Shown here: in pieces, positions 1-64,000 of the stretch
How the letters are laid out: the number at the start of each line of letters is the position of its first letter
How positions within the stretch are numbered: position 1 is the stretch's first letter
NCBI GenBank assembly: GCA_028281535.1
Contig: JANQJS010000046.1
Coordinates: forward strand, 1-64,000
DNA from: Sedimentisphaerales bacterium
GTDB taxonomy: Bacteria; Planctomycetota; Phycisphaerae; Sedimentisphaerales; SM23-30
DNA length: 64,000 bases
Reading direction: 5' to 3'
Notes under the pieces: generated by a model
Seen by the model: only the letters and a program-made list of their open reading frames with translations
Told to the model about the DNA's origin: nothing
Databases searched by the model: none
Program-made: the position numbers and the translations under genes

Positions 1-985
<985 letters not shown>

Positions 986-1199
986 TTATCGTTTGCAACT
1001 TATCAAAGATAAGCTGTTGCATTCGATTACGTTAGCTCTACACTCACGTCTGTTAACGAGAATGCAGAAACCCGATCCGGAGATCGAGCAAATTTCACAC
1101 CATTGGCTAGTCGAAGAAGCCAATGTTTGTTATCTTGTTCCGGTCTATTAACAGTTCAACCGGGCAAGCCACATTCTCGTTGCGTCACAACTGTTCACT

Positions 1200-1238
1200 T
1201 GTAAAAGAGCGATAACTATTTCTTGCGAAATAAGTTAT
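1200..1238 (-). promoter_or_regulatory. boxB-boxA-like rRNA antitermination element
   Basis: Read on the minus strand, a stem-loop (ATAACTTATTT / AAATAGTTAT with one bulge, loop CGCAAG, 1212-1238) is followed immediately by CGCTCTTTTACA (1200-1211). The latter matches the bacterial rRNA boxA consensus TGCTCTTTAACA at 10 of 12 positions. A hairpin followed by boxA is the E. coli rrn leader arrangement that recruits NusB-S10 and makes transcription resistant to Rho. The motif and order are seen; the function is inferred from other bacteria. Confidence 0.7.
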
Positions 1239-1275
1239 GTTGATTTTTTGCCTCAGAAAACTGTGGCGAAAAAAT

Positions 1276-1309
1276 AATGTCAGGTCGCTTTCATTGCCAA
1301 CCTGACATT
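1276..1309 (-). terminator. Terminator-like hairpin at the start of the rRNA transcript
   Basis: Perfect 10-bp inverted repeat AATGTCAGGT (1276-1285) / ACCTGACATT (1300-1309), followed on the minus strand by ATTTTTTCGCC. It has the form of an intrinsic terminator but begins about 7 nt downstream of the predicted rRNA -10 box. It could instead block read-through into rrs from upstream promoters, or be a 5' stabilising or processing hairpin. Confidence 0.55.
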
Positions 1310-1315
1310 CGAGGA

Positions 1316-1343
1316 ATTCTATCAAACTATGGATTTCTGTCAA
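1316..1343 (-). promoter_or_regulatory. rRNA promoter, sigma70 type
   Basis: On the minus strand TTGACA (1338-1343), a 16-bp spacer and TAGAAT (1316-1321) point toward 16S. The perfect -35 and near-perfect -10, about 330 nt upstream of 16S, fit a strong rrn promoter. Transcription would start near 1308. Confidence 0.7.
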
Positions 1344-1425
1344 CACAGAAAATCAAAAAAAAATCGAAAACCTTGAAAAACCTCATTTTAACACTGAAAA
1401 CGCCGATTAAAGTGAGAAAATAGGC

Positions 1426-1465
1426 AAAAAAAAGAAACGCAGTCATGTAAACCATGTTGCGTTTC
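1426..1465 (-). terminator. Intrinsic terminator of the DUF2339 gene
   Basis: Inverted repeat GAAACGCA (1434-1441) / TGCGTTTC (1458-1465) with an inner CATG/CATG pair, followed on the minus strand by eight T (1426-1433). It lies about 65 nt after the stop codon of the membrane protein gene and separates it from the rRNA promoter. Confidence 0.85.
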
Positions 1466-1528
1466 CCTAAATATATACTCCTTATCTAATCAATATCGTA
1501 ACAAAATAGGCTTGTCATGTCAAATCCA

Positions 1529-3928
1529 TTAGACCACCGTGGTATTTTGCATATGCGAGCTGAATAATCCTTTTTTGCGAGCGTGCTGATACATAAAAGA
1601 CATGGTTATCAATAGAATACCAAGTACCATAAAACCGCCGATTCGATAAATATTCTCTAGATGACTTAAATCAAACATGAATACTTTAAAAAGCACCAGG
1701 CCAAAGAGCATTAATGCAAGATATCGAAGCAGAGGTACTTTTTTAAGAAGGCCGATTGCCATGAGTGTACTGGCATAAATTGCCCATAGAATAGAAACAG
1801 ACATTTGTCCCATCCATGCATTTCGTGTATTTTGGCCGGTTTGAAATTTCCAGAACAAATACGACTCTTGCGTTAAAATAACCCATAAGAAGACGATGCC
1901 TAATAGCAAAAAGAAACACGGGGTTTGTTGTTGGTATTCGTTAAAAAACTGGTTGCCAGATGTTTTCCAGGCTGCATAAAAAATGACTGAAACAAGACTC
2001 ATCACCAAAGCAAAATTATTATTTATAATAAACGTAAATACTTCTCGCTGCATGTAGTCAAAATATCCATGGCAGATTACAAGTGAACTTATCAATGCCA
2101 GTACACCTGCTAATTGAGGACATATTTTGTTTTTAGGGCATAATGGACGTGTGACCAAACCTGCTATAAAAATAGAAATCACCGGTATAAACATTTTGAG
2201 GAATAGTCCGTTTTCTTCTATTGTATTTAAACCATCCAGGTTCAGTTTAATATGTGAATGCCATTCAAGAAGGATACCTGTTTCGAGAAGTCCTAGAGAA
2301 ATAATATAACATGCTGGCATAAGAAAATTATATGTAAGAGATTCTTTCTGTTCATTTTTTCGCATCAATAAATGAAATAGAAATAATCCGATGGCGGAAA
2401 AAATCCATGATATAAATTCACTGTTAATATACAGTTTAAATGTATTCTGATGTAGCGGAATATGACTGAATATATTTATACAAGACAAACTCATGACGAT
2501 CCATGCGACAACCCTTGTATTCACACTTTTGTATTTATAGCTAATGGTCAATAATATGACTGCTTGAACGGCCCATGCCATAGATACAGCGTAAACTTCA
2601 AAATAAAGCGGGATTGCAAGTGTCATAAAAAAGAGTCCAATTAGCCAGAGAGTGCGTATTAACTTTACATCTTGTGAGCAACGTTTGTGAACGAGTAATG
2701 CCATGAAGATATGCATCAAGCATAGCATGACGCAGCTAGTACTTAATAAATTTCGTGAGTGTTCGTGCAAAATCAAAAATAGCATCAACAATGTCATTGA
2801 TGCATTTGAAACTAGCATAAGCACTTCTTCGCGGCGTGTGATGATTTTTTTTGAAAGGCCGTAGGTGAGTGGGAGTACCATGAAAATTGTGAAAAAAACT
2901 GTTAGCCACCCCAATGCTGTTGGGGTCAAGGTTGAAACATTGTTCAAGATTAATTCTGGACGATAAAATTTATCGTACCATATTCCGTAGTGAATAAAGC
3001 TTCCAAAAAGCGTGAGGGCGTTCACCGTACGCCATCGGCGTGACGATGCGCAAAAGATGGCACCGACGCTGAGGATGGTTAGGTAGCCAAAGAGTGCATG
3101 GGGCTGGTCGATATTTCGGGCAAGGATGAGCGGGCTTAAAAACCCTCCGAAAAGCGCAAGGAATGCAATGAGAATTTCATCCAGCTTTAAAGCATATATC
3201 ATAGCACTGATCGTAACCAGTATGGATAAGCCAAATGCTGTTTTTATGTCAATGAGGTGGTAGAAGCCGTATGCAGAGAATGTCGCGGTATACAGTAGTG
3301 CAAAACCTAATGCGGTTAACCCTCGTGCCGCGATACCATAATCTCGGCGGCGTGTCCATTCGCCTGTGAATAGGCAACCAAAAGCTGAAGCTGATACAAT
3401 GATGATGCGGACAGTTGGGCTGATCAGTGAGTTCTCGTAAACATATTTTAAGAAGAAACCAACGCCAAATAAAAGTGTTACGATTCCCAAAACGATTAGC
3501 CAGCGAGAGCCGATTTGTTGTTCAAGGGATTCGTTTGCTTCAGTCTGTTTATTTACTTTGAAAATTGTAGGTGTTTGTGATGGGGTTTTAGTAGGTTTTA
3601 CAGTTGATGCATGTGGTATTTTTTTGGGGTGGGTCTGAGGTTGCGAAGAGGGTGTTGGTGTCGTTGGGTTTTCTGTCTTAAAATTCAGTAAATGCTTGGT
3701 TGGGTCTTTGGGTGTCTTGGGGAGAGATTGATATTCTTTCATCATTTGCTTTGTTGATATGGAATCTACTTTTGTTGACGATTTTTCTTCATCAATAGGG
3801 CGATTGAGTAATTTAATTATGTGGGTTAAAGTTGAACCTAGATCTTTCAGTTTTTTATCTAGAGTGGCCACTTTAAACATTAATGAAATACAGATGGCTA
3901 ATGTGATTAGTACAATAAACGTTTCCAC
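1529..3928 (-). CDS. DUF2339 family polytopic membrane protein
   Basis: Large membrane protein of about 799 residues. After an N-terminal hydrophobic helix comes a short polar segment, then a Pro/Thr/Lys-rich low-complexity linker (about residues 70-135). The rest, from the sequence GSRWLIVLGIVTLLFGVGFF onward, is almost entirely consecutive hydrophobic helices (roughly 20-25), the layout of the DUF2339 family. Its function is unknown. I place the start at GTG 3928 because AGGAG (3935-3939 on the complement) sits 6 nt upstream. A longer frame from TTG at 3946 would put this ribosome site inside the coding region. The gene has its own terminator and no obvious operon partner. Confidence 0.85.
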   Translation of the reverse strand: METFIVLITLAICISLMFKVATLDKKLKDLGSTLTHIIKLLNRPIDEEKSSTKVDSISTKQMMKEYQSLPKTPKDPTKHLLNFKTENPTTPTPSSQPQTHPKKIPHASTVKPTKTPSQTPTIFKVNKQTEANESLEQQIGSRWLIVLGIVTLLFGVGFFLKYVYENSLISPTVRIIIVSASAFGCLFTGEWTRRRDYGIAARGLTALGFALLYTATFSAYGFYHLIDIKTAFGLSILVTISAMIYALKLDEILIAFLALFGGFLSPLILARNIDQPHALFGYLTILSVGAIFCASSRRWRTVNALTLFGSFIHYGIWYDKFYRPELILNNVSTLTPTALGWLTVFFTIFMVLPLTYGLSKKIITRREEVLMLVSNASMTLLMLFLILHEHSRNLLSTSCVMLCLMHIFMALLVHKRCSQDVKLIRTLWLIGLFFMTLAIPLYFEVYAVSMAWAVQAVILLTISYKYKSVNTRVVAWIVMSLSCINIFSHIPLHQNTFKLYINSEFISWIFSAIGLFLFHLLMRKNEQKESLTYNFLMPACYIISLGLLETGILLEWHSHIKLNLDGLNTIEENGLFLKMFIPVISIFIAGLVTRPLCPKNKICPQLAGVLALISSLVICHGYFDYMQREVFTFIINNNFALVMSLVSVIFYAAWKTSGNQFFNEYQQQTPCFFLLLGIVFLWVILTQESYLFWKFQTGQNTRNAWMGQMSVSILWAIYASTLMAIGLLKKVPLLRYLALMLFGLVLFKVFMFDLSHLENIYRIGGFMVLGILLITMSFMYQHARKKGLFSSHMQNTTVV

Positions 3929-4364
3929 TATTATCTCCTGACTCAAATCTTCTCATTGTTTGAAGTAAAACTCTTGTCGTCTGTAATATAATTTGCAAAT
4001 GGTGTGCCAGGAATTACGGTGGATTGTAACCTATTATATATCTTAAAGATAAATCATGCTAGCCTAGTCTCTGGCTTAGGTGTGTGCACGAAATGCTAGG
4101 TGGGTATACAATAAATGTTTGTGTTGGTGATGTGTTATCCTCCTCGCAAAGGAGGGGGGCTATGCATCGAATTTCGTGAATATCAGGATAACCGTTTGTG
4201 CGAGAATAGCAATTAAGGTGGGTGTCTAGATGATGGTAATATTGCATAAACGATTGCCACAACATCATAAGGTGTTATTTCCATCGCAATTATCGACCTG
4301 AGGAGATTACTCAATTGGCTAGTCTAAAATGGTCAAACAATACTGAATTTCAGATTAAATAGCA
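3929..4364. other. Intergenic stretch without a recognisable gene
   Basis: About 435 bp between two divergent genes. The only structure I see is a small stem CCTCCT / AGGAGG at 4139-4155 and short palindromes such as ATCTTTAAGAT near 4045. A 69-codon minus-strand frame here has no ribosome site and no protein-like composition. I recognise no known RNA family. Confidence 0.5.
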
Positions 4365-4393
4365 TTGACAGGTTCTTTACGGACGTGTAGCAT
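4365..4393 (+). promoter_or_regulatory. Sigma70 promoter of the lipoprotein gene
   Basis: TTGACA (4365-4370), a 17-bp spacer and TAGCAT (4388-4393), about 105 bp upstream of the start codon at 4498. The -35 is perfect; the -10 matches 4 of 6. Confidence 0.55.
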
Positions 4394-4497
4394 AAAATGA
4401 CTTATCAATTTATGGGATCAGGTCGGCACTATTATCGTTTAAAGAATAACGACACCGGTATTTATTTAACGTTTAATATGTTGTGGAGGACTCAGTT

Positions 4498-5772
4498 ATG
4501 TCGCAATTCAATGGGAAAAAATCAGAAGTGAATTACATGGCAGGCGAAAAGAATCATTTGGCTTGTTCAGCAGAAGAGGCTGTTCAAGGTCGGAGGGGGC
4601 TTATAAATTTAGCCTCTAGGATTGGTGTCATATTAATCATTAGTGTTTTATTTCTCTGTTTTGGAGGTTGTACAAGTTATCGAAATGAACCTTTTGATCC
4701 CTATACGAAGCCTATTCACAATTGGCGTGAGTTGCTGATCAAGGAATTTAGTGAAATTGTCTATGTGGATAAAAATGGAAATGTAAAGACTACTGTTCCA
4801 GAAAAACCAGATAATGACTTTACACAAACATTTAAGTTTAGAATTCGTTATGATCAAAGGCATAAGGAATATATAGACTGTAAAGATTCAAAGAGTAAAG
4901 ATCCAAATTGTATTGATCGAAAATTAGAAGTTTTGAAATTTGAACGCGATAAAGTTCTTGGAAAATTGATTCGTATAGGAAAAATGATACATGAAGAAAA
5001 CGATCATTTGTTGCATGTAGGAAGAGCTACTTCCGATATCCTTTTTGATGCTGGGCAATTGTTAACAACAGCATGGGCTACGGTTGCACCTGTAGAACAA
5101 ACAAAAAGTATCCTTTCAGCGATTGCCACCGGAACAAAAGGATTACAGGCTTCTTTCAATTCGAGATTGTTTTTAGAGCAAACAACATCAGCTCTTCTTT
5201 CTTCTATGAAAGAAGATCGAGCAGAAAAATTAAGACCACTGGTACTTGGTATGAGTCAGGATGTTAATGCTTATAGTTTAGACATAGGCTTGGCAGATGC
5301 TGTTGCTTTCATGCTTGCTGGTAGTTTACCTGATGCATTGAGTCAGTTGTCCGAAGCCGCACAAGGGAGTAAAAAGGCGGCAGAAGATGCACTTAATGAA
5401 TTAGAGGCAAAAATTGCAGCTACAAAAATAACAGCGGCTGATTTAGTTAAAAAAGAGCAAATTATGGAAAAACTTGAGGGGGAATTGGAAGTCTTGAAAA
5501 AGGATTTCAAGCAGGCAGAAATAAATTATGAAGAGAAAATAGTCGAGCAAGGTATTGAGGAAAATAAATTAAAAAATATTGCTGATGGCGATCCAAAAAA
5601 AGATGAAATTATAAATAAAATTAATAAGATTGATAATGAAGTAGAGGGCCTCTTAAAAGAAAAAGAAGATAAAAGAACTGAATTGACAAATAAACAAAAT
5701 GAATTAGCGATAAGTAAAAAAGAATTAAAGGAATTAAAGGGAAAAGTAATAAAACAATCCGCAAATAAATAA
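4498..5772 (+). CDS. Probable lipoprotein with C-terminal coiled coil
   Basis: A 424-residue protein I cannot assign to a family. A polar N-region of about 40 residues precedes a hydrophobic helix ending in LFLCFGGC (Cys58), which reads as a lipobox or a single membrane anchor. A helical middle domain follows. From about residue 275 to the end the sequence is Lys/Glu-rich with heptad-like spacing, consistent with a long coiled coil. The start is ATG 4498, 7 nt after GGAGGA (4485-4490); a GTG at 4483 would overlap that ribosome site. It is transcribed alone, with a promoter at 4365 and a terminator at 6006. A structural or envelope role is inference only. Confidence 0.75.
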   Translation: MSQFNGKKSEVNYMAGEKNHLACSAEEAVQGRRGLINLASRIGVILIISVLFLCFGGCTSYRNEPFDPYTKPIHNWRELLIKEFSEIVYVDKNGNVKTTVPEKPDNDFTQTFKFRIRYDQRHKEYIDCKDSKSKDPNCIDRKLEVLKFERDKVLGKLIRIGKMIHEENDHLLHVGRATSDILFDAGQLLTTAWATVAPVEQTKSILSAIATGTKGLQASFNSRLFLEQTTSALLSSMKEDRAEKLRPLVLGMSQDVNAYSLDIGLADAVAFMLAGSLPDALSQLSEAAQGSKKAAEDALNELEAKIAATKITAADLVKKEQIMEKLEGELEVLKKDFKQAEINYEEKIVEQGIEENKLKNIADGDPKKDEIINKINKIDNEVEGLLKEKEDKRTELTNKQNELAISKKELKELKGKVIKQSANK

Positions 5773-6106
5773 TATTAAAACAATTCGTCAAGCTAATCAA
5801 TTTAGTTGATACTTTCTGTTATGGACGATTATAGTAAAATTTGTTAAATCGCCGGGTTGGTAGATTATTCCAATATAGCTAAGAGAGTTATTTGTTCAAT
5901 GTAGAATAGAAATTAAGGGATTTAGGGTCTAATTGTCGAATATAGTGATTTATTTTCCGGCAATGGTTAAAGTGAATTTTAAACCTTGAATACTTGGGAT
6001 TTATCAGGTGAAGATTGCTCTTAGAGCAACTTCACCTTTTTTTTTTGCTTGGAGACATTCTGACTTTTGAATTGTTTTTGATGTTAAAGGGAGTAGAATT
6101 CAATTC
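5773..6106 (+). other. Intergenic stretch holding one terminator
   Basis: 334 bp with no credible open frame. The only clear element is the strong intrinsic terminator at 6006-6046, listed separately. Confidence 0.6.
6006..6046 (+). terminator. Strong intrinsic terminator
   Basis: AGGTGAAG-A-TTGCTC, loop TTA, GAGCAA-C-TTCACCT, then ten T. It is the longest stem with a U-tract in the window. It lies 230 bp after the lipoprotein stop, so the transcript would carry a long 3' untranslated tail. Confidence 0.9.
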
Positions 6107-6691
6107 ATGGAGAACACTAATTGGAAGCATATTGAAGATCGTCGTATAGAGATACCTCGGCTGTTTTTTCCATTTTTGGAATCAAGGCCTTTTGAGACAT
6201 GTTTGGTATGCGAATGTGATCTTTTGGATAATGATGTTTTATACATGATAGAGAAGGCGTATAAAGGTACTGAGGTTATTTTTGAATATGCCATGTGTCT
6301 TTCCTGTTGTGAACAACAGCGTAAAGAACTTTCGATGGAGTCATTTGAAGCGATTGTTTGTTATTTTAAAGATAAACCTCTATGGTTGTTGCGGGCAATC
6401 ACCGCAAGGACATGGGCTTCAAATAACCTTGATTCATGGTTGAATAAATGTGCTGTGACGGGAATAGAGCGTGCTATGGTAGAGAATTATCAACTTTATG
6501 GACTTTGCCAAGGTCGTCAACTGATTGTGAATATGTATCCGTTTCTGATTTCAGAATCTGTCATGATGGAATTAGGTGAAGTGTTAAGTAAAAAAACCAA
6601 AGATCATTTAGATGATTTTGTCGATGAATATTTAGGAATGCCGCCAGAATTTCGAGATTTACCCAATGATTGCCCAATGGTTTTATTTTAG
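6107..6691 (+). CDS. Unknown protein with CxxC pairs, possible zinc knuckle
   Basis: 194 residues, not recognised. The N-terminal part holds two cysteine pairs, TCLVCECD and MCLSCCEQ, about 30 residues apart and separated by an YMIEKAYKG helix. This is the spacing of a small zinc-binding treble-clef or ribbon module. The rest is predicted helical with further single cysteines. There is no signal peptide or membrane helix, so it is probably cytoplasmic. The ribosome site AAAGGGAG is about 12 nt before the ATG, longer than usual. The next gene follows after 57 bp on the same strand and may be cotranscribed. Confidence 0.65.
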   Translation: MENTNWKHIEDRRIEIPRLFFPFLESRPFETCLVCECDLLDNDVLYMIEKAYKGTEVIFEYAMCLSCCEQQRKELSMESFEAIVCYFKDKPLWLLRAITARTWASNNLDSWLNKCAVTGIERAMVENYQLYGLCQGRQLIVNMYPFLISESVMMELGEVLSKKTKDHLDDFVDEYLGMPPEFRDLPNDCPMVLF

Positions 6692-6748
6692 ATAAATGAG
6701 ATGTATTATTCGCAGGCGACGATCTCTTAGTATTTAGGGAGTTTTACA

Positions 6749-7564
6749 TTGAATTGGTTAGCAAAAAAAGAAAATGTTGTTTTGACTCTATTGTTGTCAT
6801 TCGCTTTGGGGGTCATATTTTTGTTATTATCTCGATTGTATTTTTCTGTTGATGGAGAGCCATGGAAGACTCTGTTTGGGTTATTAGGTGCCTATTTAAC
6901 CATCTCCGTGATTGTTAATATTTTGCATCGCAATTTTTTAAAACCTTCTGAAGATCAATCCCGTTTAGAGGAATTAGAAGAGTTGTTGGATCAGCGAATC
7001 GATCATATGTTGGGTCAAAGCAGTTTGCATGGATTTGCAGGCTTTGTTGCTGAAATGGATTTCAAGGGGTTGTTTAAAAAGTTAGATGCCAATGATACCC
7101 TGTGGTGGTTAGATACGTACTGTCCTGGCTATCAACTCTGGCAGGATGAATTGGAAACTGCCATCAAGCGAGGAGCAAATATTAACATGCTTGTTTTGGA
7201 TCCTTCCTCCAGGTATGCCGTGGATCGTGCCAATGAATTAGGCGACAGTTATAAACCTCAACGGTTCAAGGATGAGTTAAGAGCTTTTATCGAGGCCTTG
7301 GAAATCATTCAGGATAATAATCAAAATGCCCCAGGGGCTCTTGAAATTGTAAAATATAATGAACGTTTAGGTTTACCCATTTACATCATTGAGCGTCATG
7401 GAAAGCTTCACGAAGCCTATAACAGCTTTTATTTGACCAGGCCAACAGGTGTTGGGTTTCCTCATTTGAAATGGCATCCTTCGGCTTCTGGTTTGATTCG
7501 AGATTTTAAAGCATATGTCCAATTAAAATGGGATAATAATTCAACGTCAAAACGTGATAATTAA
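6749..7564 (+). CDS. Two-helix membrane protein with PLD-like cytoplasmic domain
   Basis: 271 residues starting at TTG 6749, supported by AGGGAG at 6736-6741 with 7-nt spacing. Two transmembrane helices (about residues 10-30 and 40-60) precede a soluble domain. The stretch DTLWWLDTYCPGYQLW and then GANINMLVLDPSSRYA resembles the core strands of phospholipase-D-like folds, in which a positional ligand is often followed by a conserved LDP. No complete HKD catalytic motif is visible, so any resemblance would be to a degenerate, probably non-catalytic member. The family assignment is tentative. It may share a transcript with the CxxC protein upstream. Confidence 0.6.
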   Translation: MNWLAKKENVVLTLLLSFALGVIFLLLSRLYFSVDGEPWKTLFGLLGAYLTISVIVNILHRNFLKPSEDQSRLEELEELLDQRIDHMLGQSSLHGFAGFVAEMDFKGLFKKLDANDTLWWLDTYCPGYQLWQDELETAIKRGANINMLVLDPSSRYAVDRANELGDSYKPQRFKDELRAFIEALEIIQDNNQNAPGALEIVKYNERLGLPIYIIERHGKLHEAYNSFYLTRPTGVGFPHLKWHPSASGLIRDFKAYVQLKWDNNSTSKRDN

Positions 7565-7752
7565 TTCCGATAAAATCTTACTTTTTGGAATTTTAATTCA
7601 TGATTTGGAATGAGTGATAATAATTTTTAATCTTATATTTTTAAGTGCAGTGTTATGCTGTAGGCGTCGATAAACTAGAATAATAGTAAAATTATATTTT
7701 ACTATGTGGGTTTATCAGACGTTTATAATACAATTCTTTAAGGATGATTCAA

Positions 7753-8184
7753 ATGGGGTTAATAAGATTAATTTATGCTAGTCGTGCTTCTGAATCTTTT
7801 CAAGCTAAAGATATTTCTAGTATTCTTGAAGTGGCGCAAGAGACCAACCGTGATTTAGATATTACCGGGATTTTATATTTTGGTAATGGTTATTTTATCC
7901 AATGCCTGGAAGGGCAGCCCGAGGCGGTTGAAGCGCTTTATGAACGTATATCAACTGATTTGAGGCACGAGAATGTTGTTGTGCTTGATAAGATTGAAAT
8001 ACAAGAGCGTTCTTTTGAAGAGTGGCGCATGGGGTTTGTGAGTCAGACGGATGTGAATGAAGCGCTTTTTGAAAAGTATATGCAGGAAAACATCTTTGAC
8101 CCATTTAGCTTGTTTAACAATAAAGCCAATGAATTTTTGCTTGAATTAAAATCTGTGGTTAACAGCAATTATTATGTGGGTTAG
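7753..8184 (+). CDS. Short BLUF-domain blue-light photoreceptor (1 of 2)
   Basis: 143-residue single-domain BLUF protein that would bind flavin and signal blue light through partner proteins. With the start at ATG 7753 the key residues fall at Tyr8 (LIYASRA), Asn32, Gln50 (FIQCLEG), Trp91 and Met93 (EWRMG). As I recall, this is the numbering of the cyanobacterial BLUF protein PixD (Slr1694). That supports this start over the in-frame ATG at 7744, which would overlap the ribosome site AAGGA. After the BLUF core is a short helical cap, also PixD-like. There is no attached EAL or cyclase output domain. The next gene, 31 bp on, is a second BLUF protein. Confidence 0.93.
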   Translation: MGLIRLIYASRASESFQAKDISSILEVAQETNRDLDITGILYFGNGYFIQCLEGQPEAVEALYERISTDLRHENVVVLDKIEIQERSFEEWRMGFVSQTDVNEALFEKYMQENIFDPFSLFNNKANEFLLELKSVVNSNYYVG

Positions 8185-8215
8185 CCAGGAATGCTAAGAT
8201 AAGAAAGATTAAGTC

Positions 8216-8650
8216 ATGAATGTTCGTTTAATTTATTGCAGCCGTGCCACTGATAAATTTCGCGCTTCAGATATCTATGAACTATTAGAAAAAGCAGTTC
8301 GTCGTAATGAAGAGTTGGGTATTACGGGGATATTATTTTATGGTAATCAGAATTTTCTACAATGTTTAGAAGGGCCGCGTGATAAAGTGAATCTACTTTA
8401 TCGTGTTATTCTTTCTGACCGTCGCCATGAAAAAATAACGCTTTTGGAATATGAAGAAATAGCCGAACGTTGCTTTGCTGATTGGTCCATGGGCTATGTG
8501 TGTGCAAATGATATTAATAAAGAACTTATGGAATTATATAAAACCAAAGGGTTATTCGATCCATTTAGTTTAAAGTCTGGTTATTCTCTAGGTTTACTTT
8601 TAGAGCTTCAGCAACAGTTGATCCAGAGGCATGCCGCTTTGGCAAAATAA
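8216..8650 (+). CDS. Short BLUF-domain blue-light photoreceptor (2 of 2)
   Basis: 144-residue BLUF protein, paralogue of the gene just upstream. The flavin-site residues are all present: Tyr7 (LIYCSRA), Asn31, Gln49 (FLQCLEG), Trp90 and Met92 (DWSMG). The C-terminal cap shares the motif FDPFSL with its neighbour but otherwise differs. The two genes are 31 bp apart and probably form one transcript, so the products could make hetero-oligomers or respond to different light levels. There is no output domain, so signalling must go through protein contacts. The partner is not evident here. Confidence 0.93.
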   Translation: MNVRLIYCSRATDKFRASDIYELLEKAVRRNEELGITGILFYGNQNFLQCLEGPRDKVNLLYRVILSDRRHEKITLLEYEEIAERCFADWSMGYVCANDINKELMELYKTKGLFDPFSLKSGYSLGLLLELQQQLIQRHAALAK

Positions 8651-8827
8651 TACTAGATGTCTTTTGGATTAATCGCATCAGTCAATTAGGTATTTTTGCC
8701 TATTGCATCCATTTCTATAATTTTGCAATTTGTCTCATCACCGCTTTTTGATAGACTTCATCTTTTCCTCGAAGTATCATTGTAATATTCTTTTAATAAT
8801 CAAAGAACTTTTGCCAGGGAGCTTGTC

Positions 8828-9991
8828 ATGTGTTTTTCATCTCTTGTGCGAACCCTTATTGTCGTGTTATGTTTACTTACATTTGACTTATTGGCTGATG
8901 ACAAAACTGAGCAAATGAACGATGTTCTTGCATTAGTCGAAAAGGTTGAGCCATATAGCCGTTTTCTTGCCGCAGAAGAAAAGGCGATTAAAGATAAAAA
9001 ACAAAAATATTTGCAAGCTCGTAATGGTTATCTATATACATTACGTTACGAAGAGGCTCGCTTAGAAGAAAGCCCCAAAAAACCACTAGAAGTATTTATG
9101 AATTTTATTCATGAAAAAGACCTCTGGTTTGACAAAGGAGATAAGAAAGAATTTGAGCAGGCTGCTTATCTTTTGGGGATGGAATTGATTGTTGGTCGTC
9201 CTGCATTTGATGTATCTTTAAATAAGGCGATAAAGATAAGTGACATCACTTATGCCAGATATGATAATATTAATTTAAAATTGGATTTGTTTTTGCCTAA
9301 AAAGACTTCAGGGGAACCCGTTCCGTGTATTATTTGTGTGCATGGAGGAGGGCTTTATGTCAATAAACGGGCATGGTATCATGGGTTTGCCGCCTATTTT
9401 GCAAATCATGGATATGCTGCAATTAGCATTGATTACCGGAAGTTTCCAGGAATCACATCGCCAATTTCATGTATTCAAGATGCCAAAACATCAGTGCGTT
9501 GGATACGTGCGAATGCAAAAAAATATAATATTGATCCTAATAAAATTGGCGCAATGGGGGGCTCTGCCGGTGCTAATCTTGTCGCTATGTTGGCGACGAC
9601 TCCTGGTGTCAATGAATTAGAAGGAGATGGTGGGTATAAAGAATTTTCTTCGACCATACAAGCGGCTGTTTGTTTTGCGATACAATCTATGAAGCCAGAG
9701 ACTAAATATTCTAGGGTGTTTTTAGATCATATAAAAAAACAAGGGATTTCAAATCAGCTGGTGTCCCCTTATTTAAATATTAACAAGCATTCCGCTCCTA
9801 CATTTTTCTTGCATGGCACAAATGATCCATTTCTCCCTACGCAAAGTTCAGAAGAAATGCATGAAAAATATAAAAAGTCAGGTGCTTCTTCGAGGTTAAA
9901 ATTATTGGAAGGCAAAGGGCATGTTTTTTATACCAATGTTGAAACTTCTCAATGGGCTTTCGAATATTTTCAGTCAATCTTTGAAAATTGA
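8828..9991 (+). CDS. Secreted alpha/beta hydrolase, esterase/lipase (HSL/BD-FAE-like)
   Basis: 387 residues with a typical signal peptide (hydrophobic LIVVLCLLTF, end of signal near LLADD) and an N-terminal helical cap of about 110 residues. The hydrolase core has the oxyanion motif HGGG (172-175), nucleophile elbow GGSAG with Ser246, Asp333 in HGTNDPF and His365 in GKGHVF. This is the full triad of the hormone-sensitive-lipase / bacterial feruloyl or acetyl esterase group. AGGGAG lies 6 nt before the ATG. A role in deacylating polysaccharide or other ester substrates outside the cytoplasm is likely, but the substrate is not readable. It stands alone between the BLUF pair and the desaturase. 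Confidence 0.9.
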   Translation: MCFSSLVRTLIVVLCLLTFDLLADDKTEQMNDVLALVEKVEPYSRFLAAEEKAIKDKKQKYLQARNGYLYTLRYEEARLEESPKKPLEVFMNFIHEKDLWFDKGDKKEFEQAAYLLGMELIVGRPAFDVSLNKAIKISDITYARYDNINLKLDLFLPKKTSGEPVPCIICVHGGGLYVNKRAWYHGFAAYFANHGYAAISIDYRKFPGITSPISCIQDAKTSVRWIRANAKKYNIDPNKIGAMGGSAGANLVAMLATTPGVNELEGDGGYKEFSSTIQAAVCFAIQSMKPETKYSRVFLDHIKKQGISNQLVSPYLNINKHSAPTFFLHGTNDPFLPTQSSEEMHEKYKKSGASSRLKLLEGKGHVFYTNVETSQWAFEYFQSIFEN

Positions 9992-10211
9992 ATGAACCAT
10001 ACGCTCACCTGTTAAGTAATTTAGAGATCAAACATCATTTTGTTAGGTCAAAATTGGCAATTAACCCAATAAAATGGTTTTTTTGACATTTTTTTCAACT
10101 TTGTTAGCAAGAAACTTGCCAATGTGCAAGTAATCCGTACAATGATGCCGACATTGTGAATATTGATCTATCGCCGAAAAATAGACAATCTCTCCGTTAA
10201 ATCGTCGATGT

Positions 10212-10252
10212 AGCCGCGACATCTTCGAGGAGATATCCTTTAGATCGCGGCT
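10212..10252 (+). promoter_or_regulatory. Leader hairpin directly before the desaturase ribosome site
   Basis: An 8-bp outer stem AGCCGCGA (10212-10219) / TCGCGGCT (10245-10252) encloses a smaller AGGA / TCCT stem. The outer stem ends 5 nt before the Shine-Dalgarno AAGGAG at 10258-10263. There is no U-tract, so it is not a standard terminator. A temperature- or protein-responsive translational element is one possibility; this is inference. Confidence 0.45.
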
Positions 10253-10269
10253 TTGAGAAGGAGATATTT

Positions 10270-11346
10270 GTGCCAGAAGCATCAGAATCTGCTGTGATGG
10301 ACAATCCTGTAGGCCATTTAGAAGGCATAACAGAGAAGAAGAAACCTGAAACTGGACGACCAGCCTGGCGAAAAGCCGTTGCGGCTTATGAAAAACCTTC
10401 CACGCCGCGTAGTGTATGGCAAATCTGCAATACACTAATTCCTTTAATTGCTTTGTGGGTAATTAGTTACCTATGCTTTGAGTCTTACAAGTGGGTCAGT
10501 TTGTTATTGGCGATCCCGGCTGCTGGGTTTTTAGTGCGTGGGTTTATTATCTTGCATGACTGTGGCCATGGCTCCTTTTTTAAATCAAGACGACTCAATG
10601 ATGCGGTCGGTATGATCTTTGGAGTCATCACATTTACGCCATATTACTACTGGCGCCATGATCATGCGGTTCATCATGCCGGAGCAGGTGATTTGGAACG
10701 TCGCGATGTAGGCGATATCTGGACGCTTACAGTAAAAGAATATTTTAAGCTTTCCACTTGGGAACGATTTAAGTATCGACTCTATAGAAATCCAATCGTT
10801 TTATTTGTGATTGGGCCGTCATTTATTTTTCTGATCAAATATCGTTTTGTTTATGGCAAAGCGAATCGACGTGAAAGATACAGTGTTTATTTAACGAATC
10901 TTGGTATGTTGGCTGTGGCAGGTATTGTTAGTTATTTTATTGGTTGGCAGGCCTATCTGTTTATTCAACTGCCTATGACGATGATTGCTGCGTCGGTTGG
11001 TGTTTGGATGTTCTATGTTCAGCATCAATTTGAAGATGTTTACTGGGAACATCATCAAGAGTGGGATTTTGTTGCTGCGGCTTTAGATGGCAGTTCATTT
11101 TATAAATTGCCTAAAGTATTGCAGTGGTTTACCGGTAATATTGGATTTCACCACATTCATCATCTCAGTCCTCGAATTCCAAATTATTATTTAGAGAAAT
11201 GCTATAATGATACGCCATTATTTCAGGAGATTGAGCCTATTACTTTGTTTTCAAGTTTTAAAACGATGACTTATCGTTTATGGGATGAAGAAAGCAGGAA
11301 ATTGATCAGTTTTGCTCCCCTGCGTGGTATGCAAAACGCTCAATAA
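10270..11346 (+). CDS. Membrane fatty acid desaturase (omega-6/delta-12 type)
   Basis: 358-residue di-iron desaturase that introduces a double bond into membrane acyl chains, placed in the cytoplasmic membrane by paired helices (about residues 52-95 and 210-250). The three histidine boxes are intact: HDCGH (96-100), HDHAVHH (130-136) and HHIHH (294-298). The box spacing and the sequence GNIGFHHIHHL fit the DesA/omega-6 group. The start is GTG 10270, 6 nt after AAGGAG. Desaturases of this type are commonly cold-induced. The convergent neighbour is an RRM protein of a cold-inducible class, and the two share a terminator. Confidence 0.93.
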   Translation: MPEASESAVMDNPVGHLEGITEKKKPETGRPAWRKAVAAYEKPSTPRSVWQICNTLIPLIALWVISYLCFESYKWVSLLLAIPAAGFLVRGFIILHDCGHGSFFKSRRLNDAVGMIFGVITFTPYYYWRHDHAVHHAGAGDLERRDVGDIWTLTVKEYFKLSTWERFKYRLYRNPIVLFVIGPSFIFLIKYRFVYGKANRRERYSVYLTNLGMLAVAGIVSYFIGWQAYLFIQLPMTMIAASVGVWMFYVQHQFEDVYWEHHQEWDFVAAALDGSSFYKLPKVLQWFTGNIGFHHIHHLSPRIPNYYLEKCYNDTPLFQEIEPITLFSSFKTMTYRLWDEESRKLISFAPLRGMQNAQ

Positions 11347-11370
11347 GACTTAAAATCATAATTCAGGCAC

Positions 11371-11405
11371 AAAAAAAGGCTATGGTAAGCACCATAGCCT
11401 TTTTT
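11371..11405. terminator. Bidirectional intrinsic terminator
   Basis: AGGCTATGGT (11377-11386), loop AAGC, ACCATAGCCT (11391-11400), with seven A on the left and a T-run on the right. It works on both strands and separates the convergent desaturase and RRM genes. Confidence 0.95.
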
Positions 11406-11425
11406 ATTTGTTATTTTGGGAAGAC

Positions 11426-11725
11426 TTAATAGCGGCCACGACCACCACCGCCGCCGCCACCTCGGCCACCACGGTTGGTTTGAGGGCGAGCTTCATTAAT
11501 GTTAAGAGCTCTACCGTCATGATCTTGTCCGTTCAGGGCGTCCATCGCTGATTGAGCTTCATCATCACTGCTCATTTCAACAAAGCCAAAGCCTTTGCTG
11601 CGGCCTGTTTCGCGATCCATGATGATGTTAACACTTTCAACGGTGCCATGAGCTGAAAACAGAGATTCTAAAGCGCCTTGATCCGTACCATAACTTAAAT
11701 TTCCGACATATAACTTTTTACCCAC
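11426..11725 (-). CDS. RNA-binding protein, single RRM with Gly/Arg tail
   Basis: 99-residue protein with one RNA recognition motif: RNP2 LYVGNL (5-10) and RNP1 KGFGFVEM (44-51). A glycine-arginine tail (GGRGGGGGGGRGRY) ends the protein. This is the architecture of the bacterial and cyanobacterial Rbp proteins, which bind RNA and are often cold-induced. Its 5' untranslated region is about 125 nt from the predicted promoter at 11858-11885, which would suit post-transcriptional control. The convergent desaturase gene could belong to the same cold response. Confidence 0.93.
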   Translation of the reverse strand: MGKKLYVGNLSYGTDQGALESLFSAHGTVESVNIIMDRETGRSKGFGFVEMSSDDEAQSAMDALNGQDHDGRALNINEARPQTNRGGRGGGGGGGRGRY

Positions 11726-11857
11726 GATTTGTCTCCAATTACGGGGTGTTGACCTAATACTTTACTTTCCAGGTCCTAAAGAAAGCGGCAGTTGCCAGGT
11801 AGATCAAAACGGCTTATGAATTGGATAGGCTGCTAAATCTACAATTTACGAGTCAAG

Positions 11858-11885
11858 ATTATACTTTATTTTTTACAAAGTACAA
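11858..11885 (-). promoter_or_regulatory. Promoter of the RRM gene
   Basis: On the minus strand TTGTAC (11880-11885), a 16-bp spacer and a perfect TATAAT (11858-11863). Predicted start near 11851, giving a leader of about 125 nt. Confidence 0.6.
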
Positions 11886-11980
11886 ATTTATTTATTAAAT
11901 CTAGGTGAAATCCTGTTATTTTTTTACTTCGATCTATGTAATTAGTTTGTTTTCATGTGTTAAAGTATTAATGACCCTTT

Positions 11981-12913
11981 CTAAGGTTTTGGCAAAGATC
12001 CTGGATGTTTGCTTTTGTCAAAGAAGCTCATTTTGCCTTTTATTAAGCTGCCCTTCCATTTTAGATGGTATTTCATCTTTGCATTTTTTTCTAAAACAAA
12101 ATCTTTTCCTTCGCCAATAACGGAAAAACAGGCTCCTGCGATGGCACCATCATTGTATTTATTCATATCCTTTTTTGTAAGTGAATTTACATACCAGACA
12201 GGTGGGGCATCATGATCTCCTTGGATTTTTACATTGAGGCAATGTGGCATTGGCCCTGCCATGTCACTATAGTAGTTATCTACCCAGCATGGCTTATTAA
12301 ATTTATTACCTTTTAGGTATGTTTTTATATTCTTACTTTCATCACGGCAAGGAGCGTCAAAAAATGTGACGTGGCTAACATGATAGCGTTTGTCTTCCAG
12401 CTCATTAAAGTAAAGGGCTGTATCCATTGCCGGCTGACCGCCTGTGCTAAAGCCACATACTTGAATGGCTTGATCATATTTGGAGGCATGTTTTAGGAGA
12501 TATTCATGGATCATGACAGCGCAGGAATAATAAGTTTTGTCAAGTGCCCAGATTTTATCCATTTCTTCGAACAGATCTAAGGCTTTATCTTCTTTTGACC
12601 AATTTGAATAATCATCAGGTTCGTAATAATAGAAGCTGATGATGTTCGCTTTACTTGTCCATGCTTTACCGCCATTAAATTTTTCTGTTCCTTCATGGCT
12701 GCGCATGCAATTGCCACCACCGAAATAAAAGATGGATGGTTTTTTAGGATCAAAATCACCCGATTCAAAACGCATTTTACTATTATTGCTTTGGCGATAT
12801 TTTTTACCTTTCTGAACTCTTGCGTCTTCTTGCTTTGCCAAGAGGGTTGGGGTTAAACTTGTTAAAGCAAATAATAGTACAACACCAAATCTCATCGGTT
12901 GCGTTAATGTCAT
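11981..12913 (-). CDS. Secreted alpha/beta-hydrolase-like protein
   Basis: 310 residues from ATG 12913, chosen because GAGGAA (12922-12927 on the complement) lies 8 nt upstream. A signal peptide (FGVVLLFALTSLTPTLLAK) is followed by a domain with FGGGNC (64-69), which could be an oxyanion loop, and GFSTGG with Ser156, a nucleophile elbow. Candidate acid and base residues are in FFDAPC and IQGDHDAPP. I recognise the fold signature but not a specific family. The upstream PQQ-propeller gene ends 5 bp before this start, and the ribosome site lies inside that gene, so the two are translationally linked. Confidence 0.75.
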   Translation of the reverse strand: MTLTQPMRFGVVLLFALTSLTPTLLAKQEDARVQKGKKYRQSNNSKMRFESGDFDPKKPSIFYFGGGNCMRSHEGTEKFNGGKAWTSKANIISFYYYEPDDYSNWSKEDKALDLFEEMDKIWALDKTYYSCAVMIHEYLLKHASKYDQAIQVCGFSTGGQPAMDTALYFNELEDKRYHVSHVTFFDAPCRDESKNIKTYLKGNKFNKPCWVDNYYSDMAGPMPHCLNVKIQGDHDAPPVWYVNSLTKKDMNKYNDGAIAGACFSVIGEGKDFVLEKNAKMKYHLKWKGSLIKGKMSFFDKSKHPGSLPKP

Positions 12914-12918
12914 TTGTT

Positions 12919-14322
12919 TTATTCCTCTCGTAAATCGATACATACCAGTTTTTCTGGTCCTCGAACGATCAATTTACCTTTGCTGATCGCCATGGGGGCC
13001 CAGGTTCTTTTTTGTCTTCTTTCAAAAATCGTTCCTTTTGCAAGTTCCTTATACTCTTTTGTTGAGGTTTCGGCGAGATATAAGGTCCCTGTTTTTCCAT
13101 CGATGAAAATTAGTTTGTTATCTGCAATAATCAGGTTACCGAAATCGATATTGGGTTTTTTCTTTGTTTGCCAAAGCATATTACCGTTTAGATCGAGGCA
13201 AACAAGGCCTGGGGGGCGATTTCTTTCAACCATCTCTCTGGTATTAAAGTTGGCAAACAGGGCATCATTGTGATAAAGCGCTAGGTGTAATTGAGACCCG
13301 AGATCTTTTAGTCTGAAGAGTTCTTTTAATTTAAATTCATCATTTTGTTTGGATACATGTAGCATGGTAGAACCGCCACCATATCCTGCTGTTACGAATA
13401 CGCGGTTATTGTCAATGCGGGTTGGGAAGGGGATTGGAATGGCGGTTGGGAATTTTGTGTAATCCCATAAGATTTCCCCAGATTGAGGGTCTACGAAGAC
13501 CAAATGACCTACTGCAATGTACAGTATACCTTCAGTTTCAGCGATTGTTGTTAATATGGATGATGAATATTCGCCATCATATTCAGGGCCTTCTCCTTCG
13601 CCCTCTTGCTCTTCTTCATCTTCCTCGGCATTTTCGGTTTCTTCACTTCCCTCTGATTCTTCGTCATCCTCAGCTTCGTCGCCACCACCACCTGGGGGGG
13701 CATTTAGAAAAGTTCTTGTTTTCCAGGCAACAGATGCATCCTTTAAATTTAGAGCAACCATGCCCGTTTCCCAGCTCATTGGTGTAATGATGAGTTTATC
13801 TTTATAAATCAGAGGCGACTGTGCGTATCCCCAAGATGGTCCACCGTCACCGACATTGAATTGCTTTTCTATATCAATGACATGCTCAATTTTTTGAGTT
13901 TTACGATTACAAAAGTAGACATGACCAAACGGGCCTACGGCATATACATAGTCGCCATGGAGGGTTGGAGTCGATTTGCCGCCAGAAAAATCAAGTCGTC
14001 CAGAGACCTTATTTTCACATCGCCACAATTCTTTACCCGTAGTAAAATCAAAACATTTAATGACATCTTTTTCATCATCTTCGCGTTCGATGAGATAGAC
14101 TTCATTTCCTTCAATGCTTGCACCCCCGAAACCAGGAGAAATTTCTGTTTTCCAAAGAATCTTTGGGCCTGTTTCTGGAAAATGTTTAATGAGGTTGATT
14201 TTTTCTGGGCTGATGCCATTTCGGTTAGGGCCCTGGAATTGTGGCCAGTCTGCATTGGTGACAGAAACGAGCATAATTAAAAAAACGATAGAGGTAGTGG
14301 CTTTGTGGCGATTGTGACTCAT
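12919..14322 (-). CDS. Secreted PQQ-like beta-propeller protein with acidic insert
   Basis: 467 residues from ATG 14322 (AAGGA 9 nt upstream); an earlier in-frame start would add 13 unlikely residues. After a signal peptide the mature protein opens with ADWPQFQGPNRNGIS, the hallmark start of planctomycete PQQ-like propellers. Repeats such as GKELWRCE, ASVAWKTR, GEILWDYT and GNMLWQTK follow. Between blades, near residues 215-255, sits a stretch almost entirely Asp/Glu (from GGGGDEAEDDEE through EEQEGEGEG). PQQ binding is not shown; many such proteins are scaffolds. It is the first gene of a pair with the hydrolase downstream. Confidence 0.88.
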   Translation of the reverse strand: MSHNRHKATTSIVFLIMLVSVTNADWPQFQGPNRNGISPEKINLIKHFPETGPKILWKTEISPGFGGASIEGNEVYLIEREDDEKDVIKCFDFTTGKELWRCENKVSGRLDFSGGKSTPTLHGDYVYAVGPFGHVYFCNRKTQKIEHVIDIEKQFNVGDGGPSWGYAQSPLIYKDKLIITPMSWETGMVALNLKDASVAWKTRTFLNAPPGGGGDEAEDDEESEGSEETENAEEDEEEQEGEGEGPEYDGEYSSSILTTIAETEGILYIAVGHLVFVDPQSGEILWDYTKFPTAIPIPFPTRIDNNRVFVTAGYGGGSTMLHVSKQNDEFKLKELFRLKDLGSQLHLALYHNDALFANFNTREMVERNRPPGLVCLDLNGNMLWQTKKKPNIDFGNLIIADNKLIFIDGKTGTLYLAETSTKEYKELAKGTIFERRQKRTWAPMAISKGKLIVRGPEKLVCIDLREE

Positions 14323-14400
14323 GTTGATATCCTTTACACAAAATAAAATTTTAAAACACAAAAACTAAAATTTTATTACACACACGTTTTCGTATAGAGG

Positions 14401-14437
14401 CTAAGCCGGAAAGGCAATGGCTGCATTTCCGGCTTAG
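14401..14437 (-). terminator. Stable hairpin after the LamG gene, no U-tract
   Basis: Perfect 12-bp inverted repeat CTAAGCCGGAAA (14401-14412) / TTTCCGGCTTAG (14426-14437), just past the stop codon at 14446. Neither strand has a following T-run, so it is a 3'-end stabiliser or a non-canonical terminator rather than a textbook one. Confidence 0.5.
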
Positions 14438-14445
14438 ATAAATTC

Positions 14446-17070
14446 TTATTGACGTCTTTGTCGCGGGGCTATTGAAATTTCAAATGATTCGGTAGTCTCT
14501 TTTTTGACAAAGATGATCATGTTGCGACCATCAAGTTTGTCATGGGAACCTATGCGAGCATTACGATTTCCGCCACGTCGTACTCGCTCACCATCAATCG
14601 ATATGCCAAAGCGTCCTTGTGGCATATCTTCTATGACGATGGCAAGATTGTGTACCGGACGACCTTCACTGGCATCAATTGTAATATCTAATGGCATGGC
14701 ACGTTTTGAAGAAGCCTTGATGATGTAGGCTCTTTGAGCTGGATCATAGCCGACATATTCATAGCCTTCACTGTCTTCAATGGATAATTCTGCAGGAGAT
14801 AGCCAGGATTTACCAATGGCACCTAATTCACCAGCCGGTTTGTCAGTCATACCATTAAGCATGAGCCAGGTACGTCTGATGCCTTCTTGCTCATACATTT
14901 TCCATCGAATGTGTGAAACAGAGGTGTGAGATGGTTTGTCTGCCGATGAAGCAACCGTTGTATCTGAGCGTTCTTGTGCGACCGGCCAGTGGTTCCACCA
15001 ATTGAATCGACTGCCTGGTGCATGGCCACCATAAGGGCCAATCGCAACACCTTCTGATGGATCAACCACAGAGAAGGGGCGTGTTTTGTGTTTAAAGTTA
15101 ACGACTTGAATCGATGGGTCGGTTGGAGGGTCAGGAAATCCGTCGCTACCATTTTCACCCCACATATAGGTTTTACTTTCACCCTTTAAGTTGGCAAAGG
15201 AGAGGGCTCCAAATTCGATGTTGTCTTCTGGGATGGTGCCAGGTTGGTTGATGATGATACTTTCTTGATATTCTACCCAGTGATTGTCAGGCGAACCTGA
15301 ATGTAGGTTGGCTTTACGTACACCGATTGAATCTGGATAGAAAGTATAAATTTCATCTACCCAGTCACCAATGCCTGTGACAGGGTCTTTGTAAGGTATT
15401 TCATAATCAAGATCATTGGGGGTATATCGCCAGTGAACAACGACGCGCGCCGGATTGGATTCTATGATACGTACATGAGAATAACGGCACTGTTTGTCTG
15501 ACATTGGTTCACACATGGTTTGACTTTTGACACCACCAAGAAAGCCGCGGCGTTCAAAAAATTCGTTTGTATACCATGCACCATCATAGGTGGCCCAGCA
15601 GGGGATAAAGCTCGTGCCGCGCCAAAAGACAAACCGGTGATCAGCATCATCAAATTGTACGATGACATCGGGGAAATTTTCAACACGCCATAGGCTATCC
15701 CACTCATAGTCATATTTTAAGCGGGCATATTTTGCTCCAAAAGTTCCTTTGCCTCTAGGGCCTGAGGGCAAGCGTTTTGGCATGGACTGAATAAACTCAT
15801 TCAATTCTTTTGCAAAATTTACTGCCGGAGTATGAATGGGGACCGATTTGTCCTCTAAAGTCTCGATAATACCCAGTCCTTTATCATTTAACTGGCTGAA
15901 TTTGTTTTTGTATTCTTGCCAATGTGTATCTTGTTCATCGAAATTACTGTCAATATAGTTGATATTTGTATTTGCTTTATCAAATGCCTTGGTCATGTAA
16001 TAGATCGACTGGATTCTTTGTAAGGCATTATAATCACTAATGCTTTTCGCGTAGTTAATGACCCTATTTTGTTGTCCCATATCAGGCATTGCCTGGGCGT
16101 AGCGTAGAGCGACGTCAGATAGGGTGTTCCAATCGTCTGTCCAAATATTATCTTTTGTTTCAGTCGCAATTTGATCAATTTCATCTTTGTTATTAAAATC
16201 TTGTTCAATCGATTGCCACAAAAAATATTGATCACTGTTACCTGAATTTGTAGGCAACGCGATAAATGATTCACCATTGAATTGCTTGGCTTGTCCAATT
16301 TTTCCAGGAATGGTTTCAGTTTTAATTTCTAGCAAGGCATGATTTTCATTACCAGACATATCTTTGAAATGACCGTCAAGCGACCAGTGTCCAGTGAGCC
16401 CTTCTTTAACCTCTTCGAGTTGATAAAGTTTTTTGAGTTCATCACTGCTTAAAGCGCGGTTAAACAGTTTGACATCATCGATACTTCCAACAAATCCTTT
16501 TTCACTTTGTTCGGGAAAATCACTAGTAGTATATCCGATTTTGATGGCATGCGTGTCAACGTCAAATGATGTATTCTGGCCGCCAGAACCTACTTCTTCT
16601 CCGTCAACGTAAAACACTAATTTGCTATTATTTTGAGAGGATACTATGGCAACGTGATGCCATTGATCATCATTAATAGAGCTGTTTTCTGCTTCAGTGG
16701 TTCCAACGTATCCAATATCAAATGCAAGTGTGCCATTAGATTCTGGTTCGCTTGAAATGAAAAAACACTTGGCGTTAGGTGCATAGTCAGAATTGACTGG
16801 AGCTTTTGATAAAATGGTACCGCCTCTGGTTGTTTTTACCCAAGCAGTTATGGAGTAGTTGTCGCTATCAAATCTTGGTAAAGGTATTGATGGTTTTTTG
16901 TCTCCTTGGAGGGCTTTGAGTTTTTCTCTTGAGGCATACATGGTTTCTTGCCAACTATCTTTTTTCTCATAAAAAGGTAATTTGGCAGCAGCAATACTAC
17001 AATAAGACATTGTAATTAATAAAGATAACATTAAGGTCAGGTTGACGGATTGTCGTTGGACTTGGTACAT
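14446..17070 (-). CDS. Large secreted LamG-domain protein
   Basis: 874 residues with a signal peptide (LTLMLSLLITMSYCSIAAA). A LamG/concanavalin-like jelly-roll lies at about residues 70-215 (YSITAWVKTTRGG through FVGSIDDVKLFNRALSSDELKKLY), then a linking segment starting GLTGHWSLDG. A helical region (about 280-420) precedes a large C-terminal beta-rich domain with many Trp/Tyr. LamG domains bind glycans, so a role in polysaccharide binding or breakdown is plausible, but I recognise no catalytic motif. The ATG at 17070 has AAGGAA 9 nt upstream. A promoter and palindrome lie at 17154-17210. It is followed by an unusual hairpin instead of a terminator. Confidence 0.82.
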   Translation of the reverse strand: MYQVQRQSVNLTLMLSLLITMSYCSIAAAKLPFYEKKDSWQETMYASREKLKALQGDKKPSIPLPRFDSDNYSITAWVKTTRGGTILSKAPVNSDYAPNAKCFFISSEPESNGTLAFDIGYVGTTEAENSSINDDQWHHVAIVSSQNNSKLVFYVDGEEVGSGGQNTSFDVDTHAIKIGYTTSDFPEQSEKGFVGSIDDVKLFNRALSSDELKKLYQLEEVKEGLTGHWSLDGHFKDMSGNENHALLEIKTETIPGKIGQAKQFNGESFIALPTNSGNSDQYFLWQSIEQDFNNKDEIDQIATETKDNIWTDDWNTLSDVALRYAQAMPDMGQQNRVINYAKSISDYNALQRIQSIYYMTKAFDKANTNINYIDSNFDEQDTHWQEYKNKFSQLNDKGLGIIETLEDKSVPIHTPAVNFAKELNEFIQSMPKRLPSGPRGKGTFGAKYARLKYDYEWDSLWRVENFPDVIVQFDDADHRFVFWRGTSFIPCWATYDGAWYTNEFFERRGFLGGVKSQTMCEPMSDKQCRYSHVRIIESNPARVVVHWRYTPNDLDYEIPYKDPVTGIGDWVDEIYTFYPDSIGVRKANLHSGSPDNHWVEYQESIIINQPGTIPEDNIEFGALSFANLKGESKTYMWGENGSDGFPDPPTDPSIQVVNFKHKTRPFSVVDPSEGVAIGPYGGHAPGSRFNWWNHWPVAQERSDTTVASSADKPSHTSVSHIRWKMYEQEGIRRTWLMLNGMTDKPAGELGAIGKSWLSPAELSIEDSEGYEYVGYDPAQRAYIIKASSKRAMPLDITIDASEGRPVHNLAIVIEDMPQGRFGISIDGERVRRGGNRNARIGSHDKLDGRNMIIFVKKETTESFEISIAPRQRRQ

Positions 17071-17153
17071 AATCTGGCATTCCTTTCTTGCCTTAGATTT
17101 GGGTATGTTCTGGGGTTGGTAATTTGCACTAATTAAATTTCAATGGTCAGAAT

Positions 17154-17181
17154 ATTGTAACAGAGATTCAGTTTGGTACAA
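17154..17181 (-). promoter_or_regulatory. Promoter of the LamG gene
   Basis: On the minus strand TTGTAC (17176-17181), a 16-bp spacer and TACAAT (17154-17159). Start of transcription near 17147, about 75 nt before the ATG. The hexamers and spacing resemble the RRM gene promoter. Confidence 0.55.
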
Positions 17182-17186
17182 GACAA

Positions 17187-17210
17187 AAATAGTATGCATA
17201 CATACTATTT
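17187..17210. promoter_or_regulatory. Perfect palindrome upstream of the LamG promoter
   Basis: AAATAGTATG (17187-17196) / CATACTATTT (17201-17210) around CATA. It sits 5 bp upstream of the -35 box, where a dimeric activator or repressor could bind. The regulator is not identifiable. Confidence 0.5.
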
Positions 17211-17426
17211 GTAGGGTTTGTTTATTTAGGGATAAAGAAGAAATTTGTGTCGATTAATGGCTATGGCCATATTAGGTTTCAAAATTTACATATGTGGGGA
17301 TGTTTGGTATGATGTTAGATATAGGCGGAATTAATCTTAATTGGATTCAGAGCTTCAAGTGATGTTGAATGCGAAATAGCATCTTAACATTGCTTAAGTG
17401 TAGAATTGTTTAAGAATGGTTGTTTA

Positions 17427-17964
17427 ATGGGTCATCTTACTTTACAAAAAGCGTGTAATCATCAGATAGATATCGTGTTGGAATTACTGAAAAAAGCAGC
17501 CTATTGGATTCAGACTAAAGATATTGATTACTGGCAGGATTGGATTAATCCGCCTCAGCATTTTGTTGATTGGATAGAGGCCGGCTTTTTCAGGGATGAG
17601 TTTTATTTTGTTATTCTTGAGGAGCGTATTATTGGCTGTTTTAGGCTTCAATGGGATGATGAATTATTTTGGGGAAAACAGCAACCAGATTCGGGATATA
17701 TTCACTCTTTTACGATCGATAGGGAGTATAGCGGTCATGGAATTGGCAAAGACGTTTTGGCAATGATTGAAACAATGTGTTTGGACAATGATTGAAACAA
17801 TGTGTTTGGACAATGATAAAACTCGATTACGTTTAGATTGTGGTGTACACTTGAAAGAGCTTCGAAGCTATTATGAATCTAATGGGTTTATGAACGTTGG
17901 TCAAACCGTTGTTCATGACGAGTCTTTGGTGTTATACGAAAAAGAACTAAGCCCAAATCTTTGA
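17427..17964 (+). pseudogene. GNAT acetyltransferase broken by a 25-bp tandem duplication
   Basis: The N-terminal part (MGHLTLQKACNHQI) runs into the acetyl-CoA motif REYSGHGIGKDVL and then stops at TGA 17793-17795. The C-terminal half continues in another frame to 17964. An exact 25-bp duplication (17761-17785 and 17786-17810) causes the shift. Removing one copy gives 513 bp, an uninterrupted frame of 170 residues with normal GNAT length and the ending LVLYEKEL. The two repeat copies are identical, so the event is recent, phase-variable or an assembly error. A GNAT would acetylate an amine of a small molecule or protein; the substrate is unknown. Confidence 0.88.
17761..17810 (+). repeat. 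25-bp perfect tandem duplication inside the acetyltransferase gene
   Basis: Two identical adjacent 25-bp units (17761-17785, 17786-17810), each beginning CAATGATTGAAACAATG, followed by a partial third start CAATGAT at 17811. The unit contains internal CAATG repeats that could promote slippage. Because 25 is not a multiple of 3, the duplication shifts the frame. Confidence 0.98.
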
Positions 17965-17981
17965 TTATGATCTGGGCTTAG
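17947..17981. terminator. Hairpin between convergent genes, no U-tract
   Basis: CTAAGCCCA (17947-17955) / TGGGCTTAG (17973-17981), with a further ATC/GAT pair inside. The left arm overlaps the end of the acetyltransferase frame. It lacks a T-run on either strand, like the hairpin at 14401, with which it shares the CTAAGCC arm. Confidence 0.45.
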
Positions 17982-17994
17982 CGATATTCAAAAA

Positions 17995-18318
17995 TTAAAC
18001 ATCGAGTGTTACTAGCCAATTTGATTGCATTTTGGAAAAATCGAGATAGTTAACAATACCATCTCCTGGGGTCGGACAGATATCCGCGGCACTGTTTTCA
18101 TCTAGCCATGATTCAGATAGGATCATCACATCTTTAATATCAACGGTATTGTCGTTATTTAAATCGCCTTCTAATATAGGTTCATTTTCGAACATTGCAT
18201 GGCTGCTTTGGGTGTCAAGAAAAGATCCCATTGCCAGGAAAAAGATTAAAAGTAATATTGTTGAAACAATCGTAGTCTTTGTGTTTTCTGATGTTTGCAT
18301 CTTGTCGAACCTTTCCAT
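17995..18318 (-). CDS. Small secreted dockerin-only protein
   Basis: Up to 107 residues; the in-frame ATG at 18300, with AAAGG 9 nt upstream, may be the real start. An N-terminal hydrophobic segment (TIVSTILLLIFFLAMG) precedes two dockerin-type calcium loops: GDLNNDNTVDIKDVMILSESWL and, less perfect, GDGIVNYLDFSKMQSNWL. Nothing else is present, so it is essentially an exported dockerin module. Dockerins pair with cohesins in clostridia, but in planctomycetes they occur without known cohesins and their partner is unclear. Confidence 0.75.
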   Translation of the reverse strand: MERFDKMQTSENTKTTIVSTILLLIFFLAMGSFLDTQSSHAMFENEPILEGDLNNDNTVDIKDVMILSESWLDENSAADICPTPGDGIVNYLDFSKMQSNWLVTLDV

Positions 18319-18526
18319 GTAATGTTAGTTGGTTGTCTATTCATGGTGGATATCGACCTGAAGAACAAGGCGCTTAAGTAACGAATTTTAACCAAAAACT
18401 GGCCGATGTAACATCTTGTCATACTAAGACTAGAAGGGGGCGGGTATAGCAAATATTCTGCAACACTATATTATCAGACCTTTTCTGCCTCACACTGCAT
18501 TGTTGTAGGTTCAATCCAAATGTATT

Positions 18527-20074
18527 TCATGACGACATTACAAGATCTGTCTTTCGTATTTTCGGTTTTTCAAATGCGGCCTGGCAATGGTTACAACTGG
18601 GCTGAGAGAGTATGCGTTTTTTATTACATGCATGGCACTGAATGGTTTGTTCATGATTTAAAGCAAGATATGTTAATAGGCCCGTCAAGTTGAATAAAAA
18701 TACAAAAGGAAGCCATATCGCGTAGTTTTTCCACCTTTGATTTCGTTTGCGGATAAGCAATCCTGTCCAAAGAGTTAAAAGTAGTGATGTCACTAATATC
18801 GATGGTTCATGGAGGGAAATACCCATCCAGGGGACTCTCTGTTCAAAGAGTACAAATAGTTTACCTGTATCATATAAAATATATGGAAAAAACAGTCCCA
18901 AGTGTCTATAAGTTCTCGTCCAATCGGAAACAAAAGGATTTCGATATCTAGGCTGACGTACCGTTTCGCTTTCTCTAATTAAAGTTAATTGTCCATCCAT
19001 AGATACTTGAAATAATTTAGTAATCGTGATTGTTGGTTTGTTTTTATAGTCTTCGTACCATTGCGTCAGTACCTCTATATCCACGTTTCCTTGTTTGTCT
19101 TCATATGGAAAATCCTTTAGGTAGGATTGTTGTGCATAAAAAACTTTATTGCATTGGCCTACTGTTAGGCTCAAAGGATATGGATCTTCAATTTTTATCA
19201 CTCTAAGATTATCTCTCAGGATAATATAATGGCAATGAATGGATTTTACCCCTATAACGGGTAAGTAGTTCGTATCTTCAAATGGATTTCTTGTTGTTTG
19301 GAACATTTCATCAGGATTCAATACGACATGGTCTTTCGGGTCTTTTATTAACGAAATAATTTTATCATTTTCTGAGACTGTTACCAAGGTGTTAATTGAT
19401 CGTGTTGAAAAATTTATAAGATGAAAGTTCTTTTTTGAGGCATATAAAATCTCAATATTTGGTCCTAAGCCAACCCATTGAGGTTTAACGTAGAGCGGGG
19501 TTTCAAATGGTTTTGTGGCTTGAGGAAGGTTTTTGTGATAACCTTGTCTGTCAAAATACCCAATTCTTTGACCTTCGTGGTCAAAGCCTTCGAACAGTTG
19601 TTTTGTAGGGTGATAACGCCAACGTTCTTTTACTTCATCCCAATTATCTGCAACACTCACTTTAAATTCCAATTGTCTATCAGGGTCAATAGTATCGATT
19701 AGTTTCGTATAAGAATCATCGCGGCTGTATGCCAATTTAATAATATAATCTCCGTTATATTGGTGTGGAATATTATAAACAAATTCTCTGTTCTCATTAT
19801 AAACTTTATAAGGAGATGTGTTCACCTTTTCCATATAATATTTTGAACCATCCGTTTTTACTAAATCTGTCATCCTTTGAAAACGAACATCTTCATCTCG
19901 TTTTTTTTCTTGTTCTTCGGTTAATTCGATTTCTGGATATTCATATGGTATTATGATTCTGGATATTTCATAGATAAAGGTTGACAATAAGGCTAGCAAT
20001 AACATTATGGAAACAGTGGTTGTGATACAATATGTGAATTTTAATATTGATATGTGTTTATTTAATTGTTTCAT
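18527..20074 (-). CDS. Membrane protein with C-terminal zinc ribbon, ABC operon partner
   Basis: 515 residues, not assigned to a family. One membrane helix at the N-terminus (about 15-37) is followed by a large, probably extracytoplasmic domain of about 370 residues. Two helices near residues 430-475 follow, and then a cytoplasmic zinc-ribbon tail CHACNKKR...CNHC. The gene is last in an operon with the ABC permease (9 bp upstream), the ATPase and a GntR regulator, so it likely works with that exporter, perhaps as sensor or accessory subunit. That role is inference. Confidence 0.7.
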   Translation of the reverse strand: MKQLNKHISILKFTYCITTTVSIMLLLALLSTFIYEISRIIIPYEYPEIELTEEQEKKRDEDVRFQRMTDLVKTDGSKYYMEKVNTSPYKVYNENREFVYNIPHQYNGDYIIKLAYSRDDSYTKLIDTIDPDRQLEFKVSVADNWDEVKERWRYHPTKQLFEGFDHEGQRIGYFDRQGYHKNLPQATKPFETPLYVKPQWVGLGPNIEILYASKKNFHLINFSTRSINTLVTVSENDKIISLIKDPKDHVVLNPDEMFQTTRNPFEDTNYLPVIGVKSIHCHYIILRDNLRVIKIEDPYPLSLTVGQCNKVFYAQQSYLKDFPYEDKQGNVDIEVLTQWYEDYKNKPTITITKLFQVSMDGQLTLIRESETVRQPRYRNPFVSDWTRTYRHLGLFFPYILYDTGKLFVLFEQRVPWMGISLHEPSILVTSLLLTLWTGLLIRKRNQRWKNYAIWLPFVFLFNLTGLLTYLALNHEQTIQCHACNKKRILSQPSCNHCQAAFEKPKIRKTDLVMSS

Positions 20075-20083
20075 GTTATCCTC

Positions 20084-20770
20084 TTATTTAAATTCACAAA
20101 TTTTAAATTGATACATAAGTTTAAACGTTAGAAATAAGATCAAAGAAATAATAATAACTAAAAAGGTGTCATGTTGGAGATTATAGCTGTAGCATGTAAG
20201 AATAATAATTATGCTGAAAAGAAGGACAAAAAATTTCGTTGTATACCATTTAAAATTATTCGTAACGCAAATGGCTATTGAAAAGTAAGCTATTATTCCT
20301 AGAAGAATAAATTCGACACCTGATAAAAATATTAGAAATAAAGGCGGTAATGGTATATTAAGCGATAAATAATATAGAAATAACCAGGGACATAAACAAC
20401 TAATGGCAAATATAATTAAACTAGAAATAATCTTTGACCATAAAATAGCCTCACGTTGCACTGAGCGATGAAGCGTAAAAGCCCAGGTGCCATTAATGTA
20501 AGGAAGCCAGAATTGGCAAAAACCTAAGATCAACCCTAGCGGGATAGCCGTTATGGCTATAATGAGTGTTGTTGTTGCAAATTGATTGTATTTAAACAAA
20601 TCCGAGTCTCTAATATTATTTTCATACCGATATCGTAATTCCCAATACCAGTCACTGTCGATCATAACAAGATGCTGCAGTAAGCCTAAAATGATAATCA
20701 CAAAGAATGCGAGTGTGGCCCAGGGTAAGGCTTCACGTAATTCTTTTTTAACAAGCATTGCAAATGGCAT
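20084..20770 (-). CDS. ABC transporter permease
   Basis: 228 residues with six predicted membrane helices and the Met-rich, short-loop composition of ABC-2 type permeases (MPFAMLVKKELREALPWATLAF at the start is a typical N-terminal amphipathic helix and first membrane span). Its start codon overlaps the stop of the ATPase gene upstream at 20770. With the ATPase it would form an exporter; the substrate is not readable. YtrBCD-type systems in Firmicutes answer to cell-wall stress, which is the closest guide. Confidence 0.82.
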   Translation of the reverse strand: MPFAMLVKKELREALPWATLAFFVIIILGLLQHLVMIDSDWYWELRYRYENNIRDSDLFKYNQFATTTLIIAITAIPLGLILGFCQFWLPYINGTWAFTLHRSVQREAILWSKIISSLIIFAISCLCPWLFLYYLSLNIPLPPLFLIFLSGVEFILLGIIAYFSIAICVTNNFKWYTTKFFVLLFSIIIILTCYSYNLQHDTFLVIIISLILFLTFKLMYQFKICEFK

Positions 20771-21693
20771 TAGTTGACCTCCCAGTGAAATAATCGTTCT
20801 TTTGTGGCAGATTGAGTAAATTCAATGAATTGATCCTCCATATTCAAGTCAAGGAATTTATATTCGAGGGCATTGGTTTGGTTGGCGAATTCTACGATTT
20901 TCTCTTCGCTGGTTTTTACCAAGGTGCATTCTAATTCTGTTTCATTACGTCGAATATGCAAAAGGCCTTCGATATCTACATGCTGCGGCAAATTATCTTT
21001 ATAGTGGAAACGACACTTTTTAATAGATTCACGAAACTCCACAAGGCTGCAATCCGCTCTTAATACGCTTTTGTCCATAACTCCAATAGTATCAGCCACA
21101 CGTTCAATATCGCTGAGAATGTGGGATGAAAAGAGAATTGTTCGGCCTTGTGCCTGGATGAGCTGGATCATGCCTTCGAGGAATTGTCGACGTATTGCAA
21201 CATCAAGCCCCAATGTCGGATCGTCCATAATCAATAGTTCAGGATTGGGAGCAACCGTTAAGGCTAGAGAAACTTGTGCACGCTGCCCGTTAGAGAGTTG
21301 TCTAATTTTCTTTTTCTTCGATAATTCAAAGTAATCCAGCATATCGTCAAAAAGTTTTTGATCCCACTGCTTAGGAAAGAAGGCTTTCTGAAACGTTTCT
21401 AGTTGCGAAATTCGCATCCAGCGATAGAGCATGTGACCTTCTGTGACATACCCTATCCTGCCTCTAATTTCAGGTGTTAGTGATTGTGAATCACATCCTA
21501 ACACGCGACTCGAGCCGGCCGTTGGTCTTAATAATCCAAGCAGTAGTTTAATGGTGGTACTTTTACCAGCACCATTGCGTCCAAGAAAGCCATAAATTCT
21601 TCCCCGTTCGATGTTGAGATTTAAATGATCCACGGCAAGTTGATTGCCATGAAAATAAGTTAAATCATTGGTTTCAATAACATAGTCAGGCAT
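20770..21693 (-). CDS. ABC transporter ATP-binding protein
   Basis: 307-residue ATPase with Walker A GRNGAGKST (38-46), signature LSNGQRAQ (about 133), Walker B LLIMDDPT (about 159) followed by LGLD, and switch His in LFSSHILSDIE. The 80-residue C-terminal extension after the nucleotide domain is usual for ABC-2 exporter ATPases. It overlaps its neighbours by one base at each end (21693 and 20770), so the operon is translationally coupled. Confidence 0.95.
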   Translation of the reverse strand: MPDYVIETNDLTYFHGNQLAVDHLNLNIERGRIYGFLGRNGAGKSTTIKLLLGLLRPTAGSSRVLGCDSQSLTPEIRGRIGYVTEGHMLYRWMRISQLETFQKAFFPKQWDQKLFDDMLDYFELSKKKKIRQLSNGQRAQVSLALTVAPNPELLIMDDPTLGLDVAIRRQFLEGMIQLIQAQGRTILFSSHILSDIERVADTIGVMDKSVLRADCSLVEFRESIKKCRFHYKDNLPQHVDIEGLLHIRRNETELECTLVKTSEEKIVEFANQTNALEYKFLDLNMEDQFIEFTQSATKERLFHWEVN

Positions 21694-22094
21694 TATTGAT
21701 CTCCCTTGTTTCGTTTTGACCGTTGTAATTTTGCTTTAAAAAGTGTCTCGATTTGATCGTTTGATAGACCAGTTGTTTTGGCTTGTTGTATCCATGTTTC
21801 CAGACGTTCAGAAAGATGGTTGACTTCGGTGATATCACTATTCTCGATGGATAGTCCGCTGATATAAGTTCCTGACCCTTTGCGCGTTGAGATAATTCCT
21901 TTTTGCTCAAGGATTGTGTAGGCACGGGCCACCGTATTTGGATTGACAGTAATATCAGATGCCAATCGGCGAACGGATGGAATTTTGTCTCCTGGCGATA
22001 ATTCGCCTATGGCAACAGCCTGAGAAATCTGATCGACGATCTGTTGGTAGATCGGTTTGGGAATTCCTGAGTTAATACTGATCCATAAGTTCAT
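21693..22094 (-). CDS. GntR-family regulator, YtrA subfamily
   Basis: 133 residues with an N-terminal winged helix (GIPKPIYQQIVDQISQAVA, then SVRRLASDITVNPNTVARAYTILEQKGIISTRKGSGTYI) and only a short helical dimerisation tail, which defines YtrA-type GntR regulators. It is the first gene of the ABC operon, the usual position for an autoregulating repressor. TAGTACA/TGTACTA dyads upstream are its likely operators. Confidence 0.93.
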   Translation of the reverse strand: MNLWISINSGIPKPIYQQIVDQISQAVAIGELSPGDKIPSVRRLASDITVNPNTVARAYTILEQKGIISTRKGSGTYISGLSIENSDITEVNHLSERLETWIQQAKTTGLSNDQIETLFKAKLQRSKRNKGDQ

Positions 22095-22126
22095 AGTTTA
22101 GTACTCGATAAGTGTATTAATAATAC

Positions 22127-22143
22127 TAGTACACTTTGTACTA
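22127..22143. promoter_or_regulatory. Probable YtrA operator 1
   Basis: Perfect dyad TAGTACA-CTT-TGTACTA centred at 22135, 33 bp upstream of the regulator start codon. An isolated AGTACT half-site palindrome lies at 22100-22105. GntR regulators bind such short palindromes; assignment to this regulator is by position. Confidence 0.65.
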
Positions 22144-22262
22144 ATCTCGGCACTTTTGCAATCAAAAAATGAACAAAAAAATAAATGATCATAAGTGTTT
22201 GTAAATAATTTATATATGTTGATATGTGGGTGTAGGGTCTTAGTGGGTATAATGCTAGAAGG

Positions 22263-22287
22263 TAGTACAATATTACAGAATGTACTA
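22263..22287. promoter_or_regulatory. Probable YtrA operator 2 (wider spacing)
   Basis: The same half-sites TAGTACA (22263-22269) and TGTACTA (22281-22287), here 11 bp apart instead of 3. Between yjbQ's end and the regulator, 140 bp from operator 1. It could be a looping or auxiliary site. Confidence 0.5.
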
Positions 22288-22362
22288 AGGAGTTAGGTAG
22301 CAAAATAGGATTTTCTACGAGGAATAAGTTGCCTTGGGATGATAGTTCGGAAATAGTAAAAT

Positions 22363-22779
22363 CTATTCACCAATAATCTTTACCAGGGCGCGTTTTTTAC
22401 GTTTACCATCAAGTTCATAATAAAAGATTTGTTCCCATGGCCCAAAATCAAGTTTGCCTTCAGTAATAGCAACGACCACTTCACGTCCCATGATGGTTCG
22501 CTTCAGGTGCGCATCAGCGTTGTCTTCATAACCATTGTGCTGGTATTGATCATAAGGTTTTTCGGGTGCCAGTTTTTCCAACCAGCGTTCATAATCGTTG
22601 TGTAAGCCAGATTCATTATCGTTGATAAATACGGATGCCGTAATATGCATGGCATTCACCAGAACCATACCTTCTTGAATACCACTTTCATGCAAACATT
22701 CTTCTATGATAGGAGTGATATGAATAATTTGACGACGTTGTGATGCTTCAAACCAAAGTTCTTTTCTATAAGATTTCAT
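22363..22779 (-). CDS. yjbQ: YjbQ/UPF0047 family protein
   Basis: 138 residues matching the YjbQ family along its whole length: [19 protein letters not shown], the middle stretch [15 protein letters not shown] and the ending [29 protein letters not shown]. Family members are trimeric metal-binding proteins; some can stand in for thiamine phosphate synthase at low efficiency, but the physiological role is not settled. It lies 30 bp after trpE(G) on the same strand, so the trp attenuator probably controls it too unless there is an internal promoter. Confidence 0.93.
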
Positions 22780-22809
22780 GGTAAACTTTCGTGGTTAAAT
22801 AAATCTGAA

Positions 22810-24939
22810 TTATAATAATAAATCCATTGCGTTAAATATAAGTTTCAAGCCAATTTGATCGTGTAGTGTTAAAATCGATTCTGGATGAAACTGTACGGAG
22901 GCGATGGGAAGATCTTTGTGTTGCAATCCCATAATAATGCCATCTTCCGTTTCGGCTGTAATTTCAAAGCAATCAGGCAAATTTTCTTTTTTGATATAGA
23001 GGCTGTGATAGCGTCCTGCCATGAAGGGGGAGGGAATATCTTTAAAGATGCCTTTGCCTTCGTGATGGATGGGGGAGTCTTTACCGTGAACAGGGGTTGG
23101 TAATACGCAAATTTCACCGCCGAAATGTTGTCCAATTCCCTGATGGCCCAGACAGACACCAAAAATAGGTAGTTTGCGATGAACGGCTTGTCCAACCAAT
23201 TGGGGGACGCCCATTTGCTCGGGGGTTCCAGGTCCAGGCGAAATAAAGATGAGATCTGGATTGATGTCATCAATTCTAGATTCATCAAATCCTGCACGAA
23301 GCGTAATGACCTCATGGCCCGTTTGTCGAACATAATTAGCAATCGTATGTACAAAGCTATCTTGGTTATCGACGAAAAGGAGTTTGTGTTTTTTTTGTTG
23401 TGCTATAGGTTTAATCGTCTCAGGCGAGTCAACCGTTTTTGTTGTAATCGCATTTATAAATGCTTCTGCTTTGACGCGTGTTTCGTTTTCTTCACTTTCT
23501 GGGTCTGAATCAAACAGTAAGGTTGCACCTGCGCGAACAGATGCTTTGCCATCATGCAGATGAATGGTTCGGATAGTGATCCCCGTATTAAGTTGATCCA
23601 TAAAATTAAAGAAGCCCACGCAGCCACCATACCAACGTCTGGGACTGTTTTCCAGGTTTTCAATAGTCTGCATCGCAATCGGTTTCGGTGAACCTGTGAG
23701 CGTACAAGCCCACATATGTGATAAGAAGGCGTCAAACATATCGCAATCGTCCAATAACGTACCTTTGACATGATCGACGGTGTGGAATAATTTTGAATAG
23801 GTTTCGACTAATCGTCTGGCGACAAGCTGAACGCTGCCAGGGACACATATGCGAGATTTATCATTACGATCTACATCCGTACACATGGTTAATTCTGATT
23901 CATCCTTTTTCGAATTCAATAACCATAGTATTTGTTTGGCATCATCCATTGGATTTGTGCCGCGGCGAACTGTTCCGCTGATGGGGCAGGTTTCGATTTC
24001 CTTATCATCCACACGAACAAACATTTCCGGGGAAGCGCCCACCAGTTGTTCATCGCCTAGGTTGATGATAAATTCATAAGGGCTTGGGTTTTGCTTACGA
24101 ACACGTTGAAAAATCTCAGATGGTTTATCGCCACATTCCACGGTGAATTCTTGAGAAAGAACGACTTCAAAGAAATCCCCTTGATGACAACCTTTTCGAA
24201 TCTTCTCAACTTTTTCAGCAAACTCGTTGGGCTGATGGTCGCAAACTATCTCTGTAGAACTAGGGTGATTGCCATATGGAGCACTTTCCGTTAAGTCAGA
24301 AAGTCCTGATGTAGAGATACCTTTGAATTCAAATTCATAACTTAGTTCGAATGCAACTTCTTTTTGGTGATCAATCGCACGCAGGCGATCAGGTAAAAAT
24401 AAATGACAATCAGCTCCTGTTTCAGTGCGATCAAATTTGAAATCGACTGGCTCAAATTGGAAAACGAGATCATACCCAAATGCACCAAACATGCTGAGGT
24501 ATTCATCTTCGCATTTAAAGAGATCACATAAACCTCGCAAGATAGAAAATATACTTGGCTGCTTGCTTCGCTCTTCTTCTGGAAACGAAGATGGCATTTC
24601 GATCACGCTGCCTATAATTCGATCTTCTAAGATATCACTGCTTTCAATATGTGGATGATTGATGACCGCCGTTGTAATCATTTTAAGTAAGGCTTTGCCG
24701 CGTTCGTTCAGTGCATGGAAAACAAATTCACGTCCGCGACTGATCATTTCGAGCGGGGGATTAATAAACCCGATATCCCAGCGGCTGTAACGACCAGGAA
24801 ATTCATAGTCGCTGGCAAAAATACCGCCACGGGTGGAATCTATTTGGTCATAAATAGCATCCAGTGCTGTTGCCATCTCCAGCATTGTTTTAGTGCGGGT
24901 TACTTGGATGCCGCCTTGGGTTGTATAAGTATCTGTCAT
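22810..24939 (-). CDS. trpE(G): Anthranilate synthase, fused TrpE and TrpG domains
   Basis: 709-residue fusion of both anthranilate synthase subunits, converting chorismate and glutamine to anthranilate in the first step of tryptophan synthesis. Chorismate-binding signatures fill the first 510 residues (NPSPYEFIINLGDEQLVGASPEMF, GTVRRG, DVDRNDKSRIC, LTGSPKPIAMQ). A glutaminase domain follows with SPGPGTPEQ, nucleophile region GVCLGHQG and HPES. The start is ATG 24939, 6 nt after AGGAAT; a longer frame would begin inside the attenuator. Fused TrpE(G) is best known from rhizobia and other alphaproteobacteria, and there too it lies behind a leader-peptide attenuator. Confidence 0.95.
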   Translation of the reverse strand: MTDTYTTQGGIQVTRTKTMLEMATALDAIYDQIDSTRGGIFASDYEFPGRYSRWDIGFINPPLEMISRGREFVFHALNERGKALLKMITTAVINHPHIESSDILEDRIIGSVIEMPSSFPEEERSKQPSIFSILRGLCDLFKCEDEYLSMFGAFGYDLVFQFEPVDFKFDRTETGADCHLFLPDRLRAIDHQKEVAFELSYEFEFKGISTSGLSDLTESAPYGNHPSSTEIVCDHQPNEFAEKVEKIRKGCHQGDFFEVVLSQEFTVECGDKPSEIFQRVRKQNPSPYEFIINLGDEQLVGASPEMFVRVDDKEIETCPISGTVRRGTNPMDDAKQILWLLNSKKDESELTMCTDVDRNDKSRICVPGSVQLVARRLVETYSKLFHTVDHVKGTLLDDCDMFDAFLSHMWACTLTGSPKPIAMQTIENLENSPRRWYGGCVGFFNFMDQLNTGITIRTIHLHDGKASVRAGATLLFDSDPESEENETRVKAEAFINAITTKTVDSPETIKPIAQQKKHKLLFVDNQDSFVHTIANYVRQTGHEVITLRAGFDESRIDDINPDLIFISPGPGTPEQMGVPQLVGQAVHRKLPIFGVCLGHQGIGQHFGGEICVLPTPVHGKDSPIHHEGKGIFKDIPSPFMAGRYHSLYIKKENLPDCFEITAETEDGIIMGLQHKDLPIASVQFHPESILTLHDQIGLKLIFNAMDLLL

Positions 24940-24951
24940 AGAAATATTCCT

Positions 24952-24992
24952 AAAAAAAAACCGTCGCCAAAATATCATTATTTAGGCCACGG
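24952..24992 (-). terminator. trp attenuator terminator
   Basis: On the minus strand CCGT-G-GCC-T-AAATA, loop ATGA, TATTT-T-GGC-G-ACGG followed by nine T. It lies between the leader peptide stop (25030) and the trpE(G) ribosome site (24946-24951), so the U-tract ends right at the Shine-Dalgarno. A competing antiterminator can be drawn between GGCAAAAA (25052-25045, in the Trp16-Lys18 codons) and TTTTAGCC (24998-24991), which would use the 5' arm of the terminator. Confidence 0.9.
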
Positions 24993-25029
24993 CTAAAATC
25001 TTTCATTCAATCATCAAATGGTACGATAT

Positions 25030-25098
25030 TTAATTGGGCCAGGTTTTTTGCCAACCTCGCCACCAGACGCGATTCATTTGTTGATTGTTATAGATCAT
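25030..25098 (-). CDS. trpL: trp operon leader peptide
   Basis: 22-codon reading frame with four Trp codons: the core RVWWRGWQKTW places Trp at positions 12, 13, 16 and 20. It starts at ATG 25098 with AAGGAA 5 nt upstream; an in-frame ATG at 25077 gives a 15-residue version. A terminator with nine T follows 40 nt after its stop and lies just before trpE(G). Slow translation of the Trp codons when charged tRNA-Trp is scarce would let an antiterminator form. Trp is normally about 1 % of residues, so 4 in 22 is strong evidence for a real attenuator peptide. Confidence 0.93.
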   Translation of the reverse strand: MIYNNQQMNRVWWRGWQKTWPN

Positions 25099-25120
25099 AT
25101 TAATTCCTTACTAAAACCCC

Positions 25121-25149
25121 ATTATCGCTAAATAAGCTATTTAGGTCAA
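25121..25149 (-). promoter_or_regulatory. trp promoter with palindromic spacer
   Basis: On the minus strand TTGACC (25144-25149), a 17-bp spacer and GATAAT (25121-25126). The start of transcription would be near 25114, only about 16 nt before the leader peptide ATG. A perfect dyad CTAAATA-AGC-TATTTAG (25128-25144) fills the spacer, a position suited to a repressor. The -35 overlaps the recJ stop codon. Confidence 0.7.
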
Positions 25150-26927
25150 TGGAAAATTATGTCTTCTGCAATGATCTCAACGCTGGTATTTCCATTAAAA
25201 CGGTTAATTTTTGGCTCAAAAACGAGGTCGAAGCTCTCAGCATCGACCAGTTTCTTTTCCCATTTCGCTTTGCCAAACCCAACGGCTCGGATCATGCGGC
25301 CAGGACCGAGTTGCGGATTTTCATCACTTTTTGACGCGACCATCATTTGTAAGTGATCACCTTTTTTGCCCATGGTTTTGGGTGGGCTTGCCAACTTCAA
25401 ATCTTTGGCAACTAACAAGACGTGAGGATTACCCTGGCCAAATGGGGCTAGTCGATCAATCATTTCCACCATCTTAATGTCGAGCTGTCTGATGGTTGCT
25501 TCAGCGTCAATGTGAATTGTTCGAACTAGTTTTTCTTCTAAGATAGAATCTTTGACATATTCATTGAACGTAGCCCGGAAAGCATCGATTTTAGAGACAT
25601 CAATTTTAATACCAGCGGCCATGTGATGGCCACCAAATTCGATCAAGTGTTCGCTGCAATGTTGTAATGCTTGATATAAATTAAATCCAGGAATCGATCT
25701 GCCGGAACCTTTCGCAACGCCATCTTCAATCGAAATCACAAAGGTTGGGCAATGGTATTTATCAACGATACGGCTGGCAACAATCCCGATGACACCGCCG
25801 TGCCAATTTTCTCCGGCTAGGACAAGGCCGTAATGTTCACCATTATCCATCCCAAGAGATTTAAATTGTTCTACCGCTTGATTTGTAATATCTTTCTCGA
25901 CCTTTTGTCTCAGTTTATTTTGGCTTTCCAGGTAAGTCGCAATTTCGCGTGCCTTGAGTGGATTGCTTTTGGTAAATAGATCAATCGCTAATCGTGCATG
26001 TCCCATTCTACCCGCTGCATTTAATCTTGGTGCCAGCTTAAATCCGATGTCGGTGCTATCGATTTTCTCGCCATCCAAGCCGCATGCTTGAACCAATGCT
26101 GCTACACCGACATTTTCACTATGAGCTAAACCTGATAGGCCAAACCGGGTAAGAACACGATTTTCACCGATCAGGGGGACGACATCAGCAATTGTGCCAA
26201 GCGCGACCAGGCTTGTAGCGTTTACCAGAAATTGGCGAAATTCAGGGGAGACTTTTTGGTGTCCGGAAAATTCCTGAGCGATCGCCCAGGCCAATTTAAA
26301 TGCAACGGCCGCACCACATAAATTCTGGTTAGGATAATCCTGGCCTTCAAGCCCGGGATGAACGATGGCAAAAGCTTCAGGTAGTTGGTCTGCCATTTGA
26401 TGGTGATCGGTAATAATTAAATCGATACCACACTCTTTGGCAACTTGAGCTTCGTGAACTGCGGATATGCCACAGTCGACAGTAATCATTACGTCAACGC
26501 CTTCTGAGGCAAGTTGTTTGATGGCCTCTTCGTTGAGCCCATAGCCTTCATCGATGCGATGGGGTACATAGTATTCGACTTCTTTGCCGGCCAGTTTCAA
26601 ACAGTGCCAGAGAATACTCACGCCGGTGATGCCATCGACATCATAATCGCCATAGATCATAATTCGCTCATCGCCAGCGATCGCTTTGCGAATCCTCTTG
26701 ACGGCTTTTTCAACGCCAATCAGGCGAGCTGGTTCGACCAGATCACTGAGGGATGGCTGTAAAAATTTCTGCACTTCCTTGGGATCGGTGATGCCACGAT
26801 TGTATAGGAGTTGGATAATAATTTCTGGAATGGATAATTTTTCAGCGAGTTGTTGACGCTCTGGCCAAAAGGGTTTGACGTCCCACTCACTCTTGGCAAT
26901 GTTTTTCTTAATTCTCAATTTTGCCAT
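25146..26927 (-). CDS. recJ: Single-stranded-DNA exonuclease RecJ
   Basis: 593 residues; 5'-3' exonuclease acting in recombination and repair. DHH phosphoesterase motifs are present: YGDYDVDG, ITVDCG, IITDHHQ and the DHHA1 motif GGHHMAAG, followed by the OB-like C-terminal domain with the characteristic FGQGNP. Length matches typical RecJ (about 570-600). I use ATG 26927 (MAKLRIKKN) since GGA 7 nt upstream gives better spacing than the ATG at 26939. The gene ends inside the trp promoter, so transcription of recJ could feed into the trp leader. Confidence 0.96.
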   Translation of the reverse strand: MAKLRIKKNIAKSEWDVKPFWPERQQLAEKLSIPEIIIQLLYNRGITDPKEVQKFLQPSLSDLVEPARLIGVEKAVKRIRKAIAGDERIMIYGDYDVDGITGVSILWHCLKLAGKEVEYYVPHRIDEGYGLNEEAIKQLASEGVDVMITVDCGISAVHEAQVAKECGIDLIITDHHQMADQLPEAFAIVHPGLEGQDYPNQNLCGAAVAFKLAWAIAQEFSGHQKVSPEFRQFLVNATSLVALGTIADVVPLIGENRVLTRFGLSGLAHSENVGVAALVQACGLDGEKIDSTDIGFKLAPRLNAAGRMGHARLAIDLFTKSNPLKAREIATYLESQNKLRQKVEKDITNQAVEQFKSLGMDNGEHYGLVLAGENWHGGVIGIVASRIVDKYHCPTFVISIEDGVAKGSGRSIPGFNLYQALQHCSEHLIEFGGHHMAAGIKIDVSKIDAFRATFNEYVKDSILEEKLVRTIHIDAEATIRQLDIKMVEMIDRLAPFGQGNPHVLLVAKDLKLASPPKTMGKKGDHLQMMVASKSDENPQLGPGRMIRAVGFGKAKWEKKLVDAESFDLVFEPKINRFNGNTSVEIIAEDIIFH

Positions 26928-27036
26928 GAAGGAATCCATTCCAAAGATTTTATTTAGTTTTGACAGGATTTATAAGATGGACAAGATGGTATTAATATTT
27001 AAATCCAGTCGATCTTGTTGATCCTGCCAAACGCAT

Positions 27037-27825
27037 TTAATTAAAATAATTAACGGCATTTTCAAATAAACTTAAGCCGTCAGCTTTTTCGATTTTGTTT
27101 CGTGTCCATTGCGGATGATGCGTTGGATGAATATTTCGTTCTGGGTGGGGCATCAAACCTAAGATGCGTCCAGTCTCATCGCATAGACCTGCAATATGAT
27201 CCGTCGACCCGTTTGGATTGACTGGATAATCACCTGGGTTGCCGTCAGCATCTACATAGCGAAACGCGATCTGTTGATTACCGACAATCATTTGCTGCAA
27301 GCCTTCATTGGCAAAGCAAACTTTCCCTTCGCCATGAGCAATGGGTAGATAGATACGTTGTCCAGGGTTGATGAAAACACATTTGTTAGTGCCTGGTTCA
27401 AGATAGACCCAGCGATCTTCAAATTTTCCAGAATCATTATACGTTATTGTTGCTTGTTGCAGCTGACCATTCAGACCCGTCGCGGCATTGTCGACGCCAG
27501 GTAGCAATCCAGCTTTCATCAATATCTGAAAACCATTACAAATACCCAGCACTAATTTATCTTGATCCACAAAGGTTTGGATTTGTTCTTTGAGATGATG
27601 GATCAGTTGCCCGGCCAGAATTTTACCCGCGGCAATATCATCACCATAACTAAACCCACCCGGCAGAGCCAGAATCTGGAAATTTTTCATCAAATTGGGC
27701 TCTTTGATCAAACGATTCACATGAATCGCTTCAGTCTTAGCACCCGCTTGCTCAAAGGCATAAGCGGTCTCTTCATCACAATTCGTTCCAGCAGTTCTTA
27801 AGATCAATACATTTGGTTGTGTCAT
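27037..27825 (-). CDS. purQ: FGAM synthase glutaminase subunit PurQ
   Basis: 262 residues; supplies ammonia from glutamine to PurL in step 4 of purine synthesis. The start MTQPNVLILRTAGTNCDEE is diagnostic. GGFSYGDDIAAG, the nucleophile motif LGICNGFQ and the C-terminal PHPERN are present. The start at 27825 follows homology; a frame 39 codons longer exists but has no PurQ-like sequence. A predicted promoter at 27932-27959 serves it. Its partner purL lies 6 kb away, on the same strand, beyond an oppositely oriented giant gene. Confidence 0.95.
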   Translation of the reverse strand: MTQPNVLILRTAGTNCDEETAYAFEQAGAKTEAIHVNRLIKEPNLMKNFQILALPGGFSYGDDIAAGKILAGQLIHHLKEQIQTFVDQDKLVLGICNGFQILMKAGLLPGVDNAATGLNGQLQQATITYNDSGKFEDRWVYLEPGTNKCVFINPGQRIYLPIAHGEGKVCFANEGLQQMIVGNQQIAFRYVDADGNPGDYPVNPNGSTDHIAGLCDETGRILGLMPHPERNIHPTHHPQWTRNKIEKADGLSLFENAVNYFN

Positions 27826-27931
27826 TTTAAATTCTTCTAATTGCCTTTTTAAGCCCAGGTCCGAAGGATTGATAGGGCGATACAGAGTTTCAGCAGGGTT
27901 GCTGTTGACATAAATACTCTCTAAACACCCA

Positions 27932-27959
27932 TTTATATGCAACTTGGTTGTAAAAACAA
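27932..27959 (-). promoter_or_regulatory. Probable purQ promoter
   Basis: On the minus strand TTGTTT (27954-27959), a 16-bp spacer and TATAAA (27932-27937), giving a leader of about 100 nt before purQ. Only a fair match. Confidence 0.4.
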
Positions 27960-28122
27960 GGCCATTTTCCTTATTTTTTTCAAAATACTAATATTTATGA
28001 AAATCCACTTTAAACTGGATAAAAATTGCGATCCATTTATAATGATATTAAGTTTGAGATGGTTACTTTTTGGGGCAGCCCCATTCCTTAGTACAATAGA
28101 AAATGAAAGGTCGGAATGATTC

Positions 28123-31100
28123 ATGAATTCCAGGTTTAGCGAATTATCAAAAGTTAATTTATGTATTTTTCAGTACTTAACAATTCTTTTTCTTTTATCT
28201 TTATCTCCCAACTCTTTGCTGGCTCAATATGGCGGCGGTAGTGGGACCGAGCAAGATCCTTATGTCATCAATACTGCTGCGCATCTCAATAATATTGGTG
28301 TGAATCCACTTGATTGGGATAAGCATTTTATCTTGATGAGCGATATCGACTTATCTGGCTATGATGGTCAAGATGGGAATCCAATTTTCAATCGAATTGG
28401 TGAAAGTTCCATTCATCCATTTAAAGGAACCTTTGATGGTAATGGTTTTATTATTAGTCATTTTCAATATACGGGTGAGCTCAGAAACTTTTTAGGTTTA
28501 TTTGGTTCGATTGATTATCCCGCATTGTTACGTGATATTCATCTTAGAAATGTATTGGTTGATTCTACCAGTACTGCAAGTCAGTATGTAGGTGGTTTGG
28601 TGGGATATAATTATCGAGGAGTTGTAAAGAATTGCACTGTTTCTGGAAGTGTGAATGGATCTACTAGTGTAGGAGGTATTATTGGCGACCAAAGATCTGC
28701 TAAGCTAATTCGTTGTTCTTTTGATGGCGTAGTGACGGGGTCTTCCAACGTGGGTGGCTTGATTGGTGTCGAATCAAATTCCAGAATTGAATGTTGTCGA
28801 TCTACTGGCACCGTTTCCGCTTCTAATTATTTTGGAGGAGCAATCGGGCAATCATGGCATGGGCATATTTTAAATTCTTCCAGTTCAAGTCTTACTGAAA
28901 GAATAAATGTTTCATTCGGAGCCTATTATCCAGCTGGTGGTTTTGTTGGAGCTAAACATGGAGGAAGCATAGCGAATTGTTATGCAGCCGGGAATGTCAA
29001 TAGTATTAATAGAGTCGGTGGTTTTATTGGAAGAGCCTCGACAGCCGTTACGATAGATAATTGTTATTCAACAGGATTCGTGACATCAGATACCCCATCT
29101 TCAACGGGAGGTTTTGTTGGTTCCATAGATGAAGGAGAGATCGTTGCTTGTTTTTATAACAGTGAGACATCAGGGCAGATCGTTGGAGTTGGTGAAAATA
29201 TTAATGGGAGCGTCAATATTTTAGCAGAAACAACAGCAAACATGAAAATTGCTGCTACCTATATTAATCAAGGGTGGGATTTTAGTACTGTCTGGACGAA
29301 TAATGATGGCGTAACTTACCCTTCTCATCTAAGTCTACCTGATTTAGTGATTCAAAATGAGATTGAAGATTTTCTCATTCAAGCAGGTGAACCAACAGAG
29401 TTTACTTTTGATATTTACAACGCTGGAAAAGTAAACGTGGATCATGTAGACGGGATTTTAGTTAGCCTCTACCAATCTAATACAAATATTGCGGATTGGG
29501 ATACCTTGGAGCCTAATTATATTATAGATCAAAAAGAGTTTACTTCTTTAGATTTTGATCGAATACTGCCTGAAACCTTTTTGGTAACTACTTCTGAATT
29601 TTCAGGTGAAACATATTATCGAATTAAAGTCGACGGTGACGACGTGATAGAGGAAAGCCATGAAGATAATAATTGGTCGGATGTTATTACGATTACGACA
29701 TTTATTCACGATCAATATGAACCTGATGATTCTTACTTAGATGCTGCAGAAATTGATATCGATGGCACGGTTCAATTGCATAGCTTTGATCCTGTGGGGG
29801 ATGAAGATTGGGTAAAATTTACACTTAATGAAAAGTCTTCCATTGTTATCGAATTGATTGATGATGATAGCCAATTTAATCTTTATATGAGATTATATGC
29901 TTCAGATGCTGAGACTGTTCTTAAGAATGGTGTTTTCGCCAGCGGCTATAATCAAGCACATATAAAAGCTGTGTTAGAAGCAGGGACGTATTATGTCAAA
30001 ACGAATGAAAATGGTCATGATCAGACCGTTGATGAATATGGTATATACGTTAAGGCAACGCCTTACATGCCTGATTTGCAAATAAAACATTCTACCAGAG
30101 GTTATAATGGTGCTACGCCAGGCCAAACCGTTAATCTGCAATTACGGGTAACAAATTTTGCTATTGCCAGTGCAACGGAATTTAGTACGCAAGTATTTTT
30201 AGCTGATAGCCCTGATGCTGACTGGGATTCATTAGAGCCTAATGCCATGATCGGGCAGTATGATAATAGTGCTTTACCAGGAACAGGGGAATTATATCAA
30301 AACAACTTTGAATCATTTGTTATTCCAATAACGGCACCGCTGGAGGATGGAATTTATTATTATCGTGCTAAAACGGATGTGTTTGATGAAGTCGAAGAGC
30401 TGGATGAGAATAACAATTGGACAAATGTTGGGGTTCTGCGTATTGGAGTTTCTTACTCCTTTGGTGGTGGAAGTGGCACGCCTGAAGATCCCTATCAAAT
30501 ATGGACACCATTGCAGTTAAATATGATTGAGCCCACATTTTCCTTATCGAGACATTTTATTCAAATGGCGGATTTGGATTTATCTGAATATGATGGCTCA
30601 AAATTTAACAAAATTCCAAAATATTCTACCCATAGTTCATTTACTGGTTCGTATAACGGTAATGGATATGTAATTGATAATTTTAACTGGGGAGAATCTG
30701 GAGAAAACATCGGAATATTTAGTAGTCTATACAATGCTGAAATAAAAAATGTCACTTTGACCAATGTTGATGTTCATGGTTTCAGATATGTTGGCTCATT
30801 AGTCGGGAAGGCGACAAATAGTGTGATTCAAAATTGCTCCGTTGATGGTGTTGTTCGAAGCGGTGATGCATTTAATGATTTTTATATTAATGCATATACA
30901 GTCGGTGGATTAGTTGGGCGATCTAGCAATTCGCAAATAAATTATTGTCACGCAAATGTCCTGGTTGAAGGTCAAGAAGAAGTAGGTGGTTTGGTGGGGG
31001 TCTGTTCAAATACACAAATAAATTTATGTAAAGTTGAAGGCCAGCTGTTTGGAATTTCTAAACTTGGAGGGCTGGTTGGGGTTAATTCAAATAATAGCCA

Positions 31101-33981
31101 GATAGTAGATTGTATCGCAAATGTAGACGTGACAGAAACAAGTTCCATTAATGAAATATCTGGCGGATTTGCAGGAGGAAATATTAGTGGCAGCCAGATT
31201 TCTAATTGTTTTTCTACTGGCAATGTCTATGCTCAGAGCGCACAAACCGGCGGTTTTTGTGGATATAACGATAGTCTAATTTCAAATTCTTATACGATGA
31301 GTATGGTGGATGGCGTTGATCATGTAGGTGGATTTGTGGGTAACAATGATGTTAATGGTTCGATCACTTATTGTTATAATGCCAATTTAATCACTGCTAC
31401 TGGCACTGACGTTGGAGGATTTGTGGGTCGCAACAGTGGAAATATCACCCAATGTTTCTGGGATATGGATCTAACAGTTCAAACGGATACTGCGGGTAAT
31501 ATTATCTCTGGTACTATCACTGGTTCTGGCTTGAATACAGGGTTTCTGCAAACGCAAAGCACTTTTTCTGATGTTGGTTGGGATTTTACAAACATTTGGA
31601 CGATTGCTGAAGGGCTTGATTATCCACGCCATATTGAAGAGTCTGATTTGGTAGTTCTTGATTTGCTTGATAGGGAGGTTCTTCCTAGTGAACAATTTAC
31701 TTTGCATATTCCAATTGCGAATAATGGCAATGGACTTGCTGAAAGTAATCCTGGTTTTATAACAAAAGTATATCGCTCAACTGATTCATTGGTAGATTGG
31801 GATTCCTTGAATGATTCAGAGGTAGTTGCAGAATTTAGTTTGTCTGAACTCGCTTGTGGAGCGTTGCATGTTCAGCAGGTTGATATCATTGGAGCTGCAA
31901 TACCTGGTAGTGTAACCTATTACAGAATAAAAACGGATGCAAGTGATGATGTTTTTGAGGAAAATGAAACGAATAATTGGGGTAATATCATTACCGTTGA
32001 GACGGGTGGCCCTGATTTGGTGGCTTATATAGATCATCAGGATTTCCTAAAAGTTGGAGATGAATATACTCTCAATGTCACTCTCACAAATAATGGTATC
32101 ATTGAATCACCTGGATTTACGGCAAAGTTATTTGTTTCTCAGGTTTTAGATGTAGATTGGGATGCATTAGATGGGTCGGCTTTGGTTTCATCGATTTCTG
32201 TAGGTCCATTAGCTCCAGGTGAATCATATACACAGGCGATAAATTTAACAGCCCCTTTAACCCCTGGCAACCTGTTTTATCGTGCTCTAGCTGACTCGAA
32301 TGAAGACGTCTTTGAAAAAGATGAAACCAATAATTGGAGTTTTGTAAGACGGGTTAGTTTTGGTGCTTCAGATTTAGTTATTTCGCATTCAGGTGATTCG
32401 TTTTATGCAACAACAGAGTCCACGATTACTCTCGATTTCCGACTAATAAATAATAAAAGAATTGATGCCTCAGAAACATTTATTGTTGATTTATATCTTG
32501 CTGATCAAGTAGTCACAGATTGGAATAGTTTAGATCCTAATACAATCATTGATAGCTTTGAAGTAACAGGGCTAGAGGGTTACGGAACATTATTTGAAAC
32601 CTATACGATTAATCTACCAGCAGAGCCTGGTGTTTATTATTTTCGTGCCGAAATTGATTCCATCAATAATGTTATAGAAGAAGATGAAACGAATAATTGG
32701 TCTGAAGTTATTTCTATAGCTGTTAATTATAATTATGGTGGTGGCAGTGGTGATCCGAATGATCCATATCAAATATGGAATTCTGACCAGATGTATAATT
32801 TATCTCAAATTAGAACTGACTGGGATAAGTCATTTATTCTAATGGAGCATATCGATCTTGCATTATTTGATGGTCTTGAGGATCGACCTGCGATGCAGCC
32901 CATCGGTGGTGGCGATACAGAGCAATCTTTTACTGGCATGTTTGAAGGAAATCACAAAACAATATCCAATTTGACTATGATTTATGAGGATTATGGAGAC
33001 CGAGTTGCTTTATTTGGTTTTATAAATAATAATGCAGAGATAAAAAACTTAGGACTGAAGGATGTTTATATTTATGTCCCTGATGGGTATGTAGTTGGCG
33101 GGCTTGTTGCCTGGTGTGGACAAGGTGGACAATCTGCGATGATTTCAAATTGTTATGTGACAGGAACGATACTAGGTGATGACTTTGTTGGTGGGCTTGT
33201 CGCTCGCGTTAATAGATTCTCAACGGTTTATCGCTGTTATGCTGATGTTAATATTATTATACCTGAAGATACCTACAAAGAAAATATTGGGTGTTTTACT
33301 GGATGGTGTAATGGTGTAATTAGCGAAAGTTTTTCTAGAGGGTCTATTACAGGTTCACCTGCTTATGTCGTAGGTGTTGGAGGGTTTGTAGGTGGTATGA
33401 CTGGGCCTTGGGGGCAAATCGATAATTGCTACTCTAAAGCCATCATTGATCTTAATTATTCAACAGGCTACTTCCAGGGGATTGGTGGATTTGTTGGTAA
33501 GGGAGGCTATGATGATGAAAGAAGTCAATTGATCAACTGCTATTCGACTGGAGCCGTAAGTGTTCAAGGGGAAGATCTATTGTCTGTAGGAGGATTCTCA
33601 GGAAGTGAACTCGATGCAACAAATTGTTTTTGGGATCTTGAATCATCTGAACTAACCGAAAGTGCTAATGGAGAAGCTAAGACGACCGGGCAAATGCAAA
33701 TGAAAGACACCTTTGTGGATGCTGGTTGGTTATTTAAACAAGGACGAGTGCCTTCAGAGGGGCAAGCATGGGAAATTTGTGATACCGAGAGTTATCCAAA
33801 ACTTGTATGGCAAAAAGCAATTAATGGTGATTTTGGTTGTCCAGACGGCATTGATTTGTTGGACTTAATCTTTTTCGCTGATGGCTGGTTGTCAACCAGA
33901 CCAAAGTATGATCTTAACAATGATGGAATTGCTAATATCGTTGATTTTAGTATTTTATCATCGAATTGGATGAATAACTAA
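28123..33981 (+). CDS. Giant secreted GLUG/CARDB protein with C-terminal dockerin
   Basis: 1952 residues with a signal peptide ending near SLLAQ. Three GLUG-repeat blocks each open with a GGGSG..DPY motif, near residues 37, 779 and 1536, and contain many GGLVG/GGFVG repeats of a right-handed beta-helix. CARDB domains follow near 406, 650, 1174, 1297 and 1416 (each with DWD(S/A)L and ETNNW motifs). A PPC-like domain lies near 531 (YEPDDSYLDAAEI, DEDWVKF). The end is a dockerin pair (about 1899-1952, DLNNDGIANIVDFSIL). The layout fits an adhesin or surface scaffold; the ligand is unknown. It is convergent with purL (17 bp apart) and divergent from purQ. Confidence 0.9.
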   Translation: MNSRFSELSKVNLCIFQYLTILFLLSLSPNSLLAQYGGGSGTEQDPYVINTAAHLNNIGVNPLDWDKHFILMSDIDLSGYDGQDGNPIFNRIGESSIHPFKGTFDGNGFIISHFQYTGELRNFLGLFGSIDYPALLRDIHLRNVLVDSTSTASQYVGGLVGYNYRGVVKNCTVSGSVNGSTSVGGIIGDQRSAKLIRCSFDGVVTGSSNVGGLIGVESNSRIECCRSTGTVSASNYFGGAIGQSWHGHILNSSSSSLTERINVSFGAYYPAGGFVGAKHGGSIANCYAAGNVNSINRVGGFIGRASTAVTIDNCYSTGFVTSDTPSSTGGFVGSIDEGEIVACFYNSETSGQIVGVGENINGSVNILAETTANMKIAATYINQGWDFSTVWTNNDGVTYPSHLSLPDLVIQNEIEDFLIQAGEPTEFTFDIYNAGKVNVDHVDGILVSLYQSNTNIADWDTLEPNYIIDQKEFTSLDFDRILPETFLVTTSEFSGETYYRIKVDGDDVIEESHEDNNWSDVITITTFIHDQYEPDDSYLDAAEIDIDGTVQLHSFDPVGDEDWVKFTLNEKSSIVIELIDDDSQFNLYMRLYASDAETVLKNGVFASGYNQAHIKAVLEAGTYYVKTNENGHDQTVDEYGIYVKATPYMPDLQIKHSTRGYNGATPGQTVNLQLRVTNFAIASATEFSTQVFLADSPDADWDSLEPNAMIGQYDNSALPGTGELYQNNFESFVIPITAPLEDGIYYYRAKTDVFDEVEELDENNNWTNVGVLRIGVSYSFGGGSGTPEDPYQIWTPLQLNMIEPTFSLSRHFIQMADLDLSEYDGSKFNKIPKYSTHSSFTGSYNGNGYVIDNFNWGESGENIGIFSSLYNAEIKNVTLTNVDVHGFRYVGSLVGKATNSVIQNCSVDGVVRSGDAFNDFYINAYTVGGLVGRSSNSQINYCHANVLVEGQEEVGGLVGVCSNTQINLCKVEGQLFGISKLGGLVGVNSNNSQIVDCIANVDVTETSSINEISGGFAGGNISGSQISNCFSTGNVYAQSAQTGGFCGYNDSLISNSYTMSMVDGVDHVGGFVGNNDVNGSITYCYNANLITATGTDVGGFVGRNSGNITQCFWDMDLTVQTDTAGNIISGTITGSGLNTGFLQTQSTFSDVGWDFTNIWTIAEGLDYPRHIEESDLVVLDLLDREVLPSEQFTLHIPIANNGNGLAESNPGFITKVYRSTDSLVDWDSLNDSEVVAEFSLSELACGALHVQQVDIIGAAIPGSVTYYRIKTDASDDVFEENETNNWGNIITVETGGPDLVAYIDHQDFLKVGDEYTLNVTLTNNGIIESPGFTAKLFVSQVLDVDWDALDGSALVSSISVGPLAPGESYTQAINLTAPLTPGNLFYRALADSNEDVFEKDETNNWSFVRRVSFGASDLVISHSGDSFYATTESTITLDFRLINNKRIDASETFIVDLYLADQVVTDWNSLDPNTIIDSFEVTGLEGYGTLFETYTINLPAEPGVYYFRAEIDSINNVIEEDETNNWSEVISIAVNYNYGGGSGDPNDPYQIWNSDQMYNLSQIRTDWDKSFILMEHIDLALFDGLEDRPAMQPIGGGDTEQSFTGMFEGNHKTISNLTMIYEDYGDRVALFGFINNNAEIKNLGLKDVYIYVPDGYVVGGLVAWCGQGGQSAMISNCYVTGTILGDDFVGGLVARVNRFSTVYRCYADVNIIIPEDTYKENIGCFTGWCNGVISESFSRGSITGSPAYVVGVGGFVGGMTGPWGQIDNCYSKAIIDLNYSTGYFQGIGGFVGKGGYDDERSQLINCYSTGAVSVQGEDLLSVGGFSGSELDATNCFWDLESSELTESANGEAKTTGQMQMKDTFVDAGWLFKQGRVPSEGQAWEICDTESYPKLVWQKAINGDFGCPDGIDLLDLIFFADGWLSTRPKYDLNNDGIANIVDFSILSSNWMNN

Positions 33982-33998
33982 GACAAGCGGCTAATACA

Positions 33999-36896
33999 TT
34001 ACCAAGCTAATGGTTTTTGCCAGGATTCTTTTAGCGTATCACAGGATGCGCTGATGGCGATTTTTTTGTTGGTATCCTTGATTTCCAACTGAGGGGCGTC
34101 TGTGACTTTTCCTATTTCACCGAAACGGATATCTGAAAATAATTTCGCAATCTTGTCAAAATTATCAGGTTTGATTTCGATGATGTAGCGGCTGGTTGAT
34201 TCGCTGAACAGGATTTGCTCAGATTTTGTGACGTCATCGCTCGTAGGGACCGCACTAAGATCAATCGTCATCCCCAGATTGCCAGCAAAACACATTTCAG
34301 CTAATGCAACAGACAATCCACCTTCGCTGCAGTCGTGGCAGGATTCTATTAAGCCTTCTGAAATTGCTTTGGCAATAACTGCTGCCGTTTGTGGACCTGC
34401 TTTTAGATCAACTTTTGGTACGTTTGCTCCCAATTCATTTTTTGTCATATAATAATGTGAAGCACCTAGTTCATTTTTGGTTTCGCCAACGATTAAGACC
34501 AGGTTGTCGGTTTCTTTTAGATCCATCGTAATACATGTTTTGACATTATCTACCAGTGTCATTGCACTAATGAGCAGGGTGCCGGGGATGTTAATGGTTT
34601 CACCTGTTTCGGTTTTAAATTCGTTATTGAGTGAATCTTTACCTGAGATGAAAGGCGTGCCATAAGCCATCGCGCCATCGTAACAACCTTGAGCGGCTTT
34701 CACTAAGCCACCAAGACGGTCAGGTTTGTCGCAATTACCCCAGCAGAAATTATCAAGGATGGCAATGTTGTCTGCACGACCACCGACAGATACCACGTTA
34801 CGTACCGCTTCATCAATAGCTGCTAATGCCATCCAGTAAGGATCGATGTCGCCAAATTGAGGGCATAAGCCAACACTCAGTGCAACGCCTTTGTCTGAAT
34901 TTAATCTTGGGCGAATGACCGAGGCATCTCCTGGACCATCATTCTCTACGCCAACTAAAGGTTTAATGACTGAGCCACCTTGCACTTCATGATCATATTG
35001 ACGAATGACCCATTCTTTGCTGGCTACATTATAATGAGACAATATTGCTTTAAGATCATCAGTGTAATCTGTTTTTTCTTCGAAGGTTGGTTCTGCCGTT
35101 TGGCGTGAATGCCAGGTTGCTTTACGTGCATATTTAGGCAGGCCATTATGTAAGAACTCCATTTCCAATTCACCTACGATAGTGCCATGATAACGCAATT
35201 CTAAGTTGCCCTTGTTACCAAAGGTGCCAATCACAGATGCTTCGACATCTTCGCTTGCAAATATTTCCAAACAACGATCAATGTTTTCTGGTGGTACGGA
35301 AATGACCATACGTTCTTGTGCTTCACTGATCCAGATTTCGGTATAATTGAGGCCATCATATTTTAAGGGTACTTTTTCAAGGTCTACCACTGCGCCCAGT
35401 TTTTCACCCATTTCACCGACGGCACTACTCAAGCCGCCTGCTCCACAATCGGTGATGGCGACATAAAGACGTTCATCACGAGCTTGGAGTAATGTGTCGA
35501 GCGTTTTCTTTTCAACAATTGGGTTGCCGATTTGAACCGCATGCGAAAAGAGATCTTCATGTTCATGAGTCATTTCACCGCTGCTAAACGTTGCTCCATG
35601 AATACCATCGCGGCCGGTACGTCCACCGACAACGACGATAAGATTGCCTTCTTGAGCATCGCCAAAACACATGTCGCGAGGAATGATTCCAACGCTGCCG
35701 CAGAAGACAAGAGGATTGCCTAAGTAGCGGTCATCAAATTGGATTGCACCATTAACCGTGGGGATTCCCATTCGATTACCATAATCTCTTACGCCACTGA
35801 CGACACCTTTCATCACGCGGCGAGGGTGCAAAACACCTGTCGGTAATGTATTGATATCTTTGTCCGGTGGAGCAAAGCAGAATATATCGGTATTGGCAAT
35901 GGGTTTTGCTGCAAGGCCTGTTCCCATTGTGTCACGAATACAACCACCAATACCTGTCGCTGAGCCACCATATGGTTCAATCGCAGATGGGTGATTGTGG
36001 GTTTCTACTTTAAAGCTAACACCAAAATCCTCATCAAATTCAATGATCCCGGCATTATCTTCAAAAATTGAAATACACCAGGATTTATCTAAGTCAAATG
36101 TTGCTTTGGCAATGGTCGACTTAAGTAGATTTTCAATAATAGTCGTTTTGCCATTTTCGCGATCTTCGGTATAATCGGTATATTCAATCGTACTGCGGAA
36201 TGTTTTATGAACGCAATGTTCGCTCCAGGTTTGAGCGAGTGTTTCCAGTTCAATGTCTGTTGGTTCGCGGTCAAGATTTTGGTAGTGCGTTTGGATGGTT
36301 TTCATTTCTTCCAAATTGAGGAAGAGATCCATCTTACTGCTCAATTCCATCAGATAATCTTCATCAAGATTTCGGATGGCAATATTTTGTAGGTTTAATG
36401 TGTATGGACTGACGTGCGGGTGAGGAGGTTCTTTATCCGCTGAGATAATGACTTCTTCAATGCAATCGTTACCTAATACTTTTTCAGCGATCAGCTGCTT
36501 TTGCTTGTCGTTCAAATTGCCCATCACAAGATACTTGCGGCCAGTACGGACGCTATCGACGTCAAGGTTCATGTCGTTGATAGCCATGATAGTTGACGCG
36601 GCAACTGGATCGGTCACGCCTGCTTTCAAGTGAACTTCAAATACGGTGGTTTTTGCTAATCCTGGTGGAGGATCTGAATGGCCAATGAGGTATTCTTCGC
36701 AAATTGGATCTGCAAGCAATTCACCAGCAATTTGCTTGAGTTGGTCTTCTTGCAATTGGCCTTCAATGAATGAGACATTAATCGATTGCACGGCATCCAC
36801 GCCGCGAATACCAAGTTGTTCGATATCGTGTTTGATTTCTTCGCCATGAGGATCTGGATAATCTTGTTTGTTAAACGTTTCAATTCGAGAAAGCAT
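33999..36896 (-). CDS. purL: FGAM synthase PurL with N-terminal PurS-like repeats
   Basis: 965 residues; ATP-dependent amination of FGAR. The core carries WSEHC.HKTF, VETHNHPSAIEPYGG(S)ATGIGG, GMGIPTVNG-like GNRMGIPTVNG, and SSAVGEMGEKLGA. About 170 extra N-terminal residues read as two PurS-like modules (INVSFIEGQL... and FEVHLKAGVTDPVAASTI...VRTGRKYLV). This matches a PurS2-PurL fusion, and no free purS is seen. The glutaminase PurQ is separate. Its ATG overlaps the tyrA stop by one base (TAATG), so the two are cotranslated. Confidence 0.94.
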   Translation of the reverse strand: MLSRIETFNKQDYPDPHGEEIKHDIEQLGIRGVDAVQSINVSFIEGQLQEDQLKQIAGELLADPICEEYLIGHSDPPPGLAKTTVFEVHLKAGVTDPVAASTIMAINDMNLDVDSVRTGRKYLVMGNLNDKQKQLIAEKVLGNDCIEEVIISADKEPPHPHVSPYTLNLQNIAIRNLDEDYLMELSSKMDLFLNLEEMKTIQTHYQNLDREPTDIELETLAQTWSEHCVHKTFRSTIEYTDYTEDRENGKTTIIENLLKSTIAKATFDLDKSWCISIFEDNAGIIEFDEDFGVSFKVETHNHPSAIEPYGGSATGIGGCIRDTMGTGLAAKPIANTDIFCFAPPDKDINTLPTGVLHPRRVMKGVVSGVRDYGNRMGIPTVNGAIQFDDRYLGNPLVFCGSVGIIPRDMCFGDAQEGNLIVVVGGRTGRDGIHGATFSSGEMTHEHEDLFSHAVQIGNPIVEKKTLDTLLQARDERLYVAITDCGAGGLSSAVGEMGEKLGAVVDLEKVPLKYDGLNYTEIWISEAQERMVISVPPENIDRCLEIFASEDVEASVIGTFGNKGNLELRYHGTIVGELEMEFLHNGLPKYARKATWHSRQTAEPTFEEKTDYTDDLKAILSHYNVASKEWVIRQYDHEVQGGSVIKPLVGVENDGPGDASVIRPRLNSDKGVALSVGLCPQFGDIDPYWMALAAIDEAVRNVVSVGGRADNIAILDNFCWGNCDKPDRLGGLVKAAQGCYDGAMAYGTPFISGKDSLNNEFKTETGETINIPGTLLISAMTLVDNVKTCITMDLKETDNLVLIVGETKNELGASHYYMTKNELGANVPKVDLKAGPQTAAVIAKAISEGLIESCHDCSEGGLSVALAEMCFAGNLGMTIDLSAVPTSDDVTKSEQILFSESTSRYIIEIKPDNFDKIAKLFSDIRFGEIGKVTDAPQLEIKDTNKKIAISASCDTLKESWQKPLAW

Positions 36897-37777
36897 TATG
36901 AGGGCAGTTCCTTCCGTTTAAGTTTGCTTTGGACCAGCTGGTCGCGTTGCTTTTGAGCTTTTTCCAGCAGCTCAAGTACTTTTTTATCGTTATTATTTTT
37001 TAAGGCCGTTTGAAAACGGGTAAGTTCGTTGATCATTTTGTCGATGGCTTTATCTGTGTTGGCGGCGTTATTCATTAAAATATCTCGCCAGAGCTCTGGG
37101 TTGCCAGAAGCTACTCGGGAGGTGTCAAGAAATCCTTTACCGCAAAGCATCATTTCTTCAAGGACATTGCTGTTGACCAGTGCCATGGCCATAACGTGCG
37201 GCAAATGACTGATGCGGGCTAGTGCTTTGTCATGATTTTCTGGTGTCATTTGAGACACTCTCATGCTGAGATTTTCCCAGAACTTACTGATAAAATCGAT
37301 TGTTTTTTTTGTATTCTTTTTCGTTGGTGTTACGATGCAGTTTGCGCCTTCAAATAAATCAGCTCTTGAAAAATCAATGCCACTTTGCTCTGAGCCTGCC
37401 ATCGGGTGTGAGCCAATATATTCAACATGTTTGGGCAAGTGTTTTTGAGCATACTTGTTAGGCAATGCTTTTGTACTGCCGACATCTGATACGATACATC
37501 CTTCGGGTAAATGTTCAGCCATGCTTTTGAATAACTCTTCAAACGTGCTAAGAGGGGATGCAAGGATGACCAATTGAGCATTCGCAACTGCTTTTCCAAG
37601 ATTAGATTGAATTTCATGCACAATACCCATATCCAGAGCTTTAGCAGCGGTACTTTTTCTTTGGGTGAAACCGCAGATTTTCACAGAGGAAAAAGCGCCG
37701 GGAAGGGCCAAACCAAGCGAGCCGCCTAAAAGACCTAGGCCTATGATTGATACGTGTTCTAAATCTTTAAATTGCAT
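36896..37777 (-). CDS. tyrA: Prephenate dehydrogenase
   Basis: 293 residues; NAD(P)-dependent oxidative decarboxylation of prephenate (or arogenate) in tyrosine synthesis. Rossmann motif GLGLLGGS (13-20), IGSHPMAGSE (121-130) with the catalytic His124, and the helical C-terminal dimerisation domain with ISHLPHV are all in place. There is no chorismate mutase or ACT domain. It is the first gene of a pair with purL, an uncommon mix of pathways. The divergent accA begins 280 bp away. Confidence 0.95.
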   Translation of the reverse strand: MQFKDLEHVSIIGLGLLGGSLGLALPGAFSSVKICGFTQRKSTAAKALDMGIVHEIQSNLGKAVANAQLVILASPLSTFEELFKSMAEHLPEGCIVSDVGSTKALPNKYAQKHLPKHVEYIGSHPMAGSEQSGIDFSRADLFEGANCIVTPTKKNTKKTIDFISKFWENLSMRVSQMTPENHDKALARISHLPHVMAMALVNSNVLEEMMLCGKGFLDTSRVASGNPELWRDILMNNAANTDKAIDKMINELTRFQTALKNNNDKKVLELLEKAQKQRDQLVQSKLKRKELPS

Positions 37778-37990
37778 GAGTTTGTGTTTGAGTGCTTATC
37801 TGTTTAAAGCACTCAAAGTTAACTGCTGACAGGAGGGTTGTCAATTTTTTTCTTGCTATTTAACCTGTTAATTTGTAATATATTAAGTTAATGTAAGCAT
37901 CGCAATTTGACTGCGCATGCTTAATAGATCAAACATTTAATGTTAGAATTATATGTTTAAAAGAATACATTGACGAGTACAAACCAAACA

Positions 37991-38026
37991 CCCCAGGACA
38001 ATTTTTATTTTTTGAGTTGCCTGGGG
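37991..38026 (+). promoter_or_regulatory. Hairpin in the accA leader
   Basis: CCCCAGG (37991-37997) / CCTGGGG (38020-38026), extended by CAA/TTG with one bulge. It ends 30 nt before the accA ATG. The following ATTGTTATT is a weak U-tract, so it could be an attenuator or a 5' stabilising stem. Confidence 0.4.
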
Positions 38027-38056
38027 ATTGTTATTAAATAGGGAATATAAGTTCGG

Positions 38057-39172
38057 ATGGATCAACGAGCCGAATTAAGTGGTTTTTCGATGGCCGTGGC
38101 AAGTGGGCCAAATGGCAGCGGCTGTTTGGAATTTGAAAAGCCACTGGCTGAGTTAGAAAGTCAAATAGCTGAGTTGCATGCTTTGCAAACCGCAAAAGGG
38201 GTGAATTACAACGCTGAAATTCGCCAATTTCGGAAAGACTTAGTTCAACTCACAGGTAAAATTTACAGCCATCTTACTGCTTGGGAAACGGTTCAAGTTT
38301 CTCGCCACCCTCGTCGTCCTCTATTGCCTGATTATCTTGATATGATGGTCCAGGATTTTCGAGAGTTGCATGGCGATCGTCACTTCGGTGATGATAAAGC
38401 GATTGTGACTGGTTTTGGCCGAATTGGTCGTCAAAAAGTGATGATTGTTGGGCATAATAAAGGGCGTCAAACTAAAGAAAAGGTCGCTTGTAATTTTGGT
38501 TGTGCTCAGCCGGAGGGATACCGTAAGGCTTTACTCAAAATGAAATTGGCCGAGAAATTTAATGTGCCAATTGTTTGTTTAATCGATACGCCAGGAGCTT
38601 ATCCTGGTATTGGCGCTGAAGAACGGGGGCAAGCTCAAGCCATTGCCGTCAACCTGATGGAGATGTCACAAATACGTGTCCCCATTGTCAGTGTTGTGAT
38701 TGGTGAAGGGGGATCAGGTGGGGCATTAGGTATAGGTGTAGGTGATAAATTAGCCATGCTGCAATTTGCCTGGTATTCAGTTATTTCACCTGAAGGATGT
38801 GCCGCGATTCTTTGGAAAGATGGTGCTAAAGCTTCTCAAGCCGCTGAAGCATTGAAGCTTACAAGTCAAGATCTTCAAAAATTAAATGTTATTGATCATG
38901 TTGTCGAAGAACCATTAGGCGGTGCTCATCGTAATCCTCATGAAGCTGCTCATAACCTTAAAGAATATTTGGTTAAAACGCTTCAGGATTTAAAACGATG
39001 CAACATCGATGATTTAATGGAAAATCGATATCAGCAATTACGACGATTAGGGCAATTTACTACAGCCAATCCCGTTGCTGAGCAAGAGAGTGTTGACAGG
39101 ATTGTGCGTACAGGCCAGCCCGTTGAGCTTAAGTCGAAATCAAAAAAGGTTTCTTCGTCAACCATGAATTAA
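38057..39172 (+). CDS. accA: Acetyl-CoA carboxylase carboxyltransferase alpha subunit
   Basis: 371 residues; transfers the carboxyl group from biotin to acetyl-CoA with AccD, committing carbon to fatty acid synthesis. The typical start FEKPLAELESQI appears after about 25 extra residues, and VSRHPRRPLLPDYLD, DRHFGDDKAIV, DTPGAYPGIGAEERGQ, GEGGSGGALGI and SPEGCAAILW are diagnostic. A C-terminal tail of about 40 residues is longer than in E. coli (319 residues). Start at 38057 has AGGGAA 11 nt upstream; ATG 38090 is an alternative. accD is not in the window. A thioredoxin-like lipoprotein follows after 51 bp. Confidence 0.96.
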   Translation: MDQRAELSGFSMAVASGPNGSGCLEFEKPLAELESQIAELHALQTAKGVNYNAEIRQFRKDLVQLTGKIYSHLTAWETVQVSRHPRRPLLPDYLDMMVQDFRELHGDRHFGDDKAIVTGFGRIGRQKVMIVGHNKGRQTKEKVACNFGCAQPEGYRKALLKMKLAEKFNVPIVCLIDTPGAYPGIGAEERGQAQAIAVNLMEMSQIRVPIVSVVIGEGGSGGALGIGVGDKLAMLQFAWYSVISPEGCAAILWKDGAKASQAAEALKLTSQDLQKLNVIDHVVEEPLGGAHRNPHEAAHNLKEYLVKTLQDLKRCNIDDLMENRYQQLRRLGQFTTANPVAEQESVDRIVRTGQPVELKSKSKKVSSSTMN

Positions 39173-39223
39173 GCCGATTCTGTTAACGCATAACATTTAA
39201 TTCAATCTCAAAAAGAGTGTATA

Positions 39224-39670
39224 ATGCGTTTGAAGAAAATCATTTCATTGTATAGTGTATTGCTATGTCTCGTGATTATTTTTAGTGGTTGTGAATCGCG
39301 TCAAGCAGGGACCGCTGAGGTTGCATGGCAATATGATTATGATGCTGCAGTCGCAGCAGCTACAAATTCAAACAAGCCTTTGTTCATTGTTTTTTCTGCT
39401 AGCTGGTGTCCACCATGTAAACAGATGAAGAAGTATACTTTCTCTAAACAAAGCGTGAAGGAATACTTAGAAGAGCATTTTATTCCTGTTTATGTCGATA
39501 CAGATAAAAACCCCCAATTAGCAAACCAATTTGGTGCAAACGCCATTCCGACTTATTTAATTCTAAAGCCTGATCAACCAAATCAAATTACTTTTGGTGG
39601 TTTTTACGATGTAGATGAGTTTCTTCGTCGTCTTGAAAGTGGGTTGGCCAGTTTGAATTCTCGCACATAA
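39224..39670 (+). CDS. Thioredoxin-like lipoprotein
   Basis: 148 residues. Lipobox IIFSGC with Cys23 predicts a membrane-anchored extracytoplasmic protein. The thioredoxin fold contains SASWCPPCKQMKK with redox cysteines 62 and 65 and the cis-proline region NAIPTYLIL. This is the YyaL/DsbE-like thioredoxin_7 or thioredoxin_2 type, likely reducing or oxidising disulfides outside the cytoplasm. It may share the accA transcript; a hairpin follows the stop codon at once. Confidence 0.9.
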   Translation: MRLKKIISLYSVLLCLVIIFSGCESRQAGTAEVAWQYDYDAAVAAATNSNKPLFIVFSASWCPPCKQMKKYTFSKQSVKEYLEEHFIPVYVDTDKNPQLANQFGANAIPTYLILKPDQPNQITFGGFYDVDEFLRRLESGLASLNSRT

Positions 39671-39674
39671 AAGT

Positions 39675-39704
39675 GGCAGAGCCTTAAGTAAATAAGACTC
39701 TGCC
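39675..39704 (+). terminator. Hairpin after the thioredoxin gene
   Basis: GGCAGAG-C-CTTA, loop AGTAAA, TAAG-A-CTCTGCC: a 7+4-bp stem directly after the stop codon, between convergent genes. The following TGCTTACCC has little T. A second dyad TCCATAAT / ATTATGGA (39717-39738) overlaps the stop of the opposite gene. Confidence 0.55.
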
Positions 39705-39731
39705 TGCTTACCCAGCTCCATAATAATATAA

Positions 39732-42700
39732 TTATGGAACTATATTAAAACGAACTTCGGAGACAGCATTGGCGAAACTGTCGCCGTGGTTGCTGTTGAT
39801 GGTAATAACTACATAGCGGGTACAAACACCTCCAAAATCCGCTTCATCCGTTCCGGTATAACTGGCCGTTCCTGTTGCCTGGGTGAAATTGAATCCACTT
39901 CCTAATTCGGTCCAATTAATACCATCCTGGGAATAATCAATCGTTACACTATTTAAGCCACGGCCAGGGACTTCATTTCCATTCCAGACATGCAAGAGAC
40001 CTAAAGTGTAAAGATGACCAAGATCATATGAAATCCAATTACCACTGCCACGAGCAGGATTAGGATTTGGTGCTGGAGGATTACCAGCATCGCCATTAGA
40101 CGTCCAGGCTGCTTCAAAAGCTGTGCTGTGAGCGTTACCTGAAAGTCCTGAGCCATTGACTGTATTTGCTGTTGATGCGCCCTCTGTATCCGTGCTGCTT
40201 GCGGTAACAACAACATCAGTACTGTTGCCTGCGCCAACGAAAGTGCTAAATGGTTGGCCTGTTCCACATGCTGCTTGCGTTGTTACGCAAGATGCTGGGG
40301 ATGAGTAACTTGTCATATTTCCCCAGCTATCACGGCTTCGCACTTGATAACAGTATTGTGTCGAGGCTGTTAAGCCACTGTCAACATGGGTTGTAGATGT
40401 TTGCCATCCACTATCAGTTGCTCCACTGGCACCAGTGGATTCATTGAATTGATATTCAACAGGTCCATTGCCTTCACCGTCTGTTGAGACGGATGAAGTG
40501 ACAGTTACTTGCGTATTATCATCAGCTGTCGCGGATAAAATAGATGGTGCACTTGGTGAGTTGCCATCTATCGAAGAGAGCCAAGCCTGACCAAATAAGG
40601 CAAAATCATTGAGTGTGACAGCGCCGTCACAGGATAGATTTGTCTCATTGCAGAAATTATTTACAATAGAACAATTGGTTAGTAACCAGCCATCAGCAAA
40701 CAGGTTCAGGTCAATGGCATCCACATTATTGTCATTATTAAAATCAGCATCTGCACCTGGCATCGTGATATTAACTGCCAACGAAAGAGCCGTTTGATTT
40801 CCCGCTGTGTCACGGGCTTTGACGGCATAGCTATAACTTCCGCAACTTGCCAGTCCATTGTTGGTATAGATATTTGATGGCTGCCAGGTACTATCTGCAC
40901 CACCTGAATTGCCAGTCAGTTCGTCGAAGAAATATTCAACGTTGCTTCCTTCAGGGTCGATAGAAACGGTTGATGTTACCGTTGCTTGTGAAGCAGTGGA
41001 AGCAACCACCGAAACAATGGATGGCGCTGATGGAGGCAAACCACCTTGTACAGCTCCCGTTGAGACAAAGATCGGTTGGCTATAGCCAGAAGCATTGTTT
41101 GACGTATCTTTTGCTTGAACCGCAATAGCATAAGTCGTACTTGCAGATAAGCCATTAATGGTCGTTGAGGTGGTTGTTGGTCCCACTGAACTATTCACAA
41201 CGCCGTTCACGCTGATATCATAACCAGAAAGACCGATGTCATCTGTGGAAGCATTCCAATTGATATCAATCGTGGTTGGTGATTGCGCTGGTGAGGTTAC
41301 ATTCGTAGGAATGCTAGGGGGATTATCACCAGGAGTGCTACCGCCACCACAGCTATTTGCTTCTACAAGGAAATTAAATGGCAGAACAGAACTTGCTCCG
41401 CCACCAACACGATTTCCAATCGTTAAATTAATGGTCCATAATCCAGGTTCACTGAACGCAAAATTGAAATGATTTTCAGTATGAGGATCTTGTGTCATAA
41501 TGAAAAATGGGCTAAGCGTTTGGCCAACACCTTGTGTAAACGCATTCACAAATGTATTTGGATTCGTATAAACACTACAAGTTCCGGAACCTGAAGGTGA
41601 AGTCACAGATGTAATATTTAATGAGACTTGTCCATTAATAAATTGTGATGAAAGGGATTCGTCTGCAGAAATATTAAAGAATGGAGCTCCTTCTGCAGTC
41701 GCATCACTAGCACTTTGTGGTAGACGCCAATACGTTTCGCCGACACCCACACCGGTCACTGCCAAGCCATCTCCAGCTGTTCGTGTTTTGGCAGTCGTAT
41801 TAGGTACATTTATTAGGATATTTGAGAAATTACTTGCTTGGTCACCAGATCCTGGGGGATTCCAAACACCAAAACTACTACCATCGTCAGAATAAAATAC
41901 GGTATTCCAGCAACAGACAATATTAAGATCACTCCAGCCCGAAATCCAATTTGCCGCAAAAGATTGAGTGGGTCCTGTTGAAATAGTAATGACCACATTG
42001 CTGTTACAAGTGACACCTGTTCCGGCATTAGGTGTTACGCTAGCTACTTTACCTGCTAGAACAGTATCGCTTGCTGCATTTTGTACTGTTACATTAGTAA
42101 ACCCTGCATTCGTTAGTGCGGTTTGAGCAGCTGCTTGCGTTAAACCACAGACATCAGGGACCGTACAAGGTCCGCCCGTGCCACCACTGTTTTCCACAAC
42201 GGTAATTGTACCAAACATAAATTCGGGACTGTTACTGGTATGAACATGACAATGGTAGTTGTATTGGTTTGTACCAATATCACCGTTAGAATCATCAAGT
42301 AAAGCTTGGCTGAAGGTCGTATTAAATGTCACACCAGCGGGATTTGTTACCAGAGGATCATTGGTTGATGCAAACACCACCTGGCTTGGATTGCTGATTA
42401 AAAAGTTATGATTACCCGATAGACCAGCCCATACATTGTGGCCGGCTTCATGGAATTCCCATTGAACCGTATCGCCAACATTGATAGTAACATTCGCAGG
42501 GTCAAATTGAAATCCAGGGCCGACGGCAATGTCCACGAAGCCATCTTCGGCATTGGTGGTTGCATTTGCCGTCGCGGACCAGTTACCAGTGTTACCCAGG
42601 CTATCACGATAACGCACGCGATATGAGTATTGAGTGCTTGGGTTCAAGCCTGTATCAAAGTAGTTATTGCCAGAGATCCAGCCGCTATCAGAGCCGCCAG

Positions 42701-44627
42701 GATTACCTGATGTTTCATCGAATTCATATTCGACAGGATTATTTCCTTCGGCATCTGTTGCAACCGTAGCACTCATTTGAATTGCTGCATCGCTGACTGC
42801 TGCTGGAGCAGAGCTAAAGGTTGCAGGGTTAGGGGTTGGCGGATTATTTGAACTTGTTGTTTGTTGACAACTTTGAAGGGAGTCACCAGTTGTATTTTGG
42901 TTGGCAGAGGTGTCCCGAGCACGCACGACGAAGCAGTATTGCACACCAGACTGTAATCCAGTGACATCGTAGAATGCCGTTGGCAGCCATCCACTGTCGA
43001 ATGTTGACCCATTTAAAATTTCATCAAATTGATATTCAACGCCTGCACCATCTGGGTCGGTAACAATTGTTGAGTTAACACGCATTGAGTTTGTGCTTAC
43101 ATTTGAAAAACTTGAAATAGATGGTTGAGCAGGTGGCGTCGTATCTGCTGGAGGTGCGCTACCTGAAAGTTGAATCCAAGCACTCTCAGAAGGAATGCGG
43201 CTACCCGCAGCACCACGACTAATCGTTAAGTAGTAGTATCCTGGAGGTGCGATGTTAGGATTAGAAGGTAACGTTACGGATAATGTAGAACCTTGATCTG
43301 TAAAATTGCAAGGGACCGCTATCATATTATAAGTAAAACTATGTGTTGATGATCCAGGACGTCGAAGATGAACCTGAGTAATGGGGCCAGCGGTTGATGT
43401 ATAACCAACGGTAATATTACTGCCATAACCAGCAGATCCAGGTGAAGAGGTAATCGTTGGGCGAGTAGCGGTCATATAGTCTGGTAAGTAAATTTGAACC
43501 TGATTTGTTTCGCCAAATCCCCCTTGGCCACCAGGATTAGAACCACCAGAAACACAAACACGACCATCTGGAAGTAAAATACCACCGGTATGATAGCCGC
43601 GATTAAGGTTACCTGAGGTTCCGTTTCTCCAGGAATTGGTAGCAGGGGTATAGATTTGGGCTTGTTGAGCAGGTCCATATACAACAACTTCTTCGTTAGG
43701 TAATAAGGTGGCTAAGAAATATGAACGATCACCAACACCTGTTGGCATGGAAGCTAGTGTCGACCAGCTTGGACTCACTGCATCTGGATTAATCACTGTT
43801 ACCGTAGGATTCGAACCATCTTCGGCACCAAAAGGAAACCCACCCATTGCCATCACACGGCCGTCAAACAAACGAGCATAGGTTCCTTGCAAACGACCAC
43901 CACCGCCTAAACCTGGATCAGTCGGACCAGCAGATCGGCTTGCAGAATTCGTATCTGTGTTAATGGTATAAAATTGGGAAGAGTTGGGTCCTGCTTCAAA
44001 AACTCTGAAAATATTACCATTTTGTTCTGCTAATAAAAACAGGCGTGGGTAGGCATCTGGATCTTGTGTCGCCATAAGATTTCCACCACTCAGTATGGTT
44101 CTGGTATTGGTGGCTGGATCAAATAATTCTCCAGTTAGGTTATTACCACCATCACCATTGGCGGTAATACCACCTAATGTAAATAATTGACCATTTCCCA
44201 AAATAATGGTCGATGGATACCAACGTCCGCTACCTGATGCTAAGCTGCCGAGATTCGTCATTTGTTCAGCTACGGGGTCAAATCGACTGATCGTGGCATC
44301 TGCTTGACCATCCGTCATGATGAAATCACCATTTTCTAATACTGAATGACCTGCACAGAAATAGTTTTTAGGAGCGAGTTGTACGTTAGCAATCCCTAAA
44401 TTATTTGGATTAAATGTTGCCCAGGGGAATTGTGTCGCACCATCTCCTTGGTCTCTAAATGAGAACACAAAAACACGATTGGTGTGTAAGCTCGTCATGT
44501 GAATTGCTTCGACCCCGGTAGCGACAGGAGGTGTCCAAGAGTCCGCTAGCAGCGATGAGGTTGTTAGCCCCATGAAGATTAAGAGAAAACGTGTCGTCCA
44601 TTTTTTTATACGTACTTCCATAGACAT
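39732..44627 (-). CDS. Secreted AA5 copper radical oxidase fused to cupredoxin, PASTA-like, FN3, dockerin and F5/8C-like domains
   Basis: 1631 residues with a signal peptide. The first 490 residues are a galactose/glyoxal-oxidase Kelch propeller plus DUF1929. The copper-radical residues are all readable: Cys91 (FCAGHS), Tyr137 (GRWYPS), Tyr345-His346 (RGYHTGG) and His429 (STHSF). Fibronectin-like repeats (NPVEYEFDE type) follow. A plastocyanin-like domain (about 695-815) has His730, Cys793, His796 and Met804. A PASTA-like domain starts near 821 (VPDVCGLTQAAAQ). A dockerin pair (DADFNNDNNVDAIDLNLF) precedes a terminal discoidin-like domain. It would oxidise alcohols or aldehydes of extracellular carbohydrates to H2O2. 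The ECF/FecR pair lies just upstream. Confidence 0.88.
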   Translation of the reverse strand: MSMEVRIKKWTTRFLLIFMGLTTSSLLADSWTPPVATGVEAIHMTSLHTNRVFVFSFRDQGDGATQFPWATFNPNNLGIANVQLAPKNYFCAGHSVLENGDFIMTDGQADATISRFDPVAEQMTNLGSLASGSGRWYPSTIILGNGQLFTLGGITANGDGGNNLTGELFDPATNTRTILSGGNLMATQDPDAYPRLFLLAEQNGNIFRVFEAGPNSSQFYTINTDTNSASRSAGPTDPGLGGGGRLQGTYARLFDGRVMAMGGFPFGAEDGSNPTVTVINPDAVSPSWSTLASMPTGVGDRSYFLATLLPNEEVVVYGPAQQAQIYTPATNSWRNGTSGNLNRGYHTGGILLPDGRVCVSGGSNPGGQGGFGETNQVQIYLPDYMTATRPTITSSPGSAGYGSNITVGYTSTAGPITQVHLRRPGSSTHSFTYNMIAVPCNFTDQGSTLSVTLPSNPNIAPPGYYYLTISRGAAGSRIPSESAWIQLSGSAPPADTTPPAQPSISSFSNVSTNSMRVNSTIVTDPDGAGVEYQFDEILNGSTFDSGWLPTAFYDVTGLQSGVQYCFVVRARDTSANQNTTGDSLQSCQQTTSSNNPPTPNPATFSSAPAAVSDAAIQMSATVATDAEGNNPVEYEFDETSGNPGGSDSGWISGNNYFDTGLNPSTQYSYRVRYRDSLGNTGNWSATANATTNAEDGFVDIAVGPGFQFDPANVTINVGDTVQWEFHEAGHNVWAGLSGNHNFLISNPSQVVFASTNDPLVTNPAGVTFNTTFSQALLDDSNGDIGTNQYNYHCHVHTSNSPEFMFGTITVVENSGGTGGPCTVPDVCGLTQAAAQTALTNAGFTNVTVQNAASDTVLAGKVASVTPNAGTGVTCNSNVVITISTGPTQSFAANWISGWSDLNIVCCWNTVFYSDDGSSFGVWNPPGSGDQASNFSNILINVPNTTAKTRTAGDGLAVTGVGVGETYWRLPQSASDATAEGAPFFNISADESLSSQFINGQVSLNITSVTSPSGSGTCSVYTNPNTFVNAFTQGVGQTLSPFFIMTQDPHTENHFNFAFSEPGLWTINLTIGNRVGGGASSVLPFNFLVEANSCGGGSTPGDNPPSIPTNVTSPAQSPTTIDINWNASTDDIGLSGYDISVNGVVNSSVGPTTTSTTINGLSASTTYAIAVQAKDTSNNASGYSQPIFVSTGAVQGGLPPSAPSIVSVVASTASQATVTSTVSIDPEGSNVEYFFDELTGNSGGADSTWQPSNIYTNNGLASCGSYSYAVKARDTAGNQTALSLAVNITMPGADADFNNDNNVDAIDLNLFADGWLLTNCSIVNNFCNETNLSCDGAVTLNDFALFGQAWLSSIDGNSPSAPSILSATADDNTQVTVTSSVSTDGEGNGPVEYQFNESTGASGATDSGWQTSTTHVDSGLTASTQYCYQVRSRDSWGNMTSYSSPASCVTTQAACGTGQPFSTFVGAGNSTDVVVTASSTDTEGASTANTVNGSGLSGNAHSTAFEAAWTSNGDAGNPPAPNPNPARGSGNWISYDLGHLYTLGLLHVWNGNEVPGRGLNSVTIDYSQDGINWTELGSGFNFTQATGTASYTGTDEADFGGVCTRYVVITINSNHGDSFANAVSEVRFNIVP

Positions 44628-44696
44628 TTTTTACCCTTTCATTTTACTTTCGTTCTATTCAATTGTTGTTAATACCAGGTGCATCTGCGCCCAATC

Positions 44697-46445
44697 TTAT
44701 TTTTTTAGCGATTGGTATAGGGCAGATATGTCAGCGTTTGATAATATGCGATTATAAATCATCACATCATCGATGCTTCCAGCAAAGGCGGGTAAGGTTT
44801 TAGCTTCATGTATATCAGCGTTTGATCCCCCGAAGTAAATGGTCAACTCTTTATCAATAATAGTGGATATTGGGTTGGTCTGTGTCGTAGCGAGTCGTCC
44901 ATTTATATATATATCAAGTTGATGTTCAGAATCTGTTATGGCAACATGAAAACCATTTAAATATTTTTGGTCAAAAGGAGTGGTTGTTTTAGCTAATTCA
45001 AACTCTGAGTTAGATTCTTTGTTCAATTCATTATCATTGTATTTGATTTCATCATCATCTTCGTCAAATTCGGATTCATCCTCATGGCTGTTTTCTTTTG
45101 GAAAATACCCAAAGACCATTTCTAGAGAGTTGTCTGACTGGTTTCGATTTAAATATAATTGGTGAGTTATTTCAAGGCCACCAATGTCGTCTTGTGGCAT
45201 TTGCTGACCAATGATCATGATGTTTTGAGGTGAAAAACTCTTTAACGTTGCCCAAAAGGAAATCGTTAGATCTGTTGAGTCAAATTCATCGGTAAATTCT
45301 TGGATTTTGAAACATTGCTGCTGTCCATTGCACTGTAATATCGAGTTATTATTTAGATCAGTGGTCAAGGTAGCTTCGTTCAGGATAGACCCATATTCTG
45401 ATGATGAGGTTTCAAAATTAAATTCAATGTCTGGGTTAGAAACATGACTGGCTTCGATCTGTTTGGTTGCGGTGGTATTTTTGTTAACTGGTTGTTGAGG
45501 CGAAACAGCATGCGATTGACTAAGTTGTGTCGTTGCGATATTTTCTATCTCACCGCTGGCAAGTACACGAACAGATTGGCCCGTCAATAGTTTTTGTGAG
45601 ATACTTGAGAGTTTTGAAATACATTCAATGACACCATCTTGTACATGACATTCGCTTTGGCCGCTATCGTCTACATAGACGCTGAATTTTGTTCCCAGGT
45701 CGACAATCGTTGTGTTTGGGGTTTCTACAGTGAAACCAATGGCTTGTGATGGAACATTTGCTAATAGCCGACCTTTTTCAAGATAGGTGCTGTTTGAGGA
45801 CATTAAATTGAAAGTGGCAGGCGCATTAAACACAACTATGGCACCATCGTTAAACATCAACTCAAGGGATCCTGAAACGAGTTCGTAAGATTGTGCCGAG
45901 AGTTGTGTGCCAGGAATTGTTTTTAGCGATTTGTTTTGCCATTGAGCTTGTGACGATGCATGAATTGTTGCTATATGTTTATTTGATGACTGTGGTAAAC
46001 TGGCCCAAATAATGATTCCCAATATTAAGCATGCAGCAACTTTTGTAACGGTATTCAAAAAAGATCCCTGAAAGAAGCCAGGTTTTGAATCCTGTGATGC
46101 ATTATATTGTTCTTTTATTTTTTTGGATCGATTTTTTTGAAGAAACTCATGTAATTCGATATCTGCATCCATTTTGATTTTATTAGAAGAGTCATTGTCT
46201 TTTGGAGTGATATTATAGCACTCCAGGGTGTCATTCTGTTTTTCATTTAATGGGTTATTATCGAGCACTAAGTTTGATTTTTTATAGAGTATGCAATACA
46301 TCTCACTATAGTCTCGAAAAAGGTCGATCGCTTCTGCATTACTTTGTAATTCTTTTTCCAATATAGATAAATGATCACTGGAAATGTTATTTTCCAGGAA
46401 TGCAATGATCAGTTTTTCAATGTCAGGAGATGAGGTGTATTTCAT
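44697..46445 (-). CDS. FecR-type anti-sigma factor with LamG sensor domain
   Basis: 582 residues from ATG 46445, which overlaps the sigma factor stop (ATGA) and has AGGAG 8 nt upstream. A cytoplasmic N-terminal helical region (anti-sigma type) precedes one membrane helix at 135-150 (VAACLILGIIIWASL). A FecR domain follows (about 175-300, FNDGAIVVFNAPATFNLM, TIVDLGTKFSVYV). The C-terminus is a LamG jelly-roll (about 340-580, GSIDDVMIYNRILSNADISALYQSL). The order fits a periplasmic glycan sensor holding the sigma factor inactive. An acidic insert (HEDESEFDEDDDE) lies in the LamG domain. Confidence 0.9.
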   Translation of the reverse strand: MKYTSSPDIEKLIIAFLENNISSDHLSILEKELQSNAEAIDLFRDYSEMYCILYKKSNLVLDNNPLNEKQNDTLECYNITPKDNDSSNKIKMDADIELHEFLQKNRSKKIKEQYNASQDSKPGFFQGSFLNTVTKVAACLILGIIIWASLPQSSNKHIATIHASSQAQWQNKSLKTIPGTQLSAQSYELVSGSLELMFNDGAIVVFNAPATFNLMSSNSTYLEKGRLLANVPSQAIGFTVETPNTTIVDLGTKFSVYVDDSGQSECHVQDGVIECISKLSSISQKLLTGQSVRVLASGEIENIATTQLSQSHAVSPQQPVNKNTTATKQIEASHVSNPDIEFNFETSSSEYGSILNEATLTTDLNNNSILQCNGQQQCFKIQEFTDEFDSTDLTISFWATLKSFSPQNIMIIGQQMPQDDIGGLEITHQLYLNRNQSDNSLEMVFGYFPKENSHEDESEFDEDDDEIKYNDNELNKESNSEFELAKTTTPFDQKYLNGFHVAITDSEHQLDIYINGRLATTQTNPISTIIDKELTIYFGGSNADIHEAKTLPAFAGSIDDVMIYNRILSNADISALYQSLKK

Positions 46446-46993
46446 GAGGACATCTCCTGACTTGAAAAATCTGATTTTATGCATTGTCGCAATGACTTCA
46501 TAATGCGATAAAAGGCCTGGTGGAGAGCCTGATTTGTTCTTTTAACGATGTCAGCAATTTCTTTGATGCCCATATTGGACTGGTATCGCATGGCCATTAG
46601 TTTTTGATCGGTGGTATTTAATTTGCCAATACATTTTTTGAGTACATCCGCTTTGTCACTGATATGGCGATCTGTGTGGTTGGTAAAATGATCAGCCAGC
46701 TTATGAAATGTGACGTCGCTTAGTTTTTGTTGTTCGCGTTGTTGTTTTGATCTGAAATTGAGGATCTTGTTTTTGGCTATGCCAATTCCCCATGCGATGA
46801 AGCTTTGTGTTGTATCATATTCGTCAAATTTACGGCACATTACCATCACAGTTTCCTGGTATAGATCATCTGCATCAGAGAAATTATGAATCAGTGAGAA
46901 AATAACACTGTATAGCTCATCCTGATGTTTGAGCAATAAACTGGTGAATTGTTCATTCTGTCCAGTATGGGTGTTATTATTGTCACGATTCAT
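46442..46993 (-). CDS. ECF-type RNA polymerase sigma factor
   Basis: 183 residues with sigma2 (SDADDLYQETVMVMCRKFDEYD, FIAWGIGIAKNKILNFRSKQQR) and sigma4 (LNTTDQKLMAMRYQSNMGIKEIADIV, then a helix-turn-helix). It resembles the Rhodopirellula/Verrucomicrobium sigma-70 group, whose genes typically sit before FecR-LamG proteins. It is cotranslated with the FecR-LamG anti-sigma factor through an ATGA overlap. Target genes probably include the oxidase 70 bp further on. Confidence 0.94.
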   Translation of the reverse strand: MNRDNNNTHTGQNEQFTSLLLKHQDELYSVIFSLIHNFSDADDLYQETVMVMCRKFDEYDTTQSFIAWGIGIAKNKILNFRSKQQREQQKLSDVTFHKLADHFTNHTDRHISDKADVLKKCIGKLNTTDQKLMAMRYQSNMGIKEIADIVKRTNQALHQAFYRIMKSLRQCIKSDFSSQEMSS

Positions 46994-47104
46994 ATTGGTT
47001 TGCCTAATTTGTGAGGTTACTTTGTTTCTTCATATATACCTTTTGATGGTTTGGCGAAAACTCAGTGTAAAAATCTATTTTTTTAATAAAAAAAGAGATG
47101 AGGC

Positions 47105-47136
47105 GACTTTAAGTCTTTTATATAAATCGACTTAAA
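47105..47136. promoter_or_regulatory. Nested palindromes upstream of the sigma factor gene
   Basis: GACTTTAAGTC (47105-47115) is itself a palindrome, and TTTAAGTC (47108-47115) pairs again with GACTTAAA (47129-47136). It lies about 115 bp before the sigma start codon, so it may be a repeated binding site or the autoregulated promoter. Confidence 0.4.
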
Positions 47137-47206
47137 ACATTCTTGTCTTGATGATAAATTGTATGGCGCTTCGTTGGAAACACAATTTTATGGCACTATT
47201 GGTCGT

Positions 47207-48535
47207 CTAGGTGAGTAAGTTGACAAAATGCCGGAATTGATCGCCACGATCTTGGAAATTCTTGAACATATCGTAGCTGGCACAGGCTGGAGATAATAAA
47301 ACAACGCTATTATCGGTCGCATGTTGTTGGGCTAATTCAATGGCCTGTTCCAAAGTGTCAGAGGTTTGAATTGCGACAGAGCTTGTAATCATACTTGCCT
47401 GCAACTGTTTGAGTAAGGACTCTTTGACTTGTCCGATAAGTATGACGGTTTCAACTTGGTTTTTGGGCTGAGCTATGGATTCAATGAGTGGGGAGAAATC
47501 GATTTGCTTATCGTAGCCACCCAGAATGAGCACTTTCTTTTTGTCGAAAGATTCTATGGCTGCAATTGTGCTTTGAGGGGTGGTTGAGATTGAATCGTTG
47601 TAATACGTCACGCCATCAAGATGTCTGATGAGTTCTAGCCGGTGGGGCAAGCCATGAAAGTTTTCCAGAGCTTTGATCGATTTCGATCTACTTAGCTTGA
47701 GAATATTGGCTACTTGCAATGCCGCGGCGGCATTAGATTTGTTGTGGTTACCTGGAATCGCAAGTTGGATATCTTTGGTATCCTTGATTGAATACCAATG
47801 TGTTTGGGCATTCGTTAATATAGGCCAGTCGTTGAATTCTGGATCATCGTGATTGAAAATCGCATGATCGTTGACATGTTGGTAGCGTAAAATATTTTTC
47901 TTGGCATCAACGTAAGCATCCATATCGCCATGCCAATCAATATGATTTTCAGTAATATTTGTGAGTATGGCAATTTGAGGGCTATGTTGACTAAGTCCCA
48001 GATCATAAAGTTGAAAGCTACTCAGCTCCAAAACGGCCCAGTCTTTTTCAGAAATTTTGTCGATCTGTTGAAGTAAGTTTGTCTGTCCAATATTGCCGCC
48101 TGTCCAAATCGTTTTGTCGGTAGTCGCTCTAAGAATCTCCGAGATCATGGCAGTTGTAGTGCTTTTGCCATTGCTGCCAGTCACACCAATAATTGGGGCA
48201 GGGCAATAGTCAAAAAAGAGGTTCATCTCAGTGGTCTGTGGAATATGATTTTTTTCAGCGAGTTTAAGCCAGGGGGAGTGTTTGGGGACCGCAGGATTGA
48301 CTACGATGAGATCAGAATGAATAAAATCTTCTTTTGTGTGCTCACCTAGATGGTATTCGATTTCGAGATCTTCAAGGTGCTTAATACTGGATGTGAGTGT
48401 TTGTGAGTCGCTGGTGTCTGTGATGGTTACTTTGGCACCATGTTCAGCAAGAAATCGACTGACACCAACGCCGCCACCAAAATGACCCAGGCCCATGACA
48501 AGTACTTTTTTATTGGCTAAGCTCGATGGTTTCAT
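47207..48535 (-). CDS. murD: UDP-N-acetylmuramoyl-L-alanine--D-glutamate ligase
   Basis: 442 residues; adds D-Glu to UDP-MurNAc-L-Ala in the cytoplasm. Rossmann-like N-domain (VLVMGLGHFGGGVGV), ATP loop IIGVTGSNGKSTTT, ITENHIDWHGD, PHRLE and the C-terminal YNDSISTTPQSTIAAI are standard MurD. Its presence speaks for peptidoglycan synthesis in this organism, as now accepted for planctomycetes. No other mur gene is next to it; it follows pyrF by 31 bp, so it is outside a dcw-type cluster. Confidence 0.96.
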   Translation of the reverse strand: MKPSSLANKKVLVMGLGHFGGGVGVSRFLAEHGAKVTITDTSDSQTLTSSIKHLEDLEIEYHLGEHTKEDFIHSDLIVVNPAVPKHSPWLKLAEKNHIPQTTEMNLFFDYCPAPIIGVTGSNGKSTTTAMISEILRATTDKTIWTGGNIGQTNLLQQIDKISEKDWAVLELSSFQLYDLGLSQHSPQIAILTNITENHIDWHGDMDAYVDAKKNILRYQHVNDHAIFNHDDPEFNDWPILTNAQTHWYSIKDTKDIQLAIPGNHNKSNAAAALQVANILKLSRSKSIKALENFHGLPHRLELIRHLDGVTYYNDSISTTPQSTIAAIESFDKKKVLILGGYDKQIDFSPLIESIAQPKNQVETVILIGQVKESLLKQLQASMITSSVAIQTSDTLEQAIELAQQHATDNSVVLLSPACASYDMFKNFQDRGDQFRHFVNLLT

Positions 48536-48566
48536 GAGTGATCAAGCCCATCACTGCATTAATTAA

Positions 48567-49514
48567 TTAAACGTTTGCGGATGATAATTGTGCTTTCATA
48601 TCAACACATGCTTGTTCGATGCATTTCACCCAATCATCGCCATATTGACCTTGGTATTGTGGATTATCGTATGCATAGATAATTGATCGTGACGCATTTA
48701 TTAAAGCACCGCTGCCGTCATCTTTGCAAAATTCCAGACAGTCCGAAGCCAAAGCTCCTTGAGCACCAAAACCTGGTACTAAAAATAGCATGTGAGGATA
48801 TTGCTGGCGAAGTGTTTGGGCCTGCTCGGCTGTAGCCCCGCCGATGACCATGCCGATATTGCTGTAGCCACAGCTACCTAAATATTTAGGTTCACAAGCA
48901 AGTGTTGCGACTTGCTCTGCAAGAAATTCGTAATATTGTTGTCCGTCTTCATTGGCAAATTCTGCTAAAATATTTGCTGAAGGATTGCTCGCTTTAACCC
49001 AAACAAAAAGTCCTTTGCCTTGTTCAGTGGCCGTTTCTGCGAAAGGTATGATACCATCTGTACCAGCAAAACCGTTGATGGTAATGGCGTCTGGTGCATC
49101 AATGCCATCCATGTCTAAAAAGTCAGGATTTTTGATATGAGCATTTGCATATGCCTGTGCAGTGGATCCAATATCGCCTCGCTTGACATCGCCGATGACT
49201 TCAAGGCCCAATGCGGTTGCTTCTTGCACGACTGAGTAATAAGCTTCAACACCTTCCCAGTAATATTTTTCAAAGAAGGCGCTGTTAATTTTTACCGCCG
49301 GTACAAGCGGGGCAACGGTTTTTAAAACTTTTGTGCAGAATTCCATAATAGCGTCGATTGCAACTTCCACATCTGTTTCATCATTCAAATCTTTGCGTTC
49401 AATGATTTGTTTGGGAAGATTGGAGTAAATGGGATCAAGTCCGACGATGGCCGGAGTCCCTTTTGATTTAATAGCTTCGGTTAAGCGGTCTGCAAAGTGG
49501 TCTGCCACGTTCAT
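48567..49514 (-). CDS. pyrF: Orotidine-5'-phosphate decarboxylase, type 2
   Basis: 315 residues; final step of UMP synthesis. The length and motif GDVKRGDIGSTAQAYA (with catalytic Lys in DVKRGD) identify the longer type-2 form, found in mycobacteria, myxobacteria and planctomycetes. AIVGLDP at the start and LVPGFGAQG near the end agree. It lies 110 bp after rmuC and 31 bp before murD on the same strand. Confidence 0.96.
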   Translation of the reverse strand: MNVADHFADRLTEAIKSKGTPAIVGLDPIYSNLPKQIIERKDLNDETDVEVAIDAIMEFCTKVLKTVAPLVPAVKINSAFFEKYYWEGVEAYYSVVQEATALGLEVIGDVKRGDIGSTAQAYANAHIKNPDFLDMDGIDAPDAITINGFAGTDGIIPFAETATEQGKGLFVWVKASNPSANILAEFANEDGQQYYEFLAEQVATLACEPKYLGSCGYSNIGMVIGGATAEQAQTLRQQYPHMLFLVPGFGAQGALASDCLEFCKDDGSGALINASRSIIYAYDNPQYQGQYGDDWVKCIEQACVDMKAQLSSANV

Positions 49515-49624
49515 GTCCTTTCAAGCTAATCAAGCTGCAATAAAATGCCATTAATAGTTAAATTACCGTTTGTTAGAACAAATATACCTTTAATTGATCA
49601 AACTGCAAGGGAGAAATAAATTTA

Positions 49625-50710
49625 TTACGTACTGGAAGGATCTTTGGATTCCATTTGCGCTAACTTTAACCCAAATCTGTCAAGTTTTTTTCCAGTGTCA
49701 TCGTATTTGGATTTGGCATTATTCAGGTGTGTACCCAGCTTGCCAAAATCATCCTGTAATAAGGACAAATCATTGTGTAACTGGTTCAATCTTTGAAGGA
49801 TTGATTGAGCGTTTTTCTCGATTTTTAACCCTTGAAGTCCCATGGCAATGACCATGAGATATGCGTATAACATGTTCGGTGATACGGGAAACACTTTCAT
49901 GCTTCGTGCGAAACTTCCCAGGTCCATGCCATCGTCCCCAACATGCATTAGTTCATAAAAGACATTTTCTGCAGGGACAAACATGAGTGCGAAATCAAGT
50001 GTTCCTTCGTCTGGTAAGATATATTTATCGCTAATGTCTTTAATATGTTTTTTGACATCTTTTAGAAACGCTTTTCTCGCTTGAAGATAGGTCTCTTCAG
50101 ATTCAGTTTCTAACATGCGCTGAAAGTTTGGGAGTGGAAATTTGGCATCAATGCAGACTTTGCCTTGAACTAACTCGACGATGGCGTCCACTAAGGTGCC
50201 GTTTTTAAATTTGTAAGGCGTTTTGTAGTGATTAGGTAATATGTCTTCTAATAAATTTTCTAAGGTCCATTCACCCAGGTTTCCTCGAAGTTTGGGACTT
50301 TGGAGGATGTCTTGTAATTTCTTGACTTCGCCACCTACTTGCACGATTTGATTAGTTGCCTGGTTAAGTTGGCCTAGTTGTGTTTTTAGATCGCCTACGG
50401 TTTTACTGACAACATCTAATCGTTCAGAAGTCGATTTTTGTGTTTGCTGAGATAAATTTTGATTTTGTGTCAAAAGTGAACTGGTATTCGTAGTGAGATT
50501 TTGCATCGCTTTGGTAATTTGTTCATTCAATTGTCCAATGCGTGAATCCTGTTGGCTTAATGAGCTTGATAATTGTTGCTGGAGTAATTGAAGGCCCGGA
50601 TCGGTCTCTTTTTTCTTACCCTGGTTTTTGAGGATGACAATAAGGATCGCTAATACTGCGATCAGAAGAACAGTTGTTATGATTAATAATATGGGTAATA
50701 TGTCAGGCAT
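49625..50710 (-). CDS. rmuC: RmuC-family DNA recombination protein
   Basis: 361 residues. An N-terminal membrane helix (ILPILLIITTVLLIAVLAILIVIL) is followed by a long Gln/Ser-rich coiled coil (about 35-120), then the conserved RmuC core: GNLGEWTLENLLEDILP, KVCIDAKFPLPNFQRM and FVPAENVFYEL. RmuC proteins limit DNA inversions in E. coli and are nuclease-like. The ATG has GAGGA only 1 nt before it, and that sequence is part of a 12-bp perfect dyad; see the separate entry. Confidence 0.93.
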   Translation of the reverse strand: MPDILPILLIITTVLLIAVLAILIVILKNQGKKKETDPGLQLLQQQLSSSLSQQDSRIGQLNEQITKAMQNLTTNTSSLLTQNQNLSQQTQKSTSERLDVVSKTVGDLKTQLGQLNQATNQIVQVGGEVKKLQDILQSPKLRGNLGEWTLENLLEDILPNHYKTPYKFKNGTLVDAIVELVQGKVCIDAKFPLPNFQRMLETESEETYLQARKAFLKDVKKHIKDISDKYILPDEGTLDFALMFVPAENVFYELMHVGDDGMDLGSFARSMKVFPVSPNMLYAYLMVIAMGLQGLKIEKNAQSILQRLNQLHNDLSLLQDDFGKLGTHLNNAKSKYDDTGKKLDRFGLKLAQMESKDPSST

Positions 50711-50711
50711 G

Positions 50712-50744
50712 TCCTCTATTATATGGAAATGTTATAATAGAGGA
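50712..50744 (-). promoter_or_regulatory. 12-bp perfect dyad abutting the rmuC start codon
   Basis: TCCTCTATTATA (50712-50723) / TATAATAGAGGA (50733-50744), loop of 9 nt, one base before the ATG. In RNA it would bury the GAGGA ribosome site. In DNA it contains TATAAT 7 nt before the ATG, so transcription could also start at the ATG itself (leaderless). No good -35 is visible. Confidence 0.6.
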
Positions 50745-50781
50745 AGCGTTAAATTCTAATCAAACCAATAGCTTAGATCGG

Positions 50782-52188
50782 CTAATCGATGATGTCAGCT
50801 GTGTCCGTTTTTGTTTTTTTTGCGAATGAATTTTTGAGCCATGAGCTTGTTTTTTGCCAGGGGCCTGAAACATGCTTGCAAAGTGAAAGGACCTTTACTT
50901 GGCGACTTAATTTACGAATTTGTTGGTCATCAGGTGCTATTTCTTTGATGCGATTGACATAACTTTTAGCTAATTGAAAGTGCCCCTTTTGGCAATGAGC
51001 ATACGCCAAATTGTGAAGAGCGGAAACGTGGTCTGGTTCTAACTCCAATACTTTTGTAGAAAGTTCAATACCTTCGTCCAAATGTCCTGTGAGATAATAG
51101 CATAAACTTAAATTTTGATAGCCCGAGGGGTCGTCAGGAATCATTTCGATCGCTTGCTCAAAGCAGATCATTGCTTTCGTGGTCTCTCCCACATCTTGTA
51201 ATAAACAACCTAAATCAAGAAGAACCTGAGGTTGATCCTGTGAATACTTTAGTTCTTCGAGAAGATGTTCGCGTGCATTGACGGTTTGACCAACTTTCAA
51301 ATAGCATTCGCCTAAACGATAATGAGATCCGCTTTGTCTAGGGTTTAACGATAATGCTCTGTGATAATTTTTTATTGCTTGGGATGTTTTTCCATCATGT
51401 TGATTCAATTCACCCAGGTAGTGATGTGCTTGTGCTTGGCGTTCATCCATTTCCAGAATTCGATTAAATTTTTCCTTAGCAGATTCGAGCTGGTTCATTT
51501 CCAGTAGTAAGATTCCGGTGTCGAGTAACGTGTCAATGTCGCCGGGGGTTTTACGTAATTCTTCCAGAAAATTTTCCTTGGCTTTTTCCATATTGCCTTT
51601 GGCCCAATAAGCTTGGGCGATGCGATAATGAATTTGCGGATGATTTGGAGCCAGGATTTTGGTTTGTTGCCAGCACCAAATGGCTCGATCATACTCATGT
51701 CGAGAAAAGAGCGAATTTCCAATATTATAATAGCAAAATGGGCAATGCTCTTTGATTTGTCGTGCCACGTAGAACATTTCTTCAGCTTTGTCGTGTAATC
51801 CCATTTCAGAGTAGGTAATGATGCGATTGCAAAAGGACGGTTCGTATTCTGGATCAATATCTTCGATTGTTTCAAAGGTTTCTACGGCTTTATCATATTG
51901 TCCAATGCGTGTATAGTCGACAGCCAGGCAATTGAGTACTTCTGTATCATTTGGATTTAGGTCGTGAGCCTGTTCATAGGCTTCAATAGCTTCTTGGAAT
52001 TTACCCAAAGAATCCAATGTGAGGCCTTTATTGAAAAACCAATTGGAGTTGCTGGGGTTGATATTGATAGCTTCCTGGAGTTCTCGCAGGGCATCGGCCC
52101 AGTGGCCATGGTCAAATAATTCGTGGGCTTGTTCGATGTGATGCTCTGCGTCATTCCATTCATTTGGATTCAAAAAATCAGTACTCAT
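50782..52188 (-). CDS. Tetratricopeptide repeat protein
   Basis: 468 residues made of about 11 TPR units, for example WADALRELQEAININPSNSN, FQEAIEAYEQAHDLNPND and LDEGIELSTKVLELEPDHVSALHNLAYAH. It has no signal peptide and a Lys-rich C-terminal tail, so it is probably a cytoplasmic scaffold. Two units include CPFCYYN, a lone Cys pair. AGGA lies 6 nt before ATG 52188. It heads a minus-strand run with rmuC, pyrF and murD. No specific partner can be deduced. Confidence 0.92.
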   Translation of the reverse strand: MSTDFLNPNEWNDAEHHIEQAHELFDHGHWADALRELQEAININPSNSNWFFNKGLTLDSLGKFQEAIEAYEQAHDLNPNDTEVLNCLAVDYTRIGQYDKAVETFETIEDIDPEYEPSFCNRIITYSEMGLHDKAEEMFYVARQIKEHCPFCYYNIGNSLFSRHEYDRAIWCWQQTKILAPNHPQIHYRIAQAYWAKGNMEKAKENFLEELRKTPGDIDTLLDTGILLLEMNQLESAKEKFNRILEMDERQAQAHHYLGELNQHDGKTSQAIKNYHRALSLNPRQSGSHYRLGECYLKVGQTVNAREHLLEELKYSQDQPQVLLDLGCLLQDVGETTKAMICFEQAIEMIPDDPSGYQNLSLCYYLTGHLDEGIELSTKVLELEPDHVSALHNLAYAHCQKGHFQLAKSYVNRIKEIAPDDQQIRKLSRQVKVLSLCKHVSGPWQKTSSWLKNSFAKKTKTDTADIID

Positions 52189-52475
52189 TGTAAATCCTAT
52201 ATTTATGTTTAATTTGAGGGTTTTTGCTTCTATCGTCAGTCTAACTGGGGGCCTGAATGGGGTTTTTCAGATTCTACGGATATTTTCGATTGTGTGATTT
52301 GTGAGGTCGCGGCCTTTTTAACTATCAGAGCCAAAAGGGATTATGGGGTTAACAAAACACTCCTTTTTTAATTCTATTTATTTGTCTTAGGTAAATTGGT
52401 TATGGTCCAATAATTATGGTTAGATAAAGGAAAAGAAATTGACGCTGAATTCCCAGCGATTTACAATCAGACCAT

Positions 52476-52564
52476 ATCGCTAGGGGTGCCATGAATTTGG
52501 CTGAGATAGTCCCTTGGAACCTGATCAGTGACTCCATTTGGATTCAGCTGCGTAGGAAAGTGAT
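52476..52564 (+). promoter_or_regulatory. TPP (thiamine pyrophosphate) riboswitch aptamer
   Basis: The THI-box landmarks appear in order: AGGGGTGCC (52482-52490), GGCTGAGA (52499-52506), GGAACCTGATC (52516-52526) and GCGTAGGAA (52550-52558). The closing stem P1 is ATCGCT (52476-52481) / AGTGAT (52559-52564). The P4/P5 arm is unusual, with an extra small stem TCCA/TGGA. It is followed by an intrinsic terminator, so TPP binding should stop transcription. Confidence 0.93.
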
Positions 52565-52581
52565 TCAAAATTTAGCTTTTG

Positions 52582-52607
52582 AACCGCTTGATCAGAGCGG
52601 TTTTTTT
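52582..52607 (+). terminator. TPP riboswitch terminator
   Basis: AACCGCT (52582-52588), loop TGATCAG, AGCGGTT (52596-52602), then a seven-T run (52601-52607). It lies 17 nt after the aptamer and just before the ribosome site AGGAG (52622-52626) of the downstream gene, forming a standard OFF-switch expression platform. Confidence 0.9.
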
Positions 52608-52632
52608 GTGCCTGATGATATAGGAGAAATGA

Positions 52633-53811
52633 ATGTCAAAAAGAATTTATTTTGATAATGCAGCCACCAGTTTTCCAAAGCCGAAGTGTGTTCATGATGC
52701 TATGACCGATTATGCAACGCGTGTAGGGGCTTCTTCAGGGCGGGGTGCATATCAAGAAGCGATGGAATCAGGCGAATTGATCAGTGAGACGCGGCGATTG
52801 GTTGCGGATTTAATTGGTGGTAAAAATCCAGATCACGTGGTTATGACATTCAATTGTACAGATGCATTGTCGATTGCCATTAAGGGGTTGATTAAAGATC
52901 GTTCTGATCATGTCATTACCACGCGAATGGACCATAACTCAGTTCTAAGACCATTAGCTGAACTTGAGCAAACATTGGGGATTGATGTCACATATGTTGA
53001 TGCCTGCCCAGAAGGCTTGATTGATCCTGATGATATTCGACAAGCAATTCGTACTAATACTAAACTTGTTGCGGTTGTTCATGCCAGTAATGTTTCAGGG
53101 AGTTTGCAAGATATTGATGCCGTTGGCCAGATTACGCATGAACATGGCATTCCGTTTTTGGTGGATGCTGCGCAAACGATTGGGCACATGCCAATCAATA
53201 TAGAAAAATCTCATATTGATCTACTTGCATTTCCTGGGCATAAAGGATTAATGGGCCCTTTAGGAACAGGTATACTTTATATTCGGCCCGGATTGGAATT
53301 TAAAGTGTCGCCACTACGAGTTGGTGGTACTGGGAGTAAAAGTGAATTAGCGGTCCAACCTGATTTTATGCCAGATCGATTTGAGTCAGGATCACATAAT
53401 GCGATTGGGATTGCCGGGCTAAATGCATCAATTAAATATCTTTTGGACAAGGGGATCGAATCTATTCATGAGCATGAAACAGATTTATGTCGTGAATTTT
53501 TAAATCTATCCAGCGGCATAGATGGATTGACTGTCTATGGCCCAAAAGATGTTAGAAATCGTATGGGTGTTTTTAGCGTGACTCTGGATGGATATTCTCC
53601 AAATGAATTATCCAATTTATTGGAAGAAAAATTTGGATTGCTCACGCGATCAGGGCTCCATTGTGCACCTTATGCTCATCAAGTTATCGGAACATATGAT
53701 CGTTCTGGAACAACACGGTTTAGTACCAGTTTTAATCATTCAATTGAGGATATCTCATTTGCTGTTAGCTCTTTAAATGAAATAGCCAAAATGTGCGTAA
53801 ATCAGGCATAA
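52633..53811 (+). CDS. Cysteine desulfurase-like class V aminotransferase, thiamine-regulated
   Basis: 392-residue PLP enzyme of the SufS/CsdA-like group (the am_tr_V EF2568 type). IYFDNAATSFPKP begins it, PLP-lysine is Lys204 in FPGHKGLMGP, and the catalytic cysteine is Cys344 in RSGLHCAPYAH, so desulfurase chemistry (Cys to Ala plus persulfide) is possible. It is controlled by a TPP riboswitch and terminator, which points to sulfur delivery for the thiazole ring of thiamine. The start is ATG 52633 with AGGAG at 6-nt spacing; the ATG at 52629 only opens an 8-codon frame. No thi gene is adjacent. Confidence 0.9.
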   Translation: MSKRIYFDNAATSFPKPKCVHDAMTDYATRVGASSGRGAYQEAMESGELISETRRLVADLIGGKNPDHVVMTFNCTDALSIAIKGLIKDRSDHVITTRMDHNSVLRPLAELEQTLGIDVTYVDACPEGLIDPDDIRQAIRTNTKLVAVVHASNVSGSLQDIDAVGQITHEHGIPFLVDAAQTIGHMPINIEKSHIDLLAFPGHKGLMGPLGTGILYIRPGLEFKVSPLRVGGTGSKSELAVQPDFMPDRFESGSHNAIGIAGLNASIKYLLDKGIESIHEHETDLCREFLNLSSGIDGLTVYGPKDVRNRMGVFSVTLDGYSPNELSNLLEEKFGLLTRSGLHCAPYAHQVIGTYDRSGTTRFSTSFNHSIEDISFAVSSLNEIAKMCVNQA

Positions 53812-54075
53812 ATTACCATGTGTACGTATTAGTTTTTGCGTATACAATTAGTAACTCAATGATTATGACAGTCTTGCCGAAAATTCAGCTATATCATTAT
53901 ATTTTATTGTAACAATTCCTTTATCTGATCCCAACTTACGTCCATTATATACCGATAAATTCTATAGGACTTCATCAAGTTTTGTTGGGATTGACGTTTC
54001 GTTTAAGATGCTGTAAAATAGAAGATTGCAGTTGTCTTGCATAATTTAGTCCTGATTTTTTATCAATAAAACCCT

Positions 54076-56064
54076 ATGTCTGAAGAGATCTTAAATAGAG
54101 ACCATAAACCGAGAACCTGGCTGCGTCCAGTGAAGATGATTTTTGCGCATGTCGTTTTGTTTGCGATTGCTTTATTTTTATCCTTTTTACTAAATAGCAA
54201 TATGCAGATTAGTGGATGGTTTCCATCGGTTTTTTTCGCATGGCTGATTGTTGTCTTAATTGTCAAGCTTGTCGTTTTTGCCTGCTTACATCAGTTCCAT
54301 GGCCTTTGGCGATATGCAAGCGTATCTGATATTTTTAGTATCATGGTTGGCTCGCATATTAGTACGCTAATTTTAGTGCTAGGCTGGTACACGTGTTACA
54401 ATATTCCTGTGATTCAAGATAAAATGGGGCCCTTAATTCGGGTTCCACAAGCAGTGATGTTGCTTGATTGGTTGGCAACGATTATGGTGATTTGTGGTGT
54501 GCGATTAGCAATACGATTGTATTACGAAGAAACACGCACCGATTCAATTGGCCGTTTGAAGCGTATGTTAATCATGGGGGCAGGAAATGCAGGCGAAAGT
54601 TTATTACGCGAATTTTATCGTATGGCCGATTCGGGATATGAAGTGGTTGGCTTTATCGATGATGACCCAGTGAAAAAAGGTGCTCGAATCCATGGCGTTC
54701 CTGTGTTGGGCAATTCCGCTGAAATCAAAGATATTGCAATCAATCATAATATTGATGAATTGGTCATTGCGATGCCGTCGGCTTCTCATAAGGATCATCG
54801 ACGAGTGATTGAGCATTGTCAGGGTGCCAATTTACATTTTAGTATTATTCCGGATCTCGTAGACATAGCCTCTGGTAAAGTGAATGTTTCCCAAATGCGT
54901 GAAGTCGACATTAACGATTTGCTGGGCAGAGATCCAGTAACGTTGGATATGGAAACAATCAGTGAATTTATCAAGGATAAAGTTGTCTTAATTTCCGGTG
55001 CAGGTGGATCGATTGGCTCTGAGATGTGCCGTCAAGTCGGCCACTTTTTGCCCAAAACGTTATTACTCGTCGAACAGGCAGAAAATCCATTGTTTTTTAT
55101 CGAACGGGAATTATCACGTGATTTTCCAGAGATGGATATCAGGCCAATTATTTGCGATATTACCGAAGCTGACCGAGTGGATCAAATATTTAATACCCAT
55201 CAGCCTGAAGTCGTGATTCATGCCGCAGCTCATAAACACGTGCCATTAATGGAAGAAAATCCAGGAGAGGCGATTAAAAATAATGTGATTGGTACGCGAA
55301 CCATTGCTCGTGCATCTGACAAATATGAGGCAAGTCACTTTGTGATGATTTCTACCGATAAAGCTGTCAATCCAACAAGTATTATGGGCTCCAGCAAACG
55401 AATCGCTGAGATGGAAATTCAAAGCCTCAATGAAAATAGCAAAACGGATTTTGTCACCGTTCGATTTGGAAATGTATTGGGAAGTAATGGTAGCGTCATA
55501 CCGATATTTCGCCAGCAAATAGCCAAGGGAGGGCCTGTCACTGTTACCCATCCAGATATGATTCGTTATTTTATGACGATTCCTGAAGCGGCCCAGTTGG
55601 TATTACAAGCTGCAACGATGGGTAAGGGGGGCGAAGTTTTTGTTCTAGATATGGGTGAGCCTGTGAAAATTGTCGACCTGGCTCGTGATTTAATTACTTT
55701 AAGTGGATTTACGCCTGGAGAGGACATTGAAATACAGTTTTCTGGTATGCGACCAGGTGAAAAATTATTTGAAGAGCTGTCGATCACGGGTGAAGATATG
55801 CAAACGACTCGTCATCCTAAAATAAGTATTTGGAAGAATATCCCTACAGATAATACCGTTTTGTCGTCAGCTATTGATGAGTTGAGTGACATTTCCAATC
55901 AAAAAGATAATCTAGATGAGATTGTTTCAGTAATTAAACGTGTTATTCCAGAATATGTCGGTGATGTCGACAGTATGGCATTACATCAAGCTCATCAATC
56001 AAAGTCGACCAATGGGCAGGCAGATGGCTCGACTGATTCCATCCAGGAAGAAAAAGCTATTTAA
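54076..56064 (+). CDS. Nucleoside-diphosphate-sugar 4,6-dehydratase (WbpM/FlaA1/CapD type)
   Basis: 662 residues. Four N-terminal membrane helices (about 18-155) are followed by a first Rossmann fold (MLIMGAGNAGESLLREF) and then the dehydratase domain: NAD loop ISGAGGSIGSEMCRQ, MISTDKAVNPTSIMGSSKR with the catalytic Lys, and the C-terminal FSGMRPGEKLFEEL. Such membrane dehydratases, as WbpM and PglF, make UDP-4-keto-6-deoxy-GlcNAc for surface polysaccharides or glycans. The MGSSK motif has Met in place of the usual Tyr, as in WbpM. No other glycan genes are nearby. Confidence 0.95.
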   Translation: MSEEILNRDHKPRTWLRPVKMIFAHVVLFAIALFLSFLLNSNMQISGWFPSVFFAWLIVVLIVKLVVFACLHQFHGLWRYASVSDIFSIMVGSHISTLILVLGWYTCYNIPVIQDKMGPLIRVPQAVMLLDWLATIMVICGVRLAIRLYYEETRTDSIGRLKRMLIMGAGNAGESLLREFYRMADSGYEVVGFIDDDPVKKGARIHGVPVLGNSAEIKDIAINHNIDELVIAMPSASHKDHRRVIEHCQGANLHFSIIPDLVDIASGKVNVSQMREVDINDLLGRDPVTLDMETISEFIKDKVVLISGAGGSIGSEMCRQVGHFLPKTLLLVEQAENPLFFIERELSRDFPEMDIRPIICDITEADRVDQIFNTHQPEVVIHAAAHKHVPLMEENPGEAIKNNVIGTRTIARASDKYEASHFVMISTDKAVNPTSIMGSSKRIAEMEIQSLNENSKTDFVTVRFGNVLGSNGSVIPIFRQQIAKGGPVTVTHPDMIRYFMTIPEAAQLVLQAATMGKGGEVFVLDMGEPVKIVDLARDLITLSGFTPGEDIEIQFSGMRPGEKLFEELSITGEDMQTTRHPKISIWKNIPTDNTVLSSAIDELSDISNQKDNLDEIVSVIKRVIPEYVGDVDSMALHQAHQSKSTNGQADGSTDSIQEEKAI

Positions 56065-56145
56065 AGCATATCTAAACGTTATTTCTTAATATCAATTGTC
56101 TCTGGCTAGTTGAAATCATTGATTAAATCTGTTAATGTGTCTGCC

Positions 56146-56889
56146 ATGAGCAAGATAAAATTAATTGTTTTTGATCTCGGTGAGACGTTACTGAATTATG
56201 GTTCGGTTAATGTCGGTGAGTTATTTACTCAGGGAGCCGAGTTGACCTATCAATATCTTAAAGAGCATTATTCTAATCAAGTAAAATTGCCCAGCCTTTC
56301 ATCATATCGACGCGATCATATCCTATCGATTCGTTGGAATGTACTTAAATCAAATATCACTCTCAAAGAATTTGATTGTATGCAGTTGCTAAAAAGGAAA
56401 TTGGTCAAGTCAGGATTGCAACCCTCGGCCACTTTATTACACGAATTGTGTTGGTTGTGGTATGAACCATTAAGTCGTTGTGCTCAAATTGAACCAGATT
56501 TATCTGATACCTTCAAACAGCTGCAAGAGATGTCTTTCAAGTTAGCCATTCTTTCCAATACCTTTTTACCGGCATCTGTTTTGGATCGTCATTTAGACCA
56601 GTTTGGAATATTGTCATTTTTTGATCATCGATTTTATACTTCCGAAACGGTATATCGCAAGCCTGATCGGCGTGTATTTCAGAAGGTGTTAGAAGAATGT
56701 GGGGTTCAGCCAGGACAGGCAGTCATGGTTGGAGATCGTAAGGGGGCCGATGTGAAAGGCGCATTACGCGTTGGCATGACACCGGTCTATAAGCGAGGTC
56801 TTGTTAATCAAGGCAAAGACGTCGATAATTCAATAGCGAGTATTGATCATATACGTGAACTTCCAGAACTATTAAGGAACGTGGTTTGA
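56146..56889 (+). CDS. HAD-superfamily hydrolase (HAD-IA)
   Basis: 247 residues from ATG 56146 (MSKIKLIVFDLGETLLN). Motif I DLGET, motif II AILSNT, motif III RKPDRRVF and motif IV VGDRKGADVKGA are all recognisable. The second acidic residue of motif I is Gly, as in many DxG HAD-IA phosphatases such as YihX. A helical cap lies between motifs I and II. The substrate is unknown. An in-frame TTG at 56110 would add 12 residues, with no better ribosome site. addB follows 37 bp later. Confidence 0.9.
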   Translation: MSKIKLIVFDLGETLLNYGSVNVGELFTQGAELTYQYLKEHYSNQVKLPSLSSYRRDHILSIRWNVLKSNITLKEFDCMQLLKRKLVKSGLQPSATLLHELCWLWYEPLSRCAQIEPDLSDTFKQLQEMSFKLAILSNTFLPASVLDRHLDQFGILSFFDHRFYTSETVYRKPDRRVFQKVLEECGVQPGQAVMVGDRKGADVKGALRVGMTPVYKRGLVNQGKDVDNSIASIDHIRELPELLRNVV

Positions 56890-56926
56890 TATTTCACAAA
56901 AGTATTCTAGCGGTAAAGGATATTCT

Positions 56927-59900
56927 GTGAGTGTTCGGTTTATATTAGGTCGAAGTGGTAGCGGTAAAACAACCCATTGCATTAATGCAATACAGAATGC
57001 ATTGAGTGACTCACCCGTAGGGCCTGAACTTCTCTTTTTAGTTCCGGATCAGGCAACGTTTCAAATGGAACAGGCCGTGCTTTCGTCAGAAAAATTGACA
57101 GGATATCATCGCTGCTCAATTGTTAGTTTTAATCGACTTTCTCAGTTGCTCATGTTTCAAGCAGACTCTTTGTCATTGCCTGTTCTGAGTCCAACTGCCA
57201 AACAGATGTTGTTATGGCGAATTTATGAACAAAACAAAGAGCATCTGTCACTTTTTTCACAAGGGGCCGTTTCGAGTGGTTTTATTGAAACGATGCACGC
57301 CATGTTGCGAGAATGTCGTTTTTATCAAAAAACTCCTGAACAGCTCATTGATCAAGCGAAAGATTTAAAAACATCTGATGATATAAGGTTGAAGCCATTA
57401 GCCGAAAAATTATCAGATTTGTCTATATTATTCAAAGCTTATGAAAATGCTATTAAAGATCGATTCATAGATCCAGATGAATATCTGGACAAAACGATTC
57501 TGAGGGCAGATCTTTTTAAGCGTTTTTCTGGTGCTCAATTATGGATTGATGGTTTTGCCAGTTTTACACCTCAACAGTTAGCTTTGTTAACTTGTTTAAT
57601 AAAGACCGTCGACCATGTCGATATGAGTTTTTGCCTCGATCCTTTTAGTGAAACATTTAGCTTTTTGCAAAAGCATCATGAGTTTAATGGCGCGTGTAAA
57701 GATGACTTTTTTTATCCGACGCTTCTAACGTTTCAAAAGCTAACTCAGCATTTTAGAGATCATGATATTGATATACTTGCTCCGCTATGTTTAGGTGAAG
57801 CTTTACCTTTGCCTCGTTATCGGCATTCTCAGGTGTTGTCTGACTTAGAACAAGGGTTATTTAAAAATGCTTCAACATCTTTGAGGGATAAAAAATTTCA
57901 AGCTCTTAAAACTTTTGAAGAAGTACCAGAGTCTGGAGTTGTGGTTGTCTCAGCCACAGATCGACGCGAAGAAATAAACTTGGTTGCTCAGCAGATAATA
58001 CGACTCTGTCGCGATTGTGACTATCGTTATAGAGAAATTGCCATCATTCTCAGGGATTTTGATGATTATCAAACCATTTTAGAATCGGTTTTAACGGATT
58101 ATGGCATTCAATTTTTTATCGATCAACGGCGGGCACTCCATCATCATCCATTAATTGAGTGTATTCAAAATATTTTTCATATATTAATTTCAAATTTTTC
58201 TAGTGATCATGTGTTAAATTATTTAAAAACAGATTTGGCAGGGATTGACCGGGAATTAGTCGATCCGTTAGAAAATGTGGTGTTGTCATTAGGGGTTGAG
58301 AAAGCCGGTTGGTTTCGAGATTGGCAATTGGAGGATGCGAATGGTCGTGATTCGAAAACGAATCGATCTTTTGGCTTCACTAATGAAACCATTAACCAAT
58401 GTCGTAAAAAAATAATTGCTCCTTTTTATGAGTTTAAACAACAGCTTTATGATCAGGAGTCTGGCGATTATCAAGCTACGGTACTTCAATATTCCCAGGC
58501 TTTGTATCAATTTTTAAACGATCTTAATGTTTGCAAAAAACTCAAGAGTTGGTCTCAAGAGGCTCAAGAACAAGGCCTTTTAGATCAACGAGATCTTCAT
58601 AATCAAGTGTACACCGATGTGATGAATTTATTAGACGAGATGGTCGTAGTAATGGGGGATGACAAGCTCAGTCTGCAGGAATATCTAGATCTTCTGTTGA
58701 CTGGTTTATCTCAGCTCTCTAAAGGGGTTGTGCCTCCGGCATTGGACCAGGTATTAATTGGATCTATCGAACGTTCACGACATCCACACATCCGTGCAGC
58801 GTTTGTTTTAGGTGTCAATGAAGGCCGATTTCCTCGATTGCAAACAGAACCAGGATTTTTAACTGAAGACCAGCGGGGAGTTCTATCACAGCGTGGTTTT
58901 GAACTTTCCCCAGGGCAAACACAGCAATTACTGGATGAGCGATATCTAGGTTATATCGCTTTGACACGTGGGCAGGATTTTTTATGGGTCAGTTATAGCC
59001 GTGTGGATGATTCAGGAAAAACTTTGAATCCTTCTCTATTGATAGAGCAAATTTACAATGCAGTTACTGATTGTCCTTACCTATATTGTGAGCAGGTTAA
59101 CGAAAATGATCTTTCAAACATGACAGAGGTTTGGCAATTGGGCCAGTTTTTGGCGGGATATTTTTCTAGTGATTCCATTACACTAGATGATAAAAGTGAC
59201 ATGGGTGCTTTGAGTCAATATGCATTATCAGTCAAGGATTGGCAAAGCAGTTTGGAAATGTCGCTGAAAGGGTTATGTGCCAGGAAAACAGCACATCTAG
59301 ATTCGTCAATTTTACCACAGTTGTTTCCGGAAACGAGTGTGTCCAGTACGATATCCAGGTTAGAATGTTTTGCCGCCTGCCAATTTCAACACTATGCAAA
59401 ATATATTTTGAATCTTTCTAGTCGGGAGCAATTAAAGTATGAAGCAAAAGATATTGGTAATTTCTATCATCAAGGATTGCATGAGTTATTTCAACGATTA
59501 CAGGAAAAGAAGATAAAATGGGCAGATTTAGCCAGTGATGAACTGCGTTTGTGGGTGGATGAGGTCCTTAAAAAAATCACTTCGGAAGATTCAGACTTTT
59601 ATCCTCTTATACAACAATCGCATCGTAATCATTATATTTTTTCTAAAGCATCAAAGCAACTGCATCGAATGTCTCAGCAGATTTGGAGATTTTTTTGCGA
59701 TAGTTGTTTTGACCAAGTATTTTCAGAAGTTGCATTTGGATTAAATCATCCGATTCCAGGTTTAGTTCTGAATTTGCCTGATGGTCGTCAATGGCAGTTA
59801 CATGGAAAAATTGATCGTGTCGATTGTGATTTTCATGATACCGGTTATGCCGCGGTGAGTGTTGTTGATTATAAGTCGTCCCAGCATCCCTTGGATCTTT

Positions 59901-60487
59901 CTTTGTTTTATCAGGGATTATCTCTTCAGTTGATGAGCTATTTGCAGGTGATGTTAAATTATTATCAGCAATCGGTGCATCAGGATTCTCAGCCAGCTGC
60001 TGGGCTTTATATGCCGATTCGTCATGTTCCAAAATTAAATAATCAGTATCGTTCAGGTGATTATCATTTTGACGATCAGGTCGATGTTGATATGATCAAA
60101 GCCCAGGGTGTGATTAATGGTCAATGGGCATCTCGACTAGATAAAACAGTGAAAGCCAAATCTCGATCTGCCTATTTACCATTTTATATGAATAAAGATG
60201 AAAGTCCGTATGGCAAGAGCAGTCGGGGTGCTTTGACTCCTGAGCAGTTAACACGGTTTTTGAATCATAATTTATTGAATTTACAGAGATTGATGCAAAA
60301 TTTATTTGATGGTGAGATTTCTGTGAATCCTTATCAATATAAAACAAAAACAGCTTGTGACTATTGTGACTATCGTTCTCTCTGTCGATTTGACGAGCGA
60401 CTCGACTCTTTTCGATTTATTCCAGTGATTGACAAAGAGCAGTTGCTTGAAAAATTGACTCACGCAGAGGAGGGGATGGATGGCTAA
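56927..60487 (+). CDS. addB: ATP-dependent helicase/nuclease subunit B
   Basis: 1186 residues; with AddA forms the AddAB enzyme that resects double-strand breaks. Walker-A-like GRSGSGKT at 8-15, a degenerate helicase region, and a C-terminal RecB-like nuclease domain (VVDYKSSQH). The iron-sulfur cysteines sit near 813 (CFAACQF) and 1143-1152 (CDYCDYRSLC). GTG start at 56927 has AAAGGA 6 nt upstream. It overlaps addA by 8 bp (ATGGCTAA), so the subunits are translationally coupled. Confidence 0.96.
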   Translation: MSVRFILGRSGSGKTTHCINAIQNALSDSPVGPELLFLVPDQATFQMEQAVLSSEKLTGYHRCSIVSFNRLSQLLMFQADSLSLPVLSPTAKQMLLWRIYEQNKEHLSLFSQGAVSSGFIETMHAMLRECRFYQKTPEQLIDQAKDLKTSDDIRLKPLAEKLSDLSILFKAYENAIKDRFIDPDEYLDKTILRADLFKRFSGAQLWIDGFASFTPQQLALLTCLIKTVDHVDMSFCLDPFSETFSFLQKHHEFNGACKDDFFYPTLLTFQKLTQHFRDHDIDILAPLCLGEALPLPRYRHSQVLSDLEQGLFKNASTSLRDKKFQALKTFEEVPESGVVVVSATDRREEINLVAQQIIRLCRDCDYRYREIAIILRDFDDYQTILESVLTDYGIQFFIDQRRALHHHPLIECIQNIFHILISNFSSDHVLNYLKTDLAGIDRELVDPLENVVLSLGVEKAGWFRDWQLEDANGRDSKTNRSFGFTNETINQCRKKIIAPFYEFKQQLYDQESGDYQATVLQYSQALYQFLNDLNVCKKLKSWSQEAQEQGLLDQRDLHNQVYTDVMNLLDEMVVVMGDDKLSLQEYLDLLLTGLSQLSKGVVPPALDQVLIGSIERSRHPHIRAAFVLGVNEGRFPRLQTEPGFLTEDQRGVLSQRGFELSPGQTQQLLDERYLGYIALTRGQDFLWVSYSRVDDSGKTLNPSLLIEQIYNAVTDCPYLYCEQVNENDLSNMTEVWQLGQFLAGYFSSDSITLDDKSDMGALSQYALSVKDWQSSLEMSLKGLCARKTAHLDSSILPQLFPETSVSSTISRLECFAACQFQHYAKYILNLSSREQLKYEAKDIGNFYHQGLHELFQRLQEKKIKWADLASDELRLWVDEVLKKITSEDSDFYPLIQQSHRNHYIFSKASKQLHRMSQQIWRFFCDSCFDQVFSEVAFGLNHPIPGLVLNLPDGRQWQLHGKIDRVDCDFHDTGYAAVSVVDYKSSQHPLDLSLFYQGLSLQLMSYLQVMLNYYQQSVHQDSQPAAGLYMPIRHVPKLNNQYRSGDYHFDDQVDVDMIKAQGVINGQWASRLDKTVKAKSRSAYLPFYMNKDESPYGKSSRGALTPEQLTRFLNHNLLNLQRLMQNLFDGEISVNPYQYKTKTACDYCDYRSLCRFDERLDSFRFIPVIDKEQLLEKLTHAEEGMDG

Positions 60488-63400
60488 AGTGCAATGGACG
60501 GATGAGCAAAAAGATGCTATTCATGAAATAGATCAAGATATATTACTGACCGCAGGAGCTGGTTCAGGTAAAACAGCCGTCTTGGCACATCGGTGTGGCT
60601 ATTTACTTACAGATGCACCTGTAACCTGTCATGTGGATGAATTACTCGTTGTGACGTTTACGGATGCCGCGGCAACTGAAATGCGTCACCGAATTGGCCA
60701 GGTATTACGGTCGCGATTAGAAGCGGATCCTGGAAATTTAAAATTACAACGACAGCATTTATTGTTGGATAAAGCGGCTATTTCAACCTTGCACAGTTTC
60801 TGCAGCGCATTGATACGAGAGTATTTTTACCTATTGGATATTGATCCATCATTTGAAATGCTTGATGGACAACAGGCCCATGTGTTGAAAATGCAAGCGA
60901 TTCATGATGTTTGTGAAGCACTTTATGAAAAACTTGGGACGTCTGATGAGTCTCTGGAATTGAGACGTTTTATTACATCATATGGCAAAGGGGCTGATGA
61001 TTTTCTTGCAGACCTGATTATTGATTTTGATCATTTTTTAGCTGCTCTGGATGATCCAGATAAATGGCTTGAGCAATGTGAGACACAATTTAATTTTCTT
61101 GAATCACATCGGATTCACGAAATGTTTGTTTGGAAGCGATATGTTGGACAATTTAAGGACCAGATTACAGCGGTTATTGCTTGTTTGAATAGTTCTGTAG
61201 AAATGATGACTTTTTTTTCTGCAGCTCAAATGTATTATGACGTTATTGTTGAATCGGTTGTGCCGACTTTATTGCAGATTGAAAAACATTTAGAAGAAGG
61301 GCAAGTCAAACCAGCTCAAGATTTGGTGGAGTCATGGGCCTTTCCAACATTGCCGCGACGAACCAAGGATATTTCAGCTGAAGAGGTAGAGCCTGTTCAG
61401 AACATGATTAAGTCGGCCAGGGAACAATATAATAAAATTCGGGATATTTATTGTCTACATGAAGAAGTATTTCGCGAGCAATGTCAATTTATCTTGCCGT
61501 ATCACCGGCAATTATTTTCGATTTATCAATGTTGTCTTGACAAATATAAATTGATGAAACAAAAACGTAAGGCGCTAGATTTTAATGATCTCGAACGCTA
61601 TTGTTTACAATTGTTGTCGATAGACTCTGATTCGGCAGATAATGTTTCCAGGGTATTGCATGAGCGTTATAAGTATATACTGGTTGATGAATATCAGGAT
61701 ATTTCACCCATTCAGGAAGCGATTATTTCTAAAATCAGCCATGCGAATGATTCTATGGATTCGTCAAAATCTTCGTCATTATTTATGGTCGGGGATGTAA
61801 AGCAAAGTATATATGGGTTTCGCCAGGCGGATCCTTCCATTTTCATGGATAAATATGACTCTTTTCGTGATGAAAACAATTGCGATTGTCGCAGTATTCA
61901 TTTATCGAAAAATTTTCGTTCTAATCCTGCTGTTATTGATGGAATTAATGCTATCTTTTCGAAGTGTATGACGCCATCATTTTCTGGGCTGGATTATGCC
62001 CGAGATGCCCAATTGGTGTATGGTGGCCAGGAAATGGTATTGCCAGATTCTCCTGCTATTGAACTGCATTATCTAGATACAAAACTATCTTCCATGGATT
62101 TGTTTTCTGACACACAAGAAATTGAAAATGGTGTTGCCAGTATAGATGTCCAGCGTCGTGAAGCCATGGTCGTGGCAAATCGAATTCGTGCAATGATAGA
62201 TGAACATTTTATGATTTCTGATCCTGAGTCGGGTCAACAGCGCGCATTGGAATATCGTGATATTGCTATTTTGCTTCGCAGCATGAAAGGGCAGGCAGAA
62301 ATTTGGAACGAAATTTTTACCAAAATGAAGATACCAATATATGCTGAAATATCTGGCGGATTTTTGGATGCCGTTGAAATTCAGGATATCATCTCTTTGT
62401 TAAAATGTATTGATAACCCTCAGCAGGATATCGCACTTGTTTCTTGTTTACGAGGTCCTGTGGTCGATTTAGATGATACGCAATTGGCTCTAATTCGATG
62501 TCAGAGTCCTGATATGTCAATCTATGAGGCTGTTTTAAATTATGCTACGCAGGGTGATGACTCCGAATTGAAAAATAAGTTGATCTGTTTTCTAAATCAA
62601 TTATCAGGGTGGCGTTATCAATTACGGCATGAATCCTTATCGATATTGATTTGGAGTATTTATCGCCAAACGAATTTGTTAGCCTATGTTAAAGGGTGTG
62701 AATTAGGTTCTCAGCGTTACCAGAATTTATTACATTTTCACCGATTGTCGACTCAGTATGATCATTTTTCCAGGCAAGGTTTATCACGATTTTTAACCTA
62801 TTTAGAACATATGAATGATATTGACTTGGATTTAAAGCCTCCATCGGCTTTGACACAATCAGACAATGTTGTACGCATGATGAGCATTCATATGAGTAAG
62901 GGGTTGGAGTTTCCAGTTGTTATATTGGGGAATTTATCAAAAAAGTTTAATACGACAGATTTACATGAGCCTATTTTATTTGATCGACAAAGCCAGGGGG
63001 TGTTAGGGATGAAAATTGTTCATCCTGTTACGCTTGAAAAATGGCCCGGTGCCATTCATCACATTCTTGCAATGGATAAAAAGCGAGATTTGTTAGCAGA
63101 AGAATTAAGATTGTTATATGTAGCGATGACGCGTAGCCGTGAGCATTTAATTTTGTCCGCTAGTCTAGATGTGAATAAGTATTGCCAAAAAATATCACCC
63201 TGGCAGTTCAATGATAATCAACCTTTAGCTGATTTTGTTTTACAACATGTCCAAAGTCCAATTGATTGGATAGGATCTGCGTTGGCCTCACATCCTGATT
63301 TTACTTCATTTGTCAATTCGGCTGACAAAACTGAGGGCCGTTTATTTCGGGTGAATGTTTATGATGAAGAATCACTTACCAAACATCTTAATGAGATGAA

Positions 63401-64000
63401 TGATGAAAATGATGATGAAACCATTGACGTTGAAAAATGGTTAAGACCTGATAATTCAGTCACGCTAACCAACCAGCAGAAAAAAACCATTAATCAAATA
63501 CAATGGCAATACCCACATAATTTATTGAGCCAACTGTCTGCACGTAGTTCCGTGACAGAATTAAAACGTCAATCAGTAGCGTTGGAGATTGAAGAGCCAT
63601 TTCCGATGCATTCGTTGGTGGAAAATCGGTTTCAAGCTGAAGAAAAGCCTGCATTCATGAAAGATAACTCAAAGCCAAAAGCGTCCGATGTAGGCTCGTG
63701 GGTGCATGCCTTTTTGCAAAACATCGATTTGACCGAATTATTAAACGATGTATCTCTTGAAAAACAATTAAGTCACATGGTCCAATGTGGACTTTTTAAT
63801 GAAAATCAAGCAACACATATTGATTTGAAGAAAATTGAAACATTGTTTTCCAGTTCATTAGGACAGGAAATACTTCATCACCAAGCGACCTTGAATCGTG
63901 AATGGCAGTTCACTTTGGCAATTCCAGCTCATAAAGTCTATTCAAAACAAGTAAAAGAGACGGTTCAAGAAAAAGTGCTCGTTAGAGGTGTCATTGATTG
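60480..64000 (+). CDS. addA: ATP-dependent helicase/nuclease subunit A, 3' truncated by window
   Basis: Open from ATG 60480 to the window edge (about 1173 residues; the family is about 1200-1250). Translated motifs: MAKVQWTDEQKDAI (Q-motif), Walker A TAGAGSGKT (24-32), VVTFTDAAATEMRHRI, DEYQD (403-407), VGDVKQSIYGFRQ (437-449), SIHMSKGLEFPVVIL and LLYVAMTRSREH (from 879). The nuclease domain begins with DVGSWVHAFL and the sequence ends at VRGVID, the first nuclease metal motif. The frame is intact where checked. The start lies within the addB stop region, after GAGGAGGGG. Confidence 0.96.
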   Translation, partial: MAKVQWTDEQKDAIHEIDQDILLTAGAGSGKTAVLAHRCGYLLTDAPVTCHVDELLVVTFTDAAATEMRHRIGQVLRSRLEADPGNLKLQRQHLLLDKAAISTLHSFCSALIREYFYLLDIDPSFEMLDGQQAHVLKMQAIHDVCEALYEKLGTSDESLELRRFITSYGKGADDFLADLIIDFDHFLAALDDPDKWLEQCETQFNFLESHRIHEMFVWKRYVGQFKDQITAVIACLNSSVEMMTFFSAAQMYYDVIVESVVPTLLQIEKHLEEGQVKPAQDLVESWAFPTLPRRTKDISAEEVEPVQNMIKSAREQYNKIRDIYCLHEEVFREQCQFILPYHRQLFSIYQCCLDKYKLMKQKRKALDFNDLERYCLQLLSIDSDSADNVSRVLHERYKYILVDEYQDISPIQEAIISKISHANDSMDSSKSSSLFMVGDVKQSIYGFRQADPSIFMDKYDSFRDENNCDCRSIHLSKNFRSNPAVIDGINAIFSKCMTPSFSGLDYARDAQLVYGGQEMVLPDSPAIELHYLDTKLSSMDLFSDTQEIENGVASIDVQRREAMVVANRIRAMIDEHFMISDPESGQQRALEYRDIAILLRSMKGQAEIWNEIFTKMKIPIYAEISGGFLDAVEIQDIISLLKCIDNPQQDIALVSCLRGPVVDLDDTQLALIRCQSPDMSIYEAVLNYATQGDDSELKNKLICFLNQLSGWRYQLRHESLSILIWSIYRQTNLLAYVKGCELGSQRYQNLLHFHRLSTQYDHFSRQGLSRFLTYLEHMNDIDLDLKPPSALTQSDNVVRMMSIHMSKGLEFPVVILGNLSKKFNTTDLHEPILFDRQSQGVLGMKIVHPVTLEKWPGAIHHILAMDKKRDLLAEELRLLYVAMTRSREHLILSASLDVNKYCQKISPWQFNDNQPLADFVLQHVQSPIDWIGSALASHPDFTSFVNSADKTEGRLFRVNVYDEESLTKHLNEMNDENDDETIDVEKWLRPDNSVTLTNQQKKTINQIQWQYPHNLLSQLSARSSVTELKRQSVALEIEEPFPMHSLVENRFQAEEKPAFMKDNSKPKASDVGSWVHAFLQNIDLTELLNDVSLEKQLSHMVQCGLFNENQATHIDLKKIETLFSSSLGQEILHHQATLNREWQFTLAIPAHKVYSKQVKETVQEKVLVRGVID

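Follow-up and report, generated by a model that had tools for sequence, protein, structure and literature searches.

Does the exact 25-bp tandem repeat that divides a GNAT-family acetyltransferase gene into two reading frames, found in the genome of a Sedimentisphaerales bacterium (assembly GCA_028281535.1), reflect an ordinary inactivating mutation, a reversible on/off switch, a protein made in two parts, or an error of the assembly? The locus was analysed within the first 64,000 nucleotides of contig JANQJS010000046.1, hereafter called the window. The feature is real and of an ordinary kind, best read as a slipped-strand duplication that probably inactivated an accessory acetyltransferase gene.

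As for its surroundings, the window begins where the contig does, within a bacterial 16S rRNA gene (1-984, - strand) whose 3' end is cut by that boundary, and it carries a TPP riboswitch (52472-52575, + strand) directly upstream of the ORF at 52633-53811. Beyond the end of the GNAT gene, the opposite strand encodes a small dockerin type I protein (17995-18318, - strand), which scores 23.0 bits against a Pfam cut-off of 22.9.

The repeat and the interrupted reading frame

The repeat unit is CAATGATTGAAACAATGTGTTTGGA, and its coordinates are presented in Table 1 together with those of the affected gene parts. The period of 25 is exact over a 57-bp run, which amounts to 2.28 copies. As expected of a slipped-strand tandem duplication, the exact copies (a 25-bp unit) have a short direct repeat (7 bp) at their boundary. 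Tandem Repeats Finder reports the array at 17756-17817, with 2.5 copies once mismatches are allowed and a score of 117, the maximum for the window. In the sequence itself the duplication lies, to the base, where the first-pass annotation had located it.

Table 1. Coordinates of the 25-bp repeat and of the parts of the GNAT gene within the window.
Feature	Position	Strand	Description
Repeat copy 1	17761..17785	+	25-bp direct repeat
Repeat copy 2	17786..17810	+	Identical to copy 1
Partial third unit	17811..17817	+	CAATGAT, 7 bp; forms, with the unit start, the direct repeat bounding the duplicated segment
5' part of GNAT gene	17427..17795	+	ATG to premature TGA, 122 aa; N-terminal part and SGHGIG, which we take to be the acetyl-CoA loop
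Premature TGA stop	17793..17795	+	Arises from the frameshift; its three bases belong to copy 2
3' part of GNAT gene	17788..17964	+	+1 frame, 58 aa from ATG 17788; RLDCG...YY...GF part

Given that 25 leaves a remainder of one when divided by three, the duplication shifts the frame by +1. The ORF that starts at ATG 17427 ends after 122 codons, while the +1 frame is open from 17767 to the final stop of the gene, with ATG 17788 in frame. Ten residues, MIETMCLDND, are common to both halves, their source being the doubled segment, and the halves sum to 170 codons when these residues are counted once. The codon count therefore bears out the proposal that deleting one copy restores a GNAT frame of 170 codons.

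The 5' half matches the GNAT family PF00583 of Pfam with 34.1 bits, above the curated cut-off of 20.7 (E 3.7e-08), but this match covers positions 9-91 of the 116 in the family model. The rest is encoded in the +1 frame, and the 3' half alone matched no Pfam family. Given that the PF00583 match is incomplete in a single frame, the gene was filed as a broken member of the family. The 122-codon product would end before the RLDCG...YYxxxGF segment, which makes up the C-terminal part of the GNAT fold, and hence is, judging from the sequence, very probably inactive.

An alternative is that the protein is split but still made, through re-initiation at ATG 17788 after the TGA at 17793, with an N-terminal and a C-terminal part that have ten residues in common and may associate. 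This ATG indeed has the required frame and precedes the stop by five bases (ATGATTGA), MIETMCLDND is present in both parts, and conserved residues are kept in both halves. Such an arrangement is, however, expected of any duplication of this kind at this place; moreover, inspection found no good ribosome-binding site upstream of ATG 17788 (AAACAATGTGTTTGGACA), and no relative has a split form. We regard a split protein as highly improbable. Programmed +1 frameshifting was also considered and rejected, given that the overlap at 17767-17795 contains no known slippery or RF2-like site on inspection.

Intact relatives and distribution of the gene

Three close relatives were compared with the window gene. 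These are a protein of 167 aa from MAG A3_bin-117 of an uncultured Phycisphaerales (genome G290; identity of 57% to the 5' half and 47% to the 3' half), one of 165 aa from Marinilabiliaceae bacterium ANBcel2 (51% and 48%), and one of 173 aa from the Clostridia MAG ZodW_maxbin.143 (40% and 45%). The first was retrieved as two loci, L109 and L024, which are the same contig judging from length and position, so the relatives number three rather than four. When the 5' half alone was used as query against the genome contigs there was no match, and two-sequence alignment yielded three loci.

Both halves of the window gene align end to end with these relatives of 165-173 aa, which belong to three phyla. 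Family and length are alike, the difference being that all three relatives (40-57% identity, none of the same genus) carry the segment once, with the frame open and the spacing to the RLDCG motif unchanged. The PF00583 match in L024 extends over positions 10-116, whereas that in the broken gene ends at 91, and the sequence of L024 also resembles GNAT proteins of solved structure, for instance 2oh1 (E 6.7e-08). Hence the description of a GNAT gene broken by a frameshifting duplication and otherwise intact, as first given from the sequence of the window, agrees with the single-copy state of the three close relatives.

The same single-copy state in all relatives, together with the draft nature of the assembly (67 contigs), would also be expected if the second copy were a sequencing or assembly artefact and the genome truly had one. 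Against this, the 57-bp run fits inside one short read, assemblers in general collapse repeats rather than create them, and no similar extra repeat is present in the 42% of the assembly that was sampled; an artefact is thus unlikely. With no other genome of genus g1 among the 40 searched, the two-copy state could be that of a minority or an error.

The gene is patchily distributed. Matches at E <= 0.001 are found in five of the 397 genomes of the class, its own included, with an identity of 56% in G290 and of 26-31% in the other three. When the G290 protein was compared with a sample of the phylum, two of 392 genomes reached 1e-12, again with its own included. The genome contains 22 PF00583 matches above the cut-off, this gene among them, and this number, along with the patchiness within the class, is consistent with a dispensable accessory GNAT gene. 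That close relatives occur both in a Marinilabiliaceae genome and in a Clostridia MAG suggests, as far as sequence similarity can indicate, that the gene was acquired by horizontal transfer. In plasmid records there were three matches, with only 29-36% identity.

Gene surroundings differ between the loci. In G290, a DUF4145 gene (679-1350 of L024) precedes the GNAT gene on the same strand, and such a gene is absent beside the GNAT gene of the window. In the Marinilabiliaceae genome, the GNAT gene is flanked by what are presumably an OLD-like ATPase gene and a GrpB-like gene. Two kinds of cargo were considered and rejected: toxin-antitoxin cargo, as no partner gene adjoins the window gene on the + strand, and phage cargo, as no relative was found in phage records or viral contigs. 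The 32-base core of the repeat likewise has no exact match in the viral contigs. A candidate for a second broken GNAT gene, at C22:83280, has a PF00583 match that extends only to position 91; given that its frame continues to an apparent natural end, it was taken as a short GNAT and not as a broken one.

Origin and age of the duplication

A short direct repeat at the unit boundary is the usual footprint of replication slippage, and from the CAATGAT repeat we infer slipped-strand replication as the mechanism. In the single-copy ancestor of the gene, CAATGAT would have occurred twice at a distance of 25 bp, and a replication slip between the two occurrences would copy exactly 25 bp. The added bases would then put translation into the +1 frame and stop it after 122 of 170 codons, a loss that may have been selectively neutral or mildly beneficial, and spontaneous reversion would be expected at some rate. 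It is likely that slippage between the two CAATGAT copies produced the 25-bp duplication in this way, with the +1 shift, the stop at codon 122 of 170 and a product that is very probably inactive.

The seed itself is of an ordinary kind. Within the window there are eight exact matches of 7 bp or longer at an offset of 25, the duplication being one of them, and offsets of 10 to 60 together give 334. Given that 7-bp seeds are this common by chance, the site needs nothing special. On inspection, the G290 relative lacks this seed at the corresponding place.

Two further sources were weighed. End-joining with fill-in of a staggered break is generally known to yield tandem duplications of similar size, yet the 7-bp boundary homology suits slippage better, and no Ku homologue (PF02735) was found in the genome, in a search that was positive for only Bacillus subtilis among 14 control genomes. 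The lack of a Ku homologue makes end-joining less likely, and we consider it extremely improbable. Slippage promoted by a hairpin (stem AAACA/TGTTT) was proposed and dropped: the two-copy stretch folds better than its shuffles (z -2.69), whereas one unit folded together with its flank does not exceed them (z -0.56 on the + strand and -0.37 on the - strand), which means that the folding excess stems from the doubled stem.

The window and 100 further stretches of the genome were scanned, which corresponds to 42% of 4,441,190 bases, 11,953 of the scanned bases being N; the scan is blind to repeats across stretch ends and to the other 58% of the genome. No second perfect tandem unit of 13-600 bp is present in the 1,846,208 sampled bases, with three 12-bp units ranking next, and the next longest perfect unit within the window is of 9 bp. 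As the only such unit in 1.85 Mb sampled, the repeat is beyond chance. An imperfect AT-rich tandem repeat with a period of 22 is present at 14336-14382, just past the stop of an 874-aa ORF with a laminin-G domain (14446-17070, - strand).

The first-pass annotation had called the event very recent, given the identical copies and the intact remainder of the gene. The event is young in comparison with the divergence from the known relatives, but the numbers leave more room than that wording. Two identical 25-bp copies are, at 95%, compatible with as much as 11% divergence between them. Of the 1530 possible single substitutions over the 170 codons, 86 give a stop, and the lack of a second disabling change allows neutral divergence of up to 2.3-5.5% at 95%, if the ratio of indels to substitutions is taken as 0.2 to 0.05. 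Synonymous sites are saturated against all relatives (NG86 gives no dS), and the usable measures are dN and position-wise differences. Old duplications may be removed by slippage reversion, which would bias those that are seen towards young ones.

Reversal and comparison with known systems

It had further been proposed that the repeat may expand and contract as an on/off switch. As a contingency locus, the 25-bp repeat would contract and expand often, turning the acetyltransferase on and off, and would be under selection for doing so. Evolved contingency loci are recognised by a variable copy number, a conserved repeat tract and the presence of several such loci. Here, the repeat has about 2.3 copies, it is absent in all three close relatives, and the sampled 42% of the genome contains no set of such loci. 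In addition, 7-bp seeds like this one are common, and the product is presumably a GNAT of the cytosol rather than a surface structure. To our knowledge, no contingency loci of this kind are known in the group, and a narrow literature search likewise gave no match.

Two points favour a switch: the identical copies, together with 7 bp of homology in the flank, lend themselves well to deletion by slippage, and reversible tandem duplications are reported for pneumococcal capsule genes (Waite et al., as cited in excerpts of PMC4022640 and PMC4243769). Even so, the proposal gained no positive support from the tract or its distribution, and a selected, reversible switch is very unlikely. There is likewise only a slim chance of a contraction and expansion switch of a mobile GNAT enzyme in this planctomycete-like bacterium, whose off state would possibly give a re-initiated two-part protein.

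The slipped-strand duplication belongs to a mutation type that is already known. It neatly illustrates how an accessory gene can acquire a frameshifting duplication seeded by a short direct repeat, and it is a reminder for annotators that such 'pseudogenes' may revert. If the repeat proved to switch within a culture, the locus would represent a minimal contingency locus, the first known to us in its group.

Among known systems, PMC13410964 and PMC4235727 describe other types of switch or merely name the class. Closer cases are found in the pneumococcal capsule genes of serotypes 3, 8 (cap8E) and 37 (tts), for which spontaneous reversible tandem duplications were reported (Waite et al. 2001, 2003, through excerpts of PMC4022640 and PMC4243769). 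In the excerpt of PMC4022640, a reversion frequency of at most ~1e-5 is expected, for an insertion of nine bp at the longest. According to these excerpts, the pneumococcal duplications produce phase variation of a surface structure, whereas the window has a GNAT enzyme known from one sequence.

Reversible tandem duplications mediated by microhomology are also described for ssp1 of Schizosaccharomyces pombe, in an excerpt of a review of fungi (PMC13207564). Given that switching tandem duplications are known from both pneumococcus and fission yeast, a reversal of the present duplication by slippage is plausible. As in the window gene, short direct repeats bound the duplicated segment of ssp1 and a premature stop arises, as far as the excerpt describes it; the difference is that S. 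pombe is a eukaryote and that reversibility is described for ssp1 (PMC13207564), while for the window gene it is a plausible expectation.

Follow-up and report, generated by a model that had tools for sequence, protein, structure and literature searches.

A putative ribosome-mediated tryptophan attenuator upstream of a fused trpE(G) gene in a planctomycete

Leader-peptide attenuation of tryptophan genes is known mainly from Proteobacteria and Actinobacteria. An attenuator survey of 2004 reportedly lists some low-GC Gram-positives, Thermotogales and Bacteroidetes/Chlorobi as well. The distribution of leader-peptide systems has been described as narrow (PMC2965389, PMC3766115); according to a survey of 2013, amino-acid attenuators may have arisen in gammaproteobacteria, with very few transfers (PMC3766115). 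The trp attenuators of Actinobacteria (PMC1262725) are examples from outside Proteobacteria, and those of Corynebacterium and Streptomyces are cited in PMC4833913. No published Trp attenuation in Planctomycetota was found, though older attenuator surveys may mention it.

The closest functional parallel to the locus described here is the trpLE(G) system of S. meliloti, which attenuates trpE(G) alone (PMC7298713). In both cases, the fused trpE(G) lies apart from the other trp genes and is preceded by a short leader with consecutive Trp codons and by a terminator. The S. meliloti leader has 14 amino acids and its RNA starts at the ATG (PMC7298713), whereas the present leader has 22 codons and an AAGGA motif upstream. 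The E. coli trp attenuator works by the logic proposed here, with Trp codons and a competing antiterminator and terminator, but the present attenuator precedes a single gene rather than an operon, the genome yielded no TrpR, and RF00513 (Trp_leader) gave no match even at an E value of 10. The actinobacterial attenuators differ in the phylum of the host and in that the present trpE(G) is fused. The mechanism is known, and the host group and the distribution are apparently new. Comparison of sequences makes it very probable that a classical ribosome-mediated attenuator controls this trpE(G) and that such control is general in the order; on balance, the apparently foreign gene came with an attenuator of its own.

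The recJ–trpE(G) gap

The locus lies on the minus strand of the window (the whole stretch of DNA analysed, 64,000 nucleotides). Its features are as follows.

25146..26939, minus strand: recJ, next gene upstream and co-oriented (TIGR00644, 566 bits)
25121..25149, minus strand: sigma-70-like promoter TTGACC-17-GATAAT, from sequence and family conservation
25030..25098, minus strand: trpL-like leader ORF, 22 codons and stop, MIYNNQQMNRVWWRGWQKTWPN
25039..25065, minus strand: putative regulatory Trp codons, residues 12, 13, 16 and 20 of the leader translation
25025..25040, minus strand: putative antiterminator 5' strand (segment 2), GGCCCAATTAAATATC, across the leader stop codon, from state folding (z -1.3) and equivalent pairing in relatives by swap tests
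24985..25000, minus strand: putative antiterminator 3' strand, GATTTTAGCCGTGGCC, which shares bases with the terminator 5' arm (segment 3), from state folding
24952..24994, minus strand: intrinsic terminator, stem-loop 24994-24959 with T9 tract 24960-24952, from folding and family conservation
24948..24951, minus strand: AGGA ribosome-binding site of trpE(G), adjoining the end of the T tract
22810..24939, minus strand: trpE(G), fused anthranilate synthase components I and II, 709 aa (TIGR01815, NF010081 and tree)

The first-pass annotation had proposed a Trp attenuator at this place, and this observation was confirmed. The promoter, the 22-codon peptide with its four Trp residues, the stem with nine T and the ribosome site right after the U-tract were all found as it had described them. 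The -35 box TTGACC (25149-25144) overlaps the stop codon of recJ (25146), and the -10 box GATAAT (25126-25121) follows after a spacer of 17 bases. Taken alone, this promoter is not above chance in the window. AAGGA at 25109-25105 precedes the leader ORF, which is presumably translated and whose Trp codons start at 25065, 25062, 25053 and 25041. The terminator stem has a dG of -16.8 kcal/mol and a z of -4.4, and none of 200 shuffles was as good. Since a leader with four Trp codons and a terminator stand in register ahead of trpE(G), whose product catalyses the first step in making Trp, a role of an attenuator in the regulation of trpE(G) seems to be supported.

When the 206-base gap was shuffled 10,000 times with dinucleotides preserved, a short ORF with at least four Trp arose by chance in 27 cases. 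In addition, the 64-kb window contains six other such ORFs on its two strands. The count of Trp codons alone is therefore no proof, and it is conservation that carries the argument.

In Gram-positives, some trp genes are under T-box control. The trp operon of Bacillus subtilis is controlled by TRAP (PMC4027176). It might be supposed from these systems that another RNA device governs trpE(G) in response to Trp and that the leader ORF is secondary. This reading is largely refuted and seems extremely improbable: neither a T-box (RF00230) nor the TRAP protein was found in the genome, the window has no run of (G/T)AG repeats, and no relevant Rfam family was matched at the locus.

The genes trpB and trpA are on other contigs than trpE(G), and a serC-like gene precedes trpB. 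No Trp leader was found before trpB or trpA. A second trpE-like gene in the genome scores barely above the pabB cut-off. Directly downstream of trpE(G), a YjbQ-family gene (TIGR00149) occupies 22363-22779 of the same strand; none was found beside the other fused loci searched.

Conservation in the family and across the order

The protein matches TIGR01815 (TrpE-clade3) over residues 5-706 with 908.7 bits (cut-off 739) and NF010081 with 986 bits. Close relatives are present in ten genomes of the same family, with 64-70% protein identity where full-length. The upstream region is readable in nine of the ten (the exception is G006), which together with the window gives ten loci. Promoter, Trp-cluster leader and terminator are kept in all ten. 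Loss of the Trp codons or of the stem in close relatives, which had been named beforehand as evidence against attenuation, was looked for and not seen. Comparison thus gives good support to the view that a planctomycete regulates a fused trpE(G) by ribosome-mediated Trp attenuation.

The promoter appears as TTGAC-N17/18-TAAT upstream of nine family leaders and was recognised by inspection in the tenth (G008). The Trp clusters include WWWRNGW, WWWRGW, WWCYW, WWAW and WWWRNF, among others. The leaders of L002 and L006 are further upstream than those of the other family loci. The automatic detector overlooked the terminators of L003, L007 and L008, which were established by folding. In G008, the leader (MSENIIKIQQNWWWRNFRSRRPGD) and the terminator lie about 1.6 kb upstream of trpE(G); the attenuator persists there despite an intervening gene of 400 aa. 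The product of this gene (L193, G008:C291) has a signal-peptide-like start (MDKNSLTRRQFITTVSSGALSAAVAAVPA...). It should be mentioned that the sequence TTTTTAACATAGGAG is repeated near trpE(G) in the same genome.

Outside the Trp cluster, the leader peptide is poorly conserved among the relatives. This bears on the idea that the leader acts chiefly in trans, as a peptide or a small RNA, like peTrpL and rnTrpL of S. meliloti, whose peptide and attenuated transcript do have trans roles (PMC7298713). With so little of the peptide conserved, such action as the chief function is considered highly improbable here.

These loci also bear on the reading that the hairpin is a constitutive premature terminator, which merely stops read-through from recJ, behind a coincidental Trp-rich ORF without a regulatory role. 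In the family and unfused loci alike, the distance from the Trp cluster to the stem behind it is almost always 56-83 nt. A promoter stands before every family leader, and all ten readable loci keep the Trp cluster. Furthermore, recJ is not immediately upstream in several relatives. The position of the hairpin about 150 bases beyond the recJ stop codon, the six other Trp-rich ORFs and the weakness of the window's own antiterminator would fit such a terminator; nevertheless, we judge it very unlikely. A tblastn search placed recJ before the fused gene in the window, in L006 and in L008; in G008 it apparently lies further upstream. The remaining loci end at contig edges or carry other sequence, and recJ was rejected as a fixed upstream neighbour.

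In the other families of the order, trpE is unfused. In one fetched set, a Trp-cluster leader followed by a terminator precedes the unfused trpE in all 24 loci from the order. The unfused set comprised 47 loci, 43 from the order (including G009, which belongs to the family of the window) and four from other parts of the phylum; a fixed detector found both leader and terminator in 37 of the 47. The corresponding values were 1 of 42 for control trpE loci of the phylum, mostly from outside the class, and 1 of 235 for shuffles. Since leader and terminator recur before unfused trpE across the order, Trp attenuation seems to be general there. In most native leaders, the stop codon follows shortly after a WWWP-like run, and repeats of the form CCTGTCG / CCGACAGG stand in segments 1 to 4 in the textbook layout. 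These loci closely fit the pairings 1:2, 2:3 and 3:4 of the E. coli attenuator. The suggestion of the first-pass annotation that attenuation with a fused trpE(G) would be rare or transferred therefore holds for the fused gene only; attenuation itself is general before native unfused trpE in the order.

A planctomycete order with textbook Trp attenuators, together with the Latescibacterota and Opitutales ones described below, argues against a narrow gammaproteobacterial origin. A second implication is that these bacteria couple transcription to translation tightly enough for attenuation to work.

Two further observations concern unfused loci. In L178:1-921 (G104, same phylum but outside the class), a HWWWYY leader, a strong terminator and an antiterminator duplex of -21.4 precede the unfused trpE, which is predictive of attenuation outside the class too. 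In L165, L166 and L168 (same class, family f8), a conserved GW[W/L]WRW...GRG leader lies about 140-270 bases before the trpE match, with no T tract. These might be Trp leaders with a translational or Rho-dependent output.

Antiterminator pairing and proposed mechanism

The antiterminator helix of the first-pass annotation, GGCAAAAA with TTTTAGCC, has -5.9 and gives way to a stronger one: GGCCCAATTAAATATC with GATTTTAGCCGTGGCC forms a duplex of -8.4, or -11.1 when folded together with an inner hairpin. This extended fold has a z of -1.3, and 17 of 200 shuffles were as good. The short GGCCC/GTGGCC duplex, at -8.1, does not stand out from shuffles (-7.7). In the folding of ribosome states, the antiterminator of the window is free with the ribosome stalled at Trp12, Trp13 or Trp16, but not at Trp20 or the stop codon. 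At equilibrium, the terminator beats the antiterminator in every ribosome state, and therefore kinetic pre-emption has to be assumed. This weak antiterminator is the weakest link for the window genome.

In all nine family loci modelled, the RNA freed by a ribosome at the stop codon folds as the terminator. When the ribosome is placed at the Trp codons instead, the end of the leader ORF pairs with the terminator 5' arm in most of the nine. The swap tests compared own with exchanged pairs of segment 2 and terminator arm, and their counts are indicative rather than exact because the loci within each group are related. For the nine family loci, own pairs average -15.5 and swapped pairs -12.9 kcal/mol, with 23 of 5000 permutations as low. 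The averages are -14.4 and -12.0 for the unfused set (0 of 5000 as low), and -12.5 and -11.1 for the loci of other phyla (30 of 5000 as low). The predicted pairing thus co-varies in the relatives. Among single loci, L006 (TGTCAGATCG with CGATCTGACT) and L011 stand out.

In the proposed mechanism, RNA polymerase would initiate at the 25149/25121 promoter, and a ribosome would translate the 22-codon leader. When charged tRNA-Trp is ample, the ribosome would reach the stop codon and mask segment 2; the 24994-24959 hairpin could then form, and transcription would stop in the T tract. When Trp is scarce, the ribosome would presumably stall at Trp12, Trp13 or Trp16. Segment 2 (25040-25025) would be freed and might pair with the terminator 5' arm before the 3' arm is made, so as to allow read-through into trpE(G).

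Origin of the fused gene

The gene had been called a planctomycete-type trpE(G). This label does not fit, as TIGR01815 matches in only 2 of 392 planctomycete genomes (E 1e-150). In a quick TrpE(G) tree with SH-aLRT support only, the family of the window (f1) and L036 form one starred clade. Its larger group (support 91) contains Opitutales, two proteobacterial MAGs and Latescibacterota, and the TrpE(G) of Bacillota and of the sampled alphaproteobacteria, a sample without rhizobia, sit elsewhere. A rhizobial origin was set aside on this placement of the sampled alphaproteobacteria; both the placement and the planctomycete host distinguish the gene from the rhizobial system. The fused gene in the family of the window thus looks foreign, and cross-phylum transfer is likely.

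Trp leaders and terminators also precede the fused gene in Latescibacterota and Opitutales (L039, L043-L048, L050, L055, L107, L038, L076). These loci resemble that of the window in Trp-cluster leader, terminator and fused gene, and differ in phylum; no published description of their leaders as attenuators was found. WWRxW is common to the Latescibacterota loci and the locus of the window, and so, in part, is the AACCGCGG stem base. Trp-cluster ORFs precede some alpha- and gammaproteobacterial fused trpE(G) as well. For nearly all fused genes of Paenibacillus, Sporolactobacillus and Acidobacteria, no Trp leader was recognised.

The attenuator itself might be native or foreign. Most sampled genomes of the order carry a Trp attenuator before unfused trpE. 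Within the family of the window, the trpE of G009 (L019) is unfused and is preceded by the leader MRNINKQNLNENWWLWRWQLRCGFCYDYFRR (WWLWRW) and a hairpin with a short T tail. It is conceivable from this that the fused gene landed behind the native attenuator of the order, or captured it, instead of bringing its own. The terminator arms speak for a different history. CCTG[T/C/A] occurs in 29 of 37 unfused loci but in only one of nine fused family loci, whereas CCG[C/T]GG occurs in seven of the nine, in 6 of 18 fused loci of other phyla, including Latescibacterota, and in none of the 37 unfused loci. In addition, most family loci have the antiterminator strand within the leader ORF or straddling its end, whereas in most native loci it follows the stop codon. 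Capture of the native attenuator is therefore regarded as possible but doubtful.

Joint transfer of trpE(G) and its attenuator is favoured by the Latescibacterota-like terminator, the tree and the rarity of the gene in the phylum; the motifs are short, the support is moderate, and joint transfer is probable to that degree. We lean slightly towards a scheme in which leader-peptide Trp attenuation is old and general in the planctomycete order, a trpE(G)-attenuator cassette moved among Latescibacterota, Verrucomicrobiota and Planctomycetota, and a foreign attenuated trpE(G) replaced a native attenuated trpE. A biosynthetic gene and its regulator may thus travel together, and this would account for a foreign gene being under control from its arrival.

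The trpE(G) at L036:3001-5133 comes from a MAG labelled delta proteobacterium and lies inside the planctomycete family clade with about 65% identity. A Trp-cluster leader is absent from the 600 bases upstream of it. This is either a further transfer or a mislabelled MAG.

Apart from this locus, the window contains a partial 16S rRNA gene (1-984, minus strand) cut by its edge and a TPP riboswitch (52472-52575, plus strand, 57.1 bits). A predicted repetitive protein of 1952 aa (28123-33981) has a C-terminal dockerin-like ending (LLDLIFFADGWL ... IVDFSILSSNWM).
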